Assembly: GCA_944372665.1 (NCBI GenBank) | Contig: CALVZV010000005.1 | Location: 1-51,390, forward strand | DNA length: 51,390 nucleotides | Source: an uncultured Clostridia bacterium | GTDB taxonomy: Bacteria; Bacillota; Clostridia; Christensenellales; DTU072 | Reading direction: 5' to 3' | Shown here: one piece after another, positions 1 to 51,390 of the stretch | Layout of the letters: every line of letters starts with the position of its first letter | Numbering within the stretch: the stretch's first letter is position 1 | Notes under the pieces: generated by a model | Told to the model about the DNA's origin: nothing | What the model saw: the letters and a program-made list of their open reading frames with translations, nothing else | The model's database searches: none | Program-made: the position numbers and the translations under genes

Positions 1-91
1 GCAAAATAAAATTTTTTGCCGTTTTTTTAATCCCGGAATAAAATCCTTACGCTATGGAGAAAATACCTGTATCAATTCAGGAGGTTTCAAT

Positions 92-448
92 ATGACCAAC
101 AAAGTATCGGATTGCTCCACTCCCGACAAAAACTGCAAGTCGGGCAACATGGAAAGCGCCAAAAACCGTAATGCCGCCGGTGGCATGGAATCGTCCTCGC
201 GCAACGTGAACGGCGCCAAAAACCGCGCTTCGGGCGCGGAATGCGGCAACATGGAGTCAGGCGCGACCAACAGAGCGGCTTCGGGCGCGGCTAATTCCTC
301 GTCCAAAGGCTCATACGTCGGCGTTTCCGATTCGGAATCCGCTGCCGGCAGACGTTTCAGATGCAACAACTGCGGAACCGTATTCAATGGCTCCAAGGCG
401 CCCTCGAAATGTCCCAAGTGCGATTCGTCGGAATTTTCGGCGCAATAA
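92..448 (+). CDS. Repeat-rich small protein with C-terminal zinc ribbon
   Basis: A 118-residue protein of unknown function. Residues about 18-68 are imperfect repeats built on GNMES...NR.ASG, rich in Asn, Ser, Gly and Ala and probably disordered. Residues 91-110 carry two knuckles, CNNC and CPKC, that form a rubredoxin-like zinc ribbon. Extra cysteines lie at 8, 15 and 51. A strong Shine-Dalgarno (caggagg) sits just before the ATG. The gene stands alone and ends at a strong bidirectional terminator shared with the convergent PRC-barrel gene. The ribbon suggests metal or nucleic-acid binding; nothing more specific can be said. Confidence 0.8.
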   Translation: MTNKVSDCSTPDKNCKSGNMESAKNRNAAGGMESSSRNVNGAKNRASGAECGNMESGATNRAASGAANSSSKGSYVGVSDSESAAGRRFRCNNCGTVFNGSKAPSKCPKCDSSEFSAQ

Positions 449-500
449 ACGGTCGGAAAAAACTTCCGCTCCGTCTCGGAGCGGAAGCGGATCGAATCGG

Positions 501-529
501 AAAGGGCGGAATTTTCCGCCCTTTGTTTT
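501..529. terminator. Bidirectional intrinsic terminator
   Basis: An 11-bp perfect stem (aaagggcggaa with ttccgcccttt) around a tiny loop, followed by a T-rich tract. It lies between two convergent genes and overlaps the last codon of the minus-strand one. A second GC-rich hairpin (cttccgctcc with ggagcggaag, about 466-488) lies just upstream. Confidence 0.8.
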
Positions 530-1160
530 AGTCGGAGGACGTAGCCACCAGGTCGGCTATCTTACCCGCTTTCAGTGCGTTTTTGACGATATTGTCGGTT
601 ATTATCGTTCCCGCCATCAGCACGAATGATCTGCCGATGTCGGACACCTCGCGCGCCACTTTTTTACCGACCAAAAATCCGTATCCGTTTTTATCGGAAA
701 CCGACGCTTTGCCCGGAACGAAACCGTCAAGCGCGGGGAGCAGCCGAGCGGCAGGCAGGGGTTTTTTCGCCGCAGCGGAGAGTATGACCGTGTTTCCCGA
801 AGCGGCGCCTATCCTTTTCAGAGAAAGGCTGCCGGCGTCGGTTTTAACGCTCTTCCGCTTGGAGTTTACGAAAACGTCCTCGACCTTCCCGGCGGCTTTT
901 CCGCGTGCGGTGTAAACGTATGCGCCTATGTTGATATGAATATATGTTCCTTTTGCGCTTGTAAGCCCCGTATCGGCGGTCGTCAATATGTCGTTTACCG
1001 CATATATCGAATCCCACGGAAGCATGTACATATCTTCATCCGTGGATATGCCTGCGACCGAATATGTTTCAGGGTCGATATATACGCCTTTTACGACGCC
1101 CAGCGTCTTTGCCGAACCGATCGATACGATGCTTTTTCCGAAAATTTCGCTTAACTGCAT
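528..1160 (-). CDS. PRC-barrel domain protein
   Basis: A 210-residue cytoplasmic protein. The N-terminal segment (MQLSEIFGKSIVSIGSAKTLGVVKGVYIDP and on) has the pattern of a PRC-barrel: a short beta-barrel module in RimM and YlmC/YmxH-type sporulation-era proteins. A second PRC-like repeat occurs around residues 75-115 (AYVYTARGKAAGKVEDVFV). I chose the internal ATG at 1160 because it follows a good Shine-Dalgarno (aaagaggtgaat); a longer form starting at 1193 has none. It is divergent from the acyl-CoA synthetase gene, and the two share a 62-bp intergenic region. The exact role is unknown. Confidence 0.7.
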   Translation of the reverse strand: MQLSEIFGKSIVSIGSAKTLGVVKGVYIDPETYSVAGISTDEDMYMLPWDSIYAVNDILTTADTGLTSAKGTYIHINIGAYVYTARGKAAGKVEDVFVNSKRKSVKTDAGSLSLKRIGAASGNTVILSAAAKKPLPAARLLPALDGFVPGKASVSDKNGYGFLVGKKVAREVSDIGRSFVLMAGTIITDNIVKNALKAGKIADLVATSSD

Positions 1161-1187
1161 ATTCACCTCTTTTAGCCGAGTAAATTC

Positions 1188-1216
1188 TTGCAAATCGGCG
1201 TCAATAATTGTATTAT
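1188..1216 (+). promoter_or_regulatory. Sigma-A type promoter giving a leaderless start
   Basis: TTGCAA (1188-1193), 17-nt spacer, TATTAT (1211-1216). Six nucleotides then separate the -10 box from the ATG at 1223, so transcription should begin at the start codon. There is no Shine-Dalgarno before this ATG. Confidence 0.7.
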
Positions 1217-1222
1217 TAGATT

Positions 1223-2845
1223 ATGAACGTGGATAAAGGTATATTCGCATATCTGACGGATTGGCTTAAGGAACCCGAAAAAATTTTGCTGGAATATTAT
1301 TCGGAGAAATTTACTCAGGCAGAGTTTGTCGGATATGTGTTAAAAACAGCCTCTTATCTGAAAAAAAACGGTTTTTCGCATTCTTTTATCGGTATAATGC
1401 TGCCTAATATACCCGAAGCGGTCTTCGCGCTTTATGCCGCTTCCGCGGTTTCGGGAACTGCAAATCTCATTAATCCCAGACTGCCGTCGGCGACTTTGGA
1501 ACGGATACTGTTGCAGACGGGCACCAAGGTGCTGTTTTTATACGACAAACTGTATTTCAGGCACGCGGAAACGCTTAAAAAAGCGGGCGTAAAAGTCGTG
1601 CTGTGCAGCCCTCTGTATTTCAGGAGAGAGCTTAAAATATTATATAAACTTACGAAAATAAAAGAAAACGTTGACTATTTCGAGGCGGTCGAAGGTATGG
1701 ACGAGGCTGCTGCGGATACGGGAAAAGGCTCGGATACGGCGGCGTGCATACATTCCGGCGGCACTACGGGGCAGCCGAAAACCGCCCTGATACCGGCAAA
1801 AGCGCTGAATATGCTGGAGGAAGCCGTCGTGACCAGCGTTCACCCCGATCCTTCGCTGATACCTTCGGACGGCGCGATGCTGATGATGCTGCCGATATTT
1901 CACGGTTTCGGCTTGGGTATAGCCATGCACACCGTCGCATGCAGGATCCGCGTGGTGCTGGAACCCGTCTTCAAGGCGCGCGAAGCGGCGCGTATGATAA
2001 AAAAGCACCGTGTAACTCACCTTGCCGGCGTGCCGAGCATGTACCGCAAACTGACCGAGGAGCGCGCTTTCAGGGGCAAAGCGCTTAAAAATCTGTGCAG
2101 GGTCTTCTGCGGCGGCGACGTACTTAGCCCCGTAGTCAAACGCGCTTTCGACCTAAAAGTGGCATCTTTCGGCGGCGACGCCGAGATACTGGAGGGCTAC
2201 GGACTGACCGAGACTGCTTCGGTCGTCACGGTCAACCCTGTCGGCAGAACAAAGGAGCGTTCGCAGGGGCTGCCGCTAAACGGCAACAGGATACGCATTT
2301 GCGCCGACGGCAAGGTGCTGCCGCCCGGTATGCCGGGCGAAATAGAGGTTTTTGCCGTTTCGCTGATGAGCGGATATCTGGGCGACGACGAGAGCACCGA
2401 CGCCGCGATATTTACCGATGCCGCGGGCATGCGCTGGCTTAAAACAGGCGATACCGGATATATGGACGAGGACGGATATCTGTACTTTTCCGAGCGGTCG
2501 AAACGCAGCTTCAAAATAGCCGCTATCAATATTTTTCCGTCCGAAATAGAGGCTGTTTCGGTTACCGTAAAAGGAGTTTCGGGAGCTTGTGCCGCAAGAA
2601 AAACGAATTCTGCCGGCAAACCGTACGTATGCTTGTACGTTGAAAAGGAAAGCAACGCGTTTTCGGACAGAGAGCTTAAAAACGCACTGAGAGCGGCGAT
2701 ATCCTCGCGCATAATGCGCTATGCCGTGCCGCGGGAGATCGTCTTTGTGGACAAGCTGAAATATACGGCTTTGGGAAAGGTCGATTTTATGTATTACGAA
2801 TCTTTAGGAGCCTCGGACGCTGAGGACGCGCGTATGGCGGAATAG
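1223..2845 (+). CDS. AMP-dependent acyl-CoA synthetase
   Basis: A 540-residue adenylate-forming enzyme of the acyl-CoA synthetase/FadD class, activating a carboxylic (probably fatty) acid to acyl-AMP and then acyl-CoA. Visible signatures are the phosphate-binding loop HSGGTTGQPK near residues 177-186, the GYGLTE motif near 327, the TGDTGYMDEDGYLYF hinge motif near 412, and a C-terminal FPSEIE segment. The catalytic Lys is likely in the GKVDF stretch near the C terminus. Length fits the family. It is monocistronic and apparently translated from a leaderless mRNA. The substrate cannot be read from sequence. spoVG converges on it immediately downstream. Confidence 0.88.
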   Translation: MNVDKGIFAYLTDWLKEPEKILLEYYSEKFTQAEFVGYVLKTASYLKKNGFSHSFIGIMLPNIPEAVFALYAASAVSGTANLINPRLPSATLERILLQTGTKVLFLYDKLYFRHAETLKKAGVKVVLCSPLYFRRELKILYKLTKIKENVDYFEAVEGMDEAAADTGKGSDTAACIHSGGTTGQPKTALIPAKALNMLEEAVVTSVHPDPSLIPSDGAMLMMLPIFHGFGLGIAMHTVACRIRVVLEPVFKAREAARMIKKHRVTHLAGVPSMYRKLTEERAFRGKALKNLCRVFCGGDVLSPVVKRAFDLKVASFGGDAEILEGYGLTETASVVTVNPVGRTKERSQGLPLNGNRIRICADGKVLPPGMPGEIEVFAVSLMSGYLGDDESTDAAIFTDAAGMRWLKTGDTGYMDEDGYLYFSERSKRSFKIAAINIFPSEIEAVSVTVKGVSGACAARKTNSAGKPYVCLYVEKESNAFSDRELKNALRAAISSRIMRYAVPREIVFVDKLKYTALGKVDFMYYESLGASDAEDARMAE

Positions 2846-3109
2846 CTAGCGGCTGACTGCAAATTTCAGATACTCCTCTTGCAGCGCTTCGGTCAGGTGT
2901 GCTCTGGCATCGCTGTTGACTGGATGCGCTATGTCCCGCACGCTGCCGTCGGGCATTTTTTTGCCGGGCATTACCGCCAGCAGCCCTTTTTCTCCGTTCA
3001 GAAGTTTTATGCCGTGGACGACGAACTCGTCGTCGAAAGTGACGCTGGCGACCGCCAGCACGTTGGAATCCTTTTTTGCGGGACGCAGTCTTACCTTGGT
3101 TACCTTCAT
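2846..3109 (-). CDS. spoVG: Septation/sporulation regulator SpoVG
   Basis: An 87-residue protein with the SpoVG pattern: MKVTKVRLRP at the N terminus, the FDDEFVVHGIKLLNGEKGL core, and the hallmark MPDGSVRDIAHPVNS segment. SpoVG is an RNA/DNA-binding regulator of septation and stage V sporulation in Firmicutes. A clear Shine-Dalgarno (ataaggag) precedes the ATG, and a good promoter lies upstream (3141-3169). The stop codon abuts the end of the convergent synthetase gene. It supports assignment to an endospore-forming lineage. Confidence 0.95.
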   Translation of the reverse strand: MKVTKVRLRPAKKDSNVLAVASVTFDDEFVVHGIKLLNGEKGLLAVMPGKKMPDGSVRDIAHPVNSDARAHLTEALQEEYLKFAVSR

Positions 3110-3140
3110 AAATTCTCCTTATCTCGAAAGCGGTGAACCA

Positions 3141-3169
3141 ATTATACACCGAGCCGCCGCCGATTACAA
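3141..3169 (-). promoter_or_regulatory. spoVG promoter
   Basis: On the minus strand: TTGTAA (3164-3169), 17-nt spacer, TATAAT (3141-3146), giving a leader of about 25 nt with a Shine-Dalgarno. Confidence 0.65.
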
Positions 3170-3221
3170 TATAGTTTCGGAAAATTAACACCAACCCCGC
3201 TTCTGCGGCATATTATAGGAT

Positions 3222-4565
3222 ATGCTATCGGGTGGGAAAATCCATTTTATCGGTATGGGCGGCGTCAGCATGTCGGCTTTGGCTAAGCTGATGATCCTTA
3301 AGGGGTATTCCGTGTCCGGATCGGATCTCAGGTATTCCGCCGAACTGGAGGAACTTGGCGAGTGGGGCGCAACCGTATTGCCGGGTTCGCATCCCGAAGC
3401 GGTGGCTGAAGCCGATCTGGTAGTGTATTCCGGCGCCGTGCCCTCGGACGATCCGGAACTTAAAGAAGCGGTCAGGCTCGGCAAAAAGCGCATAAGACGC
3501 GACTTTCTGCTGCGTGAGATCGCAGCGCGCTATCCCAAAGTGATCTCCGTCGGAGGCACGCACGGCAAAACCACCGTGGCCGCGATGCTGGCTTCGGTGT
3601 TCAGGGAAGCGGGCGAACTTTATACCGCGCACATCGGCGGACATACCTTCGATTCCGGCAATCTCAGTTACCGCGGCGATTCCGTTTTCATTACCGAAGC
3701 TTGCGAATACAAACGCAGTTTTCTGTCGCTAAGCTCCGACGTCGCTGTCGTTACCGCAGTAGAGCCGGATCATCCCGACACTTATAGGAACGAAAAGGAA
3801 CTGTTCGAGGCTTTCGCCGCCTTTTCGTCAAATCTCAAGCCCGGCGGCACAGCCGTGATCAATGCCGATACCGAGTTTTACCGTATGCGCGAAACCGCAT
3901 ATAAAGAAGTGTTCACTTATGCACTCGAAAGTAACGCCGATTTGAAAGGCGTCGATTTGAGAATGCTTAAAAACGGATGTTACGGATTCCGTATACGCCA
4001 ATCGGGGCGACCAGATATCGATATTGCGCTGTCGGTGCCCGGAAAGCACAACGTATACAACGCGCTTGCCGCGGCGGGTGCGGCAAGGATCGAGGGTGTT
4101 GCAGACAAATATATCTGCCAGGGGTTGAAACGATTTATCGGCGTCCGCGGCAGGTTCGAATACGTAAAGCCCTGCGGCGGCGCCAAGCTGTACGCGGATT
4201 ACGCTCATCACCCCACGGAAATACGCGCCGCGATACATACCGCGCTAGGCATGGAGCACAAACGCGTCATAGCCGTCTTTCAGCCGCACACCTTCAGCAG
4301 GACGGAAATGCTGCTGAAAGAGTTTACTTACTGCTTCTGCGACGCCGACGCGGTGTTCGTCTTCAAGGAATATTCCGCCCGTGAAAAAGGAGGCGGAAAG
4401 AGCGCGCTGGATCTTTACTGCGAACTTGCCAAAACGGGCGGAGAATGCTATTACTACGAGGACTCGATGAAACTTGCCGCCGCGCTGGCGGCGTATCTGC
4501 GGCCGGGGGATATGGTGCTTTTACTGGGCGCGGGCGACGTGGCAAAGGTCGCTGAGCTGTTGTAG
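3222..4565 (+). CDS. murC: UDP-N-acetylmuramate--L-alanine ligase
   Basis: A 447-residue Mur ligase. It adds L-Ala to UDP-MurNAc in the cytoplasm, the first step of the peptidoglycan stem peptide. The N-terminal Rossmann segment reads GMGGVSMSALAKLM, the ATP loop GGTHGKTT lies near residues 111-118, and the late motifs YADYAHHPTEI and FQPHTFSRT are characteristic of MurC. No convincing Shine-Dalgarno precedes the ATG. A TATTAT box at 3211-3216 ends 5 nt before it, so this gene may also be leaderless, although its -35 is poor. It stands alone, unlike the usual dcw-cluster location. Confidence 0.95.
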   Translation: MLSGGKIHFIGMGGVSMSALAKLMILKGYSVSGSDLRYSAELEELGEWGATVLPGSHPEAVAEADLVVYSGAVPSDDPELKEAVRLGKKRIRRDFLLREIAARYPKVISVGGTHGKTTVAAMLASVFREAGELYTAHIGGHTFDSGNLSYRGDSVFITEACEYKRSFLSLSSDVAVVTAVEPDHPDTYRNEKELFEAFAAFSSNLKPGGTAVINADTEFYRMRETAYKEVFTYALESNADLKGVDLRMLKNGCYGFRIRQSGRPDIDIALSVPGKHNVYNALAAAGAARIEGVADKYICQGLKRFIGVRGRFEYVKPCGGAKLYADYAHHPTEIRAAIHTALGMEHKRVIAVFQPHTFSRTEMLLKEFTYCFCDADAVFVFKEYSAREKGGGKSALDLYCELAKTGGECYYYEDSMKLAAALAAYLRPGDMVLLLGAGDVAKVAELL

Positions 4566-4648
4566 CCGGCGTTTCGCCGCGGCTTTGCCGTATGCGTTCC
4601 CGCAGCTTAAAGCAGGCGCTCCATTTATTACGTTTTCAGTCGTTTCTC

Positions 4649-4677
4649 TTGCAAAAATCGCGTCGGTGTGATATAAT
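4649..4677 (+). promoter_or_regulatory. Promoter of the MDR dehydrogenase gene
   Basis: TTGCAA (4649-4654), 17-nt spacer, TATAAT (4672-4677). A leader of about 20 nt carries the Shine-Dalgarno ggagggg before the ATG at 4705. Confidence 0.7.
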
Positions 4678-4704
4678 TTCGACATAAGTATCCGGAGGGG
4701 CAAA

Positions 4705-5700
4705 ATGAAACTGTATAAAGCCACGGGAGATAGATTTTTCAAGGAGGTGGAGTGCGAAAACAATCCGCCCGAATCTTTCGTAAAGCTGAAAATGAGCCTT
4801 ATATGCCCGACGCTTACGGACGTGGCGGTGTTCGAGGGCAAAGCCGACGTGGCTTATCCTCGGGTGCCCTGCAGAATGGCGACCGCGATCGTTTCCGAGG
4901 ACAGGGACGAATACGGTTTGAAACTCGGAGGCAAGGTAATACTCAATCCGTACATCGACATCGACGGTGACGAGGAAAGCGGCTACGCTCCGCCCGAACT
5001 TTACGGCGTGGACGAGGACGGCTTTCTGAGGGATTTCATCGCGCTGCCGCCCGATAACGTGGTGGCTTTCCCCGAAAACGTAAAGGAAGAAGAGGCGGTT
5101 TTTGCCGATACCGTGGCGATAGCTCTTAAGACGATCAAGACCTTAAGGCTCAAAAAGGGCGATTACGTCGCGGTCATAGGCGGTTCGCTGCTGGCGGTGG
5201 TGACGGCGGAACTGGCGCTGTATTACCAGGGTATTCCGATACTTATCACTTCCGACGCCAGATACCTCAGGATCGCCGAAAAAGCGGGGATCTATTATAC
5301 CGTAGACGAGTCCAAGGAAAACGTCACGGTGCGCGTAAAAAGCATTACCGGCGGCAGAATGGCGGACCACACCGTCATCCAGACGCTGCCCAACGTATCC
5401 CCGAATTACCTTTATAACATAACCGCCCAGGGCGGCACGTCGGTGATTTCGGGGCTGCACACCTCTTTCGCGCCCAGGATGGAATGCAATATTTCCGAAA
5501 TTGCGGCAAAGAATCTGACCGTCAGCGGAGTCACCGCGGCAAGGGAGGAATTCGTGGCTGCGATCAATCTGCTGGCACAGAAGATAATCAATTTCGACGG
5601 TTTTATCGACAAAGTCGTGCCGTTAAAAGACGCGGGCAAGCTTTTCGAGGAACTCAGCGACGATCCTTCGCGCTACGTAATGCCCGCGATCAAAGTATGA
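4705..5700 (+). CDS. Zinc-dependent-alcohol-dehydrogenase-like MDR family protein
   Basis: A 331-residue medium-chain dehydrogenase/reductase-like protein. The arrangement fits the family: an N-terminal GroES-like part (CPTLTDVAVFEG, YPRVPCRMATAIVSE, GLKLGGKVILNPY) and a nucleotide-binding part with GDYVAVIGGSLLAVVTAEL near residues 152-170. The usual GHE zinc motif and cysteine cluster are not obvious, so it may be a non-catalytic-zinc or quinone-oxidoreductase-like member. It has its own promoter and Shine-Dalgarno. The substrate is unknown. Confidence 0.65.
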   Translation: MKLYKATGDRFFKEVECENNPPESFVKLKMSLICPTLTDVAVFEGKADVAYPRVPCRMATAIVSEDRDEYGLKLGGKVILNPYIDIDGDEESGYAPPELYGVDEDGFLRDFIALPPDNVVAFPENVKEEEAVFADTVAIALKTIKTLRLKKGDYVAVIGGSLLAVVTAELALYYQGIPILITSDARYLRIAEKAGIYYTVDESKENVTVRVKSITGGRMADHTVIQTLPNVSPNYLYNITAQGGTSVISGLHTSFAPRMECNISEIAAKNLTVSGVTAAREEFVAAINLLAQKIINFDGFIDKVVPLKDAGKLFEELSDDPSRYVMPAIKV

Positions 5701-5730
5701 CGTATAAATTATAAAAAGACGGGAAAACAG

Positions 5731-5759
5731 TTGACAAGCGCCCTCGGAGTATATATAAT
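5731..5759 (+). promoter_or_regulatory. Consensus promoter of rpmE
   Basis: A perfect TTGACA (5731-5736), 17-nt spacer and perfect TATAAT (5754-5759), expected for a highly expressed ribosomal protein gene. The leader is about 40 nt. Confidence 0.85.
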
Positions 5760-5804
5760 AGCTAAGCATTCACGCGTAATACGCCATAATATAGAGGTAG
5801 AAAT

Positions 5805-6011
5805 ATGAAAGAGAAAATTCATCCGAATTACAAAGTCGTAGACGTTGTTTGCGCTTGCGGCGCGAAATTCAGAGCAGGCACCACCAAAAACGTAGACGTT
5901 CTCAAAGTGGATATTTGCAATCAGTGCCATCCGTTCTATACGGGCAAGCAAAAGATAGTGGACGTCGGCGGCCGCGTCGATTCGTTCTATAAGCGCTACG
6001 GCAAGAAATAA
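5805..6011 (+). CDS. rpmE: Ribosomal protein bL31, zinc-binding form
   Basis: A 68-residue large-subunit protein starting [19 protein letters not shown]. The cysteines at CAC and CNQCH form the zinc site of the C+ form of bL31. The C terminus [17 protein letters not shown] is typical. It is preceded by an agaggt Shine-Dalgarno and a perfect sigma-A promoter. A strong hairpin follows, then the DUF1385-PrmC gene and prfA. The order rpmE-DUF1385-prmC-prfA is common in Clostridia. Confidence 0.96.
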
Positions 6012-6031
6012 TTACTGTCGGAAATGAACGG

Positions 6032-6059
6032 ATAGGTGCAGGCGACTGCACCTATTTTG
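6032..6059 (+). terminator. Hairpin after rpmE, partial terminator
   Basis: A 10-bp stem (ataggtgcag with ctgcacctat) closed by a GCGA tetraloop. Only a short T-rich tail follows, so it may attenuate rather than stop transcription into the next gene. Confidence 0.5.
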
Positions 6060-6075
6060 CTAGTAAGAGGAAGTT

Positions 6076-7935
6076 ATGGCGCGTAAAAACTGCTCACCTA
6101 TAGGCGGACAGGCAGTGCTCGAAGGCGTTATGATGCGCGGACCGGGCGCGGAAGCCGTCGCGGTACGCGATCCGCGCGGAGTCGTTCAGCTCGAAAGCCG
6201 ACGCATCCGCGACGACAAATCCGCCCTCAAAAAAATACCCGTCCTACGCGGCGTGGTCGCATTCGTGCAGAGTTTTATAGACGGCACGCGCATTCTTATG
6301 CGCTCCGGCGAGGTTTACGGCGACGATCCGGAAGCCGAAGCCACGCCTTTCGAAAAAAAACTCGAAGAAAAACTAAAGATCAATCCGATGAAACTCGCCG
6401 CCGCGGTCGGCGCCGTACTCGGCGTCCTTCTGGCGGTAGTCATTTTCGTGGTCGTACCCACCTACGTTACCCACGGTATATATACGCTGATAAAGCTAGA
6501 CGCGCTGAACGATTATCTCAGGATCCTTATAGAAAACCTGACGATAGGCGTGCTTAAACTTGCCGTATTTTTCGCCTACCTTGCTCTGGTGGGCAGAATG
6601 AAGGATATCAGACGGCTGTTTGCGTATCACGGCGCGGAACACAAGACCATCGCCTGTTACGAAGCGGGCGAAGAACTGAGCGCGGCAAACGTCATGAAGC
6701 ATACGCGTTTCCACGACAGATGCGGCACCAACTTTATTTTCATAGTCATGACGGTGTCGATATTTTTCAACGCGCTGTTCTTTGCGCTTATAGGCTGGGA
6801 TCCCGAATTAACTATACTCGAAGTGCTGGTCAGGATAGCCCTGATACCCGTGATAGCCGGGCTTTCATACGAGGTTTTAAAGACCGCCGCCAAATTCGAC
6901 AATCCTTTCGTAAGGGTTCTCAAAGCTCCGGGTTTGGCGCTCCAAAGACTGACCACCGGGGAACCCGACGAGAGTATGGTCGAGGTTGCGATAGCGGCGT
7001 TCAAAGAGGTTATTCTGCTTCAGTCAGACCCCGCCGAACCCGAAAAGAAATTCGTTACTTTTTCCAAGCGCGAAAACGTAGCGCTCCGGCTTAAAAAGAT
7101 TCTGGAGCCCGTAGGCGCCTCGGACAACGAAGCCGAACTGATAATGATGTTCGTCACCGAAACGGAAACTTTCGGCGCGCTGAAAAGCATCCGTTTCTTT
7201 TCCGCAAACGACGTCGGGCGCATGACAGAACTTGCCGAGGAACGCGCTACGGGGAAACCGCTGCAGCACGTTCTTAGAGAAGTCTGTTTTTACGGCAGGA
7301 CGTTTTCCAGCGACGCCCGCGCGCTGATACCGCGCGGCGATACCGAGATACTTGCCGAGACCGCGATAAATATCGTCACCGCCGCGAAAGCCGAACGGGA
7401 CGACGTCAGGGTGCTGGAATTGTGTACGGGATCCGGCGCCGTGGCGGTCACGCTCAATCTGGAAACGGGCGTCGCGGTAACGGCTTCGGATATTTCGGTG
7501 GAAGCGCTTTCGCTTGCCGACGAGAACGTAAGACGGTATAAAGCCGACGTACAGCTGGTGCAAAGCGATCTGTTCGGGGAAATACCCGGAAAATACGACG
7601 TTATAGTCGCCAATCCGCCCTATATTCCGACTGCGGACATCGATTCGCTGCAGACCGAAGTCAGGGATTATGAGCCGCATACGGCACTCGACGGCGGCTT
7701 AGACGGTCTCGATTTTTACAGACGTATAGCGGCGGAATACCTTTTGCATCTGAAGCCGGGGGGCAGACTGGTGCTGGAAGCCGGTATCGGAGAGGCGGAA
7801 AAAATAGAAAAGATATTCGGTCTCAGAGCAGAAATAGTGCGCGATTATAACGTGCCGCCGGTGGACAGGGTGCTGGTGTTTTCGCCTTTTGCGGTAGACG
7901 CGGCAAAAACCGTAGGAGATAAATACGATGTTTGA
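6076..7935 (+). CDS. prmC: Fusion of DUF1385 membrane protein with PrmC release-factor methyltransferase
   Basis: A 619-residue natural fusion. Residues 1 to about 310 are a DUF1385 (YqhQ-like) protein: [17 protein letters not shown] at the N terminus, membrane segments near 115-140, 150-170 and 225-270, and the conserved [17 protein letters not shown] and [11 protein letters not shown] motifs. Residues about 325-619 are PrmC, which methylates the GGQ glutamine of release factors: an N-terminal helical substrate domain, SAM motif LELCTGSGA near 447, and catalytic NPPY at 513-516. The two are normally separate adjacent genes. The reading frame is open throughout, so this is not a missed stop. 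It overlaps prfA by 8 nt, linking the methylase to its substrate. Confidence 0.92.
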
Positions 7936-8992
7936 AAAACTGGAAGCCATGCTGAAGCGCTTCAACGAGCTTGACGGGCTGATATCCGATCCGGAGACGG
8001 TAAAAAAACGCGAATTGTGGCAGTCGCTTGTCAAGGAGCGTGCTTCGCTGGAGGAGGTCGCCGAAAAATATTCGGCATATCTCAAAACAGAAGAAGAAGC
8101 CGCGGTATGCCGCGAAATGATGGACTCCGGCGACGAAATGGCGGAACTTGCCGAAGCCGAATACGAGGAACTCGGTTTGAAACGCGCTGCGCTGATAGAC
8201 GAGCTGAAGATACTGTTGATCCCCAAGGACCCGATGGACGAAAAAAACGTCATCATCGAAATCCGCGGCGGCGCTGGCGGCGAGGAAGCCAGTCTGTTCG
8301 CGGCGGATCTTATGAGGATGTACCACCGTTTCGCCGAAAGGCTCAGGTGGAAAGTCGAGGAGATCAACCTTAACGAGACCGAACTCGGCGGCGTCAAGGA
8401 GGCGGTGTTCATGCTTAACGGCAAGGGCGCATATTCCAAGATGAAGTACGAATCGGGCGTGCACCGCGTCCAGCGCGTGCCCGAAACGGAATCGCAGGGT
8501 AGGGTACACACCTCCACATGCACGGTAGCGGTACTTCCCGAAGCCGAGGAAGTTGTCGTGGATTTTAACGAAAAAGACTTCAAAATCGACACTTACCGCA
8601 GCGGCGGCGCGGGCGGCCAGCACGTCAACAAGACCGAATCCGCCGTCAGGATCACGCATCTGCCGACCGGTATAGTGGTGGAATGCCAGGACGAACGCAG
8701 CCAGATAAAAAACCGCGAAAAGGCGTGGAAGGTCATGAATTCGCGGCTTTACGACTATTTCAGGACGCAAAAGGACAAGGAATACGCCCTTAACCGCAAG
8801 ACCCAGGTAGGCACCGGCGACCGTAGCGAAAGGATAAGGACGTACAACTTCCCTCAGGGCAGGGTGACCGATCACAGGATAGGGCTGACGCTATACAATC
8901 TGACCGATTTTATGGACGGCGACATGTTTGAAATGGTGGAAGCGCTGCAGCTGTACGACAGAAATCTCAAACTCGGCGACGTAGCCGAATGA
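7928..8992 (+). CDS. prfA: Peptide chain release factor 1
   Basis: A 354-residue class I release factor that reads UAA and UAG. The catalytic GGQ is in [18 protein letters not shown], and the RF1-type tripeptide is PET in [18 protein letters not shown] (RF1 has PxT, RF2 has SPF), so this is RF1. Length is normal. A Shine-Dalgarno (taggag) lies inside the 3' end of the PrmC fusion gene, and the start overlaps that gene by 8 nt, so the two are translationally coupled. Confidence 0.96.
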
Positions 8993-9024
8993 CCGGCGGG
9001 GCGACAATCCCCGGAAGAGGAACC

Positions 9025-10425
9025 ATGAAAGACAAAATTTTTTACAACGACTCGGTAAACTTACTGGAAACGCACAACTTTACGCACGAACTTCAGGACG
9101 TAAAGGAACCGCATCTGTTCAGAGAGATGTTCGACTACGAATCGGTGCCCAAAACGCTGTTCAATTTCATGCACGTGCCGATGCGCGCGGCGGAACGGAT
9201 GTGGATCACGGACACAACCTTCCGCGACGGGCAGCAGGGTTCCAGACCGTTTACCCCCGACGAAATAGTCGATTTATATAAGCTGATGAGCCGTCTGGGC
9301 GGCAAGAAAGGGCTTATACGCCAAAGCGAGTTTTTCATCTACTCCGATTCCGACAAGGAGGCTGTGCGACGCTGTACGGATCTGGGACTGGAGTTTCCCG
9401 AGGTCACCAGCTGGATACGCGCTACGGCAAACGATTTCAAGCTTGTCAAGGAAATGGGACTGAAAGAGACGGGGATACTCGTCAGCTGTTCGGATTATCA
9501 CATTTTCAAGAAGATGAATCTTACCCGCGCCCAGGCGATGGAGAAATATCTCGACGTCGTCAAGATGGCGCTGGACATCGGCGTCAAACCGCGCTGCCAT
9601 TTCGAGGACATAACCAGGGCGGACTATTACGGGTTCGTCGTGCCTTTCGCATCCAGGCTCAAGGAGCTTATGGACGAAAGCGGCATCCCGATCAAGATCC
9701 GCTGCTGCGATACCATGGGTTACGGCGTTACCTACCCAGGCGCGGCGCTGCCCAGGAGCGTACAGGGAATAATTTACGGGCTGAAGCATTACGCCGAAAT
9801 ACCCTCAGAGTTGCTGGAATGGCACGGTCACAACGATTTTTACAAAGTGGTCACCAACGCCGCGACCGCGTGGCTTTACGGAGCTTCTGGCGTCAACTGC
9901 ACGCTTTTGGGGATAGGCGAAAGGACGGGCAACTGCCCGTTGGAAGCCATGGCAATCGAATACTGTTCGCTGCGCGGCGATACCGACGGCATGGAGCTGG
10001 ATGTAATCACCGAGATAGCCGAGTATTTCGAGAAGAAAATGGGCTACCGCATACCGCCCAGGACGCCGTTCGTCGGCAGGAACTTCAATCTCACCCGCGC
10101 GGGCATACATGCCGACGGCATGATGAAAGACAAGGAAATATATAATATATTCGACACCGAGAAGATCCTCGGCCGTCCGCCGATGGTGGCGATAGATTCG
10201 CATTCGGGGCTGGCGGGCATAGCGTTCTGGATAAACGCGTATTTTAAGCTGAAGGACGGCGAAAAAGTCGACAAGCGCGATCCTTTGGTGGCTTCGGTAA
10301 AAGACCGGGTGGACGCCGAGTACGCCGAGGGCAGAACGACAGTGATGAGCGACGCGGAACTGGAGGAAATAATAAAGTCCGAAGACCCCGTTCGTTATGC
10401 CGCGCTTACCGCTTCCGAAAAATGA
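9025..10425 (+). CDS. HMGL-family synthase (isopropylmalate/homocitrate/Re-citrate synthase-like)
   Basis: A 466-residue TIM-barrel enzyme of the DRE-type aldol/Claisen family. The metal/acid motif reads WITDTTFRDGQQGSRPFTPDEIVDL, and further conserved parts are WHGHNDFYKVV, GIGERTGNCPLEA and the late GIHADGM. The start chosen (MKDKIFYN) follows an agagga Shine-Dalgarno; an ATG 36 nt upstream overlapping prfA lacks one. The protein lacks the long C-terminal regulatory domain of LeuA. From memory, the DTTFRDGQQ signature and overall length resemble the Re-citrate synthases of anaerobes such as Clostridium kluyveri, but 2-isopropylmalate or homocitrate synthesis cannot be excluded. Confidence 0.75.
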   Translation: MKDKIFYNDSVNLLETHNFTHELQDVKEPHLFREMFDYESVPKTLFNFMHVPMRAAERMWITDTTFRDGQQGSRPFTPDEIVDLYKLMSRLGGKKGLIRQSEFFIYSDSDKEAVRRCTDLGLEFPEVTSWIRATANDFKLVKEMGLKETGILVSCSDYHIFKKMNLTRAQAMEKYLDVVKMALDIGVKPRCHFEDITRADYYGFVVPFASRLKELMDESGIPIKIRCCDTMGYGVTYPGAALPRSVQGIIYGLKHYAEIPSELLEWHGHNDFYKVVTNAATAWLYGASGVNCTLLGIGERTGNCPLEAMAIEYCSLRGDTDGMELDVITEIAEYFEKKMGYRIPPRTPFVGRNFNLTRAGIHADGMMKDKEIYNIFDTEKILGRPPMVAIDSHSGLAGIAFWINAYFKLKDGEKVDKRDPLVASVKDRVDAEYAEGRTTVMSDAELEEIIKSEDPVRYAALTASEK

Positions 10426-10444
10426 CCGGAGCGCAAATTCCCTC

Positions 10445-10472
10445 TTGAAAATTACGGGGAATTTGGTACAAT
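10445..10472 (+). promoter_or_regulatory. Promoter upstream of the P-loop protein-thrC-trpS operon
   Basis: TTGAAA (10445-10450), 16-nt spacer, TACAAT (10467-10472). The leader of about 40 nt ends in agagagg before the ATG at 10520. Confidence 0.6.
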
Positions 10473-10519
10473 GTATATAGGGAAGTTTCCGCTTTCCAAA
10501 AAAGTCAGAGAGGATTTTA

Positions 10520-10942
10520 ATGATCAAAATCATATACGGGTCCAAAGGCACCGGAAAAACCAAACGCATCATAGACCTTGCCAATTCCGCCATCGCAAAG
10601 GAATTGGGCGACATAGTATTCATCACCGATACTTCGCGTTATATCCGCGAAATAAAGTATCAGATACGTTTTACCAATACAAAAGAATGCAAGATCACCA
10701 CCGAGGACGGACTTATCGGCTTTATCCAGGGCATGCTGGAAGCCAATTACGACATACGTCTGTTCTTTATCGACGGCGCCGCCCGCATGATAGGCAAGCC
10801 TATTGCGGAGATGGGAGCATTTTACGAAAGATTAAAGGCGATCTCGCACAAAACCGAGGCTACGTTCGTGCTTACGGTTTCGGCGGACTACGACGAACTG
10901 CCCGACTTCATACGCGAACTGGCGGACGCAGAAAAGGAGTAA
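10520..10942 (+). CDS. Small P-loop NTPase-like protein
   Basis: A 140-residue protein with an N-terminal Walker A motif, IIYGSKGTGKTKRII, and a possible Walker B in IRLFFIDGAARMI near residue 80. It is shorter than most P-loop enzymes and matches no pathway I recognise. It is the first gene of an operon ending 1 nt before thrC. Confidence 0.65.
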   Translation: MIKIIYGSKGTGKTKRIIDLANSAIAKELGDIVFITDTSRYIREIKYQIRFTNTKECKITTEDGLIGFIQGMLEANYDIRLFFIDGAARMIGKPIAEMGAFYERLKAISHKTEATFVLTVSADYDELPDFIRELADAEKE

Positions 10943-10943
10943 T

Positions 10944-12434
10944 ATGGAATTTATCGGAACGCGCGGCGCCGCGCCCGTTTACGGCGGCGTCGCCATACTG
11001 AAAGGGATAGCCCCGGACGGCGGTCTTTATGTGCCGTCGTTTTTTCCGAAACTGGACAGGGAAGAATTGGAAAACATGCTCTGGATGGATTATCCGGAGC
11101 GCGCCGCGTGCATAATGAAATACTATCTGGACGATTATACCGAGGCGGAACTTAAGGAATTTGCCGACAAGGCATATTCCAGGTTTACCGACGGCGAACC
11201 CGCTCCTCTAATAGACATCGACGGCGATTCTTTCGTGATGGAGCTGTTCCACGGTCCGACGCTGGCGTTCAAGGACGTGGCGCTGACGATACTGCCTTAT
11301 CTGATGACATCCGCGCGCAAAAAGTACGCGGGCGGCGAGAAAACGCTGATATTGGTGGCTACTTCGGGCGACACGGGAAAAGCGGCGCTGGAAGGCTTCA
11401 AGGATGTGGAAGGCACCGAGATAATAGTTTTCTATCCCTCCGAGGGCGTCAGCGAACTGCAGAAACTCCAGATGCAGACGACCACGGGTTCAAACGTGCA
11501 CGTGGTCGGCATAAAGGGCAATTTCGATGACGCCCAGACGGCGGTTAAGCGTATTTTCACAGACAGGGAGTGTAACGAAAAGCTGCGGAAAATGGGTTAC
11601 GCGCTCTCTTCGGCGAACTCGATAAACTGGGGCAGGCTGATGCCTCAGATAGTCTATTACGTGTCCGCTTATTTGGACCTTGTGGGCGCCGAGGCTGTCG
11701 AAATGGGCGATCCCGTCAATTTCGTGGTGCCTACGGGCAATTTCGGTAACGTCCTGGCGGCATATTACGCCATGCGCATGGGCGTGCCGGTAGGTAAGCT
11801 CATTGTCGCGAGCAACGTCAACAACGTGCTCACCGACTTTTTTACCACCGGGAAATACGACGTAAACCGTCCGTTTTGCAAGACGATGTCGCCCTCGATG
11901 GACATACTCGTCAGCTCCAACCTGGAGAGGCTGCTGTTCGAGCTGGGCGACAGGGATCCCGAATACGTTTGCAAAATAATGAGCGAGCTGAGCCGTTTCG
12001 GAATGTACAGCGTCGACGCCGACAAACTCGGCGAAAACTTCGCTCAGTTCCAGGGATACTGCGCTACCGAGGAGGACACGGCTTCGGCGATAGACAATTT
12101 CTTCGAGACGCACGATTATCTTCTGGATCCGCATACCGCCGTCGCCGTCAGCGCGTATTACGACTATCTGACCGAAACGGGCGATCCGACCAAGACGGTG
12201 ATAGCTTCCACGGCTTCGCCCTACAAGTTCGCGCACGACGTTTACAAAAGTCTGACGGGCAGCGACGAGCCGGACGCGTTCAGGGCGATAAAAAGACTGC
12301 ATAACTATACCGGAGTCGAGGTGCCGGAGGAGATATCCAAACTTCAGTATGCCGAACCGATACATACTCTGGTGATAGACAAGGAAGACATGGAAAAGAC
12401 GGTCTTCGATATTTTGAGGAGCAAGGATGAATAA
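10944..12434 (+). CDS. thrC: Threonine synthase
   Basis: A 496-residue PLP enzyme converting O-phosphohomoserine to threonine. The PLP-binding lysine lies in HGPTLAFKDVAL near residue 110, with the phosphate-binding VATSGDTGKAAL following and SANSINWGRLMPQ in the middle. Length and order fit the bacterial ThrC class with an extended C-terminal domain. An aaggag Shine-Dalgarno precedes the ATG. The last 8 nt overlap trpS. Confidence 0.95.
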   Translation: MEFIGTRGAAPVYGGVAILKGIAPDGGLYVPSFFPKLDREELENMLWMDYPERAACIMKYYLDDYTEAELKEFADKAYSRFTDGEPAPLIDIDGDSFVMELFHGPTLAFKDVALTILPYLMTSARKKYAGGEKTLILVATSGDTGKAALEGFKDVEGTEIIVFYPSEGVSELQKLQMQTTTGSNVHVVGIKGNFDDAQTAVKRIFTDRECNEKLRKMGYALSSANSINWGRLMPQIVYYVSAYLDLVGAEAVEMGDPVNFVVPTGNFGNVLAAYYAMRMGVPVGKLIVASNVNNVLTDFFTTGKYDVNRPFCKTMSPSMDILVSSNLERLLFELGDRDPEYVCKIMSELSRFGMYSVDADKLGENFAQFQGYCATEEDTASAIDNFFETHDYLLDPHTAVAVSAYYDYLTETGDPTKTVIASTASPYKFAHDVYKSLTGSDEPDAFRAIKRLHNYTGVEVPEEISKLQYAEPIHTLVIDKEDMEKTVFDILRSKDE

Positions 12435-13425
12435 ACCTGTGGTGTACAGCGGCATACAGCCGACGGGTATCATAACTATAGGAAACTATATCGGCGCGAT
12501 CACCAACTGGCTGAAGCTTGCCGACGATTACGACTGCATTTACGGTATAGCCGATCTGCACGCGCTTACCGTAAGGCAGGTGCCTTCGGAATACCGTCAA
12601 AGAGCGCTGTCGTTTTTCGCACAGTATCTGGCGTGCGGGCTTGATCCCGAGAAAAACATTCTTTATTTCCAGTCCCACGTCCATGAGCACGCGGAGCTGA
12701 GCTGGATACTCAACTGCTTCACGTATATCGGCGAAATGCAGAGGATGACCCAGTTCAAAGACAAGGCTTTGAAGCACCAGGACAACATCAATATGGGGCT
12801 TTTGGATTATCCCGTGCTTATGGCGGCTGATATCCTGCTGTATCAGACCGCGCTCGTTCCCGTCGGCGCCGATCAGAAACAGCACCTGGAAATAACCAGG
12901 GATATTGCCGTCCGTTTCAACAATCTGTATTCGCCGACTTTCACCGTGCCGGAGGCATATATCCCGAAACAGGGCGCCAGAGTGTTCAGCCTTCAGGACC
13001 CGACAGCCAAGATGTCGAAGTCGGATCCCGATCCCAATGCCGCGGTTTCGATCATAGAGGACCCCGATTCGATAATGCGCAAATTCAAACGCGCCGTAAC
13101 CGATTCGGACGCCGAAGTGCGTTTCGATCCCGAGTCCAAGCCCGGCGTCAGCAACCTCATGACGATAATGAGCGAAATGGGCGGTATGCCGATAGAGGAA
13201 ATCGAGAAAAATTATTCAGGCAAGGGCTACGCCGTTTTCAAATCGGCTTGCGCCGAAGCGGTTATCGAGCACCTCAAACCCGTCAGGGAAAGATACGCCG
13301 CTCTGACCGGGGACAAGGAATATCTGATGCGGATTGCCGGGGAGGGCGCCGCGCGCGCTTCCGCGATAGCGGGACGTACGATGGCAAAGGTCAGACGCAA
13401 GGTCGGATTGGTGAGTTTAAAGTAA
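12427..13425 (+). CDS. trpS: Tryptophanyl-tRNA synthetase
   Basis: A 332-residue class I synthetase. The N terminus VVYSGIQPTGIITIGNYIGA carries the HIGH-equivalent TIGN, and KMSKSD lies near residue 197. Length is normal for bacterial TrpRS. The start overlaps thrC by 8 nt. There is no T-box leader or tryptophan-specific attenuator upstream; expression should follow the operon promoter at 10445. Confidence 0.96.
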   Translation: MNKPVVYSGIQPTGIITIGNYIGAITNWLKLADDYDCIYGIADLHALTVRQVPSEYRQRALSFFAQYLACGLDPEKNILYFQSHVHEHAELSWILNCFTYIGEMQRMTQFKDKALKHQDNINMGLLDYPVLMAADILLYQTALVPVGADQKQHLEITRDIAVRFNNLYSPTFTVPEAYIPKQGARVFSLQDPTAKMSKSDPDPNAAVSIIEDPDSIMRKFKRAVTDSDAEVRFDPESKPGVSNLMTIMSEMGGMPIEEIEKNYSGKGYAVFKSACAEAVIEHLKPVRERYAALTGDKEYLMRIAGEGAARASAIAGRTMAKVRRKVGLVSLK

Positions 13426-14295
13426 ATGTTCGGATACGTAAGAGTCGACAAGCCCAATATTCTCATCAAGGATTTCGCGACGTACAAGGCGTATTACTGC
13501 GGACTGTGCAAGTCGATATCCGCAAAATACTGCAACCAGCTCATGAGGTTGGGCGTCAACTACGACATAGCCTTTCTTAGTATGCTCGCCCACAACTACG
13601 AGGACGTGGAACCTTCTTTTAAAGACACGCGCTGTTTCGTTCACCCGATAGGACCGAAATTTCCCGTCGTCGTCAACGACCGCGTTCAGGAGAGAATAGT
13701 TGACATCAATACCGTTTTAGGCTACTATAAAGTGTGCGACGATCGGCGGGACAAGGGCGGACTCAGGTATTCTGCGGTGAAAAGCGTGCTGAAACCCGCG
13801 TACAAAAAAGCCGCCGCGGCGCTGCCGGAGCTGGACGCGGCATTGAAAAAATGCTTTTCGGAGCTGGAAGCGCTGGAGCAGGCGGGTTCGGACGATCTGG
13901 ACGCGCTTGCGCAGACCTCGGCAGACATGCTGGTCGCCGTCGGCAGGGCGGCAACGGACGCTTTCGACGAGGATTTCAGAGTACTTGCCGAGAACCTTGG
14001 CAGGTGGATATACGTCGTAGACGCTTACGACGACATGGCAAAGGACCTGAAACAAAATAGTTTCAACCCGTTCACCGTCAAGGGCAGTTTGTCCGGAGAA
14101 GAAGAGGCAGAGCTTGCCGCGGCGGTCAAGGAAAGACTTTACGGATACATCCGTGAAATACGCGCCGCATACGACCGTATGCGGATAGTCTACAGCGAAG
14201 GACCGTTGTCGAACGTCATATATTTAGGTCTTAGACAAAAGACCGACGAAGTTCTCCAAAACGGAGGTAAAAAATGCAGAAAGACCCTTTTGTGA
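13426..14295 (+). CDS. DUF5685-type protein
   Basis: A 289-residue protein starting MFGYVRVDKPNILIKDFATYKAYYCGLCKS, the signature I associate with the DUF5685 family of Clostridia. The central part is helical, with a DAYDDMAKDLKQNSFNPF segment that recalls a diphosphate-binding DDxxD motif of isoprenoid-type all-alpha folds (inference). It starts directly after the trpS stop codon. Its last 22 nt overlap the next gene, a J-domain-like protein, so the two form a coupled pair. Function unknown. Confidence 0.7.
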   Translation: MFGYVRVDKPNILIKDFATYKAYYCGLCKSISAKYCNQLMRLGVNYDIAFLSMLAHNYEDVEPSFKDTRCFVHPIGPKFPVVVNDRVQERIVDINTVLGYYKVCDDRRDKGGLRYSAVKSVLKPAYKKAAAALPELDAALKKCFSELEALEQAGSDDLDALAQTSADMLVAVGRAATDAFDEDFRVLAENLGRWIYVVDAYDDMAKDLKQNSFNPFTVKGSLSGEEEAELAAAVKERLYGYIREIRAAYDRMRIVYSEGPLSNVIYLGLRQKTDEVLQNGGKKCRKTLL

Positions 14296-14939
14296 CCCTC
14301 GGAGTCAACGAAACGGTAACCCAAAACGAGCTTTACGAAGCATATAAGGCTGCCCGCGGACAGTGGGAGCCCAAGCGTTTCGAACCCGGCGAAACGGGCG
14401 CCGAAGCCTGTGAAAAACTCGACGAGATCGAGGAGGCTTACCGCGCCGCCAACGAAATTTTACAGTCCAGGTACTACGTCACCACCGTTTCGGACAAACT
14501 CGAGGAAGCGGACAGACTCATAAAGGGACGTCGTTACGACGAGGCGCAGAGCGTGTTGGACGGCATAACCGAAAAAAATGCGGAATGGCACTTTCTTCAG
14601 TCGATAATACATTATTCCAAGCGCAGGATTCCCGAGGCGGTTGACAACCTTAAGACCGCCGTACAGATGGAACCCGGCAATGCCAAATACACTGCCGCAT
14701 TAAAGCAGATGGAGGGGAAAATGCATATCAACGCCAATGCCGGCGGCTCCGGCGACGGTTATGCCAGGAGCGGCGTCTACAATTACCGCGACGACGGATC
14801 GTCTGGCAGATCTTATTCCGACGACGAGAATTACCGCCGCGGCGGCAGGGGAGTCACGCCATGCGACTGTTGTACCAGTCTTATCTGTGCGGACTGCTGC
14901 TGCGAATGTATGGGCGGAGATCTGATAACCTGCTGCTGA
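14274..14939 (+). CDS. J-domain-like/TPR protein with cysteine-rich tail
   Basis: A 221-residue protein. Residues 1-65 resemble a divergent J domain (DPFVTLGVNETVTQNELYEAYKAAR...EEAYRAANEIL) but without a recognisable HPD. Residues 75-145 look like tetratricopeptide helices. The linker is Gly/Ser/Tyr/Arg-rich. The last 25 residues hold ten cysteines in CDCC, CADCCCEC and TCC clusters. A ggaggt Shine-Dalgarno lies within the overlapping DUF5685 gene. The tail suggests metal binding or membrane/lipid modification; this is inference. Confidence 0.65.
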   Translation: MQKDPFVTLGVNETVTQNELYEAYKAARGQWEPKRFEPGETGAEACEKLDEIEEAYRAANEILQSRYYVTTVSDKLEEADRLIKGRRYDEAQSVLDGITEKNAEWHFLQSIIHYSKRRIPEAVDNLKTAVQMEPGNAKYTAALKQMEGKMHINANAGGSGDGYARSGVYNYRDDGSSGRSYSDDENYRRGGRGVTPCDCCTSLICADCCCECMGGDLITCC

Positions 14940-14940
14940 G

Positions 14941-15492
14941 ATGAAAGGTTCGCGCTTCAGTGCAACGCGGCTGGCTTTAGCAGGAATCGGCGCGGCTATA
15001 TCTCTCGGAGCCGTCATACTGTCGTTTTATCTAAGCAATCTTTCGCTGAGTCTTAATATCCTGGCTGCGTGCGGTATGCTGCTGCCGCTTACGAAAAAAT
15101 ATTACCGCGAAGCCGTGCTGCAGTACGTCGCGGTTTCGGCACTGGGCGGGATATTCGCCAATATCCACGTATTGTCTTTCGTTCTGATAGGCGGTTTTTA
15201 CACGATCGCCGCCGTGGCGATGCACAACAAGGAGCCGAAGCTGAAGTGGTACGTGACCTATCCGATAAAGATAGCGTATTCCTGTTTCGTGTTTTTCGTC
15301 GTGTATTATCTGACGGATATTCTTTTCGTGAACTTCGAGGCGCTCAATATTACGATAGAGCCTGCGGGTCTGATGTATTTCGTGCTGAATCTGATGTTTA
15401 CCGCGGCGTTTCTGGTTTACGACGCGCTGCTGCTGTGGGGATACCGCTACGCCATCCCGATAGTGGATAAGATCACGAAAGGAAAAGAATAA
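14941..15492 (+). CDS. Integral membrane protein of unknown function
   Basis: A 183-residue protein with about five hydrophobic segments (near residues 10-30, 35-50, 60-90, 108-130 and 140-165), resembling small ECF-transporter S components or other uncharacterised Clostridial membrane proteins. It begins 1 nt after the J-domain gene and is the last gene of the operon. No specific binding motif could be recognised. Confidence 0.6.
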   Translation: MKGSRFSATRLALAGIGAAISLGAVILSFYLSNLSLSLNILAACGMLLPLTKKYYREAVLQYVAVSALGGIFANIHVLSFVLIGGFYTIAAVAMHNKEPKLKWYVTYPIKIAYSCFVFFVVYYLTDILFVNFEALNITIEPAGLMYFVLNLMFTAAFLVYDALLLWGYRYAIPIVDKITKGKE

Positions 15493-15520
15493 GAAATTTT
15501 TAAAATTTGACGCGCTCAGG

Positions 15521-15901
15521 CTAGCCTGTGCGCTTTTCGGTTTCACCCATTCTTTCGGGCGGCAAAACCTCCAATAGATATACGGTTCCGGCGTTCAGGA
15601 CCTTTTCGACGTGTTCGGAAGCGATACGGTAGAAAATAATTTTGCCGTTGCGTCTGGTAGACACCAGACCCGCGTCGCGCAAAAGTTTCAGCTGATGCGA
15701 AACGGTAGTCTGATTCAGTTCGAGCAGAGCGGCGAGGTCGCTGACGCACAATTCGTCGATGCACAGCGCGGAAAGCATTTTCATGCGCGTCACGTCGCAG
15801 AATATCGAAAAAAACGCGCACATATCCGACAGATCCTGGTTCGACGGCACGTACAGTCGTATCAGCCGGCAGGTTTCGTCGCTGGCAAGTATTTCAGGCA
15901 T
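15521..15901 (-). CDS. ArsR-family transcriptional regulator
   Basis: A 126-residue winged-helix protein. The core CDVTRMKMLSALCIDELCVSDLAALLELNQTTVSHQLKLL followed by DAGLVSTRRNGKIIFYRI is the classic ArsR/SmtB helix-turn-helix and wing. The ELCV segment places a cysteine where metal-sensing ArsR members have the CVC motif, but only one cysteine is present there, so the signal is uncertain. A gggaggt Shine-Dalgarno precedes the ATG. It is divergent from the small Cys-rich peptide gene at 15991. Confidence 0.85.
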   Translation of the reverse strand: MPEILASDETCRLIRLYVPSNQDLSDMCAFFSIFCDVTRMKMLSALCIDELCVSDLAALLELNQTTVSHQLKLLRDAGLVSTRRNGKIIFYRIASEHVEKVLNAGTVYLLEVLPPERMGETEKRTG

Positions 15902-15990
15902 AATTACCTCCCGAACGAATAATAAAGTCGGAACGCAAAAACATTCTGGAGCATATTGTAGAAAGGCGGCTAAATTCGTCGGAGGTGAAT

Positions 15991-16146
15991 ATGTTTCAGA
16001 ACAATACTTTGGCTCTTTTGCTGATAGTGCTGTGTTGCGGCTGCGGCGACTCGAGCTGCAACAACCAATGTCTTGCCCTGCTGCTGATAGTTTTGTGCTG
16101 CGGCTGCCCGCAGTCCACGCTTTGCGGCGGGGAACAGCTTACATGA
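15991..16146 (+). CDS. 51-residue tandem-repeat hydrophobic Cys-rich peptide
   Basis: A small gene with a strong Shine-Dalgarno (tcggaggtgaat) and a clean 51-codon frame. The peptide contains two copies of the block LALLLIVLCCGC, at about residues 7-18 and 28-39, each followed by a polar Cys-containing stretch (GDSSCNNQC and PQSTLCGG). Ten cysteines in all. The repeat is visible at DNA level with synonymous differences, so it is an old duplication kept at protein level. Each hydrophobic block is too short to span a membrane comfortably. The stop codon lies 1 nt before the -35 of the ung promoter. Function unknown. Confidence 0.7.
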   Translation: MFQNNTLALLLIVLCCGCGDSSCNNQCLALLLIVLCCGCPQSTLCGGEQLT

Positions 16147-16147
16147 A

Positions 16148-16176
16148 TTGACAAAAGCGCGGGGGCGTTGTAATAT
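16148..16176 (+). promoter_or_regulatory. Consensus promoter of ung, leaderless
   Basis: Perfect TTGACA (16148-16153), 17-nt spacer, TAATAT (16171-16176), then exactly 6 nt to the ATG at 16183. No Shine-Dalgarno fits between. This is one of the clearest leaderless arrangements in the window. Confidence 0.8.
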
Positions 16177-16182
16177 CTATGT

Positions 16183-16887
16183 ATGGTCAACATAGGTAAT
16201 GACTGGGACGCGCTTCTCAAGGACGCGTTCTCGTCGGAATGGTACGGCGAACTCAGACGGTTCCTCAAGGAGGAATATATGTCCCATACCGTGTATCCCG
16301 ACATGCGCGATATTTTCAACGCCCTGAAGGCAACGCCGTATAATTCGGTCAAGGCGGTCATACTCGGACAGGATCCGTATCACAATCCCGGCGAGGCGCA
16401 CGGCATGTGCTTTTCGGTAAAGCCGGGCGTCAAAACACCGCCTTCGCTGGTAAACATTTTCAAGGAGATAAACTCAGATCTGGGTATCCGTATTCCGGAT
16501 AACGGGTACCTTAAACCTTGGGCGGAGCAAGGAGTACTGTTGCTCAACACGATATTGACGGTCAGGAGAAACGAGCCGTATTCGCATAAGGGGAAGGGCT
16601 GGGAAAAGCTGACCGATACCGTGATAAAGCTTTTGAACGAGCGTCCGGATCCCGTAGTGTTCTTGCTGTGGGGCGCTCCTGCCAGAGCCAAAAAAAGTCT
16701 GATAACCCGGCCGCACCATTTCGTTCTGGAGGCGGCTCATCCTTCGCCGCTTTCGGCGCACAACGGTTTTTTCGGCTGCAAGCATTTTTCGAAAACCAAC
16801 GCCATACTTTTTTCGCTGGGCAAGACCCCAGTCAACTGGGAGCTGCCCGATACGGCAAGCAGCGTTTCGGACCAAAAAATAATTTAA
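16183..16887 (+). CDS. ung: Uracil-DNA glycosylase, family 1
   Basis: A 234-residue base-excision repair enzyme that removes uracil from DNA. The water-activating motif [16 protein letters not shown] and the DNA-intercalating loop [14 protein letters not shown] are intact, and [10 protein letters not shown] lies between them. Length is normal. The promoter puts the transcription start at the ATG, so the mRNA should be leaderless. Confidence 0.97.
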
Positions 16888-16896
16888 AACTGGATA

Positions 16897-16926
16897 TTGC
16901 TTTACGCCGCGCGCGTATGCTATAAT
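16897..16926 (+). promoter_or_regulatory. nadE promoter
   Basis: TTGCTT (16897-16902), 18-nt spacer, perfect TATAAT (16921-16926). The leader of about 36 nt contains a ggag element at 16943-16946 and a small hairpin (aggcg-aaa-cgcct, 16946-16958) between it and the ATG at 16969. Confidence 0.6.
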
Positions 16927-16968
16927 TTCAATAATCTGAAACGGAGAGGCGAAACGCCTGAATCGATT

Positions 16969-17697
16969 ATGGATTTTGCAAAAGAACTGCTTAACAGAGC
17001 CGAATGGGTCAGGGAACTGACTGCGGAAGCGCATGCCGACGGCGTCGTATTGGGGCTGTCCGGGGGCAAGGATTCCGCGCTGGCGGCGATAATATGCCGA
17101 ATGGCGACGCCAAACGTCACGGGCATCATAATGCCCTGCGAGTCGAAGCGCAATTACGAAAAGGACAAAAACTACGCGCTGAAACTTGCCGAAAAATTCG
17201 ACGTCAAAACGCTGGAGGCGGATCTGACGCCCGTCAAGCTGGCATTCAGGGCGGTGGTCGATCCTCTGGACGAAAACCGCAATCCCATGGCTTACGCCAA
17301 CATGAACCCCAGGCTCAGGATGATAACGCTTTACAATTACGCGCAACGCAGAAATTATCTGGTATGCGGCACGGGCAACCTCAGTGAGAGGACGATGGGG
17401 TACTTTACCAAATGGGGCGACGGCGCCTTCGATTTCAACCCGATAGGCGATCTGACGGTCAGGGAGATATACAAGCTGCTCACCTATGCCGAGTGCCCTG
17501 AGGAGATCATTAAGGAACCGCCGTCGGCGGCTTTGTTCGAAGGGCAGACCGACGAACAGGAGCTGGGAATAACCTACGAAGAGATCGACGAATACCTTTT
17601 GAACGGCAACGCTACCGATGAGGCCAAAGCCAAGATCGAAAAGGCGTACGAACGCGCCGAACACAAACGCACGCTCGGCAGAGTGTATCCCAAATAA
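16969..17697 (+). CDS. nadE: NH3-dependent NAD+ synthetase
   Basis: A 242-residue enzyme performing the last step of NAD synthesis from deamido-NAD and ammonia. The ATP pyrophosphatase loop GLSGGKDSALAA is near residues 27-38. NLSERTMGYFTKWGDG and IGDLTVREIYKLL, both typical of NadE, follow. No glutaminase domain is present, so it uses free ammonia. A longer frame opens at 16897, but this would run through the TATAAT box; the ATG at 16969 matches the family N terminus. The next gene follows after 12 nt, so nadE may feed transcription into the hydrogenase locus. Confidence 0.93.
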   Translation: MDFAKELLNRAEWVRELTAEAHADGVVLGLSGGKDSALAAIICRMATPNVTGIIMPCESKRNYEKDKNYALKLAEKFDVKTLEADLTPVKLAFRAVVDPLDENRNPMAYANMNPRLRMITLYNYAQRRNYLVCGTGNLSERTMGYFTKWGDGAFDFNPIGDLTVREIYKLLTYAECPEEIIKEPPSAALFEGQTDEQELGITYEEIDEYLLNGNATDEAKAKIEKAYERAEHKRTLGRVYPK

Positions 17698-17709
17698 AAC
17701 GGAGAGAAT

Positions 17710-18063
17710 ATGAAAATCAGACAAATCGTGGAACTGCTTGACGCCAAGGTTTACTGCGGCGAGGACATGATGGACGTGGACCTTCATTCCGCCTGCGCTT
17801 CGGATATGATGAGCGACGTACTGGCGTTCGTCAAGGATCAGGCGCTGCTTATTTCGGGGCTGTGCAATCCCCAGGTGATACGCACGGCGGACATGATGGA
17901 TATCAAGTGCATCGCTCTGGTGCGCGGCAAGCGCCCCACCGAGGACATGATAGAGATCGCCCGGGAAAAGGGCATCGCGCTTATATCCAGCGGACACCGC
18001 ATGTATTCGGCGTGCGGAACGCTTTACGCTCACGGTCTGCAGCCCGGTGAAATAACCGTATGA
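17710..18063 (+). CDS. DRTGG-domain protein (hydrogenase locus)
   Basis: A 117-residue DRTGG-type protein (MKIRQIVELLDAKVYCGED, then DVLAFVKDQALLISGLCNPQVIRTADMMDI, then ALVRGKRPTEDMIEIAREKGIALISS). DRTGG domains are small ligand-binding modules also found in CBS-DRTGG and phosphotransacetylase proteins. It opens a tightly packed cluster and overlaps the RsbW-like gene by 4 nt. In Clostridia such genes accompany sensory [FeFe]-hydrogenases. The proposed role is signal reception. Confidence 0.8.
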   Translation: MKIRQIVELLDAKVYCGEDMMDVDLHSACASDMMSDVLAFVKDQALLISGLCNPQVIRTADMMDIKCIALVRGKRPTEDMIEIAREKGIALISSGHRMYSACGTLYAHGLQPGEITV

Positions 18064-18485
18064 CGGCGCTGCATCTGGAATTCGACGTGGCGGGCAACAA
18101 TTTCGTATCCGCGGGCAGCGCGTCCGACGAGGTCAAAAAGACTTTGAAAATGCTCGGAGTCGGCGCGCAGTTCGTAAGAAAAGTAGCCATCGCCATGTAC
18201 GAAGGTGAGATCAATATGGTAATTCACGCAGGCGGCGGCAGGGCGATAGTAGACATATATCCCGACAGGATAGTCATCGTTCTGACGGACAACGGTCCGG
18301 GGATACCGGACATAGAGCTGGCCATGCGCGACGGGTACTCCACCGCTCCCGAGGCGATCAGAAACCTGGGCTTCGGCGCGGGGATGGGGCTTCCAAATAT
18401 GAAAAAATATACCGACAGCTTTAAAATTGATTCTGTCGTAGGCAAAGGCACGACCGTCACCATGACGGTCAACTTCGCCGCCTGA
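18060..18485 (+). CDS. RsbW/anti-sigma-factor-like serine kinase ATPase
   Basis: A 141-residue GHKL ATPase with no histidine phosphotransfer domain. The N box reads AMYEGEINMVIHA, the G1 box DNGPGIPD, and the G2 box LGFGAGMGLPNM. This is the layout of RsbW/SpoIIAB-type anti-sigma serine kinases. It overlaps the DRTGG gene by 4 nt and lies 12 nt before the hydrogenase-like gene, so it is likely a signalling partner of that protein. The target is not encoded nearby: no anti-anti-sigma (STAS) gene or sigma factor is visible in the window. Confidence 0.82.
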   Translation: MTALHLEFDVAGNNFVSAGSASDEVKKTLKMLGVGAQFVRKVAIAMYEGEINMVIHAGGGRAIVDIYPDRIVIVLTDNGPGIPDIELAMRDGYSTAPEAIRNLGFGAGMGLPNMKKYTDSFKIDSVVGKGTTVTMTVNFAA

Positions 18486-18497
18486 TAAGGAGTCGTC

Positions 18498-19730
18498 ATG
18501 GATAAGAGTCTGCATACCGTTACACTCGATTACGACAAATGCAAGGGTTGTATAGCCTGCATGAAGCGTTGCCCCACCGAGGCTATCCGCGTGCGTAACG
18601 GAAAAGCCAAGGTGCATTACGAGCGTTGCATAGGGTGCGGCGAATGCGTCAGAATGTGTCCGCACCAGGCGAAACTGCCCGCATACGACCCGTTCGAAAG
18701 CATTTTCGAATACAAATACCGTATAGCGGTGCCGGCGCCGTCGCTGTTCGGGCAGTTCAACAATCTGGAGGACGTCAACATCGTGCTTAACGCGCTGCTG
18801 GAACTCGGCTTCGACGACGTTTTCGAGGTGGCGCGAGGCGCGGAGCTGGTCAGCGAGGAAACGCGCGCCCTGATGCGTGAAGGAAAGCTTAAAAAGCCCA
18901 TCATTTCCTCTGCGTGCCCGGCAGTGTTGGAGCTTATAATGATGCGCTATCATTCGCTGATGTCGCACGTCGTCGACCTGGTCTCTCCTGCCGACGTGGC
19001 ACTCAGGCTGGCGCGCGAAAAAGCCGAAAAAGCCGGCATTCCCAAAGAAGATATAGGCGTCTTTTTCATTTCTCCCTGCCCCGCGAAGGTATATGCGCTG
19101 AAAACCGGCATGGGGCTCAAAACGCCGCCCGCAGACGGAGTGCTGTCTATAGGCGAAATGTACTTCAAACTGCTCGGAGTTATGTCCAAACTCAAGGACA
19201 AGCCTCTGAAAAACCTTTCCAAGACGGGAATACTCGGCGTCAGGTGGGCAGCTTCCGGCGGCGAGTCGCTGGGAATATACCAGAACCGGTATCTGGCGGC
19301 GGACGGCATGGAAAACATAAACAACGTCCTCAAAGCGATGGAGGACGGCACGTTGAACTATATCGATTTCGTCGAACTCGGCGCGTGCCCGTCGGGATGC
19401 GTGGGAGGCGTACTGAACGTCGAAAACCCCTTTGTCGCAAGGGTAAGGATCCGCGCGCTGCGTGACAAACTCCCGCCCGTGGCTAACCGGATGGATGAGG
19501 TCGAAAAAGAGCGCGCGTTCTATCACTGGGAAACCAAACCCGAAGTGCAGGACGTTTACAAACTCGACTCCGACTTTAAGGTCGCTATGGAGAAAATGCA
19601 GAGGATAGAGGAAATATACAAGGATCTGCCGCATCTGGATTGCGGCGGCTGCGGAGCGCCCAGCTGCAGGGCTTTCGCCGAGGACGTCGCAAGAGGGGAA
19701 ACCACCTGCGACATGTGTACCAGACGGTGA
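18498..19730 (+). CDS. Sensory-type [FeFe]-hydrogenase-like iron-sulfur protein
   Basis: A 410-residue protein. Two N-terminal [4Fe-4S] ferredoxin motifs (CKGCIACMKRCP, CIGCGECVRMCP) are followed by an H-cluster domain. Its three loops are degenerate against TSCCPxW/MPCxxKxxE/ExMxCPGGC: SSACPAV (S137-V143), SPCPAK (C194) and GACPSGC (C297, C301). The proton-relay cysteine position is Ala, while the four cluster cysteines appear retained. The C terminus has a further four-cysteine cluster, DCGGCGAPSC...CDMC, of the ACDS/Fes type. There is no PAS domain. This matches, from memory, the group D putative sensory hydrogenases such as Thermoanaerobacter mathranii HydS, which are thought to sense H2 or redox state and not to turn over in bulk. 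Confidence 0.85.
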   Translation: MDKSLHTVTLDYDKCKGCIACMKRCPTEAIRVRNGKAKVHYERCIGCGECVRMCPHQAKLPAYDPFESIFEYKYRIAVPAPSLFGQFNNLEDVNIVLNALLELGFDDVFEVARGAELVSEETRALMREGKLKKPIISSACPAVLELIMMRYHSLMSHVVDLVSPADVALRLAREKAEKAGIPKEDIGVFFISPCPAKVYALKTGMGLKTPPADGVLSIGEMYFKLLGVMSKLKDKPLKNLSKTGILGVRWAASGGESLGIYQNRYLAADGMENINNVLKAMEDGTLNYIDFVELGACPSGCVGGVLNVENPFVARVRIRALRDKLPPVANRMDEVEKERAFYHWETKPEVQDVYKLDSDFKVAMEKMQRIEEIYKDLPHLDCGGCGAPSCRAFAEDVARGETTCDMCTRR

Positions 19731-19737
19731 TCGGAAT

Positions 19738-20055
19738 ATGAGCATAGAAAGCATTATCGCCGATTTAGGCGCCCGAATAATCAATTTAGAGGAGCCCGAA
19801 CGTGAAATATCCGGAGGGTACTGCGGAGATTTTTTAAGCAATGTCATTTCCAAAGCTCCGCCCGATTCGGTGTGGTTCACCGTCATGAACAACCAAAACG
19901 TCGCCGCGGTGCAGACGCTTGCCGACATAGCCTTGACCGTACTGTGCGAAGGCGTGGAACCCGACGAGACCCTAAAAGCCCGCGTTAAAGACAAGGGACT
20001 TAACATGATAGTCACGGATTTACCCGTATACGAAGCGGTTAAGGCGATAGAATAA
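19738..20055 (+). CDS. Second DRTGG-domain protein
   Basis: A 105-residue DRTGG-like protein (GGYCGDFLSNVISKAPPDSVWFTVMNNQNVAAVQTLADIALTVLCEGVEPDE). It starts 7 nt after the sensory hydrogenase gene and overlaps the PHP gene by 1 nt. It is a paralogue of the protein at 17710 but diverged in sequence, so the two bracket the kinase and the sensory hydrogenase. Confidence 0.78.
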   Translation: MSIESIIADLGARIINLEEPEREISGGYCGDFLSNVISKAPPDSVWFTVMNNQNVAAVQTLADIALTVLCEGVEPDETLKARVKDKGLNMIVTDLPVYEAVKAIE

Positions 20056-20738
20056 TGCGCTATCTTTACGATCTGCACATCCACAGCGCGCTGTCGCCAT
20101 GCGCGGACAGGGAGATGACCCCGGTAAACATAGTCGCATACGCCGCAGCTGCAGGGCTGGAGATCGTGGCGGTATCCGACCATAACGCCTCGGGAAACGT
20201 AAGAGCGGCGGAGGAAGTCGGAGCGGCTCTGGACGTGCTGGTCGTACCTGCGGCTGAGATGCAGACCAACGAGGACGTGCACGTGCTTTGTTATTTTCCG
20301 GACGCGGACAGGCTGGAAGCGTTTATGGCGGAAGTACCTTTTCCCGATCTAAAAAATCGTCCCGACGTGTTCGGGGAACAGGCGATAATAAATTCCGACG
20401 ACGAGGTGGTGGGCTACGAGGACAGACTGCTTCTGACTGGCGCAATGCTGAGCGAAGTGGAACTGAGAAAGCTGGCTATTAAACACGGCGGCGTCGCCGT
20501 GCCCGCACATGTCGACAGATATTATTACGGAATGGTGTCGGTGCTCGGAGCCGTACCCGACGAATACCGCGCTGTAGAATTTACCGGCAGCGGCGACGAT
20601 ACGGGTTTTCCGGGAAGGACGGTTCTGCGCTCCTCGGACGCGCACGTTCTGGCAGACATAGGGAAATACCGCAGTTTTATCGATTTAGAGGAGAAAACTG
20701 CAAAATGTCTGGTAAAAAAACTGCTGGGTACGGACTGA
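20055..20738 (+). CDS. PHP-domain metal-dependent phosphoesterase
   Basis: A 227-residue PHP protein. Metal ligands are visible in DLHIHSALSPC, in VSDHNAS, in the later AHVDR, and in the C-terminal SSDAHVL. These are the four classic PHP motifs. The substrate is unknown; family members hydrolyse nucleotides, 5'-phosphorylated RNA or histidinol phosphate. Position directly after the sensory module is conserved, from memory, in Clostridial hydrogenase clusters, so it may degrade a small-molecule signal (inference). Confidence 0.85.
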   Translation: MRYLYDLHIHSALSPCADREMTPVNIVAYAAAAGLEIVAVSDHNASGNVRAAEEVGAALDVLVVPAAEMQTNEDVHVLCYFPDADRLEAFMAEVPFPDLKNRPDVFGEQAIINSDDEVVGYEDRLLLTGAMLSEVELRKLAIKHGGVAVPAHVDRYYYGMVSVLGAVPDEYRAVEFTGSGDDTGFPGRTVLRSSDAHVLADIGKYRSFIDLEEKTAKCLVKKLLGTD

Positions 20739-20793
20739 TTCTGCCTTGCGCTGAAAGAAAACATTAAAAAGATATTTTTTTCACGATATCCCT

Positions 20794-20822
20794 TTCCATT
20801 TTATTTTTAATTATGTTATAAT
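20794..20822 (+). promoter_or_regulatory. Extended -10 promoter for hydC-hydB-hydA
   Basis: A perfect TATAAT (20817-20822) preceded by TG at the extended -10 position (tgttataat). The -35 at 20794-20799 (TTCCAT) is weak, which suggests activator dependence or reliance on the extended -10. The leader is about 48 nt. Confidence 0.6.
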
Positions 20823-20876
20823 TACATCGCACGCATATGCGCGCAAGTTCAGATACGACATTCTATGGAGGAATCA

Positions 20877-21374
20877 ATGGCAAAAATCAAATTGACAAAG
20901 TTACCCTTTTCCGAGACTCCGGAACAGGCAAAGGCTTTGGACGCCAAATTGGAAGAACTCAAATCCGTGCCCGGCGGACTTATGCCCGCGCTTCAGAACG
21001 CCCAGGACATATACGGATATCTTCCCATCGAGGTGCAGAAGCGTATCGCCGAAAAGCTGAACGTCTCTTTAGAAGAAGTTTTCGGCGTAGCCACGTTCTA
21101 TGCCCAGTTTACGTTGTCGCCCCGCGGTGCCTACCAGGTGGCGGTATGTCTGGGAACGGCGTGTTACGTCAAGGGCGCCGGCGACATCATCAACGCACTG
21201 AAGACCAAGCTGGGTATCGAATCGGGCGAATGCACCGAGGACGGCAGATTCAGTCTTATCGAAACGCGCTGCATAGGCTGCTGCGGACTCGCTCCCGTAA
21301 TGACGATAAATTCCAACGTGTACGGCAAACTGACTACAGATCAGCTGGACGGTATACTGAGGGAGTATATGTAA
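20877..21374 (+). CDS. hydC: NADH dehydrogenase NuoE-like [2Fe-2S] subunit (HydC)
   Basis: A 165-residue thioredoxin-like [2Fe-2S] protein, homologous to NuoE and to HydC of trimeric hydrogenases. Cluster ligands are CLGTAC and CIGCCG. I chose the ATG at 20877 because the Shine-Dalgarno ggagg (20867-20871) lies 5 nt before it and includes part of an upstream ATG. It begins the catalytic half of the locus, with its own promoter. Confidence 0.92.
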   Translation: MAKIKLTKLPFSETPEQAKALDAKLEELKSVPGGLMPALQNAQDIYGYLPIEVQKRIAEKLNVSLEEVFGVATFYAQFTLSPRGAYQVAVCLGTACYVKGAGDIINALKTKLGIESGECTEDGRFSLIETRCIGCCGLAPVMTINSNVYGKLTTDQLDGILREYM

Positions 21375-21377
21375 CGG

Positions 21378-21920
21378 ATGAGGGAAATCGCGCTTAACAT
21401 TCTGGATATCGCCGAGAATTCGGTCAAGGCGAAAGCCACTCTCGTCGAGATAACCGTTACCGCGGAAAACAACGTGCTGACGGTCACGATAACCGACAAC
21501 GGCGTGGGAATGAGCAAGGATTTTCTGGAGCGGGTGACCGATCCGTTCACGACGACGCGCACCACCAGGAAAGTCGGAATGGGAATACCGCTGTTCAAGG
21601 ACGCGGCGGAAATGACGGGCGGAAGCTTCGGGATAGAATCCGAACCCGGGCGCGGAACGCGTGTGACGGCAAAGTTCGTTTTGGATTCGATAGACCGCGC
21701 GCCGCTGGGCGACATAGCGGATACGGCGGTCACGCTGCTGGCACCGGGAATAGATTTTGTCTGGGTCTACACCGTCGACAAGCGTTCGTTTACGTTCGAC
21801 ACACGCGAGATCAAAGCCGAACTGGGCGATATACCCATAGACTCACCCGAAATAATTTCATTTTTGAGGAATTTACTTAAAGAAAATATCGAAAGTATTA
21901 ACGGAGGTATAACTATATGA
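21378..21920 (+). CDS. Histidine-kinase-like ATPase without dimerisation domain
   Basis: A 180-residue GHKL ATPase: N box LNILDIAENSVKAKA, G1 box DNGVGM, F-box-like DPFTTTRTTRKVGMGIPLFK, and G3 GRGTRV. It has no phosphoacceptor His domain, sensor or membrane segment. It overlaps the next gene by 4 nt. Such ATPases sit between hydC and hydB in many Clostridial hydrogenase operons; the role is unknown, possibly signalling to or from the hydrogenase. Confidence 0.82.
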   Translation: MREIALNILDIAENSVKAKATLVEITVTAENNVLTVTITDNGVGMSKDFLERVTDPFTTTRTTRKVGMGIPLFKDAAEMTGGSFGIESEPGRGTRVTAKFVLDSIDRAPLGDIADTAVTLLAPGIDFVWVYTVDKRSFTFDTREIKAELGDIPIDSPEIISFLRNLLKENIESINGGITI

Positions 21921-22288
21921 AATCAATAGCCGACATCAAGGCGATAAGGGACAAGATGCAGGCCCGAATCGTCAACCGCGACAATTCGGACGCGGAGCTC
22001 GAGACGCGTATCGTCGTCGGTATGGCTACCTGCGGTATAGCCGCCGGCGCCAGACCGGTATTCAACGAGTTCGTCGATCTTGTCGCCGCCAAAGGCATGC
22101 ATAACGTAAAAGTTACGCGTACGGGCTGTCTGGGTATGTGCAAACTCGAGCCCATCGTGGAAATTTTCGTGCCCGGCGAAGAAAAAGTCACCTATGTCAA
22201 AGTCGACCCCGATAAGGCGAAGGAGATCTTCACGCGTCATATCGTCGGCGGACAGGTGGTAAGCGAGTACCTTATCGGAGAACAATAG
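21917..22288 (+). CDS. Thioredoxin-like [2Fe-2S] ferredoxin
   Basis: A 123-residue protein with TCGIAAGA and TGCLGMC, the ligands of a thioredoxin-like [2Fe-2S] cluster. It resembles the N-terminal domain of the following HydB, so it is a free-standing electron carrier or assembly partner. It overlaps the ATPase gene by 4 nt and lies 10 nt before hydB. Confidence 0.88.
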   Translation: MKSIADIKAIRDKMQARIVNRDNSDAELETRIVVGMATCGIAAGARPVFNEFVDLVAAKGMHNVKVTRTGCLGMCKLEPIVEIFVPGEEKVTYVKVDPDKAKEIFTRHIVGGQVVSEYLIGEQ

Positions 22289-22298
22289 GAGGAAGCGT

Positions 22299-24092
22299 AT
22301 GTTCAGAAGTACCGTATTGGTTTGCGGAGGCACCGGTTGCCATTCCAATCACAGCGGCGAGATTTACGACGCTTTTCAGAAGCAGATTGCCGAAAATAAA
22401 CTTTCGGAAGAAGTAATGCTCGTCAAGACGGGTTGTTTCGGACTTTGCGCCGTCGGTCCCGTCGTCATAATATACCCCGAAGGCTCTTTTTACAGCCACG
22501 TCACCGTGGACGACGTACCGGAGCTGATATCCGAGCATCTTATAAAGGGCAGACTCGTACGCCGTCTGCTGTACAAGGATCACAAGACCGAGGAGATCAC
22601 CAAGGCGCTGTCGGAGACCAACTTCTATAAAAAGCAGACGCGCGTCGCGCTCCGTAACTGCGGCGTCATCAACCCCGAGAACATCGACGAATACATCGCA
22701 TACGACGGTTACCAGGCTCTTATCAAGGTTTTGACCGAGATGCAGCCGCAGGAAGTCATCGACGTCATCAAGGCCAGCGGACTGCGCGGCAGGGGCGGCG
22801 CGGGCTTCCCGACGGGGCTCAAATGGCAGTTCTGTCGTAACGCCAAACCCGACGAAACGGGCATCAAATACGTTTGCTGCAACGCCGACGAGGGCGACCC
22901 CGGTGCGTTCATGGACAGAAGTATTCTGGAAGGCGACCCCCACGCGGTTATCGAGGCTATGGCAATTGCCGCCTACGCCATCGGTTCCTGCCAGGGATAC
23001 ATATATATCCGCGCGGAGTACCCGATAGCCGTTCAGCGCATACGCATAGCGATAGAGCAGGCTAAGGAATACGGACTGTTGGGCAAGAACATTCTCGATT
23101 CCGGTTTCGACTTCGATCTCGAAGTGCGGCTGGGTTCGGGCGCGTTCGTCTGCGGCGAGGAAACGGCGCTTATGACCTCCATCGAGGGCAAGCGCGGCGA
23201 ACCGCGTCCGCGTCCTCCGTTCCCCGCCAACAAGGGACTGTTCGGCAGACCGACAATTCTGAACAACGTCGAAACCTATGCCAACGTCGCCCAGATCATT
23301 CTGAAAGGCGCCGACTGGTTCGCCTCGATGGGTTCCGAAAAGAGCAAGGGCACCAAGGTGTTCGCTCTGGGCGGCAAGATCGTCAATACCGGACTGGTGG
23401 AGATCCCGATGGGCACCACGCTCAGGACTGTCATCGAGGACATCGGCGGCGGCATACCCAACGGCAAGAAGTTCAAGGCGGCGCAGACCGGCGGACCTTC
23501 CGGCGGCTGTATCCCCGCTCAGCTTATCGACGTTCCTATCGATTACGAGAACCTTGCGGCGATCGGCTCGATAATGGGTTCGGGCGGACTCATCGTCATG
23601 GACGAGAACAACTGTATGGTAGACATAGCCAAGTTCTTCCTGGAGTTCACCAAGGACGAAAGCTGCGGCAAATGCACTCCGTGCCGTATCGGTACGACCA
23701 GACTTTTGGAGTATCTAAACAAAATAACCTCCGGCAAAGGTACTCTGGAAGACCTGGACGAGATGGAGAAACTTTGTTATTACATCAAAGACAACGCGCT
23801 GTGCGGACTGGGACAGACTGCGCCCAACCCCGTACTCAGCACCCTTAGATACTTCCGCGACGAATATATCGCGCACATCGTGGACAAACGCTGCCCCGCG
23901 GGCGTATGCAAAGCGCTGCTCAGCTACGAGATCACCGATCAGTGCAAAGGCTGTACGCTCTGCGCGCGTAACTGCCCCGTCGGCGCCATTACCGGCAAGG
24001 TCAAGGAGAAGCACGTCATCGACAAGTCGAAGTGCATCAAGTGCGGCGTATGTATGGAAAAATGCAAGTTCGGCGCCATTATAAGGAAGTAG
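22299..24092 (+). CDS. hydB: NADH-binding flavoprotein HydB (NuoF-like) of trimeric hydrogenase
   Basis: A 597-residue subunit. Domains in order: thioredoxin-like [2Fe-2S] (residues 1-115, ligands CGGTGC and CFGLC), NuoF core with the glycine-rich NADH/FMN sites GLRGRGGAGFPTG and CNADEGDPGAFMD, GSGAFVCGEETAL, the N-terminal-type [4Fe-4S] ligand set ESCGKCTPCRIG near 450, and two C-terminal [4Fe-4S] ferredoxin motifs (CKGCTLCARNCP, CIKCGVCMEKC). This is the architecture of HydB in electron-bifurcating hydrogenases that couple NADH and ferredoxin to H2. Shine-Dalgarno ggagg precedes the ATG. Confidence 0.95.
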   Translation: MFRSTVLVCGGTGCHSNHSGEIYDAFQKQIAENKLSEEVMLVKTGCFGLCAVGPVVIIYPEGSFYSHVTVDDVPELISEHLIKGRLVRRLLYKDHKTEEITKALSETNFYKKQTRVALRNCGVINPENIDEYIAYDGYQALIKVLTEMQPQEVIDVIKASGLRGRGGAGFPTGLKWQFCRNAKPDETGIKYVCCNADEGDPGAFMDRSILEGDPHAVIEAMAIAAYAIGSCQGYIYIRAEYPIAVQRIRIAIEQAKEYGLLGKNILDSGFDFDLEVRLGSGAFVCGEETALMTSIEGKRGEPRPRPPFPANKGLFGRPTILNNVETYANVAQIILKGADWFASMGSEKSKGTKVFALGGKIVNTGLVEIPMGTTLRTVIEDIGGGIPNGKKFKAAQTGGPSGGCIPAQLIDVPIDYENLAAIGSIMGSGGLIVMDENNCMVDIAKFFLEFTKDESCGKCTPCRIGTTRLLEYLNKITSGKGTLEDLDEMEKLCYYIKDNALCGLGQTAPNPVLSTLRYFRDEYIAHIVDKRCPAGVCKALLSYEITDQCKGCTLCARNCPVGAITGKVKEKHVIDKSKCIKCGVCMEKCKFGAIIRK

Positions 24093-24104
24093 GAGGAACG
24101 AGAC

Positions 24105-25853
24105 ATGGAAGACGTTAAAATGATAAACCTCAAAATCAACGGACAAGCCGTCAGCGTGCCCGAAGGAACGACCGTTCTGGACGCCGCCAGGAAAGCCGGC
24201 ATCAAAATTCCTACGCTTTGCTACCTCAGAGACATCAACGCGATAGGCGCATGCCGCGTATGCGTGGTCGAGGTCAAGGGCGCGAGGAGCCTCGTGGCGT
24301 CGTGCGTATATCCCGTTTCCGAAGGCATGGAAGTCGTTACCAATTCTAAAAGAGTCCTGGATTCTCGCAAAACGACCGTCGAGCTTATACTTTCCGACCA
24401 TAAAAAGGAATGCCTGTCCTGCGTCAGGAACGGCAATTGCGAACTGCAGACGCTGTCCGAAGAACTCAGGTGCGACGCCAAAAAATACGAAGGTCAGACC
24501 AATTCGTATCCGATCGACGCCTCTACGGCTTATATCGTGCGAGACAACGACAAATGCGTGCTGTGTCGCAGATGCGTGGCGGCGTGCAAGAACTATCAGG
24601 GCATCGCGGTCATAGGACCCAACGCGCGCGGCTTCGACACGCATATCGGATGCGCTTTCGAAAAAGATCTCGCCGACGTGCCCTGCGTGGGCTGCGGACA
24701 GTGCATCGCCGCCTGCCCGGTGGGCGCGCTGCACGAAAGAGAGGAAATCGACGACGTCCTGGACGCTCTCGCCGATCCCTCCAAGCGAGTTATCGTGGGT
24801 ACGGCTCCTTCGGTCAGGGTCGGACTCGGCGAAGAATTCGGCTATCCCATCGGTACCAACGTCGAGGGCAAGATGGTGACCGCGCTTAAAAAACTCGGTT
24901 TCCACGACGTGTTCGACGTCGACTTCGCGGCGGACCTTACCATTATGGAAGAGGGCACTGAGTTCCTGTCCAGGCTCAACGGCGGCGGCAAACTGCCGCT
25001 GCTGACCAGCTGCTCGCCCGCATGGATTAAGTATGTGGAGCATAACTATCCCGACCTTATCGACAACCTTTCCAGCTGCAAATCGCCCCAGCAGATGTTC
25101 GGCGCGGTATGCAAAACCTATTATGCGGAAAAACTGGGTATAGACCCCAAGGATATCGTCGTGGTCTCCGTGATGCCCTGCACGGCAAAGAAGTTCGAAA
25201 AGGGCAGAGCCGACCAGTCTGCCGCGGGCGTACCCGATATCGACATCGCCCTGACGACCAGAGAGCTGGCGAAGCTCATCAAGCACCAGGGCATTATCTT
25301 CGAGGAACTCGAGGACGGCGAATTCGACGCTCCCTTGGGCATATCCACGGGCGCGGGACTGATATTCGGAGCGACCGGCGGCGTTATGGAAGCGGCGCTC
25401 AGAACTCTTGCCGACATACTTGAAGGCAAGGATCTTAAAAAGATCGACTACACTGCGGTCCGAGGCACCGAGGGTATCAAGGAAGCCAGTGTCAAGATCG
25501 CCGGGAAGACCGTCAAGGTCGCGGTCGCCAGCGGACTTGCCAATGCCAAAATACTGATGGATAAGGTCAGAAACGGCGAAGCCGACTATCAGTTCATCGA
25601 GATAATGAGCTGTCCCGGCGGATGCGTGAACGGCGGCGGTCAGCCGATAAAGAGCGCATACGTTCGCAACAACAACGATATCCGCGCCATACGCGCAGGC
25701 TCCATATATGCCGCGGACAAAGCGATGAAGTACAGAAAATCGCACGACAACCCCGCGGTCAAGGAGCTTTATTCCTCGTATCTCGGCGAGCCCAACGGGC
25801 ATAAAGCGCACAAGATTCTGCACACCTCTTACGTAAAGAGGAAAAACTATTGA
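24105..25853 (+). CDS. hydA: [FeFe]-hydrogenase catalytic subunit HydA
   Basis: A 582-residue iron hydrogenase. It has an N-terminal [2Fe-2S] domain (CYLRDINAIGACRVC), a His-ligated [4Fe-4S] (HKKECLSCVRNGNC), two ferredoxin clusters (CVLCRRCVAAC, CVGCGQCIAACP), the H-cluster domain, and a C-terminal small-subunit-like tail (YRKSHDNPAVKELYSSYLG). H-cluster loops: TSCSPAW (301-307), MPCTAKKFE (C359) and EIMSCPGGC (C503, C507). The first loop has Ser where the best-studied enzymes have a second Cys. With HydB and HydC it forms the probable bifurcating H2-producing trimer. Maturases HydE, HydF and HydG are not in this window. Confidence 0.95.
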   Translation: MEDVKMINLKINGQAVSVPEGTTVLDAARKAGIKIPTLCYLRDINAIGACRVCVVEVKGARSLVASCVYPVSEGMEVVTNSKRVLDSRKTTVELILSDHKKECLSCVRNGNCELQTLSEELRCDAKKYEGQTNSYPIDASTAYIVRDNDKCVLCRRCVAACKNYQGIAVIGPNARGFDTHIGCAFEKDLADVPCVGCGQCIAACPVGALHEREEIDDVLDALADPSKRVIVGTAPSVRVGLGEEFGYPIGTNVEGKMVTALKKLGFHDVFDVDFAADLTIMEEGTEFLSRLNGGGKLPLLTSCSPAWIKYVEHNYPDLIDNLSSCKSPQQMFGAVCKTYYAEKLGIDPKDIVVVSVMPCTAKKFEKGRADQSAAGVPDIDIALTTRELAKLIKHQGIIFEELEDGEFDAPLGISTGAGLIFGATGGVMEAALRTLADILEGKDLKKIDYTAVRGTEGIKEASVKIAGKTVKVAVASGLANAKILMDKVRNGEADYQFIEIMSCPGGCVNGGGQPIKSAYVRNNNDIRAIRAGSIYAADKAMKYRKSHDNPAVKELYSSYLGEPNGHKAHKILHTSYVKRKNY

Positions 25854-25864
25854 TTCTTTCCGCA

Positions 25865-25888
25865 GGGGAGCGCTGCAGTGCGCTCCCC
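25865..25888 (+). terminator. Strong hairpin after hydA, no T-run
   Basis: A 9-bp perfect GC-rich stem (ggggagcgc with gcgctcccc) around a 6-nt loop, 26 nt before the next start codon. Without a T-tract it is more likely an mRNA stabiliser or processing site than a terminator. Confidence 0.45.
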
Positions 25889-25913
25889 GCGAAAGCGGCA
25901 GGAAAAGGAGAAT

Positions 25914-26909
25914 ATGTCTAACAACAAACGCAAACCTTTTCATAAAAAGCGTTTCACTCCGGATCCGTCCTATGTGCCGCCGTACGACGCGTCGGTATTG
26001 GGGCTGGGACTGGATTTTCTTAAATTGGGAGAAGAAGTGGCGGCAAAACTCACAGGCGCCGGCATCACGACCGTCATGGACGTCGTGGTCAGGGAGGAAA
26101 AGGATTTTTACCGCATTTATTCTTTTGACAAAAAAAACCTGGGAGAGCTCAAAAGCGCTCTTAATAACAGACGCCTGCGTTTGAAACCGGCAGCCGAAGT
26201 GCCGCCGAAGCCTGCGCGCGAGACGCAGTCCAACGAACTTAAACGCCAGGACGGCGCACGTCCTAAACAGGATCAGCGCGACGGCAGGGACAAGAACAGG
26301 GAAGGCGCCCCTAACGAACGTCAGAACAGGCAGCAGTCTAAGCGCGAGCCTAAAGAGGAGCGCCGCGAGCAATCCGAACGCAGCCGTGCAAACGACTCCA
26401 GAAGCGGCGCCAGAAACAAAAAGAATTACGTCTCCAATCCCGACGGCGTAAGCGAGAAACGCACGAAAGAGGAACGGGAAGCGCGTCGGCCGAAACGTCC
26501 GAAAGTCGAACATCCCGTCGACAGATACATCAAGATCAACAAAAGCAACAAATGGGGCTTTGCCACGCGCGACGGCAAAGAGGTCATCAAACCCGAATAC
26601 GACGACGTTTTCACGTTCAAGGAAGATATGTGCTGCGTGGAATCCGAGGACGCGTTCGGATTTATAGACCGCGAGGGTAAGGTAGTCATTCCTTTGATAT
26701 ACGAATGTGCTTCCTCGTTCAGCGAGGGGCTGGCATGCGTGTTCAAAGGCGGCACTTGCGGATATATAGACAAGGAAGGCAATACGGTGATCCCGTTCGT
26801 TTACGATGCGGGAACAGCCGTAACGGGCGGCGAATGCCGCGTCAAAAAAGCCGGCAAATGGGGAGAACTCCACATTGCCGATCCCGACAACGTCAGATGG
26901 ATAAACTGA
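25914..26909 (+). CDS. RNA polymerase alpha-CTD-like domain fused to WG repeats
   Basis: A 331-residue protein. After a basic N terminus, residues about 26-88 (DFLKLGEEVAAKLTGAGITT...DKKNLGELKSALNNRRLRL) resemble the C-terminal domain of the RNA polymerase alpha subunit. Residues about 90-205 are an Arg/Lys/Glu/Gln-rich disordered linker. Residues about 210-320 are three to four WG repeats (KWGFATRDGKEVIKPEYDDV, AFGFIDREGKVVIPLIYE, CGYIDKEGNTVIPFVYD, KWGEL). The ATG at 25914 follows aaaaggag. No enzyme motif is present. A role in nucleic-acid or protein binding is inference. Confidence 0.7.
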   Translation: MSNNKRKPFHKKRFTPDPSYVPPYDASVLGLGLDFLKLGEEVAAKLTGAGITTVMDVVVREEKDFYRIYSFDKKNLGELKSALNNRRLRLKPAAEVPPKPARETQSNELKRQDGARPKQDQRDGRDKNREGAPNERQNRQQSKREPKEERREQSERSRANDSRSGARNKKNYVSNPDGVSEKRTKEEREARRPKRPKVEHPVDRYIKINKSNKWGFATRDGKEVIKPEYDDVFTFKEDMCCVESEDAFGFIDREGKVVIPLIYECASSFSEGLACVFKGGTCGYIDKEGNTVIPFVYDAGTAVTGGECRVKKAGKWGELHIADPDNVRWIN

Positions 26910-27532
26910 TACGCTGCGCTGCGGTGAATGCCGCAATCGTTCTTGTCGCCGTTACGGCTTGCATTTTCGCTGCGGCAGTCGGCAGTGTACCTTCGGCGTA
27001 CGCCTCGGGGAACGAGGCGGCTTACGCGCTTTATCCCGACACGCCGCTGTATTCCGCTCCGGGCGGCGACAAGATCGCGGCGATTCCGCAGAACGCGGAG
27101 CTGACTCTCGGCACGCTGTCGGGAGGCTGGTACGAGGCGAAGTATCTGGATTTGGAAGGATACGTCCGACAAAGCGACGTCTATTTTTCTGCGGGCGGCG
27201 TCGCCGGCGTTCGGGTCATATCCGTCAAAGTGCTGGCGGACGGAGTCGGTATGCGCGTCGCGTTAAAAGCCGCGCCCGACGCTATGTCCGAAACGTTGGA
27301 GGAAATAGGCGACGGCACCAGAATAGAGATTGTCGAATGCGGCTCCGACGCGTATTACCGCGTAGTGGGCAGGGGAGATCCCAAGTACATATTAAAGGAA
27401 AACGTGACCACGTCGCTGACCAGGAATCAGCGCGTTGCGATGATAATAATAGGGATAGGCGCAGCGTCGCTGATCGCAGCTCTGGCGATGGTCTACGTCA
27501 TCAGAAATAACCCTAAATATAAGGGGAAATAA
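26897..27532 (+). CDS. Exported SH3-like domain protein with C-terminal membrane anchor
   Basis: A 211-residue protein. The N terminus (MDKLIRCAAVNAAIVLVAVTACIFAAAV...SAYAS) is a signal peptide with a plausible AYA-S cleavage site. A bacterial SH3-like region follows (YALYPDTPLYSAPGGDKIAAIPQNAELTL, then GWYEAKYLDLEGYVRQSDV), with a second repeat around residues 95-150. A C-terminal transmembrane helix (VAMIIIGIGAASLIAALAMVYVI) ends in a basic tail. The start overlaps the WG-repeat gene by 13 nt; the longer frame opening at 26705 is a shadow of that gene. It probably acts at the outer face of the membrane, near peptidoglycan. Confidence 0.72.
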   Translation: MDKLIRCAAVNAAIVLVAVTACIFAAAVGSVPSAYASGNEAAYALYPDTPLYSAPGGDKIAAIPQNAELTLGTLSGGWYEAKYLDLEGYVRQSDVYFSAGGVAGVRVISVKVLADGVGMRVALKAAPDAMSETLEEIGDGTRIEIVECGSDAYYRVVGRGDPKYILKENVTTSLTRNQRVAMIIIGIGAASLIAALAMVYVIRNNPKYKGK

Positions 27533-27557
27533 TATCTACTTTGCGGTTTTTTCGGCT

Positions 27558-28949
27558 TTACCGACGGACTGTCTGCAGTCCGTTTTTTACGGGCAGATCG
27601 TTATATAAAAAGGCTTTTTCGCCTGAGCGGCGGTTGACCAGTTCGAACTGCAGTTCGTTGCCCGGAAAATCGACCGATATGTATTTTTCGGAAAAAATAT
27701 TCAGTGCGTCCAAGTCTTCGGAATACACTTTTACGCCGTCTGAATACACGTTCAGTGTGTATCCGAAAGGAGCTGCGAAACCGTAGTTCGTAATTAAAAA
27801 AGTAGCTTCGCATTGTGTGGCGGAAAAGTTTGAAATTGCGATTTGGTATCCTAAATGATGTTTAAGGTAGTCGAAAACCGATATTTTACCGTCAACAAGC
27901 AGGTGCGGATTATACGGGTATGCGTTTGCGGAAAAGAATTCTTCGTCCAATAGAACGCTCTGCCATTGCTTTATCAGGTACTCGTTACCGTTCTCGGTAT
28001 AGTTATGCTCTATCGACAGCGTGCCGAGACCGTAACCCACGGCTTCGGCTATTATGCCCGACATGCTCATTCCTTCGGGCGACTGGTCGCCCCACGGCAG
28101 TTCGCCGTCGTTTAAGGAATATTTGCATTTGTTCAGCAGTACGGGGTAGTTTTCGTCGGCATAGTCCATCATTCCCCATTCGTGGGAATAACCCACCATA
28201 TAGTCGTTGTGTATGCCGGCGCGCGCCTCATATTCTTCGGGTACCAGGCTTAACAGCTGCGGCGTACGTACCATGACGAACATGTCCTCGGGAAAGGCGT
28301 CGAATGCGGCGCGGATTATTCTGCGTTTGTTCAGCGTGTGAACGGAGGAATGTCCTTCTCCCCACAAGCCTATAAGCCCCAGCTGGAAAGCGTAAACGCT
28401 TCGCTTGATCAGCGAGGCGTTGTCGCAAAAGAAATCTTTTAACGTATCCAGGTGAGAAATTATATTTCGGGTGCGAGGCCCTTTTTTGTCCGAAGAAGAT
28501 GATTCGTACGCAAATCTCAGCAGCGCTCTGACTTCTTTCGAGTAGAGGTATTCCAGGTAGTTTTTCAATTCCTCTTGAGCCGAGGCAGGCAGATCGGAAT
28601 TGCAGTAATTTTTCAGATAGACGTATATCTGCATTATTTTCACGTCGTCGTCCGACAGCCGTTCCAGGCAGGAATCCAGGTAGGCATAAGCGTCTGTGCC
28701 CGAACCGGGGAAGGCTTCGCCGGTGCCCAGAGTAATATACGCTTCGCCTCTGAAGCCTCTGTCGGGGTTGACGGGAGCGTTTTGCAACGTAGAAAAAGGC
28801 ACGGAATCGTCCTTTGAATAGACGAAAGCCGTATTTGCCGGGGGATAGGAGGCGATTCTGATTTTGGTGCACGCTGTCAGAGAAAGCGTGCATAGCAACG
28901 AGGCAAGCACGGGTATCGAGAAAAGAAAGGATCTTTTACTTTTCGTCAT
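27558..28949 (-). CDS. DUF4874/DUF4832 lipoprotein
   Basis: A 463-residue probable lipoprotein. The N terminus (MTKSKRSFLFSIPVLASLLC...LSLTAC) is a lipoprotein signal with lipobox Cys27. The body begins NPDRGFRGEAYITLG, the DUF4874 signature, and continues with LGLIGLWGEGHSS and EYEARAGIHNDY, typical of the DUF4874-DUF4832 pair of extracellular TIM-barrel, glycosidase-like proteins. The start at 28949 is set by the promoter: TATAAT lies exactly 6 nt upstream, so an earlier ATG that overlaps the -10 box cannot be used from this promoter. The function is unknown; polysaccharide binding or hydrolysis is plausible. Confidence 0.78.
   Translation of the reverse strand: MTKSKRSFLFSIPVLASLLCTLSLTACTKIRIASYPPANTAFVYSKDDSVPFSTLQNAPVNPDRGFRGEAYITLGTGEAFPGSGTDAYAYLDSCLERLSDDDVKIMQIYVYLKNYCNSDLPASAQEELKNYLEYLYSKEVRALLRFAYESSSSDKKGPRTRNIISHLDTLKDFFCDNASLIKRSVYAFQLGLIGLWGEGHSSVHTLNKRRIIRAAFDAFPEDMFVMVRTPQLLSLVPEEYEARAGIHNDYMVGYSHEWGMMDYADENYPVLLNKCKYSLNDGELPWGDQSPEGMSMSGIIAEAVGYGLGTLSIEHNYTENGNEYLIKQWQSVLLDEEFFSANAYPYNPHLLVDGKISVFDYLKHHLGYQIAISNFSATQCEATFLITNYGFAAPFGYTLNVYSDGVKVYSEDLDALNIFSEKYISVDFPGNELQFELVNRRSGEKAFLYNDLPVKNGLQTVRR
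27564..27589 (+). terminator. Intrinsic terminator of the WG/SH3 operon
   Basis: A 7-bp stem (acggact with agtccgt) and a T-run. It lies within the last codons of the convergent lipoprotein gene, so the two genes share this DNA. Confidence 0.65.
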
Positions 28950-28955
28950 ATTACG

Positions 28956-28984
28956 ATTATACATCCTCCGATCCGATTTTTCAA
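28956..28984 (-). promoter_or_regulatory. Leaderless promoter of the DUF4874 lipoprotein gene
   Basis: On the minus strand: TTGAAA (28979-28984), 17-nt spacer, TATAAT (28956-28961), 6 nt, ATG (start 28949). A ggagg element exists but lies inside the spacer, upstream of the expected transcription start. Confidence 0.75.
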
Positions 28985-29192
28985 CAATGGCGATCCTCCA
29001 GGACAAAATGAAAATCCTGTGAAAAAATATTTCTCTGTCATAAATAAGTTGAATTATAATCAAACAAAGAATATAATTCAAAGTATATTTTTAGGTGCGC
29101 GGATCTTACGGCGCGGTTGATCGGAGGGAAAACATAGAGGATCCGTCTCCTTTTCAAGGAAATACAACCGGATTTGCAAACAATTACGGAGA

Positions 29193-29578
29193 ATGAAAAT
29201 GCTCAGGCTGAAAAACATCTGCAAATACTACGAAGTTGGCGAACACAAGGCGGACGTGCTTAAGGGAGTGGACGTTTCGTTTTCCAAAAGTTAGTTTGTC
29301 GCCGTCCTGGGACCTTCGGGATGCGGCAAGACCACGCTTTTGAACATTATAGGCGGACTGGATCATTCGACCGACGGCGAGATCGTCATTAACGGCAAGA
29401 GCACTTCGCATTACAAAGACCACGATTGGGACGTGTACAGAAACATTATATCGGGTTCGTGTTCCGGTCGTACAACCTCATTCCCCACCTCAGCGTCGTG
29501 GGTAACGTGGAAATGTCCATGACCCTTGCGGGCATAGGCAAGGAAGAAAGACGCCGCCGCGTCACGAGCGCAGCGTGA
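29193..29578 (+). pseudogene. Broken ABC transporter ATP-binding protein (MacB/LolD type)
   Basis: The frame starts MKMLRLKNICKYYEVGEHKADVLKGVDVSFSKS and is cut by TAG at 29292-29294, where the family has Glu (GAG to TAG). It resumes as [34 protein letters not shown], with an intact Walker A. Near 29444 one base is missing (AACCAT reduced to AACAT). In the shifted frame the sequence continues [26 protein letters not shown], the Q-loop region, and ends at a TGA at 29576-29578. The signature motif, Walker B and any permease gene are absent. So there are three lesions: nonsense, frameshift and 3' truncation. The gene is dead. Confidence 0.88.
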
Positions 29579-29660
29579 GAAAACCCTGTATCGGAACAAA
29601 GCGGCGCCGTGCAGCCGGCAGTCGAAAGGCGGTATGTGCCGCGCGGACTTGTTTTTCCGC

Positions 29661-29688
29661 AAAAAGAGGGCACGTCGCTGACGTGTCC
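29661..29688 (-). terminator. Terminator of the rpsT-tRNA-Pro transcript
   Basis: On the minus strand, a 9-bp stem with one mismatch (ggacacgtc with gacgtgccc) followed by TCTTTTT, starting just after the tRNA CCA end. Confidence 0.65.
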
Positions 29689-29689
29689 T

Positions 29690-29766
29690 TGGTCTGGGTG
29701 AGAAGATTTGAACTTCCGGCCTCTTGAACCCCATTCAAGCGCGCTACCAAGCTGCGCCACACCCAG
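29690..29766 (-). tRNA. tRNA-Pro (GGG)
   Basis: A 77-nt cloverleaf on the minus strand. The acceptor stem pairs CTGGGTG with CACCCAG, the anticodon stem CTTGA/TCAAG closes loop ATGGGGT with anticodon GGG, and the T arm holds TTCAAAT. The CCA end is encoded (complement of 29690-29692). It lies 22 nt after rpsT on the same strand and is probably co-transcribed with it. Confidence 0.93.
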
Positions 29767-29788
29767 TCAACGGGTTTGCCCCGTTAAA

Positions 29789-30124
29789 TTATTCGGCTTT
29801 TTTGGAAGTACGACGCTTTTTGGGAGCTTCTTCCTCGGCGGGAGCGGCTTCCGCTGCGGGAGCCGAAGCTTTTTCGAGCTCGTAAAGCATCTTAGAGAAA
29901 CGCGCGACCTTTCTGGACACGGTGTTGTCCTTGTAAATACCCGCTTTGGTTATGATGCTGACGGTGACGGGAAGCAGTTCCTTGGCTTTCGCGACGTCGC
30001 CTTCGGCGATAGCGGCTTCATACTTTTTTACGGCGTTCTTGCAACGGGTGCGGAGCGCGGTATTGCGTGCGTTTTCCTCTTTGGTTATGAGGATTCTCTT
30101 TTTCTGCGATTTGATATTTGCCAT
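29789..30124 (-). CDS. rpsT: Ribosomal protein bS20
   Basis: A 111-residue small-subunit protein (MANIKSQKKRILITKEENARN...) binding the 5' domain of 16S rRNA. The C terminus carries an unusual Ala/Glu/Lys-rich extension of about 20 residues (APAAEAAPAEEEAPKKRR) beyond the normal bS20 length. Shine-Dalgarno aaggag and a sigma-A promoter are present. Confidence 0.95.
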   Translation of the reverse strand: MANIKSQKKRILITKEENARNTALRTRCKNAVKKYEAAIAEGDVAKAKELLPVTVSIITKAGIYKDNTVSRKVARFSKMLYELEKASAPAAEAAPAEEEAPKKRRTSKKAE

Positions 30125-30178
30125 TATCTACTCCTTCAAGGATTGACTTTATTGCCTGTCCACTCAATGTGCCTAAAT

Positions 30179-30207
30179 ATAATACCACATCGTTTTGGAG
30201 TTTGCAA
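30179..30207 (-). promoter_or_regulatory. rpsT promoter
   Basis: On the minus strand: TTGCAA (30202-30207), 17-nt spacer, TATTAT (30179-30184). TTGCAA is palindromic; on the plus strand it faces gpr, but no matching plus-strand -10 box was found. Confidence 0.6.
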
Positions 30208-30251
30208 ACGATTTTCGTATCATTATTTTTAAAAAAGCGCACACTTTTATT

Positions 30252-31046
30252 ATGCGCGACTATTACGAACTGAACGAAGCCATGCTGGGACCGGATATTA
30301 ACGCTGCGGTCGCGGAAAAAGGGCTGTATGCGGAACGGAAAAAAATAAAGAACGAAAACTTAAGTTTCGTTTATCTCAACAAAGACCTGGCGTTCGATTC
30401 CGAGTATAAGGGCGAAGCCGTCGAATGCGTCGCCAAGGAGCTGAAACGGCTGCTCAGACTTCACAAGATAACAAAAAAGGATCTGATTCTGGTCGTAGGC
30501 GTCGGAAACGAGGGCATGACGGCGGACGCCCTGGGCGGAAGAACGCTGAAATACCTGGATATAACCGAACATCTGAAACAGGCGGGAATAAAATCGGAAA
30601 GCCGCGGCAGGCTGTGCGGCATACGAGGCGGCGTTTCGGGCGTGACCGGCATCAACTCTTTCGACGTCGTAAAAGGCGTCAGCGAACGCATAAAGCCGGC
30701 TGCGGTAATCGCGGTGGATACGCTTTCGGCAGGCAGAGCGGCAAGATTAAAGCGCGTGATACAGCTCTCCGACGGCGGACTGGTGCCGGGATCCGGAGTG
30801 GGAAACGCCAAACGCGAACTTTCCGAAAAAAGTCTTGGCATGCCCGTGATAGCCGTGGGCGTACCGCTGGTGATACAGGCGATGAATATCTGGGCGGAAG
30901 GCGCAAACGGCAAGTCGGCGGACGCGGCTACGTCGGAAATACTGGCGGATCTGGTCGTCACCGTCAAGGAGATCGACCTTGCCGTGGAGGATTTTTCCGA
31001 GGTGATCGGCGAAGCTATAAACCTCGCGGTGCACGGAACCATTTGA
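30252..31046 (+). CDS. gpr: Germination protease GPR
   Basis: A 264-residue spore endopeptidase that degrades small acid-soluble proteins during germination. Recognisable parts are LVVGVGNEGMTADALGG, the CGIRGGVSGVTGINSFDVV stretch, AVDTLSAGRAARLKRVIQLSDGGLVPGSGVGN and MPVIAVGVPLV. It is shorter than Bacillus GPR by roughly 100 residues, with little propeptide. The ATG at 30252 has no Shine-Dalgarno and no clear sigma-A promoter; a forespore sigma-G promoter is expected but I cannot read one with confidence. Confidence 0.9.
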   Translation: MRDYYELNEAMLGPDINAAVAEKGLYAERKKIKNENLSFVYLNKDLAFDSEYKGEAVECVAKELKRLLRLHKITKKDLILVVGVGNEGMTADALGGRTLKYLDITEHLKQAGIKSESRGRLCGIRGGVSGVTGINSFDVVKGVSERIKPAAVIAVDTLSAGRAARLKRVIQLSDGGLVPGSGVGNAKRELSEKSLGMPVIAVGVPLVIQAMNIWAEGANGKSADAATSEILADLVVTVKEIDLAVEDFSEVIGEAINLAVHGTI

Positions 31047-31069
31047 TCCTCAGATGAATATCTTGGGCT

Positions 31070-31786
31070 ATGGTAATTGCCGTAGTCGACTCGGGTATCG
31101 GCGGACTTCACGTTTTGAGATCGCTGTCCGATAAATTTCCGAACGAACATTATATTTACTATTCAGACAACTTAAACGCACCTTACGGAATCCGAAACAG
31201 CGAATTTTTGGAAAAGCGATTATGGGATATCGCCGACGAAACGATCAAAATGGGAGCGGACGCCATAGTCGTCGGCTGCAATACGATGGGGGTCAGCGTC
31301 GCCGAAAAGGCGGCGTCAAGACTGCCCGTTCCGACGGCGTGGATATATCCCGAAGCGGCTCCGGAGAAGGAGAGCACTCTCGTCATGTGCACGCCGCTTT
31401 CGGCAAGAAGTCCCCGCGTAGCCGAGCTGAAGCGCCGCGGCGCTAAGGTATATGCCAACGGCGCTCTCGCATCGATGGCGGAGACGGCGGGAGGGACTAA
31501 CGAGAAACTGGAAAAGTATCTGAAAGAGGAGCTGAGCGCCTTTTACGGCGTTCAAAAAGCGGTGCTGGGCTGCACGCATTACATATTTTTCAAAGACGCG
31601 GTAAAGCGCGCCACCGGCGCGCGGAGAGTGGACGACGGAGTCGACGAAACGGTAAAGAGGGCTTCGGCGTTCATACGCGGCGCAAGCGAGAAAAAAATGC
31701 AATTCGTTTTTTCGGGATCAGACGAAAGTGCGCGCTACCGCGCCGTTTATGAAAGCATTGTCCGTCATCGCTTTCGAAATTTATAA
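31070..31786 (+). CDS. Divergent glutamate racemase
   Basis: A 238-residue Asp/Glu racemase-family protein. The N terminus VVDSGIGGLHVLRSL and both catalytic cysteine motifs are present: VGCNTMG (usually ACNTAT/S) and LGCTHYIFF (usually GCTHYP). It is about 25-30 residues shorter than typical MurI. It starts 23 nt after gpr without a clear Shine-Dalgarno. D-Glu supply for peptidoglycan is the likely role, but the altered motifs leave substrate uncertain. Confidence 0.78.
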   Translation: MVIAVVDSGIGGLHVLRSLSDKFPNEHYIYYSDNLNAPYGIRNSEFLEKRLWDIADETIKMGADAIVVGCNTMGVSVAEKAASRLPVPTAWIYPEAAPEKESTLVMCTPLSARSPRVAELKRRGAKVYANGALASMAETAGGTNEKLEKYLKEELSAFYGVQKAVLGCTHYIFFKDAVKRATGARRVDDGVDETVKRASAFIRGASEKKMQFVFSGSDESARYRAVYESIVRHRFRNL

Positions 31787-31813
31787 CGACCCGAGTATTT
31801 TGGAAAAATTTTC

Positions 31814-31842
31814 TTGATATTTCATTCCGCATATAGTATTAT
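31814..31842 (+). promoter_or_regulatory. Promoter of the EF-G-like gene
   Basis: TTGATA (31814-31819), 17-nt spacer, TATTAT (31837-31842). A leader of about 27 nt with aaggag precedes the ATG at 31876. Confidence 0.65.
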
Positions 31843-31875
31843 ATTTTTACTGTTTAATTTTAAGGAGAAAACATA

Positions 31876-33945
31876 ATGGCTGTTTTTCACAAGGACAAGA
31901 TACGGAATATTGCCCTTATAGGGCACGGCGGCGAAGGTAAAACCTCGCTTTTGGAAGCGATGCTCTATAAGACCAAGGCAACCGACCGCCTCGGCAAGGT
32001 CGACGACGGCAACTCCGTTTCCGACTACGACCAGGAGGAGATCTCCCGTAAAATGTCCATAAGCCTTTCGATGGCTTACGTGCTTTATAAGGATTACAAG
32101 TTCAACATACTCGACTGCCCCGGATTTTTCGATTTCGAAGGCGAAATGGTGGCGGCTCTTGCAGTCGCCGACGCGGCGATACTGGTGACGGGAGCTACGG
32201 GCACCGTACCCGTCGGCGCCGAAAAGGCACTCGAATACTGCGCCGAAAAGAATATGCCCGTGTTTATATGGGTAAACGGCGTGAACAAGGAAAACTCCAG
32301 CTTCGACGCCACTTTGCAGGCATACCGCGACAAATACGGCGCCAAGGTGCTGGCGGTGGAGCTGCCGATAATGCAGGGCAACACGATGACCGGATACGTG
32401 GACGTGCTTTCCGGCACCGCCGCGGACGTGAACGGCAAAGCCGTCGACGTTCCCGCTCAGCTGAATTCCAAGCTCGCCGAGGAAGACGGTATCCTGATGG
32501 AAGCCGTTGCCGAGGCAAGCGAGGAGCTGATGGAAAAATTCTTCGGCGGCGAGGAAATTTCCGCCGAGGAGAAGAAAGCAGGACTGCGTTCCAGGTTCGC
32601 TATGGGCGAGGTTTATCCCGTTATCGCGGGCGTCGCGGTAGACAAGCAGCCCGTTCTGACGGCGCTGTTCGATCACATCGTCGATCTGTTCCCCGCTCCC
32701 GGCGAGTCCGTCAAACACGGCTATACCGCCGCCGACAAACACATGGATATGGAGATAGACGAGTCCGGGAAGTTCGCCGCTCAGATATTCAAGACCATAG
32801 TCGACCCATTCATCGGCAAGCTGCTTATGTTCAAGGTAATGCGCGGCAAGGTAGCCACCGGCGACGTAGTGTACAACGTCGAAGCCGACGAGAACGAAAA
32901 GATTTCCGCCATGAGCGTCATGCGCGGCAAAAAGCAGGAGAACGTGGACGTGATGTACGCGGGCGATATTGGCGCGTTCGCGAAACTGAACTATACCACG
33001 ACCAACAACACGCTGTGCGATCCCGCCGACGTGGTAAAGTTCGATCCCATCGAATTTCCGAAACCCGTCATCAGTTTTGCCGTTTCCAGCGCGGACAAGG
33101 GTTCCGAGGACAAAGTATTCGCAGGTCTCAACAAGATGCTGGACGAGGACAACACCTTTACCCTGGAGAAGAACGCCGAGACCAACGAAATGATCATCTC
33201 GGGTATGGGCGAGATGCAGCTTGACATCATCTGCAAGAAGGTCAAGAACAAGTTCAACGCCACCGCAGTGCTGAAAGAACCCAGGATCGCGTACCGCGAG
33301 ACCATCAAAAAGTGCGTCGAAGCCGAAGGCAAACACAAGAAGCAGTCCGGCGGCGCGGGTCAGTTCGGTCAGTGCTCCGTGCGTTTCGAGCCGGGTGCCG
33401 CGGACGGGATATTCGAGTTCGTGGACGCCGTGGTAGGCGGCGCGATACCCCGTCAGTATATTCCCGCGGTTGAAAAGGGTCTGCGCGAAGCCGCTCCCAA
33501 GGGCATACTTGCCGACTACCCCGTCATCAACCTGAAGTGCACCGTATTCGACGGCAAGTCGCATCCCGTCGACAGTAAGGAAATCGCGTTCATCACCGCC
33601 GCCAAACTGGCGTTCCAGGACGGCTGCTCCAGAGCCAACCCCGTATTCCTCGAACCCATTATGCACATCGACATCACCGTTCCCGATTCGTATATGGGAG
33701 ACATAATGGGCGACCTCAGCAAGAGGAGAGGCAGGATCCTCGGCACCGATTCCGTAAACGGCAAGACCGTCGTTTCCGCCGAAGCCCCGCAGAGCGAACT
33801 CGCCAAATACGCCACGGATCTTCGCAGCATGACTCAGGGCAGGGGCAAATTCGCCACTACCTTCGAGCGTTACGAAGAAGTGCCCGCGTCTCAGGCGCAG
33901 AAGATCATAGAGGATTACAAAAAGCGCATGGCGGCGGCTCAATAA
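31876..33945 (+). CDS. Elongation factor G-like translational GTPase
   Basis: A 689-residue EF-G homologue. P-loop GHGGEGKTSLLEAM; G3 motif DCPG; the position of the NKxD guanine-specificity motif reads NGVNKENSSF, a departure from canonical NKMD. Domain IV-type GGAGQFGQCSVRFEP and the C-terminal domain V sequences are present. This fits the second EF-G paralogue (EF-G-II or EF-G-like) found in many Firmicutes; its exact role in translocation or ribosome recycling is unsettled. The gene ends at strong terminators. Confidence 0.85.
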   Translation: MAVFHKDKIRNIALIGHGGEGKTSLLEAMLYKTKATDRLGKVDDGNSVSDYDQEEISRKMSISLSMAYVLYKDYKFNILDCPGFFDFEGEMVAALAVADAAILVTGATGTVPVGAEKALEYCAEKNMPVFIWVNGVNKENSSFDATLQAYRDKYGAKVLAVELPIMQGNTMTGYVDVLSGTAADVNGKAVDVPAQLNSKLAEEDGILMEAVAEASEELMEKFFGGEEISAEEKKAGLRSRFAMGEVYPVIAGVAVDKQPVLTALFDHIVDLFPAPGESVKHGYTAADKHMDMEIDESGKFAAQIFKTIVDPFIGKLLMFKVMRGKVATGDVVYNVEADENEKISAMSVMRGKKQENVDVMYAGDIGAFAKLNYTTTNNTLCDPADVVKFDPIEFPKPVISFAVSSADKGSEDKVFAGLNKMLDEDNTFTLEKNAETNEMIISGMGEMQLDIICKKVKNKFNATAVLKEPRIAYRETIKKCVEAEGKHKKQSGGAGQFGQCSVRFEPGAADGIFEFVDAVVGGAIPRQYIPAVEKGLREAAPKGILADYPVINLKCTVFDGKSHPVDSKEIAFITAAKLAFQDGCSRANPVFLEPIMHIDITVPDSYMGDIMGDLSKRRGRILGTDSVNGKTVVSAEAPQSELAKYATDLRSMTQGRGKFATTFERYEEVPASQAQKIIEDYKKRMAAAQ

Positions 33946-33972
33946 TTTATACGGTCTTAAAACCGAAAAAGG

Positions 33973-34002
33973 AAAGCGCCGGTCTGTCTCCGGCGCTTTT
34001 TT
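33973..34002 (+). terminator. Terminator of the EF-G-like gene
   Basis: A 10-bp stem (aaagcgccgg with ccggcgcttt) followed by a T-run. Confidence 0.85.
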
Positions 34003-34010
34003 GTGCAATA

Positions 34011-34040
34011 AAAACGACCCCGTACCGCGGGGTCGTTTTT
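34011..34040. terminator. Bidirectional terminator
   Basis: A 12-bp perfect stem (aaaacgaccccg with cggggtcgtttt) flanked by A and T tracts, serving the malic enzyme operon on the minus strand and backing up the plus-strand terminator. Confidence 0.85.
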
Positions 34041-34052
34041 GAAAATATCGAA

Positions 34053-35225
34053 TCAGATCCTCGCCACTCCCGAATCGCGCGCGGCTTTCGCCACCGCTTC
34101 GGCAACGGTTTTTCCGACCCTGGGGTCGAAAGCCTTGGGAATAATGAAATCGGCTGAAAGTTCCTCGTCGGAGACCAGCGACGCTATGGCTTTCGCCGCC
34201 GCGAGTTTCATTTCCTCGTTGATGTCGCTTGCCCTAACGTCCAGCGCGCCGCGGAATATGCCGGGGAACGCCAGCACGTTGTTGATCTGGTTGGGGAAGT
34301 CGCTTCTGCCCGTGCCGACGACGGCTGCGCCCGCCTTCAACGCCAGGTCGGGCATTATCTCGGGTACGGGGTTAGCCATAGCCATGACTATCGCGCCCTC
34401 GTTCATCGAAGCCACCATTTCTTCGGTCACTATGCCGGGAGCGCTGACTCCGACGAATATGTCCGCGCCGCGCATCGCGTCAGCGAGAGTTCCCGTGCGC
34501 GCGTCTTTATTGGTGAAAGCGGCTATCTCCTGCTTGAGTTCGCTCATGTTTTCGTTCTTGGAGGAAATTATACCTTTCCTGTCACACATAAGAATATCCT
34601 TGACGCCTATGCTTGTGAACAGTTTTGCTATGGCTACGCCCGCTGCGCCCGCGCCCGAGAAAGCCACCACGCAGTCCTTGAAGTCCTTTTTGACTATCTT
34701 CAGCGCGTTGATTATTGCCGCCAGGCATACTACCGCCGTGCCGTGCTGATCGTCGTGGAAGATCGGGATATCGCTGACGGCTTTCAGCTTCCTTTCTATT
34801 TCGAAGCATCTGGGAGCGCCTATGTCTTCGAGGTTTACGCCGCCGAACGAGCCGAGGAACAGCGATATGGCTTTGACGATCTCGTCCGGATCCTTGCTTC
34901 TGATGCATAGGGGAATGGCGTCCACGCCGCCGAATGCTTTGAACAGTACGCATTTCCCTTCCATGACGGGCATGCCTGCTTCGGGTCCGATGTCGCCCAA
35001 CCCCAAAACGGCGGTGCCGTCGGTGATGACCGCCACGGTGTTCCAGCGGCGCGTCAGGTCGTAGGATTTGGAAATATCCTTTTGTATTTCCAGACAGGGC
35101 TGTGCAACGCCGGGCGTATAGGCGAGGGACAGTTCCTCTTTATTGTTGACGGTGGCGCGGGGGGTAACTTCGAGTTTTCCCTTCCACTCGTAATGCAGCC
35201 TTAACGATTCTTTTGCGTAATCCAT
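34053..35225 (-). CDS. NAD(P)-dependent malic enzyme
   Basis: A 390-residue short-form malic enzyme: oxidative decarboxylation of malate to pyruvate. Motifs: SLAYTPGVAQPC near the N terminus with the catalytic Tyr, AVITDGTAVLGLGDIGPEAGMPVMEGKC, the metal-site FHDDQHGTAVV, and the Rossmann loop FSGAGAAGVAIAK. It lies 3 nt downstream of the malate/lactate dehydrogenase gene and is translated from the same mRNA. Confidence 0.95.
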   Translation of the reverse strand: MDYAKESLRLHYEWKGKLEVTPRATVNNKEELSLAYTPGVAQPCLEIQKDISKSYDLTRRWNTVAVITDGTAVLGLGDIGPEAGMPVMEGKCVLFKAFGGVDAIPLCIRSKDPDEIVKAISLFLGSFGGVNLEDIGAPRCFEIERKLKAVSDIPIFHDDQHGTAVVCLAAIINALKIVKKDFKDCVVAFSGAGAAGVAIAKLFTSIGVKDILMCDRKGIISSKNENMSELKQEIAAFTNKDARTGTLADAMRGADIFVGVSAPGIVTEEMVASMNEGAIVMAMANPVPEIMPDLALKAGAAVVGTGRSDFPNQINNVLAFPGIFRGALDVRASDINEEMKLAAAKAIASLVSDEELSADFIIPKAFDPRVGKTVAEAVAKAARDSGVARI

Positions 35226-35228
35226 ATT

Positions 35229-36338
35229 TTAGTCCTCCCAGGGGAATTTGTATTTTGTCAGTTTAAGGTCGTCGCGCACGGCGATAAGTTCTTTCTGGAC
35301 GGCTTCGTTGACGGGCACGCCCGAGTCCTTTCTTTGCAGCCATACCTCGTATTCTTTTTCGTTGGCGGTATATATCCTTTCCGCGCCGGGCGCTTTTTCG
35401 GAAGCGCGCAGAGCGCGGAGTATGTCGCCCGCAGTTTTTTTGAAAGCGTCGAGCCCCATGAACGCCTCGGTGTCGATCGCTATAAAGAAGTGCCCGAGAT
35501 GATAGGGGACCTTTTCGCCCGAAGCGCCTATGCCCGACAGCATTTTGAGGTAGCTGCCCTGCTGCAGCGCCGCACTCAGCACTTCGACGACGGTGGCGTA
35601 GCTGTAGCCCTTGTATCCGCCCAGTTCCTCGCCGATACCGCCCAGAGGCGCAAGTGCGGCTTCGCCCGTGTTCAGATCCTTCAATATCCCGTCGGTGTCC
35701 GTCCTGGCGGTGCCGTCGCGGCCGATGACCATTCCTTTGGGCGTAGGCATGTTCAGCCTCGAAAAATATTCCAGTTTGCCGCGCTGGGTTATGCTTGTGG
35801 CGCAGTCTATGATGAAAGGAAATTCCTCGTCGGTCGGGAAGCCTATGGTCAGCGGATTGGTGCCCAGCATGTTTTCTACGCCGAAAGTGGGCGCTATCGA
35901 CGGACGCGCGTTGGTGCCCGTGATGCCGATCATACCTTCGTTTATGCACATCGAGGCGTAATAGCCCGCTATGCCGTAGTGGCAGGAGTTTCTGACCGCA
36001 ACCATACCCATACCGTACTTTTTGGCTTTCTCTATAGCCATACGCGTGGCGCGGTAGCCTATGGCCTGCCCCATGCCGTCGTGACCGTCCGCGACGGCGG
36101 TGGTGGGCGTTTCACGCAAAATCTCAAACTCGGTGACGGGATTTTGGATACCCGCTTTTATCCGGTCGATGTATATCGGTTTAAAGCGGTTGACCCCGTG
36201 CGATTCTATGCCGCGCCTGTCCGATTCTATCAGCACGTCGGCGCAGATCTCCGCGTCCTTTTCGGGCACGCCGACGCCGATAAAAGCGTCGCGCACAAAG
36301 TCGGTGATGGTTTTCCAGTCAACAACAATTTTTGCCAT
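35229..36338 (-). CDS. Malate/L-lactate dehydrogenase, LDH2 (YlbC/ComC) family
   Basis: A 369-residue member of the LDH2/MDH2 oxidoreductase family, unrelated to classical MDH. Family features: DRRGIESHGVNRF near residue 40, AVRNSCHYGIAGYYASM with the catalytic His, GITGTNARPSIAPTFGVENMLGTNPL and DCATSITQRGKLE. It heads a two-gene operon with malic enzyme, so malate is the likely substrate and the pair could interconvert reducing equivalents. Shine-Dalgarno aaaggag precedes the ATG. Confidence 0.9.
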   Translation of the reverse strand: MAKIVVDWKTITDFVRDAFIGVGVPEKDAEICADVLIESDRRGIESHGVNRFKPIYIDRIKAGIQNPVTEFEILRETPTTAVADGHDGMGQAIGYRATRMAIEKAKKYGMGMVAVRNSCHYGIAGYYASMCINEGMIGITGTNARPSIAPTFGVENMLGTNPLTIGFPTDEEFPFIIDCATSITQRGKLEYFSRLNMPTPKGMVIGRDGTARTDTDGILKDLNTGEAALAPLGGIGEELGGYKGYSYATVVEVLSAALQQGSYLKMLSGIGASGEKVPYHLGHFFIAIDTEAFMGLDAFKKTAGDILRALRASEKAPGAERIYTANEKEYEVWLQRKDSGVPVNEAVQKELIAVRDDLKLTKYKFPWED

Positions 36339-36374
36339 AAAAACTCCTTTGAAAGTATGAAAATCGTCTATTTT

Positions 36375-36403
36375 ATGTTATCATAATTTCCCGCCCGAGT
36401 CAA
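36375..36403 (-). promoter_or_regulatory. Promoter of the malate dehydrogenase-malic enzyme operon
   Basis: On the minus strand: TTGACT (36398-36403), 17-nt spacer, TAACAT (36375-36380). Confidence 0.6.
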
Positions 36404-36433
36404 TGCGCAATTCGCCCGGGCATAAGGAGCGTT

Positions 36434-37591
36434 TCAGGCAAGAGACACGGTTTTGCCGGTGTATCCGCCGCTGTCAGACACGAAGGTTGACAAACCGCCG
36501 TCCTCATATAGCGTTATCACCCGGCAGCCCATGACGGACGTCGTGTCGTAATAGCTTTGCGCCTGAGCCATTTTGGTAAGCCCCATCATTACCGAGCGTC
36601 CGCCCTCGGTATAAAATACCGTGGCGTCCTCGAGGTGTTCGTGACCGAAGAAGATCCCTTTGACGTCGCCGCGTCCGAACAGCGCTCCGAATACGGGCGA
36701 GCGCGTGTCAGATAAAGAAAATCCCGCCACTATGCTTCCGTCCGCCGCTCCGTTAAGTTCGTATGCCTCTTTCATTTCCCATAGGGGGATATGGGTGAAC
36801 ATTACGGCGGGGACTATGCTGCCCGTTGTTTCCTCAAGCTTTTCGGATTGGCTGAGATACCAGTCGGTCTGCTGTCGGGTTATGTACCTGTAGGAGGCGC
36901 CTTGAGGCGCGGTCTTTACGTACGAACCCGAATCCAGAACGAATATGTTATATATTATTTCGGTACCCGAATAATCGTAAACGGGAATCGAAAAGTTGCC
37001 TACATAGTCGTCTACTTTAACGCCCTTGACAGATTCGTCCGTTTCGAAAACTGCCGCCGAATACCATTTGCCGTTCTCCATGCCGCCGATGAAGAACGAG
37101 TATTCCGACAGCGCTTCCATAAAGTCGGATTTATTCATTACGCATTCGGAATCGTGGTTGCCGAACGTCATCGTCCAGTACTGACCGCGTTTTTCGAAAG
37201 TCTCCGCGATGGTGCGGTACGTCTTCAGACTCACCGAATTAGCGCCCAGGTCCGCGAACAGACTGAGAGGAAACACGTTGTCGCCGCCCAGTACCACCAG
37301 GTCGGGGCGGTATTCTTCAAGCGTGAAGTCGATATACTCTTCCAGCAGCGGTTTCAGCGTATCCTGCAATTCTATATTCAGGAATCCTTCTTTTTCTATT
37401 CCCATCCATTCGTGGAAATCGGTTAAATGCAGGACGGTGAATTTGCCTTCTTCGGAAAATTTCAGAGGCGGCGTTTCTCCTTCCGGGGCGGGGTTTAGCG
37501 GAGGGGAGTAATTCATCCACAAAGCCGCGCCCACCACCAGGCAGAACGCCAGAGTCACTATAACGGCAACGGTAATTCTGAGCGCTTTCAT
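36434..37591 (-). CDS. Membrane-anchored calcineurin-like metallophosphoesterase
   Basis: A 385-residue protein. Residues 6-28 form a signal anchor. The phosphoesterase motifs are HLTDFHEW, DLVVLGGDNVF, FGNHDSE, FTHIPLW and FFGHEHLED, which give a complete two-metal active site facing outside. An insertion around residues 165-215 (VYDYSGTEIIYNIFVLDSG) is typical of the family that includes yeast Sia1/Dcr2-type enzymes. It begins 9 nt after the gdh stop codon without a Shine-Dalgarno, so translation probably depends on coupling to gdh. Confidence 0.85.
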   Translation of the reverse strand: MKALRITVAVIVTLAFCLVVGAALWMNYSPPLNPAPEGETPPLKFSEEGKFTVLHLTDFHEWMGIEKEGFLNIELQDTLKPLLEEYIDFTLEEYRPDLVVLGGDNVFPLSLFADLGANSVSLKTYRTIAETFEKRGQYWTMTFGNHDSECVMNKSDFMEALSEYSFFIGGMENGKWYSAAVFETDESVKGVKVDDYVGNFSIPVYDYSGTEIIYNIFVLDSGSYVKTAPQGASYRYITRQQTDWYLSQSEKLEETTGSIVPAVMFTHIPLWEMKEAYELNGAADGSIVAGFSLSDTRSPVFGALFGRGDVKGIFFGHEHLEDATVFYTEGGRSVMMGLTKMAQAQSYYDTTSVMGCRVITLYEDGGLSTFVSDSGGYTGKTVSLA

Positions 37592-37600
37592 GCTACTACG

Positions 37601-38851
37601 TTATCTGGGGAAAATGCCGCGCAGCTTTGCCGCGCGCGTAAGCCGTTTCAGCGCCGTTATATACGCCGCAAGCCTCAGCGTGACGCGGTATTCGTCGGCG
37701 GCGGCTTTGACGTCGCGGAAAGCGCGAACCATGACCTTGTCCAGCATCCTGTTGACGTCCTCCTCTTCCCAGTACAGCGACTGAAGGTTCTGCGCCCATT
37801 CGAAATAGGAAACGACCACGCCGCCCGCATTTGCCAGGATATCGGGATATACGTCGATGCCGCGCCCTGCCAGAACGGAGTCTGCGTCCACCGAAGTAGG
37901 ACCGTTGGCAGCCTCGATGACTATACCTGCCTTCAGTTCGGAGGCTATTTCGGCGGTGATCTGGTTTTCCAGCGCCGCGGGGATGAGTATGTCGCAGTCG
38001 CACAGCAGCAGTTCTTTGTTGGAAATATGTCTGACGCCGGGGGCGGAATAGTCTTTCAGCAGTTTTTTTGCCGTGAGATGCTCCCATACCGAGCTCATAT
38101 CCAGACCGTCGGCTTTATACACTCCGCCAGAAACGTCGCTTATGGCGACGATGTCGAAACCCAGCCGTTCGTATATCAGCTTTGCGGAAATGCTGCCCAC
38201 GTTGCCCGCGCCCTGCACGGCGACCCTGGCTTTTTTCATGCCTTTAGCTTCGCAGACCAGGCGCGTGATTATCATTATTCCTCTGCCGGTAGCTTCCGTT
38301 CTTCCCAGCGAGCCGCCGACCTCGATGTCTTTGCCGGTAGCCACTCCGGGCACCGCATAGCCGTGCATCATCGAATAGGTGTCCATCAGCCAGTCCATCG
38401 ACTGCGCGTTGGTGCCTACGTCCGGGGCCGGGATATCCTGCTGAGGCCCGATCAGCGGCAGGATCGCAGCGGTGTAACGGCGCGTCAGCTTTTCGAGTTC
38501 GCTTGCCGAAAGCGCATGCGGATCGACCTGTACGCCGCCTTTTCCGCCGCCGTAAGGGATATTGACGATGGCGCATTTGAACGTCATCCACGCCGCCAGC
38601 GCCTTAACTTCGTCGATGTTCACGTCCTGGTGGAAACGTATGCCGCCCTTGCACGGACCGCGCAGTGAGGAGTGCTGGACGCGGTAACCCTCGAAAACCT
38701 CCAGCCTGCCGTCGTCGCGTATAATGGGCAAAGCGACCTTAAGCTCTCTTTCGGGATGTTTGAGCACCTCGTAATCCTCGGGCGCTATTCCGCACGCCGC
38801 TGCGGCTTTGTCCAAAACCGAACAGAAATTCAAAAAAGGATTATACTTCAT
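37601..38851 (-). CDS. gdhA: Glutamate dehydrogenase
   Basis: A 416-residue Glu/Leu/Phe/Val dehydrogenase. Substrate site GPCKGGIRFHQDVNIDEVKALAAWMTFKCAIVNIPYGGGKGG with the catalytic lysines, and the Rossmann motif VAVQGAGNVGSI, are intact. Length fits the hexameric bacterial enzymes of fermentative anaerobes (NAD-dependent, catabolic, by inference). The start at 38851 follows ccggagga; the frame extends upstream to 38995 but has no ribosome site there and would run through the promoter. Confidence 0.93.
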   Translation of the reverse strand: MKYNPFLNFCSVLDKAAAACGIAPEDYEVLKHPERELKVALPIIRDDGRLEVFEGYRVQHSSLRGPCKGGIRFHQDVNIDEVKALAAWMTFKCAIVNIPYGGGKGGVQVDPHALSASELEKLTRRYTAAILPLIGPQQDIPAPDVGTNAQSMDWLMDTYSMMHGYAVPGVATGKDIEVGGSLGRTEATGRGIMIITRLVCEAKGMKKARVAVQGAGNVGSISAKLIYERLGFDIVAISDVSGGVYKADGLDMSSVWEHLTAKKLLKDYSAPGVRHISNKELLLCDCDILIPAALENQITAEIASELKAGIVIEAANGPTSVDADSVLAGRGIDVYPDILANAGGVVVSYFEWAQNLQSLYWEEEDVNRMLDKVMVRAFRDVKAAADEYRVTLRLAAYITALKRLTRAAKLRGIFPR

Positions 38852-38879
38852 AATTCCTCCGGAAGGGTATCTAATATAA

Positions 38880-38908
38880 ATTATATAGGCGCGCGCGTTA
38901 AAAATCAA
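38880..38908 (-). promoter_or_regulatory. gdhA promoter
   Basis: On the minus strand: TTGATT (38903-38908), 17-nt spacer, TATAAT (38880-38885). It is back to back with the plus-strand promoter of the hydrolase gene at 38942. Confidence 0.7.
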
Positions 38909-38941
38909 CCCCGAAAATCCGTCAGAGACGGCAGGTGCGTA

Positions 38942-38970
38942 TTGAAAGAAATATGGATATATGTTAAAAT
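38942..38970 (+). promoter_or_regulatory. Leaderless promoter of the alpha/beta hydrolase gene
   Basis: TTGAAA (38942-38947), 17-nt spacer, TAAAAT (38965-38970), then exactly 6 nt to the ATG at 38977. No Shine-Dalgarno. Confidence 0.75.
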
Positions 38971-38976
38971 CTGAAT

Positions 38977-39651
38977 ATGAGAGTAGCGTTAACATACGTA
39001 AACGTCAATGTGAGAATATCCGAAGGGGATTTTCCGGTGATATTTTTGCACGGCAACGGCGAAAGCGGCGCCGTTTTCGGGAAAATGCCCGAATACCTGG
39101 GCGGCGGATACAAGGTGATCGCTCCCGATACGCGCGGACAAGGCAAGAGCACTTACGCGCCATTAAGCTACGATTATTTCGCGTCGGATCTGAAAGAGCT
39201 AATCGAAGCGATGCATATTGAAAAACCCGTCGTCGTGGGATTTTCCGACGGCGGCATAACCGCGCTGAAAGCGCTGGTGAGATATCCGGAGCTGTTAGGC
39301 GGCGCCGTGCTTGCGGGGGTAAACTATAAACCGGAGGGGCTGGTCCGCCGCGCGCGCAGACTTTTCAAAGCGGCGTATTTTCTGACGCGTTCGGAGCGTA
39401 TGCGCCTGATGCTGGAGGAACCGCTTTTCGACGAAAAGGAAATAGCGGGGATCGACGTTCCGGTATTGATACTGGCAGGCGAAAAAGATCTCGTCGAAAC
39501 CAAGCATACGCTTAGGCTTCATTCGCTGATAAAAAATTCCGAACTGAAGATACTGAAAGGAGAAAATCATTCCGGCTATGTCAGGAACAACCGCAGGCTG
39601 GCTGAAGAAATAAAAGAATTTCTGTCGCGTTTCGGAGGACAAAATGAATAG
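38977..39651 (+). CDS. Alpha/beta-fold hydrolase
   Basis: A 224-residue alpha/beta hydrolase. The oxyanion segment is FLHGNGESG. The nucleophile elbow GFSDGG carries Asp between Ser and the glycines, where the pattern is GxSxG, so Ser is the nucleophile. The catalytic acid is likely in LAGEKDLVE and the His in GENHSGYV. The lid region is short. It overlaps the DUF2804 gene by 8 nt. Predicted to be translated from a leaderless mRNA. The substrate is unknown. Confidence 0.85.
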   Translation: MRVALTYVNVNVRISEGDFPVIFLHGNGESGAVFGKMPEYLGGGYKVIAPDTRGQGKSTYAPLSYDYFASDLKELIEAMHIEKPVVVGFSDGGITALKALVRYPELLGGAVLAGVNYKPEGLVRRARRLFKAAYFLTRSERMRLMLEEPLFDEKEIAGIDVPVLILAGEKDLVETKHTLRLHSLIKNSELKILKGENHSGYVRNNRRLAEEIKEFLSRFGGQNE

Positions 39652-40654
39652 ACAGCACGAAATAACCGAGCTAACGCCGCTGCTTGACGGCGACGGCAAT
39701 CCGCTGGAACCGGGTTACTGCAAACGCAATCTTTACGAATACAACCGCGAAGCCGTGAAAAACAAACTAAGGCTGAAGGAGTGGGATTTTTACCAGATCT
39801 CCGACGGCAAAAAAATGATTCAGGTAAATTTCGCGAACATTGCCCTGGGCAGTATGGCGACGGCGACCTATCTGGACTTCGGAACGGGCGAAAAACTCTC
39901 GGGCGCGGGAATATGCCCGTTTACCGTCAGCAGACTGATCCCGCCGCTCAATTCCCAAAAGCCGCACCACTTCGAATTCAACAAAGGCGGAGCGTTTCTG
40001 TCGATTGACTTCGACGGATTGAAGCGGCGCGTCAGATACCGCGACAAACGCCTGGAAGTGTATTTTTCGGCGGTGTCGGAAGGGGAATCGATCACCACGC
40101 TGTTCCCGTTCAAAACGCCGGCGAGATTTTTTTATACCGACAAAATAAATTGCATGCCCGTAAAAGGCTACGTTAGGTATAAGAGTAAACTTGTCTGGGA
40201 ATTTACCAGAGACAATACCTTTGCGGTTCTCGACTGGGGCAGGGGCGCCTGGCCTTACAGCAATCATTGGATATGGGCTAACGGCTCGACCTCTCTGGCG
40301 GACGGGAAACGCTTCGGCTTCGAACTGACCTGGGGGATAGGCGACGAATCGAACGCCACCGAAACGATGCTTTTCTACGACGGCAAAGCGCATAAGATAG
40401 GCGCCGTAAGCCTTGAAAGGGAGCCGGACGGGCGTTGGACGGAGCCGTGGCACTTCGTTTCCGAGGACGGGCGTTTCGATATGACGATGAAGCCGTTTTA
40501 CGATAACGCGAATCCGCTTGATCTCGGAATACTGAAATTCTGCTGTCATCAGGTGCACGGATTGTGGACGGGAAAAGCCGTGCTGGACGACGGCAAAGTA
40601 ATCGAAGTAAAGGACATGTACGCTTTCGCCGAAAAGATGTACAACCGCTGGTAG
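39644..40654 (+). CDS. DUF2804 family protein
   Basis: A 336-residue protein with the pattern I associate with DUF2804: LLDGDGNPLEPGYCKRNLYEYNR at the N terminus, KEWDFYQI, VLDWGRGAWPYSNHWIWANGS in the centre, and EPWHFVSEDGRFDMTMKPF. These are lipocalin-like, beta-rich proteins of unknown role. The Shine-Dalgarno ggagga lies in the end of the hydrolase gene, which it overlaps, so the two are coupled. Confidence 0.82.
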   Translation: MNRQHEITELTPLLDGDGNPLEPGYCKRNLYEYNREAVKNKLRLKEWDFYQISDGKKMIQVNFANIALGSMATATYLDFGTGEKLSGAGICPFTVSRLIPPLNSQKPHHFEFNKGGAFLSIDFDGLKRRVRYRDKRLEVYFSAVSEGESITTLFPFKTPARFFYTDKINCMPVKGYVRYKSKLVWEFTRDNTFAVLDWGRGAWPYSNHWIWANGSTSLADGKRFGFELTWGIGDESNATETMLFYDGKAHKIGAVSLEREPDGRWTEPWHFVSEDGRFDMTMKPFYDNANPLDLGILKFCCHQVHGLWTGKAVLDDGKVIEVKDMYAFAEKMYNRW

Positions 40655-40679
40655 ACGGATCGATTGCCGAACGAAATGA

Positions 40680-40898
40680 GGTAAGCGGTCAAATTACTCG
40701 AAAACTGAGAATATACAATGTCCGTTCAAGCTTGCCGACGTGCTCGACCGAAGAATGTATTTTCTCGAAGTTTATTACGGCTACATACCCGCGGTTAAAG
40801 CCGAGAACGGCAAATATATAAATCTTATTTCGTTTGAAAAATTCGAATACGGATCCGAGTATGAGGAAATAGAGTACGAATACGCGTTCCCGAAGTAG
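40680..40898 (+). pseudogene. Gene remnant, C-terminal fragment
   Basis: A 72-codon open stretch bounded by a TGA at 40677. It reads as real coding sequence: CPFKLADVLDRRMYFLEVYYGYIPAVKAENGK, then an acidic/aromatic end FEYGSEYEEIEYEYAFPK. The only ATG is at 40755 (47 residues), without a Shine-Dalgarno. It looks like the 3' end of a lost gene; I do not recognise the family. Confidence 0.4.
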
Positions 40899-41114
40899 GT
40901 GTTCGGATTTTTTTGAAAGACAAATTGAAACGCCGAATATTTTCGGTGTTTTGTAGTAATACTGAGCGGTAAATAATGCAACGGGAAGTCGGGGGAACGA
41001 TCGTCGAATATCGATTTTTCGACATATTTAATAAATTTCCGGACAAATCAATTTTTTTGCGGAACGCGGGCGCAAAAAAACCGACGAATATATTGAGTCG
41101 GCGCGAAAATTCTG
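40899..41114. other. Intergenic region upstream of the aromatic operon
   Basis: About 216 bp, AT-rich, with short A and T tracts. A weak hairpin (aaacgccgaat...attttcggtgtttt, about 40928-40955) could terminate transcription from upstream. No convincing gene, tRNA or riboswitch seen. Confidence 0.4.
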
Positions 41115-41144
41115 TTGACAAACTGAATTTCCCTGCGTTATACT
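41115..41144 (+). promoter_or_regulatory. Promoter of the aromatic amino acid operon
   Basis: Perfect TTGACA (41115-41120), 18-nt spacer, TATACT (41139-41144). Six nucleotides then lead to the ATG of the leader peptide at 41151, with no Shine-Dalgarno. Confidence 0.8.
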
Positions 41145-41150
41145 TTAGCC

Positions 41151-41213
41151 ATGAAAAAAGCAAACCTTTTCGCATACGCATATTACTTTTACTTTAGCTA
41201 CGGGATAGCTTAG
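41151..41213 (+). CDS. Phe/Tyr-rich attenuator leader peptide
   Basis: A 20-codon ORF ending in TAG. It begins MKKANLFAYA and continues YYFYFSYGIA. Eight of 20 codons are aromatic: Tyr at 9, 11, 12, 14 and 17, Phe at 7, 13 and 15, with no Trp. It starts at the predicted transcription start and lies about 100 nt upstream of aroF, followed by an intrinsic terminator. This is the structure of pheA/trpE-type leader peptides: ribosomes stall at Phe/Tyr codons when charged tRNAs run short. In Firmicutes this control is more often a T-box, so a leader peptide is notable. Confidence 0.82.
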   Translation: MKKANLFAYAYYFYFSYGIA

Positions 41214-41280
41214 TTTCTGCGCGGAGGTTTACATTATTATTAGGAATAAGAACCGCCTCGCAAGAAGCGGTTTTTTTCAT
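41162..41280 (+). promoter_or_regulatory. Transcription attenuator of the aromatic operon
   Basis: Four segments with alternative pairing. Segment 1 (41162-41173, aaaccttttcgc) lies inside the leader ORF. Segment 2 (41219-41230, gcgcggaggttt) pairs with segment 1 at 11 of 12 positions, two of them G-U, and with segment 3 (41251-41261, aaccgcctcgc) at 9 of 11. Segment 3 pairs with segment 4 (41264-41272) as a terminator stem with a GCAA loop and T-run. A ribosome stalled on the Tyr/Phe codons would cover segment 1, free segment 2, and block the terminator. All pairings were found by eye; no folding energy was computed. Confidence 0.75.
41251..41277 (+). terminator. Attenuator terminator hairpin
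   Basis: Stem aaccgc with gcggtt, continued past one mismatch by TC/GA to a GCAA tetraloop, then seven Ts (41271-41277). It stands 33 nt before the aroF start codon. Confidence 0.82.
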
Positions 41281-41309
41281 AAAACGACACTGAATCAGAG
41301 GAACGAACC

Positions 41310-42326
41310 ATGATAGTAACGATAAAACCCGACAGCAACCCCGTCCAAGTCAAACGTCTGACGAAATGGATAACCGATCTGGGACTCGCGGTGCATATCA
41401 GCGAGGGAGAAAAGTCCACCGTGATAGGCCTGGTGGGCGACACCTCCAAGGTCGACATCGACCTTATCCGTTCTCTCGACATCGTCGAGGCTGTAACGAG
41501 GATCCAGGAGCCTTATAAGAACGCCAACCGCAAATTCCACCCCGACGACACAATAGTCGACGTGTCGGGAGTGAAGTTCGGCGGCAGCCACTTCCAGATG
41601 ATAGCGGGACCGTGCTCCGTCGAGACCGAAAAACAGGTCATCGGCATAGCCGAGGCGGTCAAGGCTTCGGGCGCTTCGATGCTGCGCGGCGGCGCGTTCA
41701 AACCCAGGACTTCGCCTTATGCGTTCCAGGGACTGGGCATCAAAGGTCTGGAGATCCTGAAAAAAGCGCGCGAAGCGACGGGACTGCCGATCGTCACCGA
41801 GATAATGAGCGAAAAATATATCGACGCATTCGCGGATGTCGATATGGTTCAGATCGGCGCCAGGAACATGCAGAACTTCGACCTTCTGAAAGCCGTGGGC
41901 AGACTGAACAAGCCCGTTCTGTTAAAGCGCGGACTTGCCAACACCATCGAGGAATGGCTGATGAGCGCCGAGTATATCATGAGCGAAGGAAACCTCAATA
42001 TCGTGCTGTGCGAAAGGGGTATCAGGACGTTCGAGCCTTATACCAGAAACACGCTGGATCTTTCCGCCATCCCGATTTTAAAGGAAAAAACGCACCTTCC
42101 CGTCATCGTCGACCCCAGCCACGCTTCGGGGCTGTCCAGACTTGTCAAGCCCATGTCGCTGGCGTCTGTGGGCGCCGGCGCCGACGGGCTTATCATCGAA
42201 GTGCATAACGATCCCACGCACGCGCTGTGCGACGGCGCCCAGTCGTTAAGACCCGAGCAGTTCGACGACGTCGTCAAAGCGATAGACGTCATGCTGCCGC
42301 TGGTAAACAAGGAGAGAGACAGGTGA
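41310..42326 (+). CDS. aroF: 3-deoxy-7-phosphoheptulonate synthase
   Basis: A 338-residue DAHP synthase of the type I-beta form, catalysing the first step of the shikimate pathway. It has an N-terminal ferredoxin-like regulatory domain (residues 1-70, [21 protein letters not shown]), then the TIM barrel with [29 protein letters not shown] and VDPSHASG. The N-terminal domain in this class gives allosteric control by Phe/Tyr or chorismate-derived ligands (family knowledge). It is the first structural gene after the attenuator, and its stop overlaps the tyrA GTG start. Confidence 0.95.
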
Positions 42327-43180
42327 AAATAGCGGTTATAGGACTGGGACTTATAGGCGGTTCGCTGGCGCGCCAGTTCAAAAAGAACACCGCGCATACC
42401 GTCCTAGGTTACGATATTTCCGAGGAGGTCATGCTGAAAGCCGAGCTTCTCGGAGCCATAGACGAGAGGCTTGACATAACCTCTCCCGTGGACGCCGACG
42501 TCGTGTTCGCGGCGCTTTGCCCGGAAGCCGCCATAAAGGTTATGGACGAGATCTGTCCGCTGCTGAAAAATGGCGCCGTCGTCGCGGATACTGCCGGCGT
42601 AAAAAGAGATATCGTCCGCAAGATGGGCGAGCTGTCCGAGAAATACCCCGAACTATCCTTTGTAGGCGTACACCCAATGGCTGGCAGGGAATACAGCGGA
42701 ATTTCGCATTCGACCGCCAGCCTTTTCGAACACGCATACATAATAATCACGCCCGTTTTCGCCGAGATCGAGGCGGCGGAAAAGATCAAAAATCTTTTTA
42801 CCGAAGCCGTATGTCAGGGCATAACCATGGCGTCGGCGGAGGAACACGACAAAATAATAGCCTATACTTCGCAGCTGGCGCACGTCGTCTCCAGCGCGTA
42901 TATGCAAAACCCCGTGGCGGAAAACTATTTCGGTTTTTCCGCAGGCAGTTTCAGGGACATGACCAGGGTTGCAAAGTTAAGCCCCGATATGTGGACGGAG
43001 CTTTTCGAGGCGAACGCGGATAACCTTATACCCTGTATAGACGACATTATTTTCAGACTGACGGCTTTCAGAAACGCCATAGCTTCGGGCGACGACAGAA
43101 CTCTCCACGCTATGCTGGAGCGCGGCAACGAACTCAAAGAAAGGGCGGAGAAGACCAGAAGGGAGCGGAAAAATGACTGA
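42323..43180 (+). CDS. tyrA: Prephenate dehydrogenase
   Basis: A 285-residue enzyme forming 4-hydroxyphenylpyruvate for tyrosine synthesis. The NAD-binding motif is [12 protein letters not shown] at the N terminus, followed by [13 protein letters not shown] and [14 protein letters not shown]. There is no ACT domain, so feedback control would come from elsewhere. The start is GTG at 42323 ([10 protein letters not shown]), in phase with an aaggaga Shine-Dalgarno and overlapping the aroF stop by 4 nt; the longer frame opening at 42227 has no support. Confidence 0.93.
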
Positions 43181-44426
43181 CATCGTGCTTTATCCAGCCG
43201 CAATTTCGGGTATCGCCCGTGTGCCTGCTTCAAAATCTTACGTTCACAGGCTGATGATAGTTTCTGCGCTTTCGGGTCACCCTTTGAGGATAAAAGGTTC
43301 CCCTAAAAGCAAAGACATAGAAGCGACCGCGAATTGTCTGAAAGCGCTCGGAGCTAAGGTCGGGATCGGTGAAAACGGTATAGAGATCACGCCGCCCGCA
43401 AAGTTCAGATCGGCTTTGCTCGACGCCGCGGAGTCCGGCAGTACGCTCAGAATGCTTTTGCCGGTAATTCCCGTGCTGGGGGTCGAAGCAACTTTTACGG
43501 GATGCGGCAGACTGCCGCAAAGACCCGTTCGCGACGTAATCGAAGTGCTGAAAAAAGCGGGCGCCCGTGTCGACGGGGAAGCTCTGCCGATAAAAATCGG
43601 GGGGAGTTATTCCTCGCGACTTTTCGAGGTCGATAATCCCGTCAGTTCCCAGCACGTCAGCGGAATTTTAACTGCGCTTGCGGCTTTGGGCGGCGGCAGG
43701 ATAACGCTAAAGGGCAAACTGCCTTCGGAGGGTTACGTTTCGATGACCGCGGAAGTGCTGAAGCTTTACGGCGTCGAGGTCGTTAAAACGGACTACGGCT
43801 ACGAAGTCGAAAGCGGATTTACCGAATTTCCTGCCGAAGCGACATGTGAAGCCGACTGGTCGGGCGCGGCGTTCATGGCGGCAATAGGAGCCGTGGCTGG
43901 CTCGGTCAAAGTTCCCGCCGCAAAGTATCCGTCGCTTCAGCCCGACAGCGTATGCGCCGAGATTTTAAAACGCGCGGGCGCAAAGGCGGAAATAACCGAA
44001 ACGGGTATCGTATTTTCCAAAGGGGAAAAGCTTGAGGCGTTTTCGTTCGACGCCGATTCCTCTCCCGACCTTGTACCCGCGATGGCATCGGCGGCGGCGT
44101 TTGCCGACGGGGTGTCGGTAATACGGGGCGTGGACAGACTGCGTATCAAAGAGAGCGACCGTATAACCTCTACCGTCGATATGCTGAACGCGCTGGGCAT
44201 AGAAGCGCGGTACTTCGATAATGCGATATACATACGCGGCGGTACGGTCAAAGGCGGAACGGTTGACGCGAAAAACGATCATCGCATCGCCATGGCGGCG
44301 GCAATACTCGCTTCGGGCGCCGAGGGCGCGGTAAAAATAAAAGGCGCGGAATGCGTGGACAAATCCTTTGCGGGATTTTTCGACGAATACGTCAGGATCG
44401 GAGGTAAAGCCGAATGGGTAAAATAA
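43173..44426 (+). CDS. aroA: 3-phosphoshikimate 1-carboxyvinyltransferase (EPSP synthase)
   Basis: A 417-residue EPSP synthase. PASKSYVHRLMIVSALS is the N-terminal substrate loop, with AESGSTLRMLLPV, GCGRLPQRPV, the LRIKESDRI segment and DHRIAMAAAI following. It overlaps tyrA by 8 nt and aroC by 13 nt. The loop has SxxxHR where most have SKSxxNR. No sign of inactivation. Confidence 0.95.
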   Translation: MTDIVLYPAAISGIARVPASKSYVHRLMIVSALSGHPLRIKGSPKSKDIEATANCLKALGAKVGIGENGIEITPPAKFRSALLDAAESGSTLRMLLPVIPVLGVEATFTGCGRLPQRPVRDVIEVLKKAGARVDGEALPIKIGGSYSSRLFEVDNPVSSQHVSGILTALAALGGGRITLKGKLPSEGYVSMTAEVLKLYGVEVVKTDYGYEVESGFTEFPAEATCEADWSGAAFMAAIGAVAGSVKVPAAKYPSLQPDSVCAEILKRAGAKAEITETGIVFSKGEKLEAFSFDADSSPDLVPAMASAAAFADGVSVIRGVDRLRIKESDRITSTVDMLNALGIEARYFDNAIYIRGGTVKGGTVDAKNDHRIAMAAAILASGAEGAVKIKGAECVDKSFAGFFDEYVRIGGKAEWVK

Positions 44427-45460
44427 GCGTCGAACTGTACGGCGAAAGCCATGCCGCAAAAATCGGCGTCAGGATCACGGGCGTGCCCTGCGGCACGGCG
44501 ATAGACGAAGCCGGGATCGCGGAGCTTTTGGGAAGACGTCGCGCCGTCAAAGCGGCATACTCGACTCCCCGTATGGAAAAGGACGCCTACGAGTTCGTTT
44601 CGGGAATCGAAAACGGAATCGTCACGGGAGATATCGTCGCGGAAATAAAAAACGCCGACGTGCGTTCGTCGGATTATCCCAGATACGTTCCCCGTCCCGC
44701 GCACGCCGATTACGCTTCGTTCGTAAAGGACGGGCTAAAGGAAATTACGCCCGGAGGCGGCAGGTTTTCTGGCAGAATGACAGCTCCGCTTTGTATCGCG
44801 GGCGGCATATTCAAAGGCATACTCGGGGAAAAGGGTATCTTTGTCGACGCCTACGTAAAAAGTATCGGCGGCATAGCCGGCAAAGGCTATTTCGACGGCG
44901 CGACGCGCGAGGAAATGGCTTTTGCCAAAAAAACGCCGCCCTACGCTATATCTAACGGCGAACAGATGCTTCGGGCGGTGGAGGCGGCGCGCCGCGAGGG
45001 CGATTCGCTGGGCGGCACGGTGGAATGCGTAATAACGGGAATGCCCGTAGGGGCAGGCGACTTTTATACCTCGGGTATAGAGAGCGCTATTGCCTACGAG
45101 GTGTTCGGAGTGCCGGCGGTCAAGGGGATCGAATTCGGACTGGGATTCGGCTTTGACGGCGCGTTCGGAAGCGAAGTCAACGATCCTTTCCGCATCGAAA
45201 ACGGAAAAGTCGTGACTGCGACGAACAACAGCGGCGGTATAAACGGGGGAATTTCCAACGGTATGCCCGTAGTTTTCCGTGCGGTACTGCGCCCGACTCC
45301 GTCCATATCCAAGCCTCAGCAAAGCGTCGATTTGTCTACCATGGAAAACGCAACCTTGAATCTGAAAGGCAGACACGACGCCTGCATAGTGCCGCGCGCG
45401 GCGGCGGCGATAGAAGCTGCAGCCGCGATAGCCGTAGCCAAACTCACGGAGGGGATATGA
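44414..45460 (+). CDS. aroC: Chorismate synthase
   Basis: A 348-residue FMN-dependent enzyme producing chorismate from EPSP. Motifs: YGESHAAKIGV at the N terminus, RFSGRMTAPLCIAGG, GSEVNDPF, NNSGGINGGISNGMPV, RPTPSISKPQQSVD and RHDACIVPRA. The Shine-Dalgarno cggagg lies within aroA. It overlaps the next gene by 4 nt. Confidence 0.96.
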   Translation: MGKISVELYGESHAAKIGVRITGVPCGTAIDEAGIAELLGRRRAVKAAYSTPRMEKDAYEFVSGIENGIVTGDIVAEIKNADVRSSDYPRYVPRPAHADYASFVKDGLKEITPGGGRFSGRMTAPLCIAGGIFKGILGEKGIFVDAYVKSIGGIAGKGYFDGATREEMAFAKKTPPYAISNGEQMLRAVEAARREGDSLGGTVECVITGMPVGAGDFYTSGIESAIAYEVFGVPAVKGIEFGLGFGFDGAFGSEVNDPFRIENGKVVTATNNSGGINGGISNGMPVVFRAVLRPTPSISKPQQSVDLSTMENATLNLKGRHDACIVPRAAAAIEAAAAIAVAKLTEGI

Positions 45461-46938
45461 AAGACATTTCCGAACTCAGGTCAAAACTGGACGTCATAGA
45501 CGAAAAACTCGCTTTGCTTTTGTCCGAGCGTATGGACGCGGCGAGGGAAGTGGGACTATACAAAAAACAGTCGGGATTCCCGTTGAACGACCCCGAACGC
45601 GAGCAAAAGATCGTCGGGCGTTTTTCGGCAAGACTTCCGATAGGCTACCGTGAATACGCGGGCGAAATAATGGGCGCCGTTTTCGACGTTTCCAAGAAAA
45701 TACAGCGTAAGATCGCCGGAAACTATTACGTTATCGGCAAGAAACTGCCGCATACCTGGAGCCCCGACATTTACCGCCCTTTAGGGCTGGATTACGGGGT
45801 GAAGGAACTCGGGACCGAGAAGGACGTCGAACGATTCGTCTTGTCCCGCGAGTACGACGGATTCAACGCGACGATTCCTTATAAACAGACCGTAATGCCG
45901 TTTTTGGACGAAATCGACGCCGAAGCCGCCGCCGTAGGTGCGGTAAACACCGTCGTGAACAGAAACGGCAAACTGTTCGGTTACAATACCGACGTCGGCG
46001 GCATGCGCGGTGCGCTGATAAACGCAGGTATAGATCCCGCGGGCAAGGTTTGCGCAGTCCTCGGCGGCAACGGCGGTACCGCGCATACCGCGCGTTACGT
46101 ATTGAAAAACATGGGCGCGGCGCGCATACTCACCGTCTCCAGGACGGGAGATATAAACTACTCTGACATATACGGCTGCCCCGTCGAAATAATAATCAAC
46201 TGTACCCCGGTGGGAATGTATCCCAATCTCATCGACTGCCCCGTCGAACCGGAAAAATTCCCGCTTTTAAAGGGCGTGTTCGACGCCGTATACAATCCTG
46301 CAGAAACTCTTTTAGTCATGCGCGCAAGATCGATCGGTATCCCGGCTGCGAACGGACTGTATATGCTTGTGGAACAGGGGCGCCTTGCATATAATTTATA
46401 TACGGATTCCGAAACCGATGAAACGGTAACCGAAACGCTTGTAAAATCTATAACGCTCGATAAAACCAACGTCGTCATCGAGGGTATGCCCGGCTCGGGA
46501 AAGACGTCTGTAGGCAGAGAGGTCGCGCGCATTTTGAACAAGACTTTCGTGGATACCGACGAGGAGATTGAAAAAGCTTACGGTAAGTCGATCCCCGATA
46601 TTTTCGCTTCGGAGGGAGAGAGCGCGTTCAGGGATAAGGAAACCGAAGCCGTACTTCGGGCGGCGGCTTTGAACGGCGCGGTAATTGCAACGGGCGGCGG
46701 CGCGGTACTGAGCCGCCTGAACCGCGAAGCGTTGAAACGTAACGGCTGGATAGTATATCTGAAGCGCGATCTGTCGAAGCTGGAATCGGCAGGGCGACCG
46801 TTGAGTATCAGTCTCGGTGCCGACAAGCTTTATGCCGAAAGAGCGCCGATATACGAGGCGTTCGCGGACTTTACCGTCGAAAACGACGGGATAGAATCCT
46901 CGGCGGAAAAAATCGCAGAAGCATTCTTGAAATCATAG
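45457..46938 (+). CDS. Trifunctional chorismate mutase-shikimate dehydrogenase-shikimate kinase
   Basis: A 493-residue three-domain fusion. Residues 1-85 form an AroQ-type chorismate mutase (LRSKLDVIDEKLALLLSERMDAAREVGLYK). Residues about 88-325 form shikimate dehydrogenase: KLPHTWSP substrate loop, NATIPYKQ with catalytic Lys, GAVNTVV, GYNTDVGG, and LGGNGGTAHTA for NADP. Residues about 335-493 form shikimate kinase with P-loop EGMPGSGKTSVG, DTDEEIE and ATGGGAVL. Domain order CM-SDH-SK supplies two pathway steps before aroA and the first step after chorismate. It is the last gene of the operon. AroB, AroD and prephenate dehydratase are not in this window. Confidence 0.93.
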   Translation: MKDISELRSKLDVIDEKLALLLSERMDAAREVGLYKKQSGFPLNDPEREQKIVGRFSARLPIGYREYAGEIMGAVFDVSKKIQRKIAGNYYVIGKKLPHTWSPDIYRPLGLDYGVKELGTEKDVERFVLSREYDGFNATIPYKQTVMPFLDEIDAEAAAVGAVNTVVNRNGKLFGYNTDVGGMRGALINAGIDPAGKVCAVLGGNGGTAHTARYVLKNMGAARILTVSRTGDINYSDIYGCPVEIIINCTPVGMYPNLIDCPVEPEKFPLLKGVFDAVYNPAETLLVMRARSIGIPAANGLYMLVEQGRLAYNLYTDSETDETVTETLVKSITLDKTNVVIEGMPGSGKTSVGREVARILNKTFVDTDEEIEKAYGKSIPDIFASEGESAFRDKETEAVLRAAALNGAVIATGGGAVLSRLNREALKRNGWIVYLKRDLSKLESAGRPLSISLGADKLYAERAPIYEAFADFTVENDGIESSAEKIAEAFLKS

Positions 46939-46946
46939 TTTAAACG

Positions 46947-46978
46947 AAAAGCCTCCGCCGAAACGCGGGGGCTTTTTT
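46947..46978 (+). terminator. Terminator of the aromatic operon
   Basis: A 12-bp stem with one G-T pair (aaaagcctccgc with gcgggggctttt) followed by T-run. Confidence 0.85.
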
Positions 46979-46982
46979 AGTA

Positions 46983-47121
46983 AAACTTTTTCCGAACGGT
47001 TCCGACGGCCGTTCGGGCTGAAGGAGAACGCGCTTGAAGATCATGAAACTTGACGCATTTCATTAGAGATAATACATTAAAACTAATCCGCGGAATGTAG
47101 AGGTCGAATCATACGGATACG
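46983..47121. other. Short intergenic region with a hairpin
   Basis: It holds an 8-bp hairpin (ccgaacgg with ccgttcgg, 46992-47016), then aaggag and a 10-codon TTG frame (47034-47066) reading LKIMKLDAFH. The frame may be a vestige; nothing else is visible. Confidence 0.3.
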
Positions 47122-47148
47122 AAAAAAGCCGCCGAGCCGGCGGCTTTT
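47122..47148. terminator. Bidirectional terminator
   Basis: An 11-bp perfect stem (aaaagccgccg with cggcggctttt) and 3-nt loop, with A/T tracts both sides, placed after the minus-strand flavin reductase gene. Confidence 0.8.
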
Positions 47149-47164
47149 CAAAAGATAAATGCGC

Positions 47165-48079
47165 TTATTTTTTCTTCTTTTCTTCGCGGCGCTTGTCGTT
47201 TATGATATTCAGCGCGGCTTCGTCGATGACGCTTATTCCTTCGGACTTCGCTATCTCGACCATTTGGGTCAAAGCGGCTTTTAAGAATATGCGCGGGATC
47301 TTCGTCAGCCTGGCGCACGCGCCGTCGGTAAACGTAACTTCGGGGTCTATGCGTTTCGCGGCATAGATAACGCTCGAAACGTCGCCTTCCTTTGCCTGTA
47401 TCTTTTCGGGATAGGGACGGCGGAAGCGGCTCATCCAGAAATTCGTGGAATCGCGGTAGCCGTAGTCGACGGGTACACTCGGGAATCCTCCCGCTTTTAC
47501 TCCGTTTATTATGGAGTCGGAATATTTTTTCTTCATCAGGATGCGGTCGATCTTCAGTATGAAATGCGCACCGAATTTGCTGGTGATGCCGTTAAAGCTG
47601 CGGTAGGGCGGTTCGTAGCCTTCGAGGTTTCCCGCCTTGTCCAGATACGCGTTCTCCAGCGAGTCGTCCCAGCTGCATTCGAAAACCTGAAAAGCTTCCG
47701 AAACGATTTTCGGTCTGTCCGCACCGAGAGAACTGTCTTTGAGTGTGAATATACAGTCTTTCATTTTTTCTTCGGTGGTTTCGCCGGGGAACCCCAGGCG
47801 CACCGCTTCCCTGAAAAACTTTTTGGAATCGGGAATGAAATTCAGCGAGCATTTTTTGGTGCGAAGCAGGTTCTGGCAGGTGTTGGAGGAGTTTCTGCAT
47901 TCCAGCAGCATCGCGTAATAGTCCTTGCCTGCGATATAATAAGGAAAGCACAGCGAGTAGGAGCCGAGGTTCGTCAGTCCCGACTCGCTCACGGTACCGA
48001 CCAGTATCGTAGGCATCGGGAAAAAGGACGAAGTCTGATAAAAGTTGTCTACGATCCGCAGGTTTTCGAAATCTTCCAT
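47165..48079 (-). CDS. Flavin reductase-like protein with C-terminal PCP-reductase-like domain
   Basis: A 304-residue protein. Residues 1-200 resemble the FMN-binding split-barrel flavin reductase family (FFPMPTILVGTVSESGLTNLGSYSLCFPYYI, CRNSSNTCQNLLRTKKCSLNFIP). The last 55 residues (FTDGACARLTKIPRIFLKAALTQMVEIAKSEGISVIDEAALNII) resemble the small PCP_red domain of light-independent protochlorophyllide reductase relatives. The second similarity is from memory and weaker. Shine-Dalgarno aaggag precedes the ATG. It probably passes electrons from FMN; partner unknown. Confidence 0.72.
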   Translation of the reverse strand: MEDFENLRIVDNFYQTSSFFPMPTILVGTVSESGLTNLGSYSLCFPYYIAGKDYYAMLLECRNSSNTCQNLLRTKKCSLNFIPDSKKFFREAVRLGFPGETTEEKMKDCIFTLKDSSLGADRPKIVSEAFQVFECSWDDSLENAYLDKAGNLEGYEPPYRSFNGITSKFGAHFILKIDRILMKKKYSDSIINGVKAGGFPSVPVDYGYRDSTNFWMSRFRRPYPEKIQAKEGDVSSVIYAAKRIDPEVTFTDGACARLTKIPRIFLKAALTQMVEIAKSEGISVIDEAALNIINDKRREEKKKK

Positions 48080-48109
48080 ATATTCTCCTTAGATTTCCGT
48101 TTTTTAATA

Positions 48110-48751
48110 TTATATGTTCTTCATCACGACCAATTCTATGTCGTCGGCTATCGACTCCGCGGCGTCCATACAGCGCTCCAGGCTGCTGTAAACGCTTCTC
48201 CATTCGATAAGTTCGCGCGTACCGGAGGCTTCCTTTGCCAGTTTCCGCATCGCCTCCAGGTACAATCTGTCGCCTTTTTCTTCCAGGTCGTTAAGTTTTA
48301 CTACGACGTTTTTCAACTCGTTAAGCGATTTTTTGAAATTTTTGAACTCCTTGAAAAGCTCCACGACCGTTTGCGCGCTGTCCGAGATAAGCTCCGCAAA
48401 AGCGGGGGTGTCGCCGCGCAGAGCGGATATGTTCGCCATGTATAAAAACGCCACCACGGATTCTATCGCGTCGGTGAAGTCGTCTGCGAGGTGCGCCAGT
48501 CTGAACAGGTCTTCGCGGTTTACCGGCGGCAGAAATTCCTTTGTCAGCGCCGTCACCATATCGTGCTTGACGGTGTCGCAGCGGTGCTCCAGCGCGTGCA
48601 TCTCTTTTCGGTAGGTTTCCAGATTTTCGGGTTTGTATTCGGCAAAGAATTGCTTTAAAAGTGTGGCTTCTTCCGCCGCGATTTCGGACATTTCTTCAAG
48701 CGCCGCGAAATAGTCCGTGCCTTCAGCTTTCTTGTTTTTAAACAGTTTCAT
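48110..48751 (-). CDS. DUF47/PhoU-like Pit accessory protein
   Basis: A 213-residue all-helical protein of the DUF47 (YkaA) family, related to PhoU: KHDMVTALTKEFLPPVNREDLFRLAHLADDFTDAIESV, and later LEEKGDRLYLEAM. Such proteins regulate the Pit phosphate transporter. It lies 21 nt downstream of pit on the same strand and has its own aaggag site, so they form an operon. Confidence 0.9.
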   Translation of the reverse strand: MKLFKNKKAEGTDYFAALEEMSEIAAEEATLLKQFFAEYKPENLETYRKEMHALEHRCDTVKHDMVTALTKEFLPPVNREDLFRLAHLADDFTDAIESVVAFLYMANISALRGDTPAFAELISDSAQTVVELFKEFKNFKKSLNELKNVVVKLNDLEEKGDRLYLEAMRKLAKEASGTRELIEWRSVYSSLERCMDAAESIADDIELVVMKNI

Positions 48752-48772
48752 AAGCCTCTCCTTGGGTTTTTC

Positions 48773-49819
48773 TCAGAAAATCACGATAAACAGTTTGGTC
48801 ATTAAGTACCCGATTATTCCGCAGCCGGGGAAAGTAAGTATCCACGTCAGTACCATTTCCTTAACGACGCTCCAGTTGACCGAGCGGATACGTCTTGCGG
48901 CTCCCACGCCCATCAGCGCGGAGGTCTTGGCGTGAGTAGTGGATACGGGCATGCCCGTAAGCGAGCATATCAGCAGTCCCGCTGTCGCAGAAAGGTCGGC
49001 GGCGAATCCTTGGTATTTTTCGAGCTGCACCATATCTATTCCCACGGATTTTATGATTTTCAGCCCGCCCACGGAGGTGCCGAGAGCCATTATTACGGAA
49101 CAAAGTATCATCAGCCAAATCGGAACCGCCACGGCTTCTGAAGCGACGTTGCCGTTGGCAAGAGCTATGCCCAGCAAAAACACGCCCATGAATTTCTGAC
49201 CGTCCTGCGCGCCGTGCATGAACGCCGTGCCCGCCGCGGCGGCTATCTGACCCTTGTCGAAAAAGCGGTTCGCTTTAGGGTATTCGACTTTGCGGCAGGC
49301 GCGCTGAATAATTTTAGTAAACAAAAATCCGAGCCCGAAGCCGATTACCAGCGACAGCACGAGTCCCAAAGCCACCTTCAGCCATTCGGCGCCGTTGACC
49401 CCCGCAAGGCTGTTGTGCATGGCTATCGCCGAACCCGTCAGCCCCGCTATCAGCGCGTGGCTTTCGCTGGTAGGGATACCGAACGCCCAGGCAAGCACCG
49501 CCCACACGACGATTGCCACCATCGCGGCGCAAAGGCCTATGAGAGCGGCGCGCGCGTCGGGTCCGAAGTCCACCATGTTATATATCGTTTCCGCGACTTT
49601 AGGGGAAATTAAGGTCATCACCAGAACGCCCAGAAAATTGAAAACCGCCGCCATCAAAATCGCTGCGCGAGGGCGCATGGCGCGGGTTGCGACGGTGGAA
49701 GCGATGGCGTTCGGTGCGTCGGTCCAACCGTTAACCAGTATGACTCCGAGCGTGAGAATCGTCGTCGCCCAAAGCGCCGGCGTATCCGATAGCTGTTCGA
49801 AAAACTGAGTTAACGACAT
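48773..49819 (-). CDS. pit: Low-affinity inorganic phosphate transporter, PiT family
   Basis: A 348-residue membrane carrier taking up phosphate (as metal-phosphate) with protons. The duplicated PiT signature is present: GWTDAPNAIASTVATRAM near the N terminus and MHGAQDGQKFMG, where the second copy typically reads GxNDxxK, in the middle, then PVSTTHAKTSALMGVG near residue 300. About ten membrane segments. The start at 49819 follows cgggag; an ATG 33 nt upstream has no site. Confidence 0.92.
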   Translation of the reverse strand: MSLTQFFEQLSDTPALWATTILTLGVILVNGWTDAPNAIASTVATRAMRPRAAILMAAVFNFLGVLVMTLISPKVAETIYNMVDFGPDARAALIGLCAAMVAIVVWAVLAWAFGIPTSESHALIAGLTGSAIAMHNSLAGVNGAEWLKVALGLVLSLVIGFGLGFLFTKIIQRACRKVEYPKANRFFDKGQIAAAAGTAFMHGAQDGQKFMGVFLLGIALANGNVASEAVAVPIWLMILCSVIMALGTSVGGLKIIKSVGIDMVQLEKYQGFAADLSATAGLLICSLTGMPVSTTHAKTSALMGVGAARRIRSVNWSVVKEMVLTWILTFPGCGIIGYLMTKLFIVIF

Positions 49820-49867
49820 ATACTCCCGATCCGTAATATATTGTCCGAACAAAACCCGAACGCATAT

Positions 49868-49896
49868 AGTATACCAAAATCCGACACTTATTACAA
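49868..49896 (-). promoter_or_regulatory. pit operon promoter
   Basis: On the minus strand: TTGTAA (49891-49896), 17-nt spacer, TATACT (49868-49873). Leader about 42 nt. Confidence 0.65.
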
Positions 49897-49979
49897 TCGT
49901 TTGGAACAGGTGTATGCCGATTGTTAATTTGTTTGAAAAAAGATATAAATTAGATTATCCTCATATTCAGAATAAGTAA

Positions 49980-50432
49980 AGAATTTTTTTTGAATTTTTA
50001 AAAAGACAGTTGGTTTTGGATAGTTTTCTGTTTATCGGATACAGTTTTAAAGACGAACTGGTCTTGAACGCACTCAGGGAGATTAAGGAAAATCTGCCCC
50101 ACCAATGTAAAACACATTATCGTTTCTTGGTCGAAAAACATGATATAAAGCCAAACGACGAACTCCAAAAGCAATATAACCAATATGAAATAAGTTATTA
50201 TCGGGATGTTTATAATATCAAAACCATAGAAATAAATAATTTCGACGAAATCGATACATATTTATCGGAATTATATAATAGATTCGCTAACCATAATGTG
50301 ATCATTTGCGGATCGTTCAGATCAATAGATAACACGTTCAGGACATATCTCGAGTCGCTTGTGGATAAGATCTGCTGCATGCTGTACAGAAATAAGTGCA
50401 ATTTGAGCAAAATCGGATTTTTCAGACAATGA
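49980..50432 (+). pseudogene. Fragment of a SIR2-SLOG-type protein (C-terminal part)
   Basis: A frame open from a TAA at 49977 to TGA at 50430-50432, with no ATG near the start. It reads FEFLKRQLVLDSFLFIGYSFKDEL, the FxGYSFxD motif closing bacterial SIR2 domains. Then comes a helical stretch (YRFLVEKHDIKPNDEL), and a likely SLOG-type nucleotide-sensor start (HNVIICGSFRSIDN). This order, SIR2 then SLOG, recalls ThsA of Thoeris defence systems. The N-terminal SIR2 half is missing upstream, but a matching piece lies on the opposite strand just downstream. The DNA is visibly more AT-rich than its neighbours. Confidence 0.6.
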
Positions 50433-50579
50433 AAGATTAAGGTCTGTCGCACAAGGCATTATTAAGATTTGCCATGAAGGAAGATTCGAATTTTGTGAAA
50501 ATCCTGCACCTAAAAATAAACAAACGTCATTATTGATCAATTTTTTACTAAAATCTTTAATAAACGCATTCTGCTCCAT
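50408..50579 (-). pseudogene. Fragment of a SIR2-type protein (N-terminal part, inverted)
   Basis: On the minus strand from ATG at 50579: MEQNAFIKDFSKKLINNDVCLFLGAGFSQNSNLPSW, with the LGAGxS NAD-binding motif that opens bacterial SIR2 domains, continuing ATDLNLSLSEKSDFAQIAL. After about 60 residues the similarity is lost where it overlaps the end of the plus-strand fragment (50400-50432). An aggaata element precedes the ATG. Together with the preceding entry it is best explained as one gene broken by an inversion. Confidence 0.6.
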
Positions 50580-50711
50580 AATGCTTATTCCTGTTCAAAT
50601 AATATCAAGTTAATGGCGCAAAAAATGGGTTGAATTTTTATAAACGACGAGAGTGAAACAGAATAAGTCAGGATAAGGAAATTATTAAAATGCAGCCCGG
50701 GGATACATAAT
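50580..50711. other. AT-rich region between SIR2 remnant and tRNA-Leu
   Basis: About 130 bp without a recognisable gene. It lies downstream of the tRNA 3' end and may be old island DNA. I saw no direct repeat of the tRNA 3' end, so no att site can be claimed. Confidence 0.4.
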
Positions 50712-50731
50712 AAAAAAAGCCGCGGCTGCGA
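50712..50731 (-). terminator. Terminator of tRNA-Leu
   Basis: On the minus strand, a 5-bp stem (gtcgc with gcggc) with loop AGCC followed by seven Ts. Confidence 0.65.
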
Positions 50732-50739
50732 CTTCTTTT

Positions 50740-50826
50740 TGGTGCCGAAGGCGGGACTTGAACCCGCACGAGGTCATCCCTCAGCGGATTTTGAGTCCGC
50801 CGCGTCTGCCATTCCACCACTTCGGC
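50740..50826 (-). tRNA. tRNA-Leu (CAA)
   Basis: An 87-nt class II tRNA on the minus strand. The acceptor pairs GCCGAAG with CTTCGGC, the anticodon stem GCGGA/TCCGC closes loop CTCAAAA with anticodon CAA, the long variable arm is present, and the T arm reads GGGTTCAAGTCCC. CCA is encoded (complement of 50740-50742). Confidence 0.94.
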
Positions 50827-50901
50827 ATCGAGTGTATTAAATATTATCATAACCCGACGGAAAATGCAAGATTTTTAAAAGCTGTTTCGGGAAAAATTTC
50901 C

Positions 50902-50930
50902 TTGACCGCTATTCGGGGGGCGCTTATAAT
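50902..50930 (+). promoter_or_regulatory. Promoter of the terminal hydrolase gene
   Basis: TTGACC (50902-50907), 17-nt spacer, perfect TATAAT (50925-50930). Leader about 32 nt with cggaggg. Confidence 0.7.
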
Positions 50931-50968
50931 TATTATATTACCGGAATTCGTTGAACGGAGGGATCTGT

Positions 50969-51390
50969 ATGGCGGCGAGCGTGAACGCGGCGGCGGTTGC
51001 CGGCGGAATTTTGGGCGCTTTGGCGGCGTTGTTTATACTGTACGTTCTGGCATGCTATATCGCATACCGTATGCTTATAGTTAAGCCGCCTGTTTTCAGC
51101 ACCGATAAAGCCAATGCTTTGATGGGCGAGGATTTTCCCGCATTGGTGCAACGCATACACCGTGATATTACCGTTTTGCAAAAACTTCCGTCAGAAACCG
51201 TCGAGGTTATTACCAAGGACGGTTTGAAACTGAAAGGGGTGTTTTATCCCGCGGCGGAAAAGTCTCTCGTTACATTCGTATGTCTTCACGGTTATAACAG
51301 CAGCGGTTACGGTGATTTCGGTTCGAGGGCGTTAAGATACATACGCAACGGATATAACGTGCTGCTTGTCAATCACCGCCATCACGCCGA
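50969..51390 (+). CDS. Membrane-anchored alpha/beta hydrolase, partial at window end
   Basis: The first 140 codons of a gene that runs off the window. The N terminus has one membrane helix (VAGGILGALAALFILYVLACYIAYRML). A linker and a substrate-cap-like region follow (FPALVQRIHRDITVLQKLPSETVEVITKDGLKLKGVFYPA), then the start of an alpha/beta hydrolase core, FVCLHGYNSSGYGDFG (oxyanion HGY). The nucleophile elbow lies beyond the end. Its own promoter and the Shine-Dalgarno cggaggg are present. It resembles the membrane-bound prolyl-oligopeptidase-like hydrolases of Firmicutes. Confidence 0.8.
   Translation, partial: MAASVNAAAVAGGILGALAALFILYVLACYIAYRMLIVKPPVFSTDKANALMGEDFPALVQRIHRDITVLQKLPSETVEVITKDGLKLKGVFYPAAEKSLVTFVCLHGYNSSGYGDFGSRALRYIRNGYNVLLVNHRHHA

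Follow-up and report, generated by a model that had tools for sequence, protein, structure and literature searches.

How does an uncultured gut bacterium of the class Clostridia, known from a draft genome of 1.64 Mb, match its aromatic amino acid pathway to the supply of tyrosine and phenylalanine? The question is raised by the region upstream of aroF in the window, by which we mean the whole 51,390-nucleotide stretch of DNA that was analysed (contig CALVZV010000005.1), where a promoter, a 20-codon open reading frame (ORF) with five Tyr and three Phe codons and a terminator follow one another ahead of the operon, all of them present in the sequence as the initial annotation had described. We regard it as highly probable that this region is a ribosome-mediated transcription attenuator responding to Tyr and Phe and translated from a leaderless RNA; the bacterium appears to sense a shortage of either amino acid via the speed of the ribosome on a 20-codon gene. 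The classical precedents are the enteric pheA and trp attenuators (Rfam Phe_leader and Trp_leader), which combine a short ORF rich in codons for the end product with three competing pairings and an intrinsic terminator. The aroF region shares the codon-rich short ORF, three putative competing pairings and the intrinsic terminator before the first gene, but differs in that its leader RNA is predicted to be leaderless, in that two amino acids are addressed by one leader, in the nature of the operon, which begins with DAHP synthase, and in a covarying hairpin at the end of the ORF. The parts of the locus are as follows (positions in the window, all on the + strand).

41115-41120, +, -35 box TTGACA, 6/6 consensus; TTGAC in 13/13 genomes of the same genus
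Between the boxes, promoter spacer of 18 nt
41139-41144, +, -10 box TATACT; the ATG lies 6 nt further, at the same distance in 13/13 same-genus genomes
41151, +, predicted transcription start, coinciding with the A of the leader start codon (from the -10 spacing; no Shine-Dalgarno (SD) motif upstream)
41151-41213, +, leader peptide ORF MKKANLFAYAYYFYFSYGIA, 20 codons, stop codon TAG
41162-41173, +, segment 1, putative protector strand inside the leader ORF; 1:2 duplex dG -13.7, p 0.047 against shuffled ORFs
41196-41210, +, 5-bp hairpin at the ORF end, AGCUA-5 nt-UAGCU (covariation)
41218-41229, +, segment 2, putative 5' strand of the antiterminator (folds, ribosome stall model)
41251-41262, +, segment 3, 5' strand and loop of the terminator and partner of segment 2 (terminator search, folds, stall model)
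41248-41277, +, predicted intrinsic terminator, 3:4 hairpin and U run; dG -12.4; stem 41248-41275, T run 41271-41277
41297-41302, +, Shine-Dalgarno-like AGAGGA of aroF, read from the sequence
41310-42326, +, aroF, DAHP synthase, first regulated gene, ATG at 41310 (Pfam PF00793, PF18152; NCBIfam DAHP_synth_Bsub)
42323-43180, +, tyrA, prephenate dehydrogenase; its GTG start overlaps the aroF stop (Pfam PF02153, PF20463)
43173-44426, +, aroA, EPSP synthase (Pfam PF00275)
44414-45460, +, aroC, chorismate synthase (Pfam PF01264)
45457-46938, +, chorismate mutase-shikimate dehydrogenase-shikimate kinase fusion, a single gene (Pfam PF01817, PF08501, PF01202)

The Pfam matches bear out an operon of five aromatic genes, including DAHP synthase and prephenate dehydrogenase, whose ends overlap. 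Segment 1 kept the coordinates first given to it; those of segments 2 and 3 were off or too short by about one base and now read 41218-41229 and 41251-41262.

The composition of the leader is unlikely to be fortuitous: given the codon use of the five operon genes, at least 8 Phe/Tyr codons among 19 are expected with P = 1.2e-5, and, as had been noted from the outset, there is no Trp codon among the 20. A lack of conservation of the leader ORF or of the alternative stems in close relatives had been named beforehand as an outcome that would speak against the attenuator reading; the comparison came out in favour of it. Genomes of the genus encode aroF in 13 of 13 cases, and a 20-codon Tyr/Phe leader lies upstream in all 13, as does a terminator candidate. 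Substitutions in the leader fall mainly on synonymous sites, with a pN/pS of 0.25 in a clade of nine genomes, 0.29 for three genomes from the second clade and 0.53 across all 13; codons 9-15 have a pN of 0, with no amino acid change, in the nine-genome clade. Between the clades the N-terminal third and the C-terminal end of the peptide vary freely and the aromatic run is kept. Judging from these comparisons, the leader peptide is under purifying selection.

The translation start of this leader is unusual. In all 13 genus genomes the -10 box lies 6 nt from the ATG and the ATG is preceded by no SD motif. At a distance of 6 nt from the -10 box the usual transcription start falls on the A of the ATG; we infer the exact start from this spacing, and the leader RNA is accordingly predicted to be leaderless. 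How general the layout is can be judged from 110 aroF loci (L001-L110) drawn both from the family and from a public collection of genomes, of which 13 duplicates, two loci with a short upstream region, 13 lacking an aromatic leader by rule and three with a weak one (L036, L045, L110) were dropped, leaving 79. With a choice of in-frame starts that favoured those near a promoter or an SD motif, and with three starts set by hand, the promoter is found 6-9 nt from the start codon in 35 of the 79 leaders (exactly 6 nt in 29, 9 nt in three); in the other 44 it is at least 16 nt away (30 leaders) or was not found (14), and none lies at 10-15 nt. An SD motif of at least 4 nt is present in 1/35 of the short-spaced leaders versus 30/44 of the others. 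Mapped on a quick AroF tree of 78 proteins, with L097 left out, the leaderless label changes 11 times, three of these changes being forced by well-supported branches.

The leaderless layout is not special to the leader; as the sequence pattern indicates, ordinary genes of the genome share the spacing. The pattern TTGAC-(17-19)-TANNNT-6-ATG occurs 15 times in the genome, against once in a reversed control, and 11 of the 15 sites precede ORFs of at least 164 amino acids; a Pfam scan of nine of these gave matches for every one, with products that include RuvC, type III pantothenate kinase, biotin ligase and a protein of the purine nucleoside phosphorylase type. One site (L119) has AGGAGG between its boxes, which may be a chance match. 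The net density is 8.5 sites per Mb in this genome and 7.2-10.0 in 11 genomes of the genus, about four times the median of 2.0 per Mb in 117 other genomes of the class, of which four reach the value of our genome. In 15 family genomes that belong to other genera, such sites are more numerous where the aroF leader is leaderless than where it is of the SD type (net p 0.027, raw p 0.002), the aroF leader itself having been subtracted and one of the leaderless genomes, G017, having a high control count. A comparison across spacings of 2-30 nt (137 sites) was not used for statistics, since a promoter that has two possible ATGs can be counted with the closer of them. For comparison, the available parts of published surveys put leaderless genes in Firmicutes at 4.2% on average where detected, concentrated in Lactobacillales and Mycoplasma (PMC3160421), and leaderless transcripts at 2-3% in three solventogenic clostridia (PMC9045289), with 212 listed for C. 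acetobutylicum (PMC4533764).

A few observations on promoters of this type stand on their own. Three genomes of 0.8-0.9 Mb from the same order (G085, G119, G168) reach 18.9-20.0 sites per Mb, more than twice the density of the window's genus. In the window itself, ORFs of at least 100 amino acids with a promoter-like site 6-7 nt before the start are found at 1223 (+), 16183 (+), 38977 (+) and 28949 (-), and a weaker case at 3222 (+); the one at 16183 was scanned and is a uracil-DNA glycosylase-like gene. Elsewhere in the genome (L116, contig C13) the ATG of a 16-codon ORF follows a -10 box at a distance of 6 nt, which may be due to chance, and this ORF lies shortly upstream of another that resembles RpoB by eye.

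Attenuation also calls for a terminator that can be switched. Candidates lie 34-41 nt past the leader stop codon in 13/13 same-genus genomes, with a dG of -10.5 to -15.0, and in 75 of the 79 non-redundant aroF leaders when no energy cut-off is applied. The terminator of the window has a dG of -12.4 in the dedicated search; a consensus scan lists no + strand terminator at the site. In the suggested check by minimum-energy folding, the RNA 41151-41285 folds better than its shuffles by 3.15 s.d.; part of its best fold, in which AUGAAAAAA pairs with the U run, is not kept in relatives. This pairing was rejected because the bases after the U run vary among the relatives. The RNAalifold consensus retains the ORF-end hairpin and part of 2:3.

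The effect of a ribosome on these pairings was modelled for all 13 genus members, with codons 9, 11 or 13 in the A site compared with the stop codon. In every one of them 2:3 pairing is higher with the ribosome stalled than at the stop, a difference matched by at most 3 of 60 spacer shuffles in eight genomes and by 7-19 of 60 in the other five. For the full RNA of the window the model gives the terminator a probability of 0.82 when no ribosome is present; this drops to 0.00 when the A site holds any of codons 8-13 and reaches 0.91 at the stop codon. A ribosome at codons 14-17 brings it back to 0.53-0.81, so that the last aromatic codons may contribute nothing. At equilibrium the full RNA favours the terminator (above 0.6) at every modelled stall from codon 8 to 13 in 10 of the 13 genomes (the exceptions being L001, L006 and L013); the switch there would have to be kinetic and, in terms of the model, set before segment 4 is made.

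The test on duplex energies alone is the weaker one. Among the 72 of the 79 leaders in which a terminator was found 14-65 nt from the stop codon, the 2:3 duplex is better than shuffles at p<0.05 in 30 and the 1:2 duplex in 15; within the genus the figures are 4/13 for 2:3, where segment 3 was cut to its stem strand with the loop omitted (p 0.31 in the window), and 7/13 for 1:2. Column-wise covariation was given up for both pairings because their register shifts between subgroups, and was replaced by strand swaps and spacer shuffles. Swapping the strands of 1:2 between subgroups weakens the duplex from an own-group mean of -21.0 to -12.3 and -10.0 kcal/mol in one subgroup, from -14.5 to -13.3 and -12.6 in another and from -12.8 to -9.0 and -11.1 in the third, which most clearly supports a co-change of the two strands in the first; for 2:3, own strands gain little or nothing over swapped ones. 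In the model of the window without a ribosome, 1:2 does not beat 2:3. Of the three competing pairings proposed initially, 2:3 is favoured at a stall by the model in all 13 genomes, beyond shuffles in eight of them, and 1:2 is weaker in the window than was first claimed and strongest in a sister clade.

The switch between 2:3 and 3:4 is at present a product of modelling, and we infer the response to Tyr and Phe. RNA polymerase would start at the A of the leader ATG, or one or two bases off; from a start at this A it follows that the ribosome initiates on a bare 5' end, with no Shine-Dalgarno site. A shortage of Tyr- or Phe-tRNA would make the ribosome halt in the codon run Y-A-Y-Y-F-Y-F, where it would cover segment 1. 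Segment 2 would then be available for pairing with segment 3; the terminator would not form and the operon would be read. With both amino acids plentiful, the ribosome would reach the stop codon, 4 nt before segment 2, and disturb 2:3, whereupon the 3:4 terminator could form and transcription would end near 41277.

The end of the leader ORF harbours an additional element. A 5-bp hairpin spans its last five codons and reads AGCUA/UAGCU in one clade and UACCG/CGGUA in the other, with U-G and G-U pairs as intermediates. All 65 of 65 cells of the comparison are paired, against 10.8-47.7% in slid controls, and both sides have changed in four of the five pairs, with 16 two-sided changes in total; these separate two clades and may therefore represent few events. 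The two clades encode different amino acids here, so the hairpin is conserved as an RNA structure. Comparison of related sequences shows a covarying hairpin alongside the conserved leader, the -10 to ATG distance and the terminator. Relative to the modelled footprint of a ribosome that has codon 12 in its A site, the hairpin begins one base further on, and it may act as a timing or pausing element for the polymerase or the ribosome.

Do other explanations account for these features equally well? The attenuator could work as described on an RNA that is not truly leaderless, starting a few bases upstream or using a weak translation site, the 6-nt spacing being a matter of compact packing. The three short-spaced leaders at 9 nt, which would have a 5' end of about 3 nt at the usual start distance, fit this idea, which we nevertheless consider unlikely: 29 of the 79 leaders lie at exactly 6 nt and none at 10-15 nt, the SD motif is confined to 1/35 of the short-spaced group versus 30/44 of the other, and the same spacing recurs on ordinary genes of the genome.

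Two further readings depart from attenuation by the ribosome. In one, the ORF product would matter mainly as a small, stable peptide or as a leader that acts in trans, in the way reported for S. meliloti peTrpL, and the terminator would be fixed. The purifying selection on the peptide is in its favour, and a leaderless leader peptide with a trans role is on record in the available text of PMC7298713. What speaks against this very unlikely reading is that the composition of the leader tracks the end product, that the ends of the peptide change freely between clades and the aromatic run stays, and that alternative pairings are found at a fixed distance past the stop. Alternatively, read-through might be governed by protein binding or by an RNA that senses a ligand (riboswitch or T-box), with no role for the ORF, an idea that derives some appeal from T-boxes in the family, one of them in this genome. 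That sole T-box lies elsewhere, however, before a TrpB-like gene; no Rfam family reaches its gathering score at the aroF leader (Phe_leader and Trp_leader are not among the four weak matches), the T-box covariance model RF00230 has no match there, and the ORF is the best conserved part of the region, so that we give this reading hardly any credence. At 15 aroF loci with no leader or a weak one, neither a T-box nor another Rfam element was found. The initial interpretation as a Phe/Tyr leader-peptide attenuator draws its support from the conserved leader, the terminator candidates and the stall model; the leaderless layout, the ORF-end hairpin, the pheA counterpart and an explanation for the lack of Trp codons are additions to it.

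If leader codons report on end products, the branch leading to phenylalanine should carry a different set. The gene for prephenate dehydratase, pheA, is present in 13/13 genus genomes, with a chorismate mutase fusion suggested by its length and start. By pattern search, a leaderless-type promoter and a Phe-rich ORF lie upstream in 12 genomes; the leader of our own genome (L156 / L172, contig C51) is likewise leaderless-type and Phe-rich, with a GTG start. The 13 pheA leaders contain 82 Phe, three Tyr and no Trp codons, compared with 36 Phe, 61 Tyr and no Trp codons in the 13 aroF leaders, and each is followed by a terminator candidate and then by an SD-like site before pheA. Mostly Phe before pheA versus Tyr and Phe before aroF is what end-product sensing predicts, and the sequences indicate that an attenuator of like build, nearly specific for Phe, precedes pheA elsewhere in the genome. 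No comparable leader, a short ORF rich in His codons, turned up near hisG in the 12 genomes searched, one of the loci having only 18 bases upstream.

The missing Trp codon can be viewed in the same light. Chorismate-binding enzymes (PF00425, including TrpE) were found in 0/13 genus genomes, several of them incomplete drafts, with 14/14 controls positive; the failure to find a TrpE-type enzyme in the genus fits the missing Trp codon in the leader. Across 54 genomes with aroF leaders, indole-3-glycerol phosphate synthase (IGPS; PF00218, over the cut-off, one weak match in G038 being uncounted) is encoded in 6/9 genomes with a leader Trp codon versus 3/45 without one (Fisher p 0.0002), a result for which a Poisson or tree-free reading is unsafe because six of the nine leaders belong to one Bacteroidales clade. 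By lineage, the Trp-codon leaders are those of this clade, L028 and L085, with IGPS, and L084, where Trp is the last residue, without it. The single T-box of our own genome (L171, C34:11150-14200) lies 60 nt before the TrpB-like gene; together with the failure to find a TrpE-type enzyme and IGPS, this suggests that the bacterium makes Trp from scavenged indole.

Individual elements of this arrangement have precedents, described here as far as the available text of each report goes. The view that T-boxes are the more usual device in Firmicutes is fair, but leader-peptide attenuators have already been published there, for his, hisS/hisZ and ilv/branched-chain genes (PMC9413887, PMC2965389, PMC5864092; a further report is PMC5794164), among them the Listeria attenuator Rli60, tested by experiment and drawn with a ribosome binding site (PMC9413887, PMC2965389, PMC5864092); these systems likewise employ ribosome-mediated attenuation and address other amino acids. 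The motif uORFC-13-1 upstream of aroF in Acholeplasma (PMC8632094) resembles our locus in its Phe-codon uORF, terminator and promoter boxes. Its description sets it apart: it includes a ribosome binding site, at variance with the SD-free leaders of the 13 genus genomes, and at least one run of Phe codons, the available text does not mention Tyr, and the lineage is another at phylum level. In C. glutamicum a leader peptide also precedes a DAHP synthase gene, aroF (cg1129), with a mechanism that is only suggested (PMC3890552); the likeness is one of description, and the host is an Actinobacterium. Leader RNAs that begin at the start codon of the leader peptide, as predicted here, are described for S. 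meliloti trpL, C. diphtheriae ilvB and C. glutamicum ilvBNC (PMC7298713, PMC5784534, PMC11857589), which belong to Alphaproteobacteria and Actinobacteria and serve Trp or branched-chain amino acids, unlike the Tyr/Phe leader of a Clostridia genus rich in leaderless-type promoters. The open-access literature, to which the search was largely confined, yielded neither a Clostridia example of a leader-peptide attenuator for aromatic amino acids nor a leaderless attenuator of this kind from a Firmicute. The combination did not appear in the literature searched; its separate parts have been described, attenuation by leader peptides in Firmicutes and leaderless leader peptides in other bacteria.

With a leader in 79 of the 95 non-redundant aroF upstream regions examined, an enteric-type sensor is apparently the norm for controlling the aromatic pathway across a large group of gut Clostridia, most of them uncultured. 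A broader picture, which we offer tentatively and hold to be somewhat doubtful, is that amino acid attenuators of Christensenella-like Clostridia have repeatedly switched between SD and leaderless starts, in step with genome-wide leaderless use and with the leader kept. The leaderless pair would divide the work by codons, Tyr and Phe governing the common pathway and tyrA, almost only Phe governing pheA, and Trp codons being added to the aroF leader in genomes that synthesise Trp. Leaderless initiation of the 70S type would itself belong to the sensor, so that the operon would answer to the cell's state of initiation as well as to charged tRNA, and the ORF-end hairpin would be the timing element. 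Closely related attenuators occur here in natural pairs with different translation starts, and these offer a direct test of whether leaderless initiation can keep the timing of attenuation. As a reading rule, the codons of the leader show which aromatic amino acids the pathway delivers, which helps to predict auxotrophies from sequence.

Two other sets of aroF leaders deserve mention. Six Bacteroidales/Bacteroidaceae MAGs (L083, L089, L090, L091, L092, L096) have an aroF 66-68% identical to that of the window and a Tyr/Phe/Trp leader; in the leaders read, a TAnnTTTG box, which we take to be the -7 element of Bacteroidetes, lies about 8 nt before the ATG, and they may be near-leaderless. The leader shared by Oscillibacter-like genomes (L098, L100, L104, L106, L107, L108) is longer and of another kind; it has the conserved motif RYFSFT(Y/F/C)F.GKA, is of the SD type in 5/6 and is followed by strong terminators.
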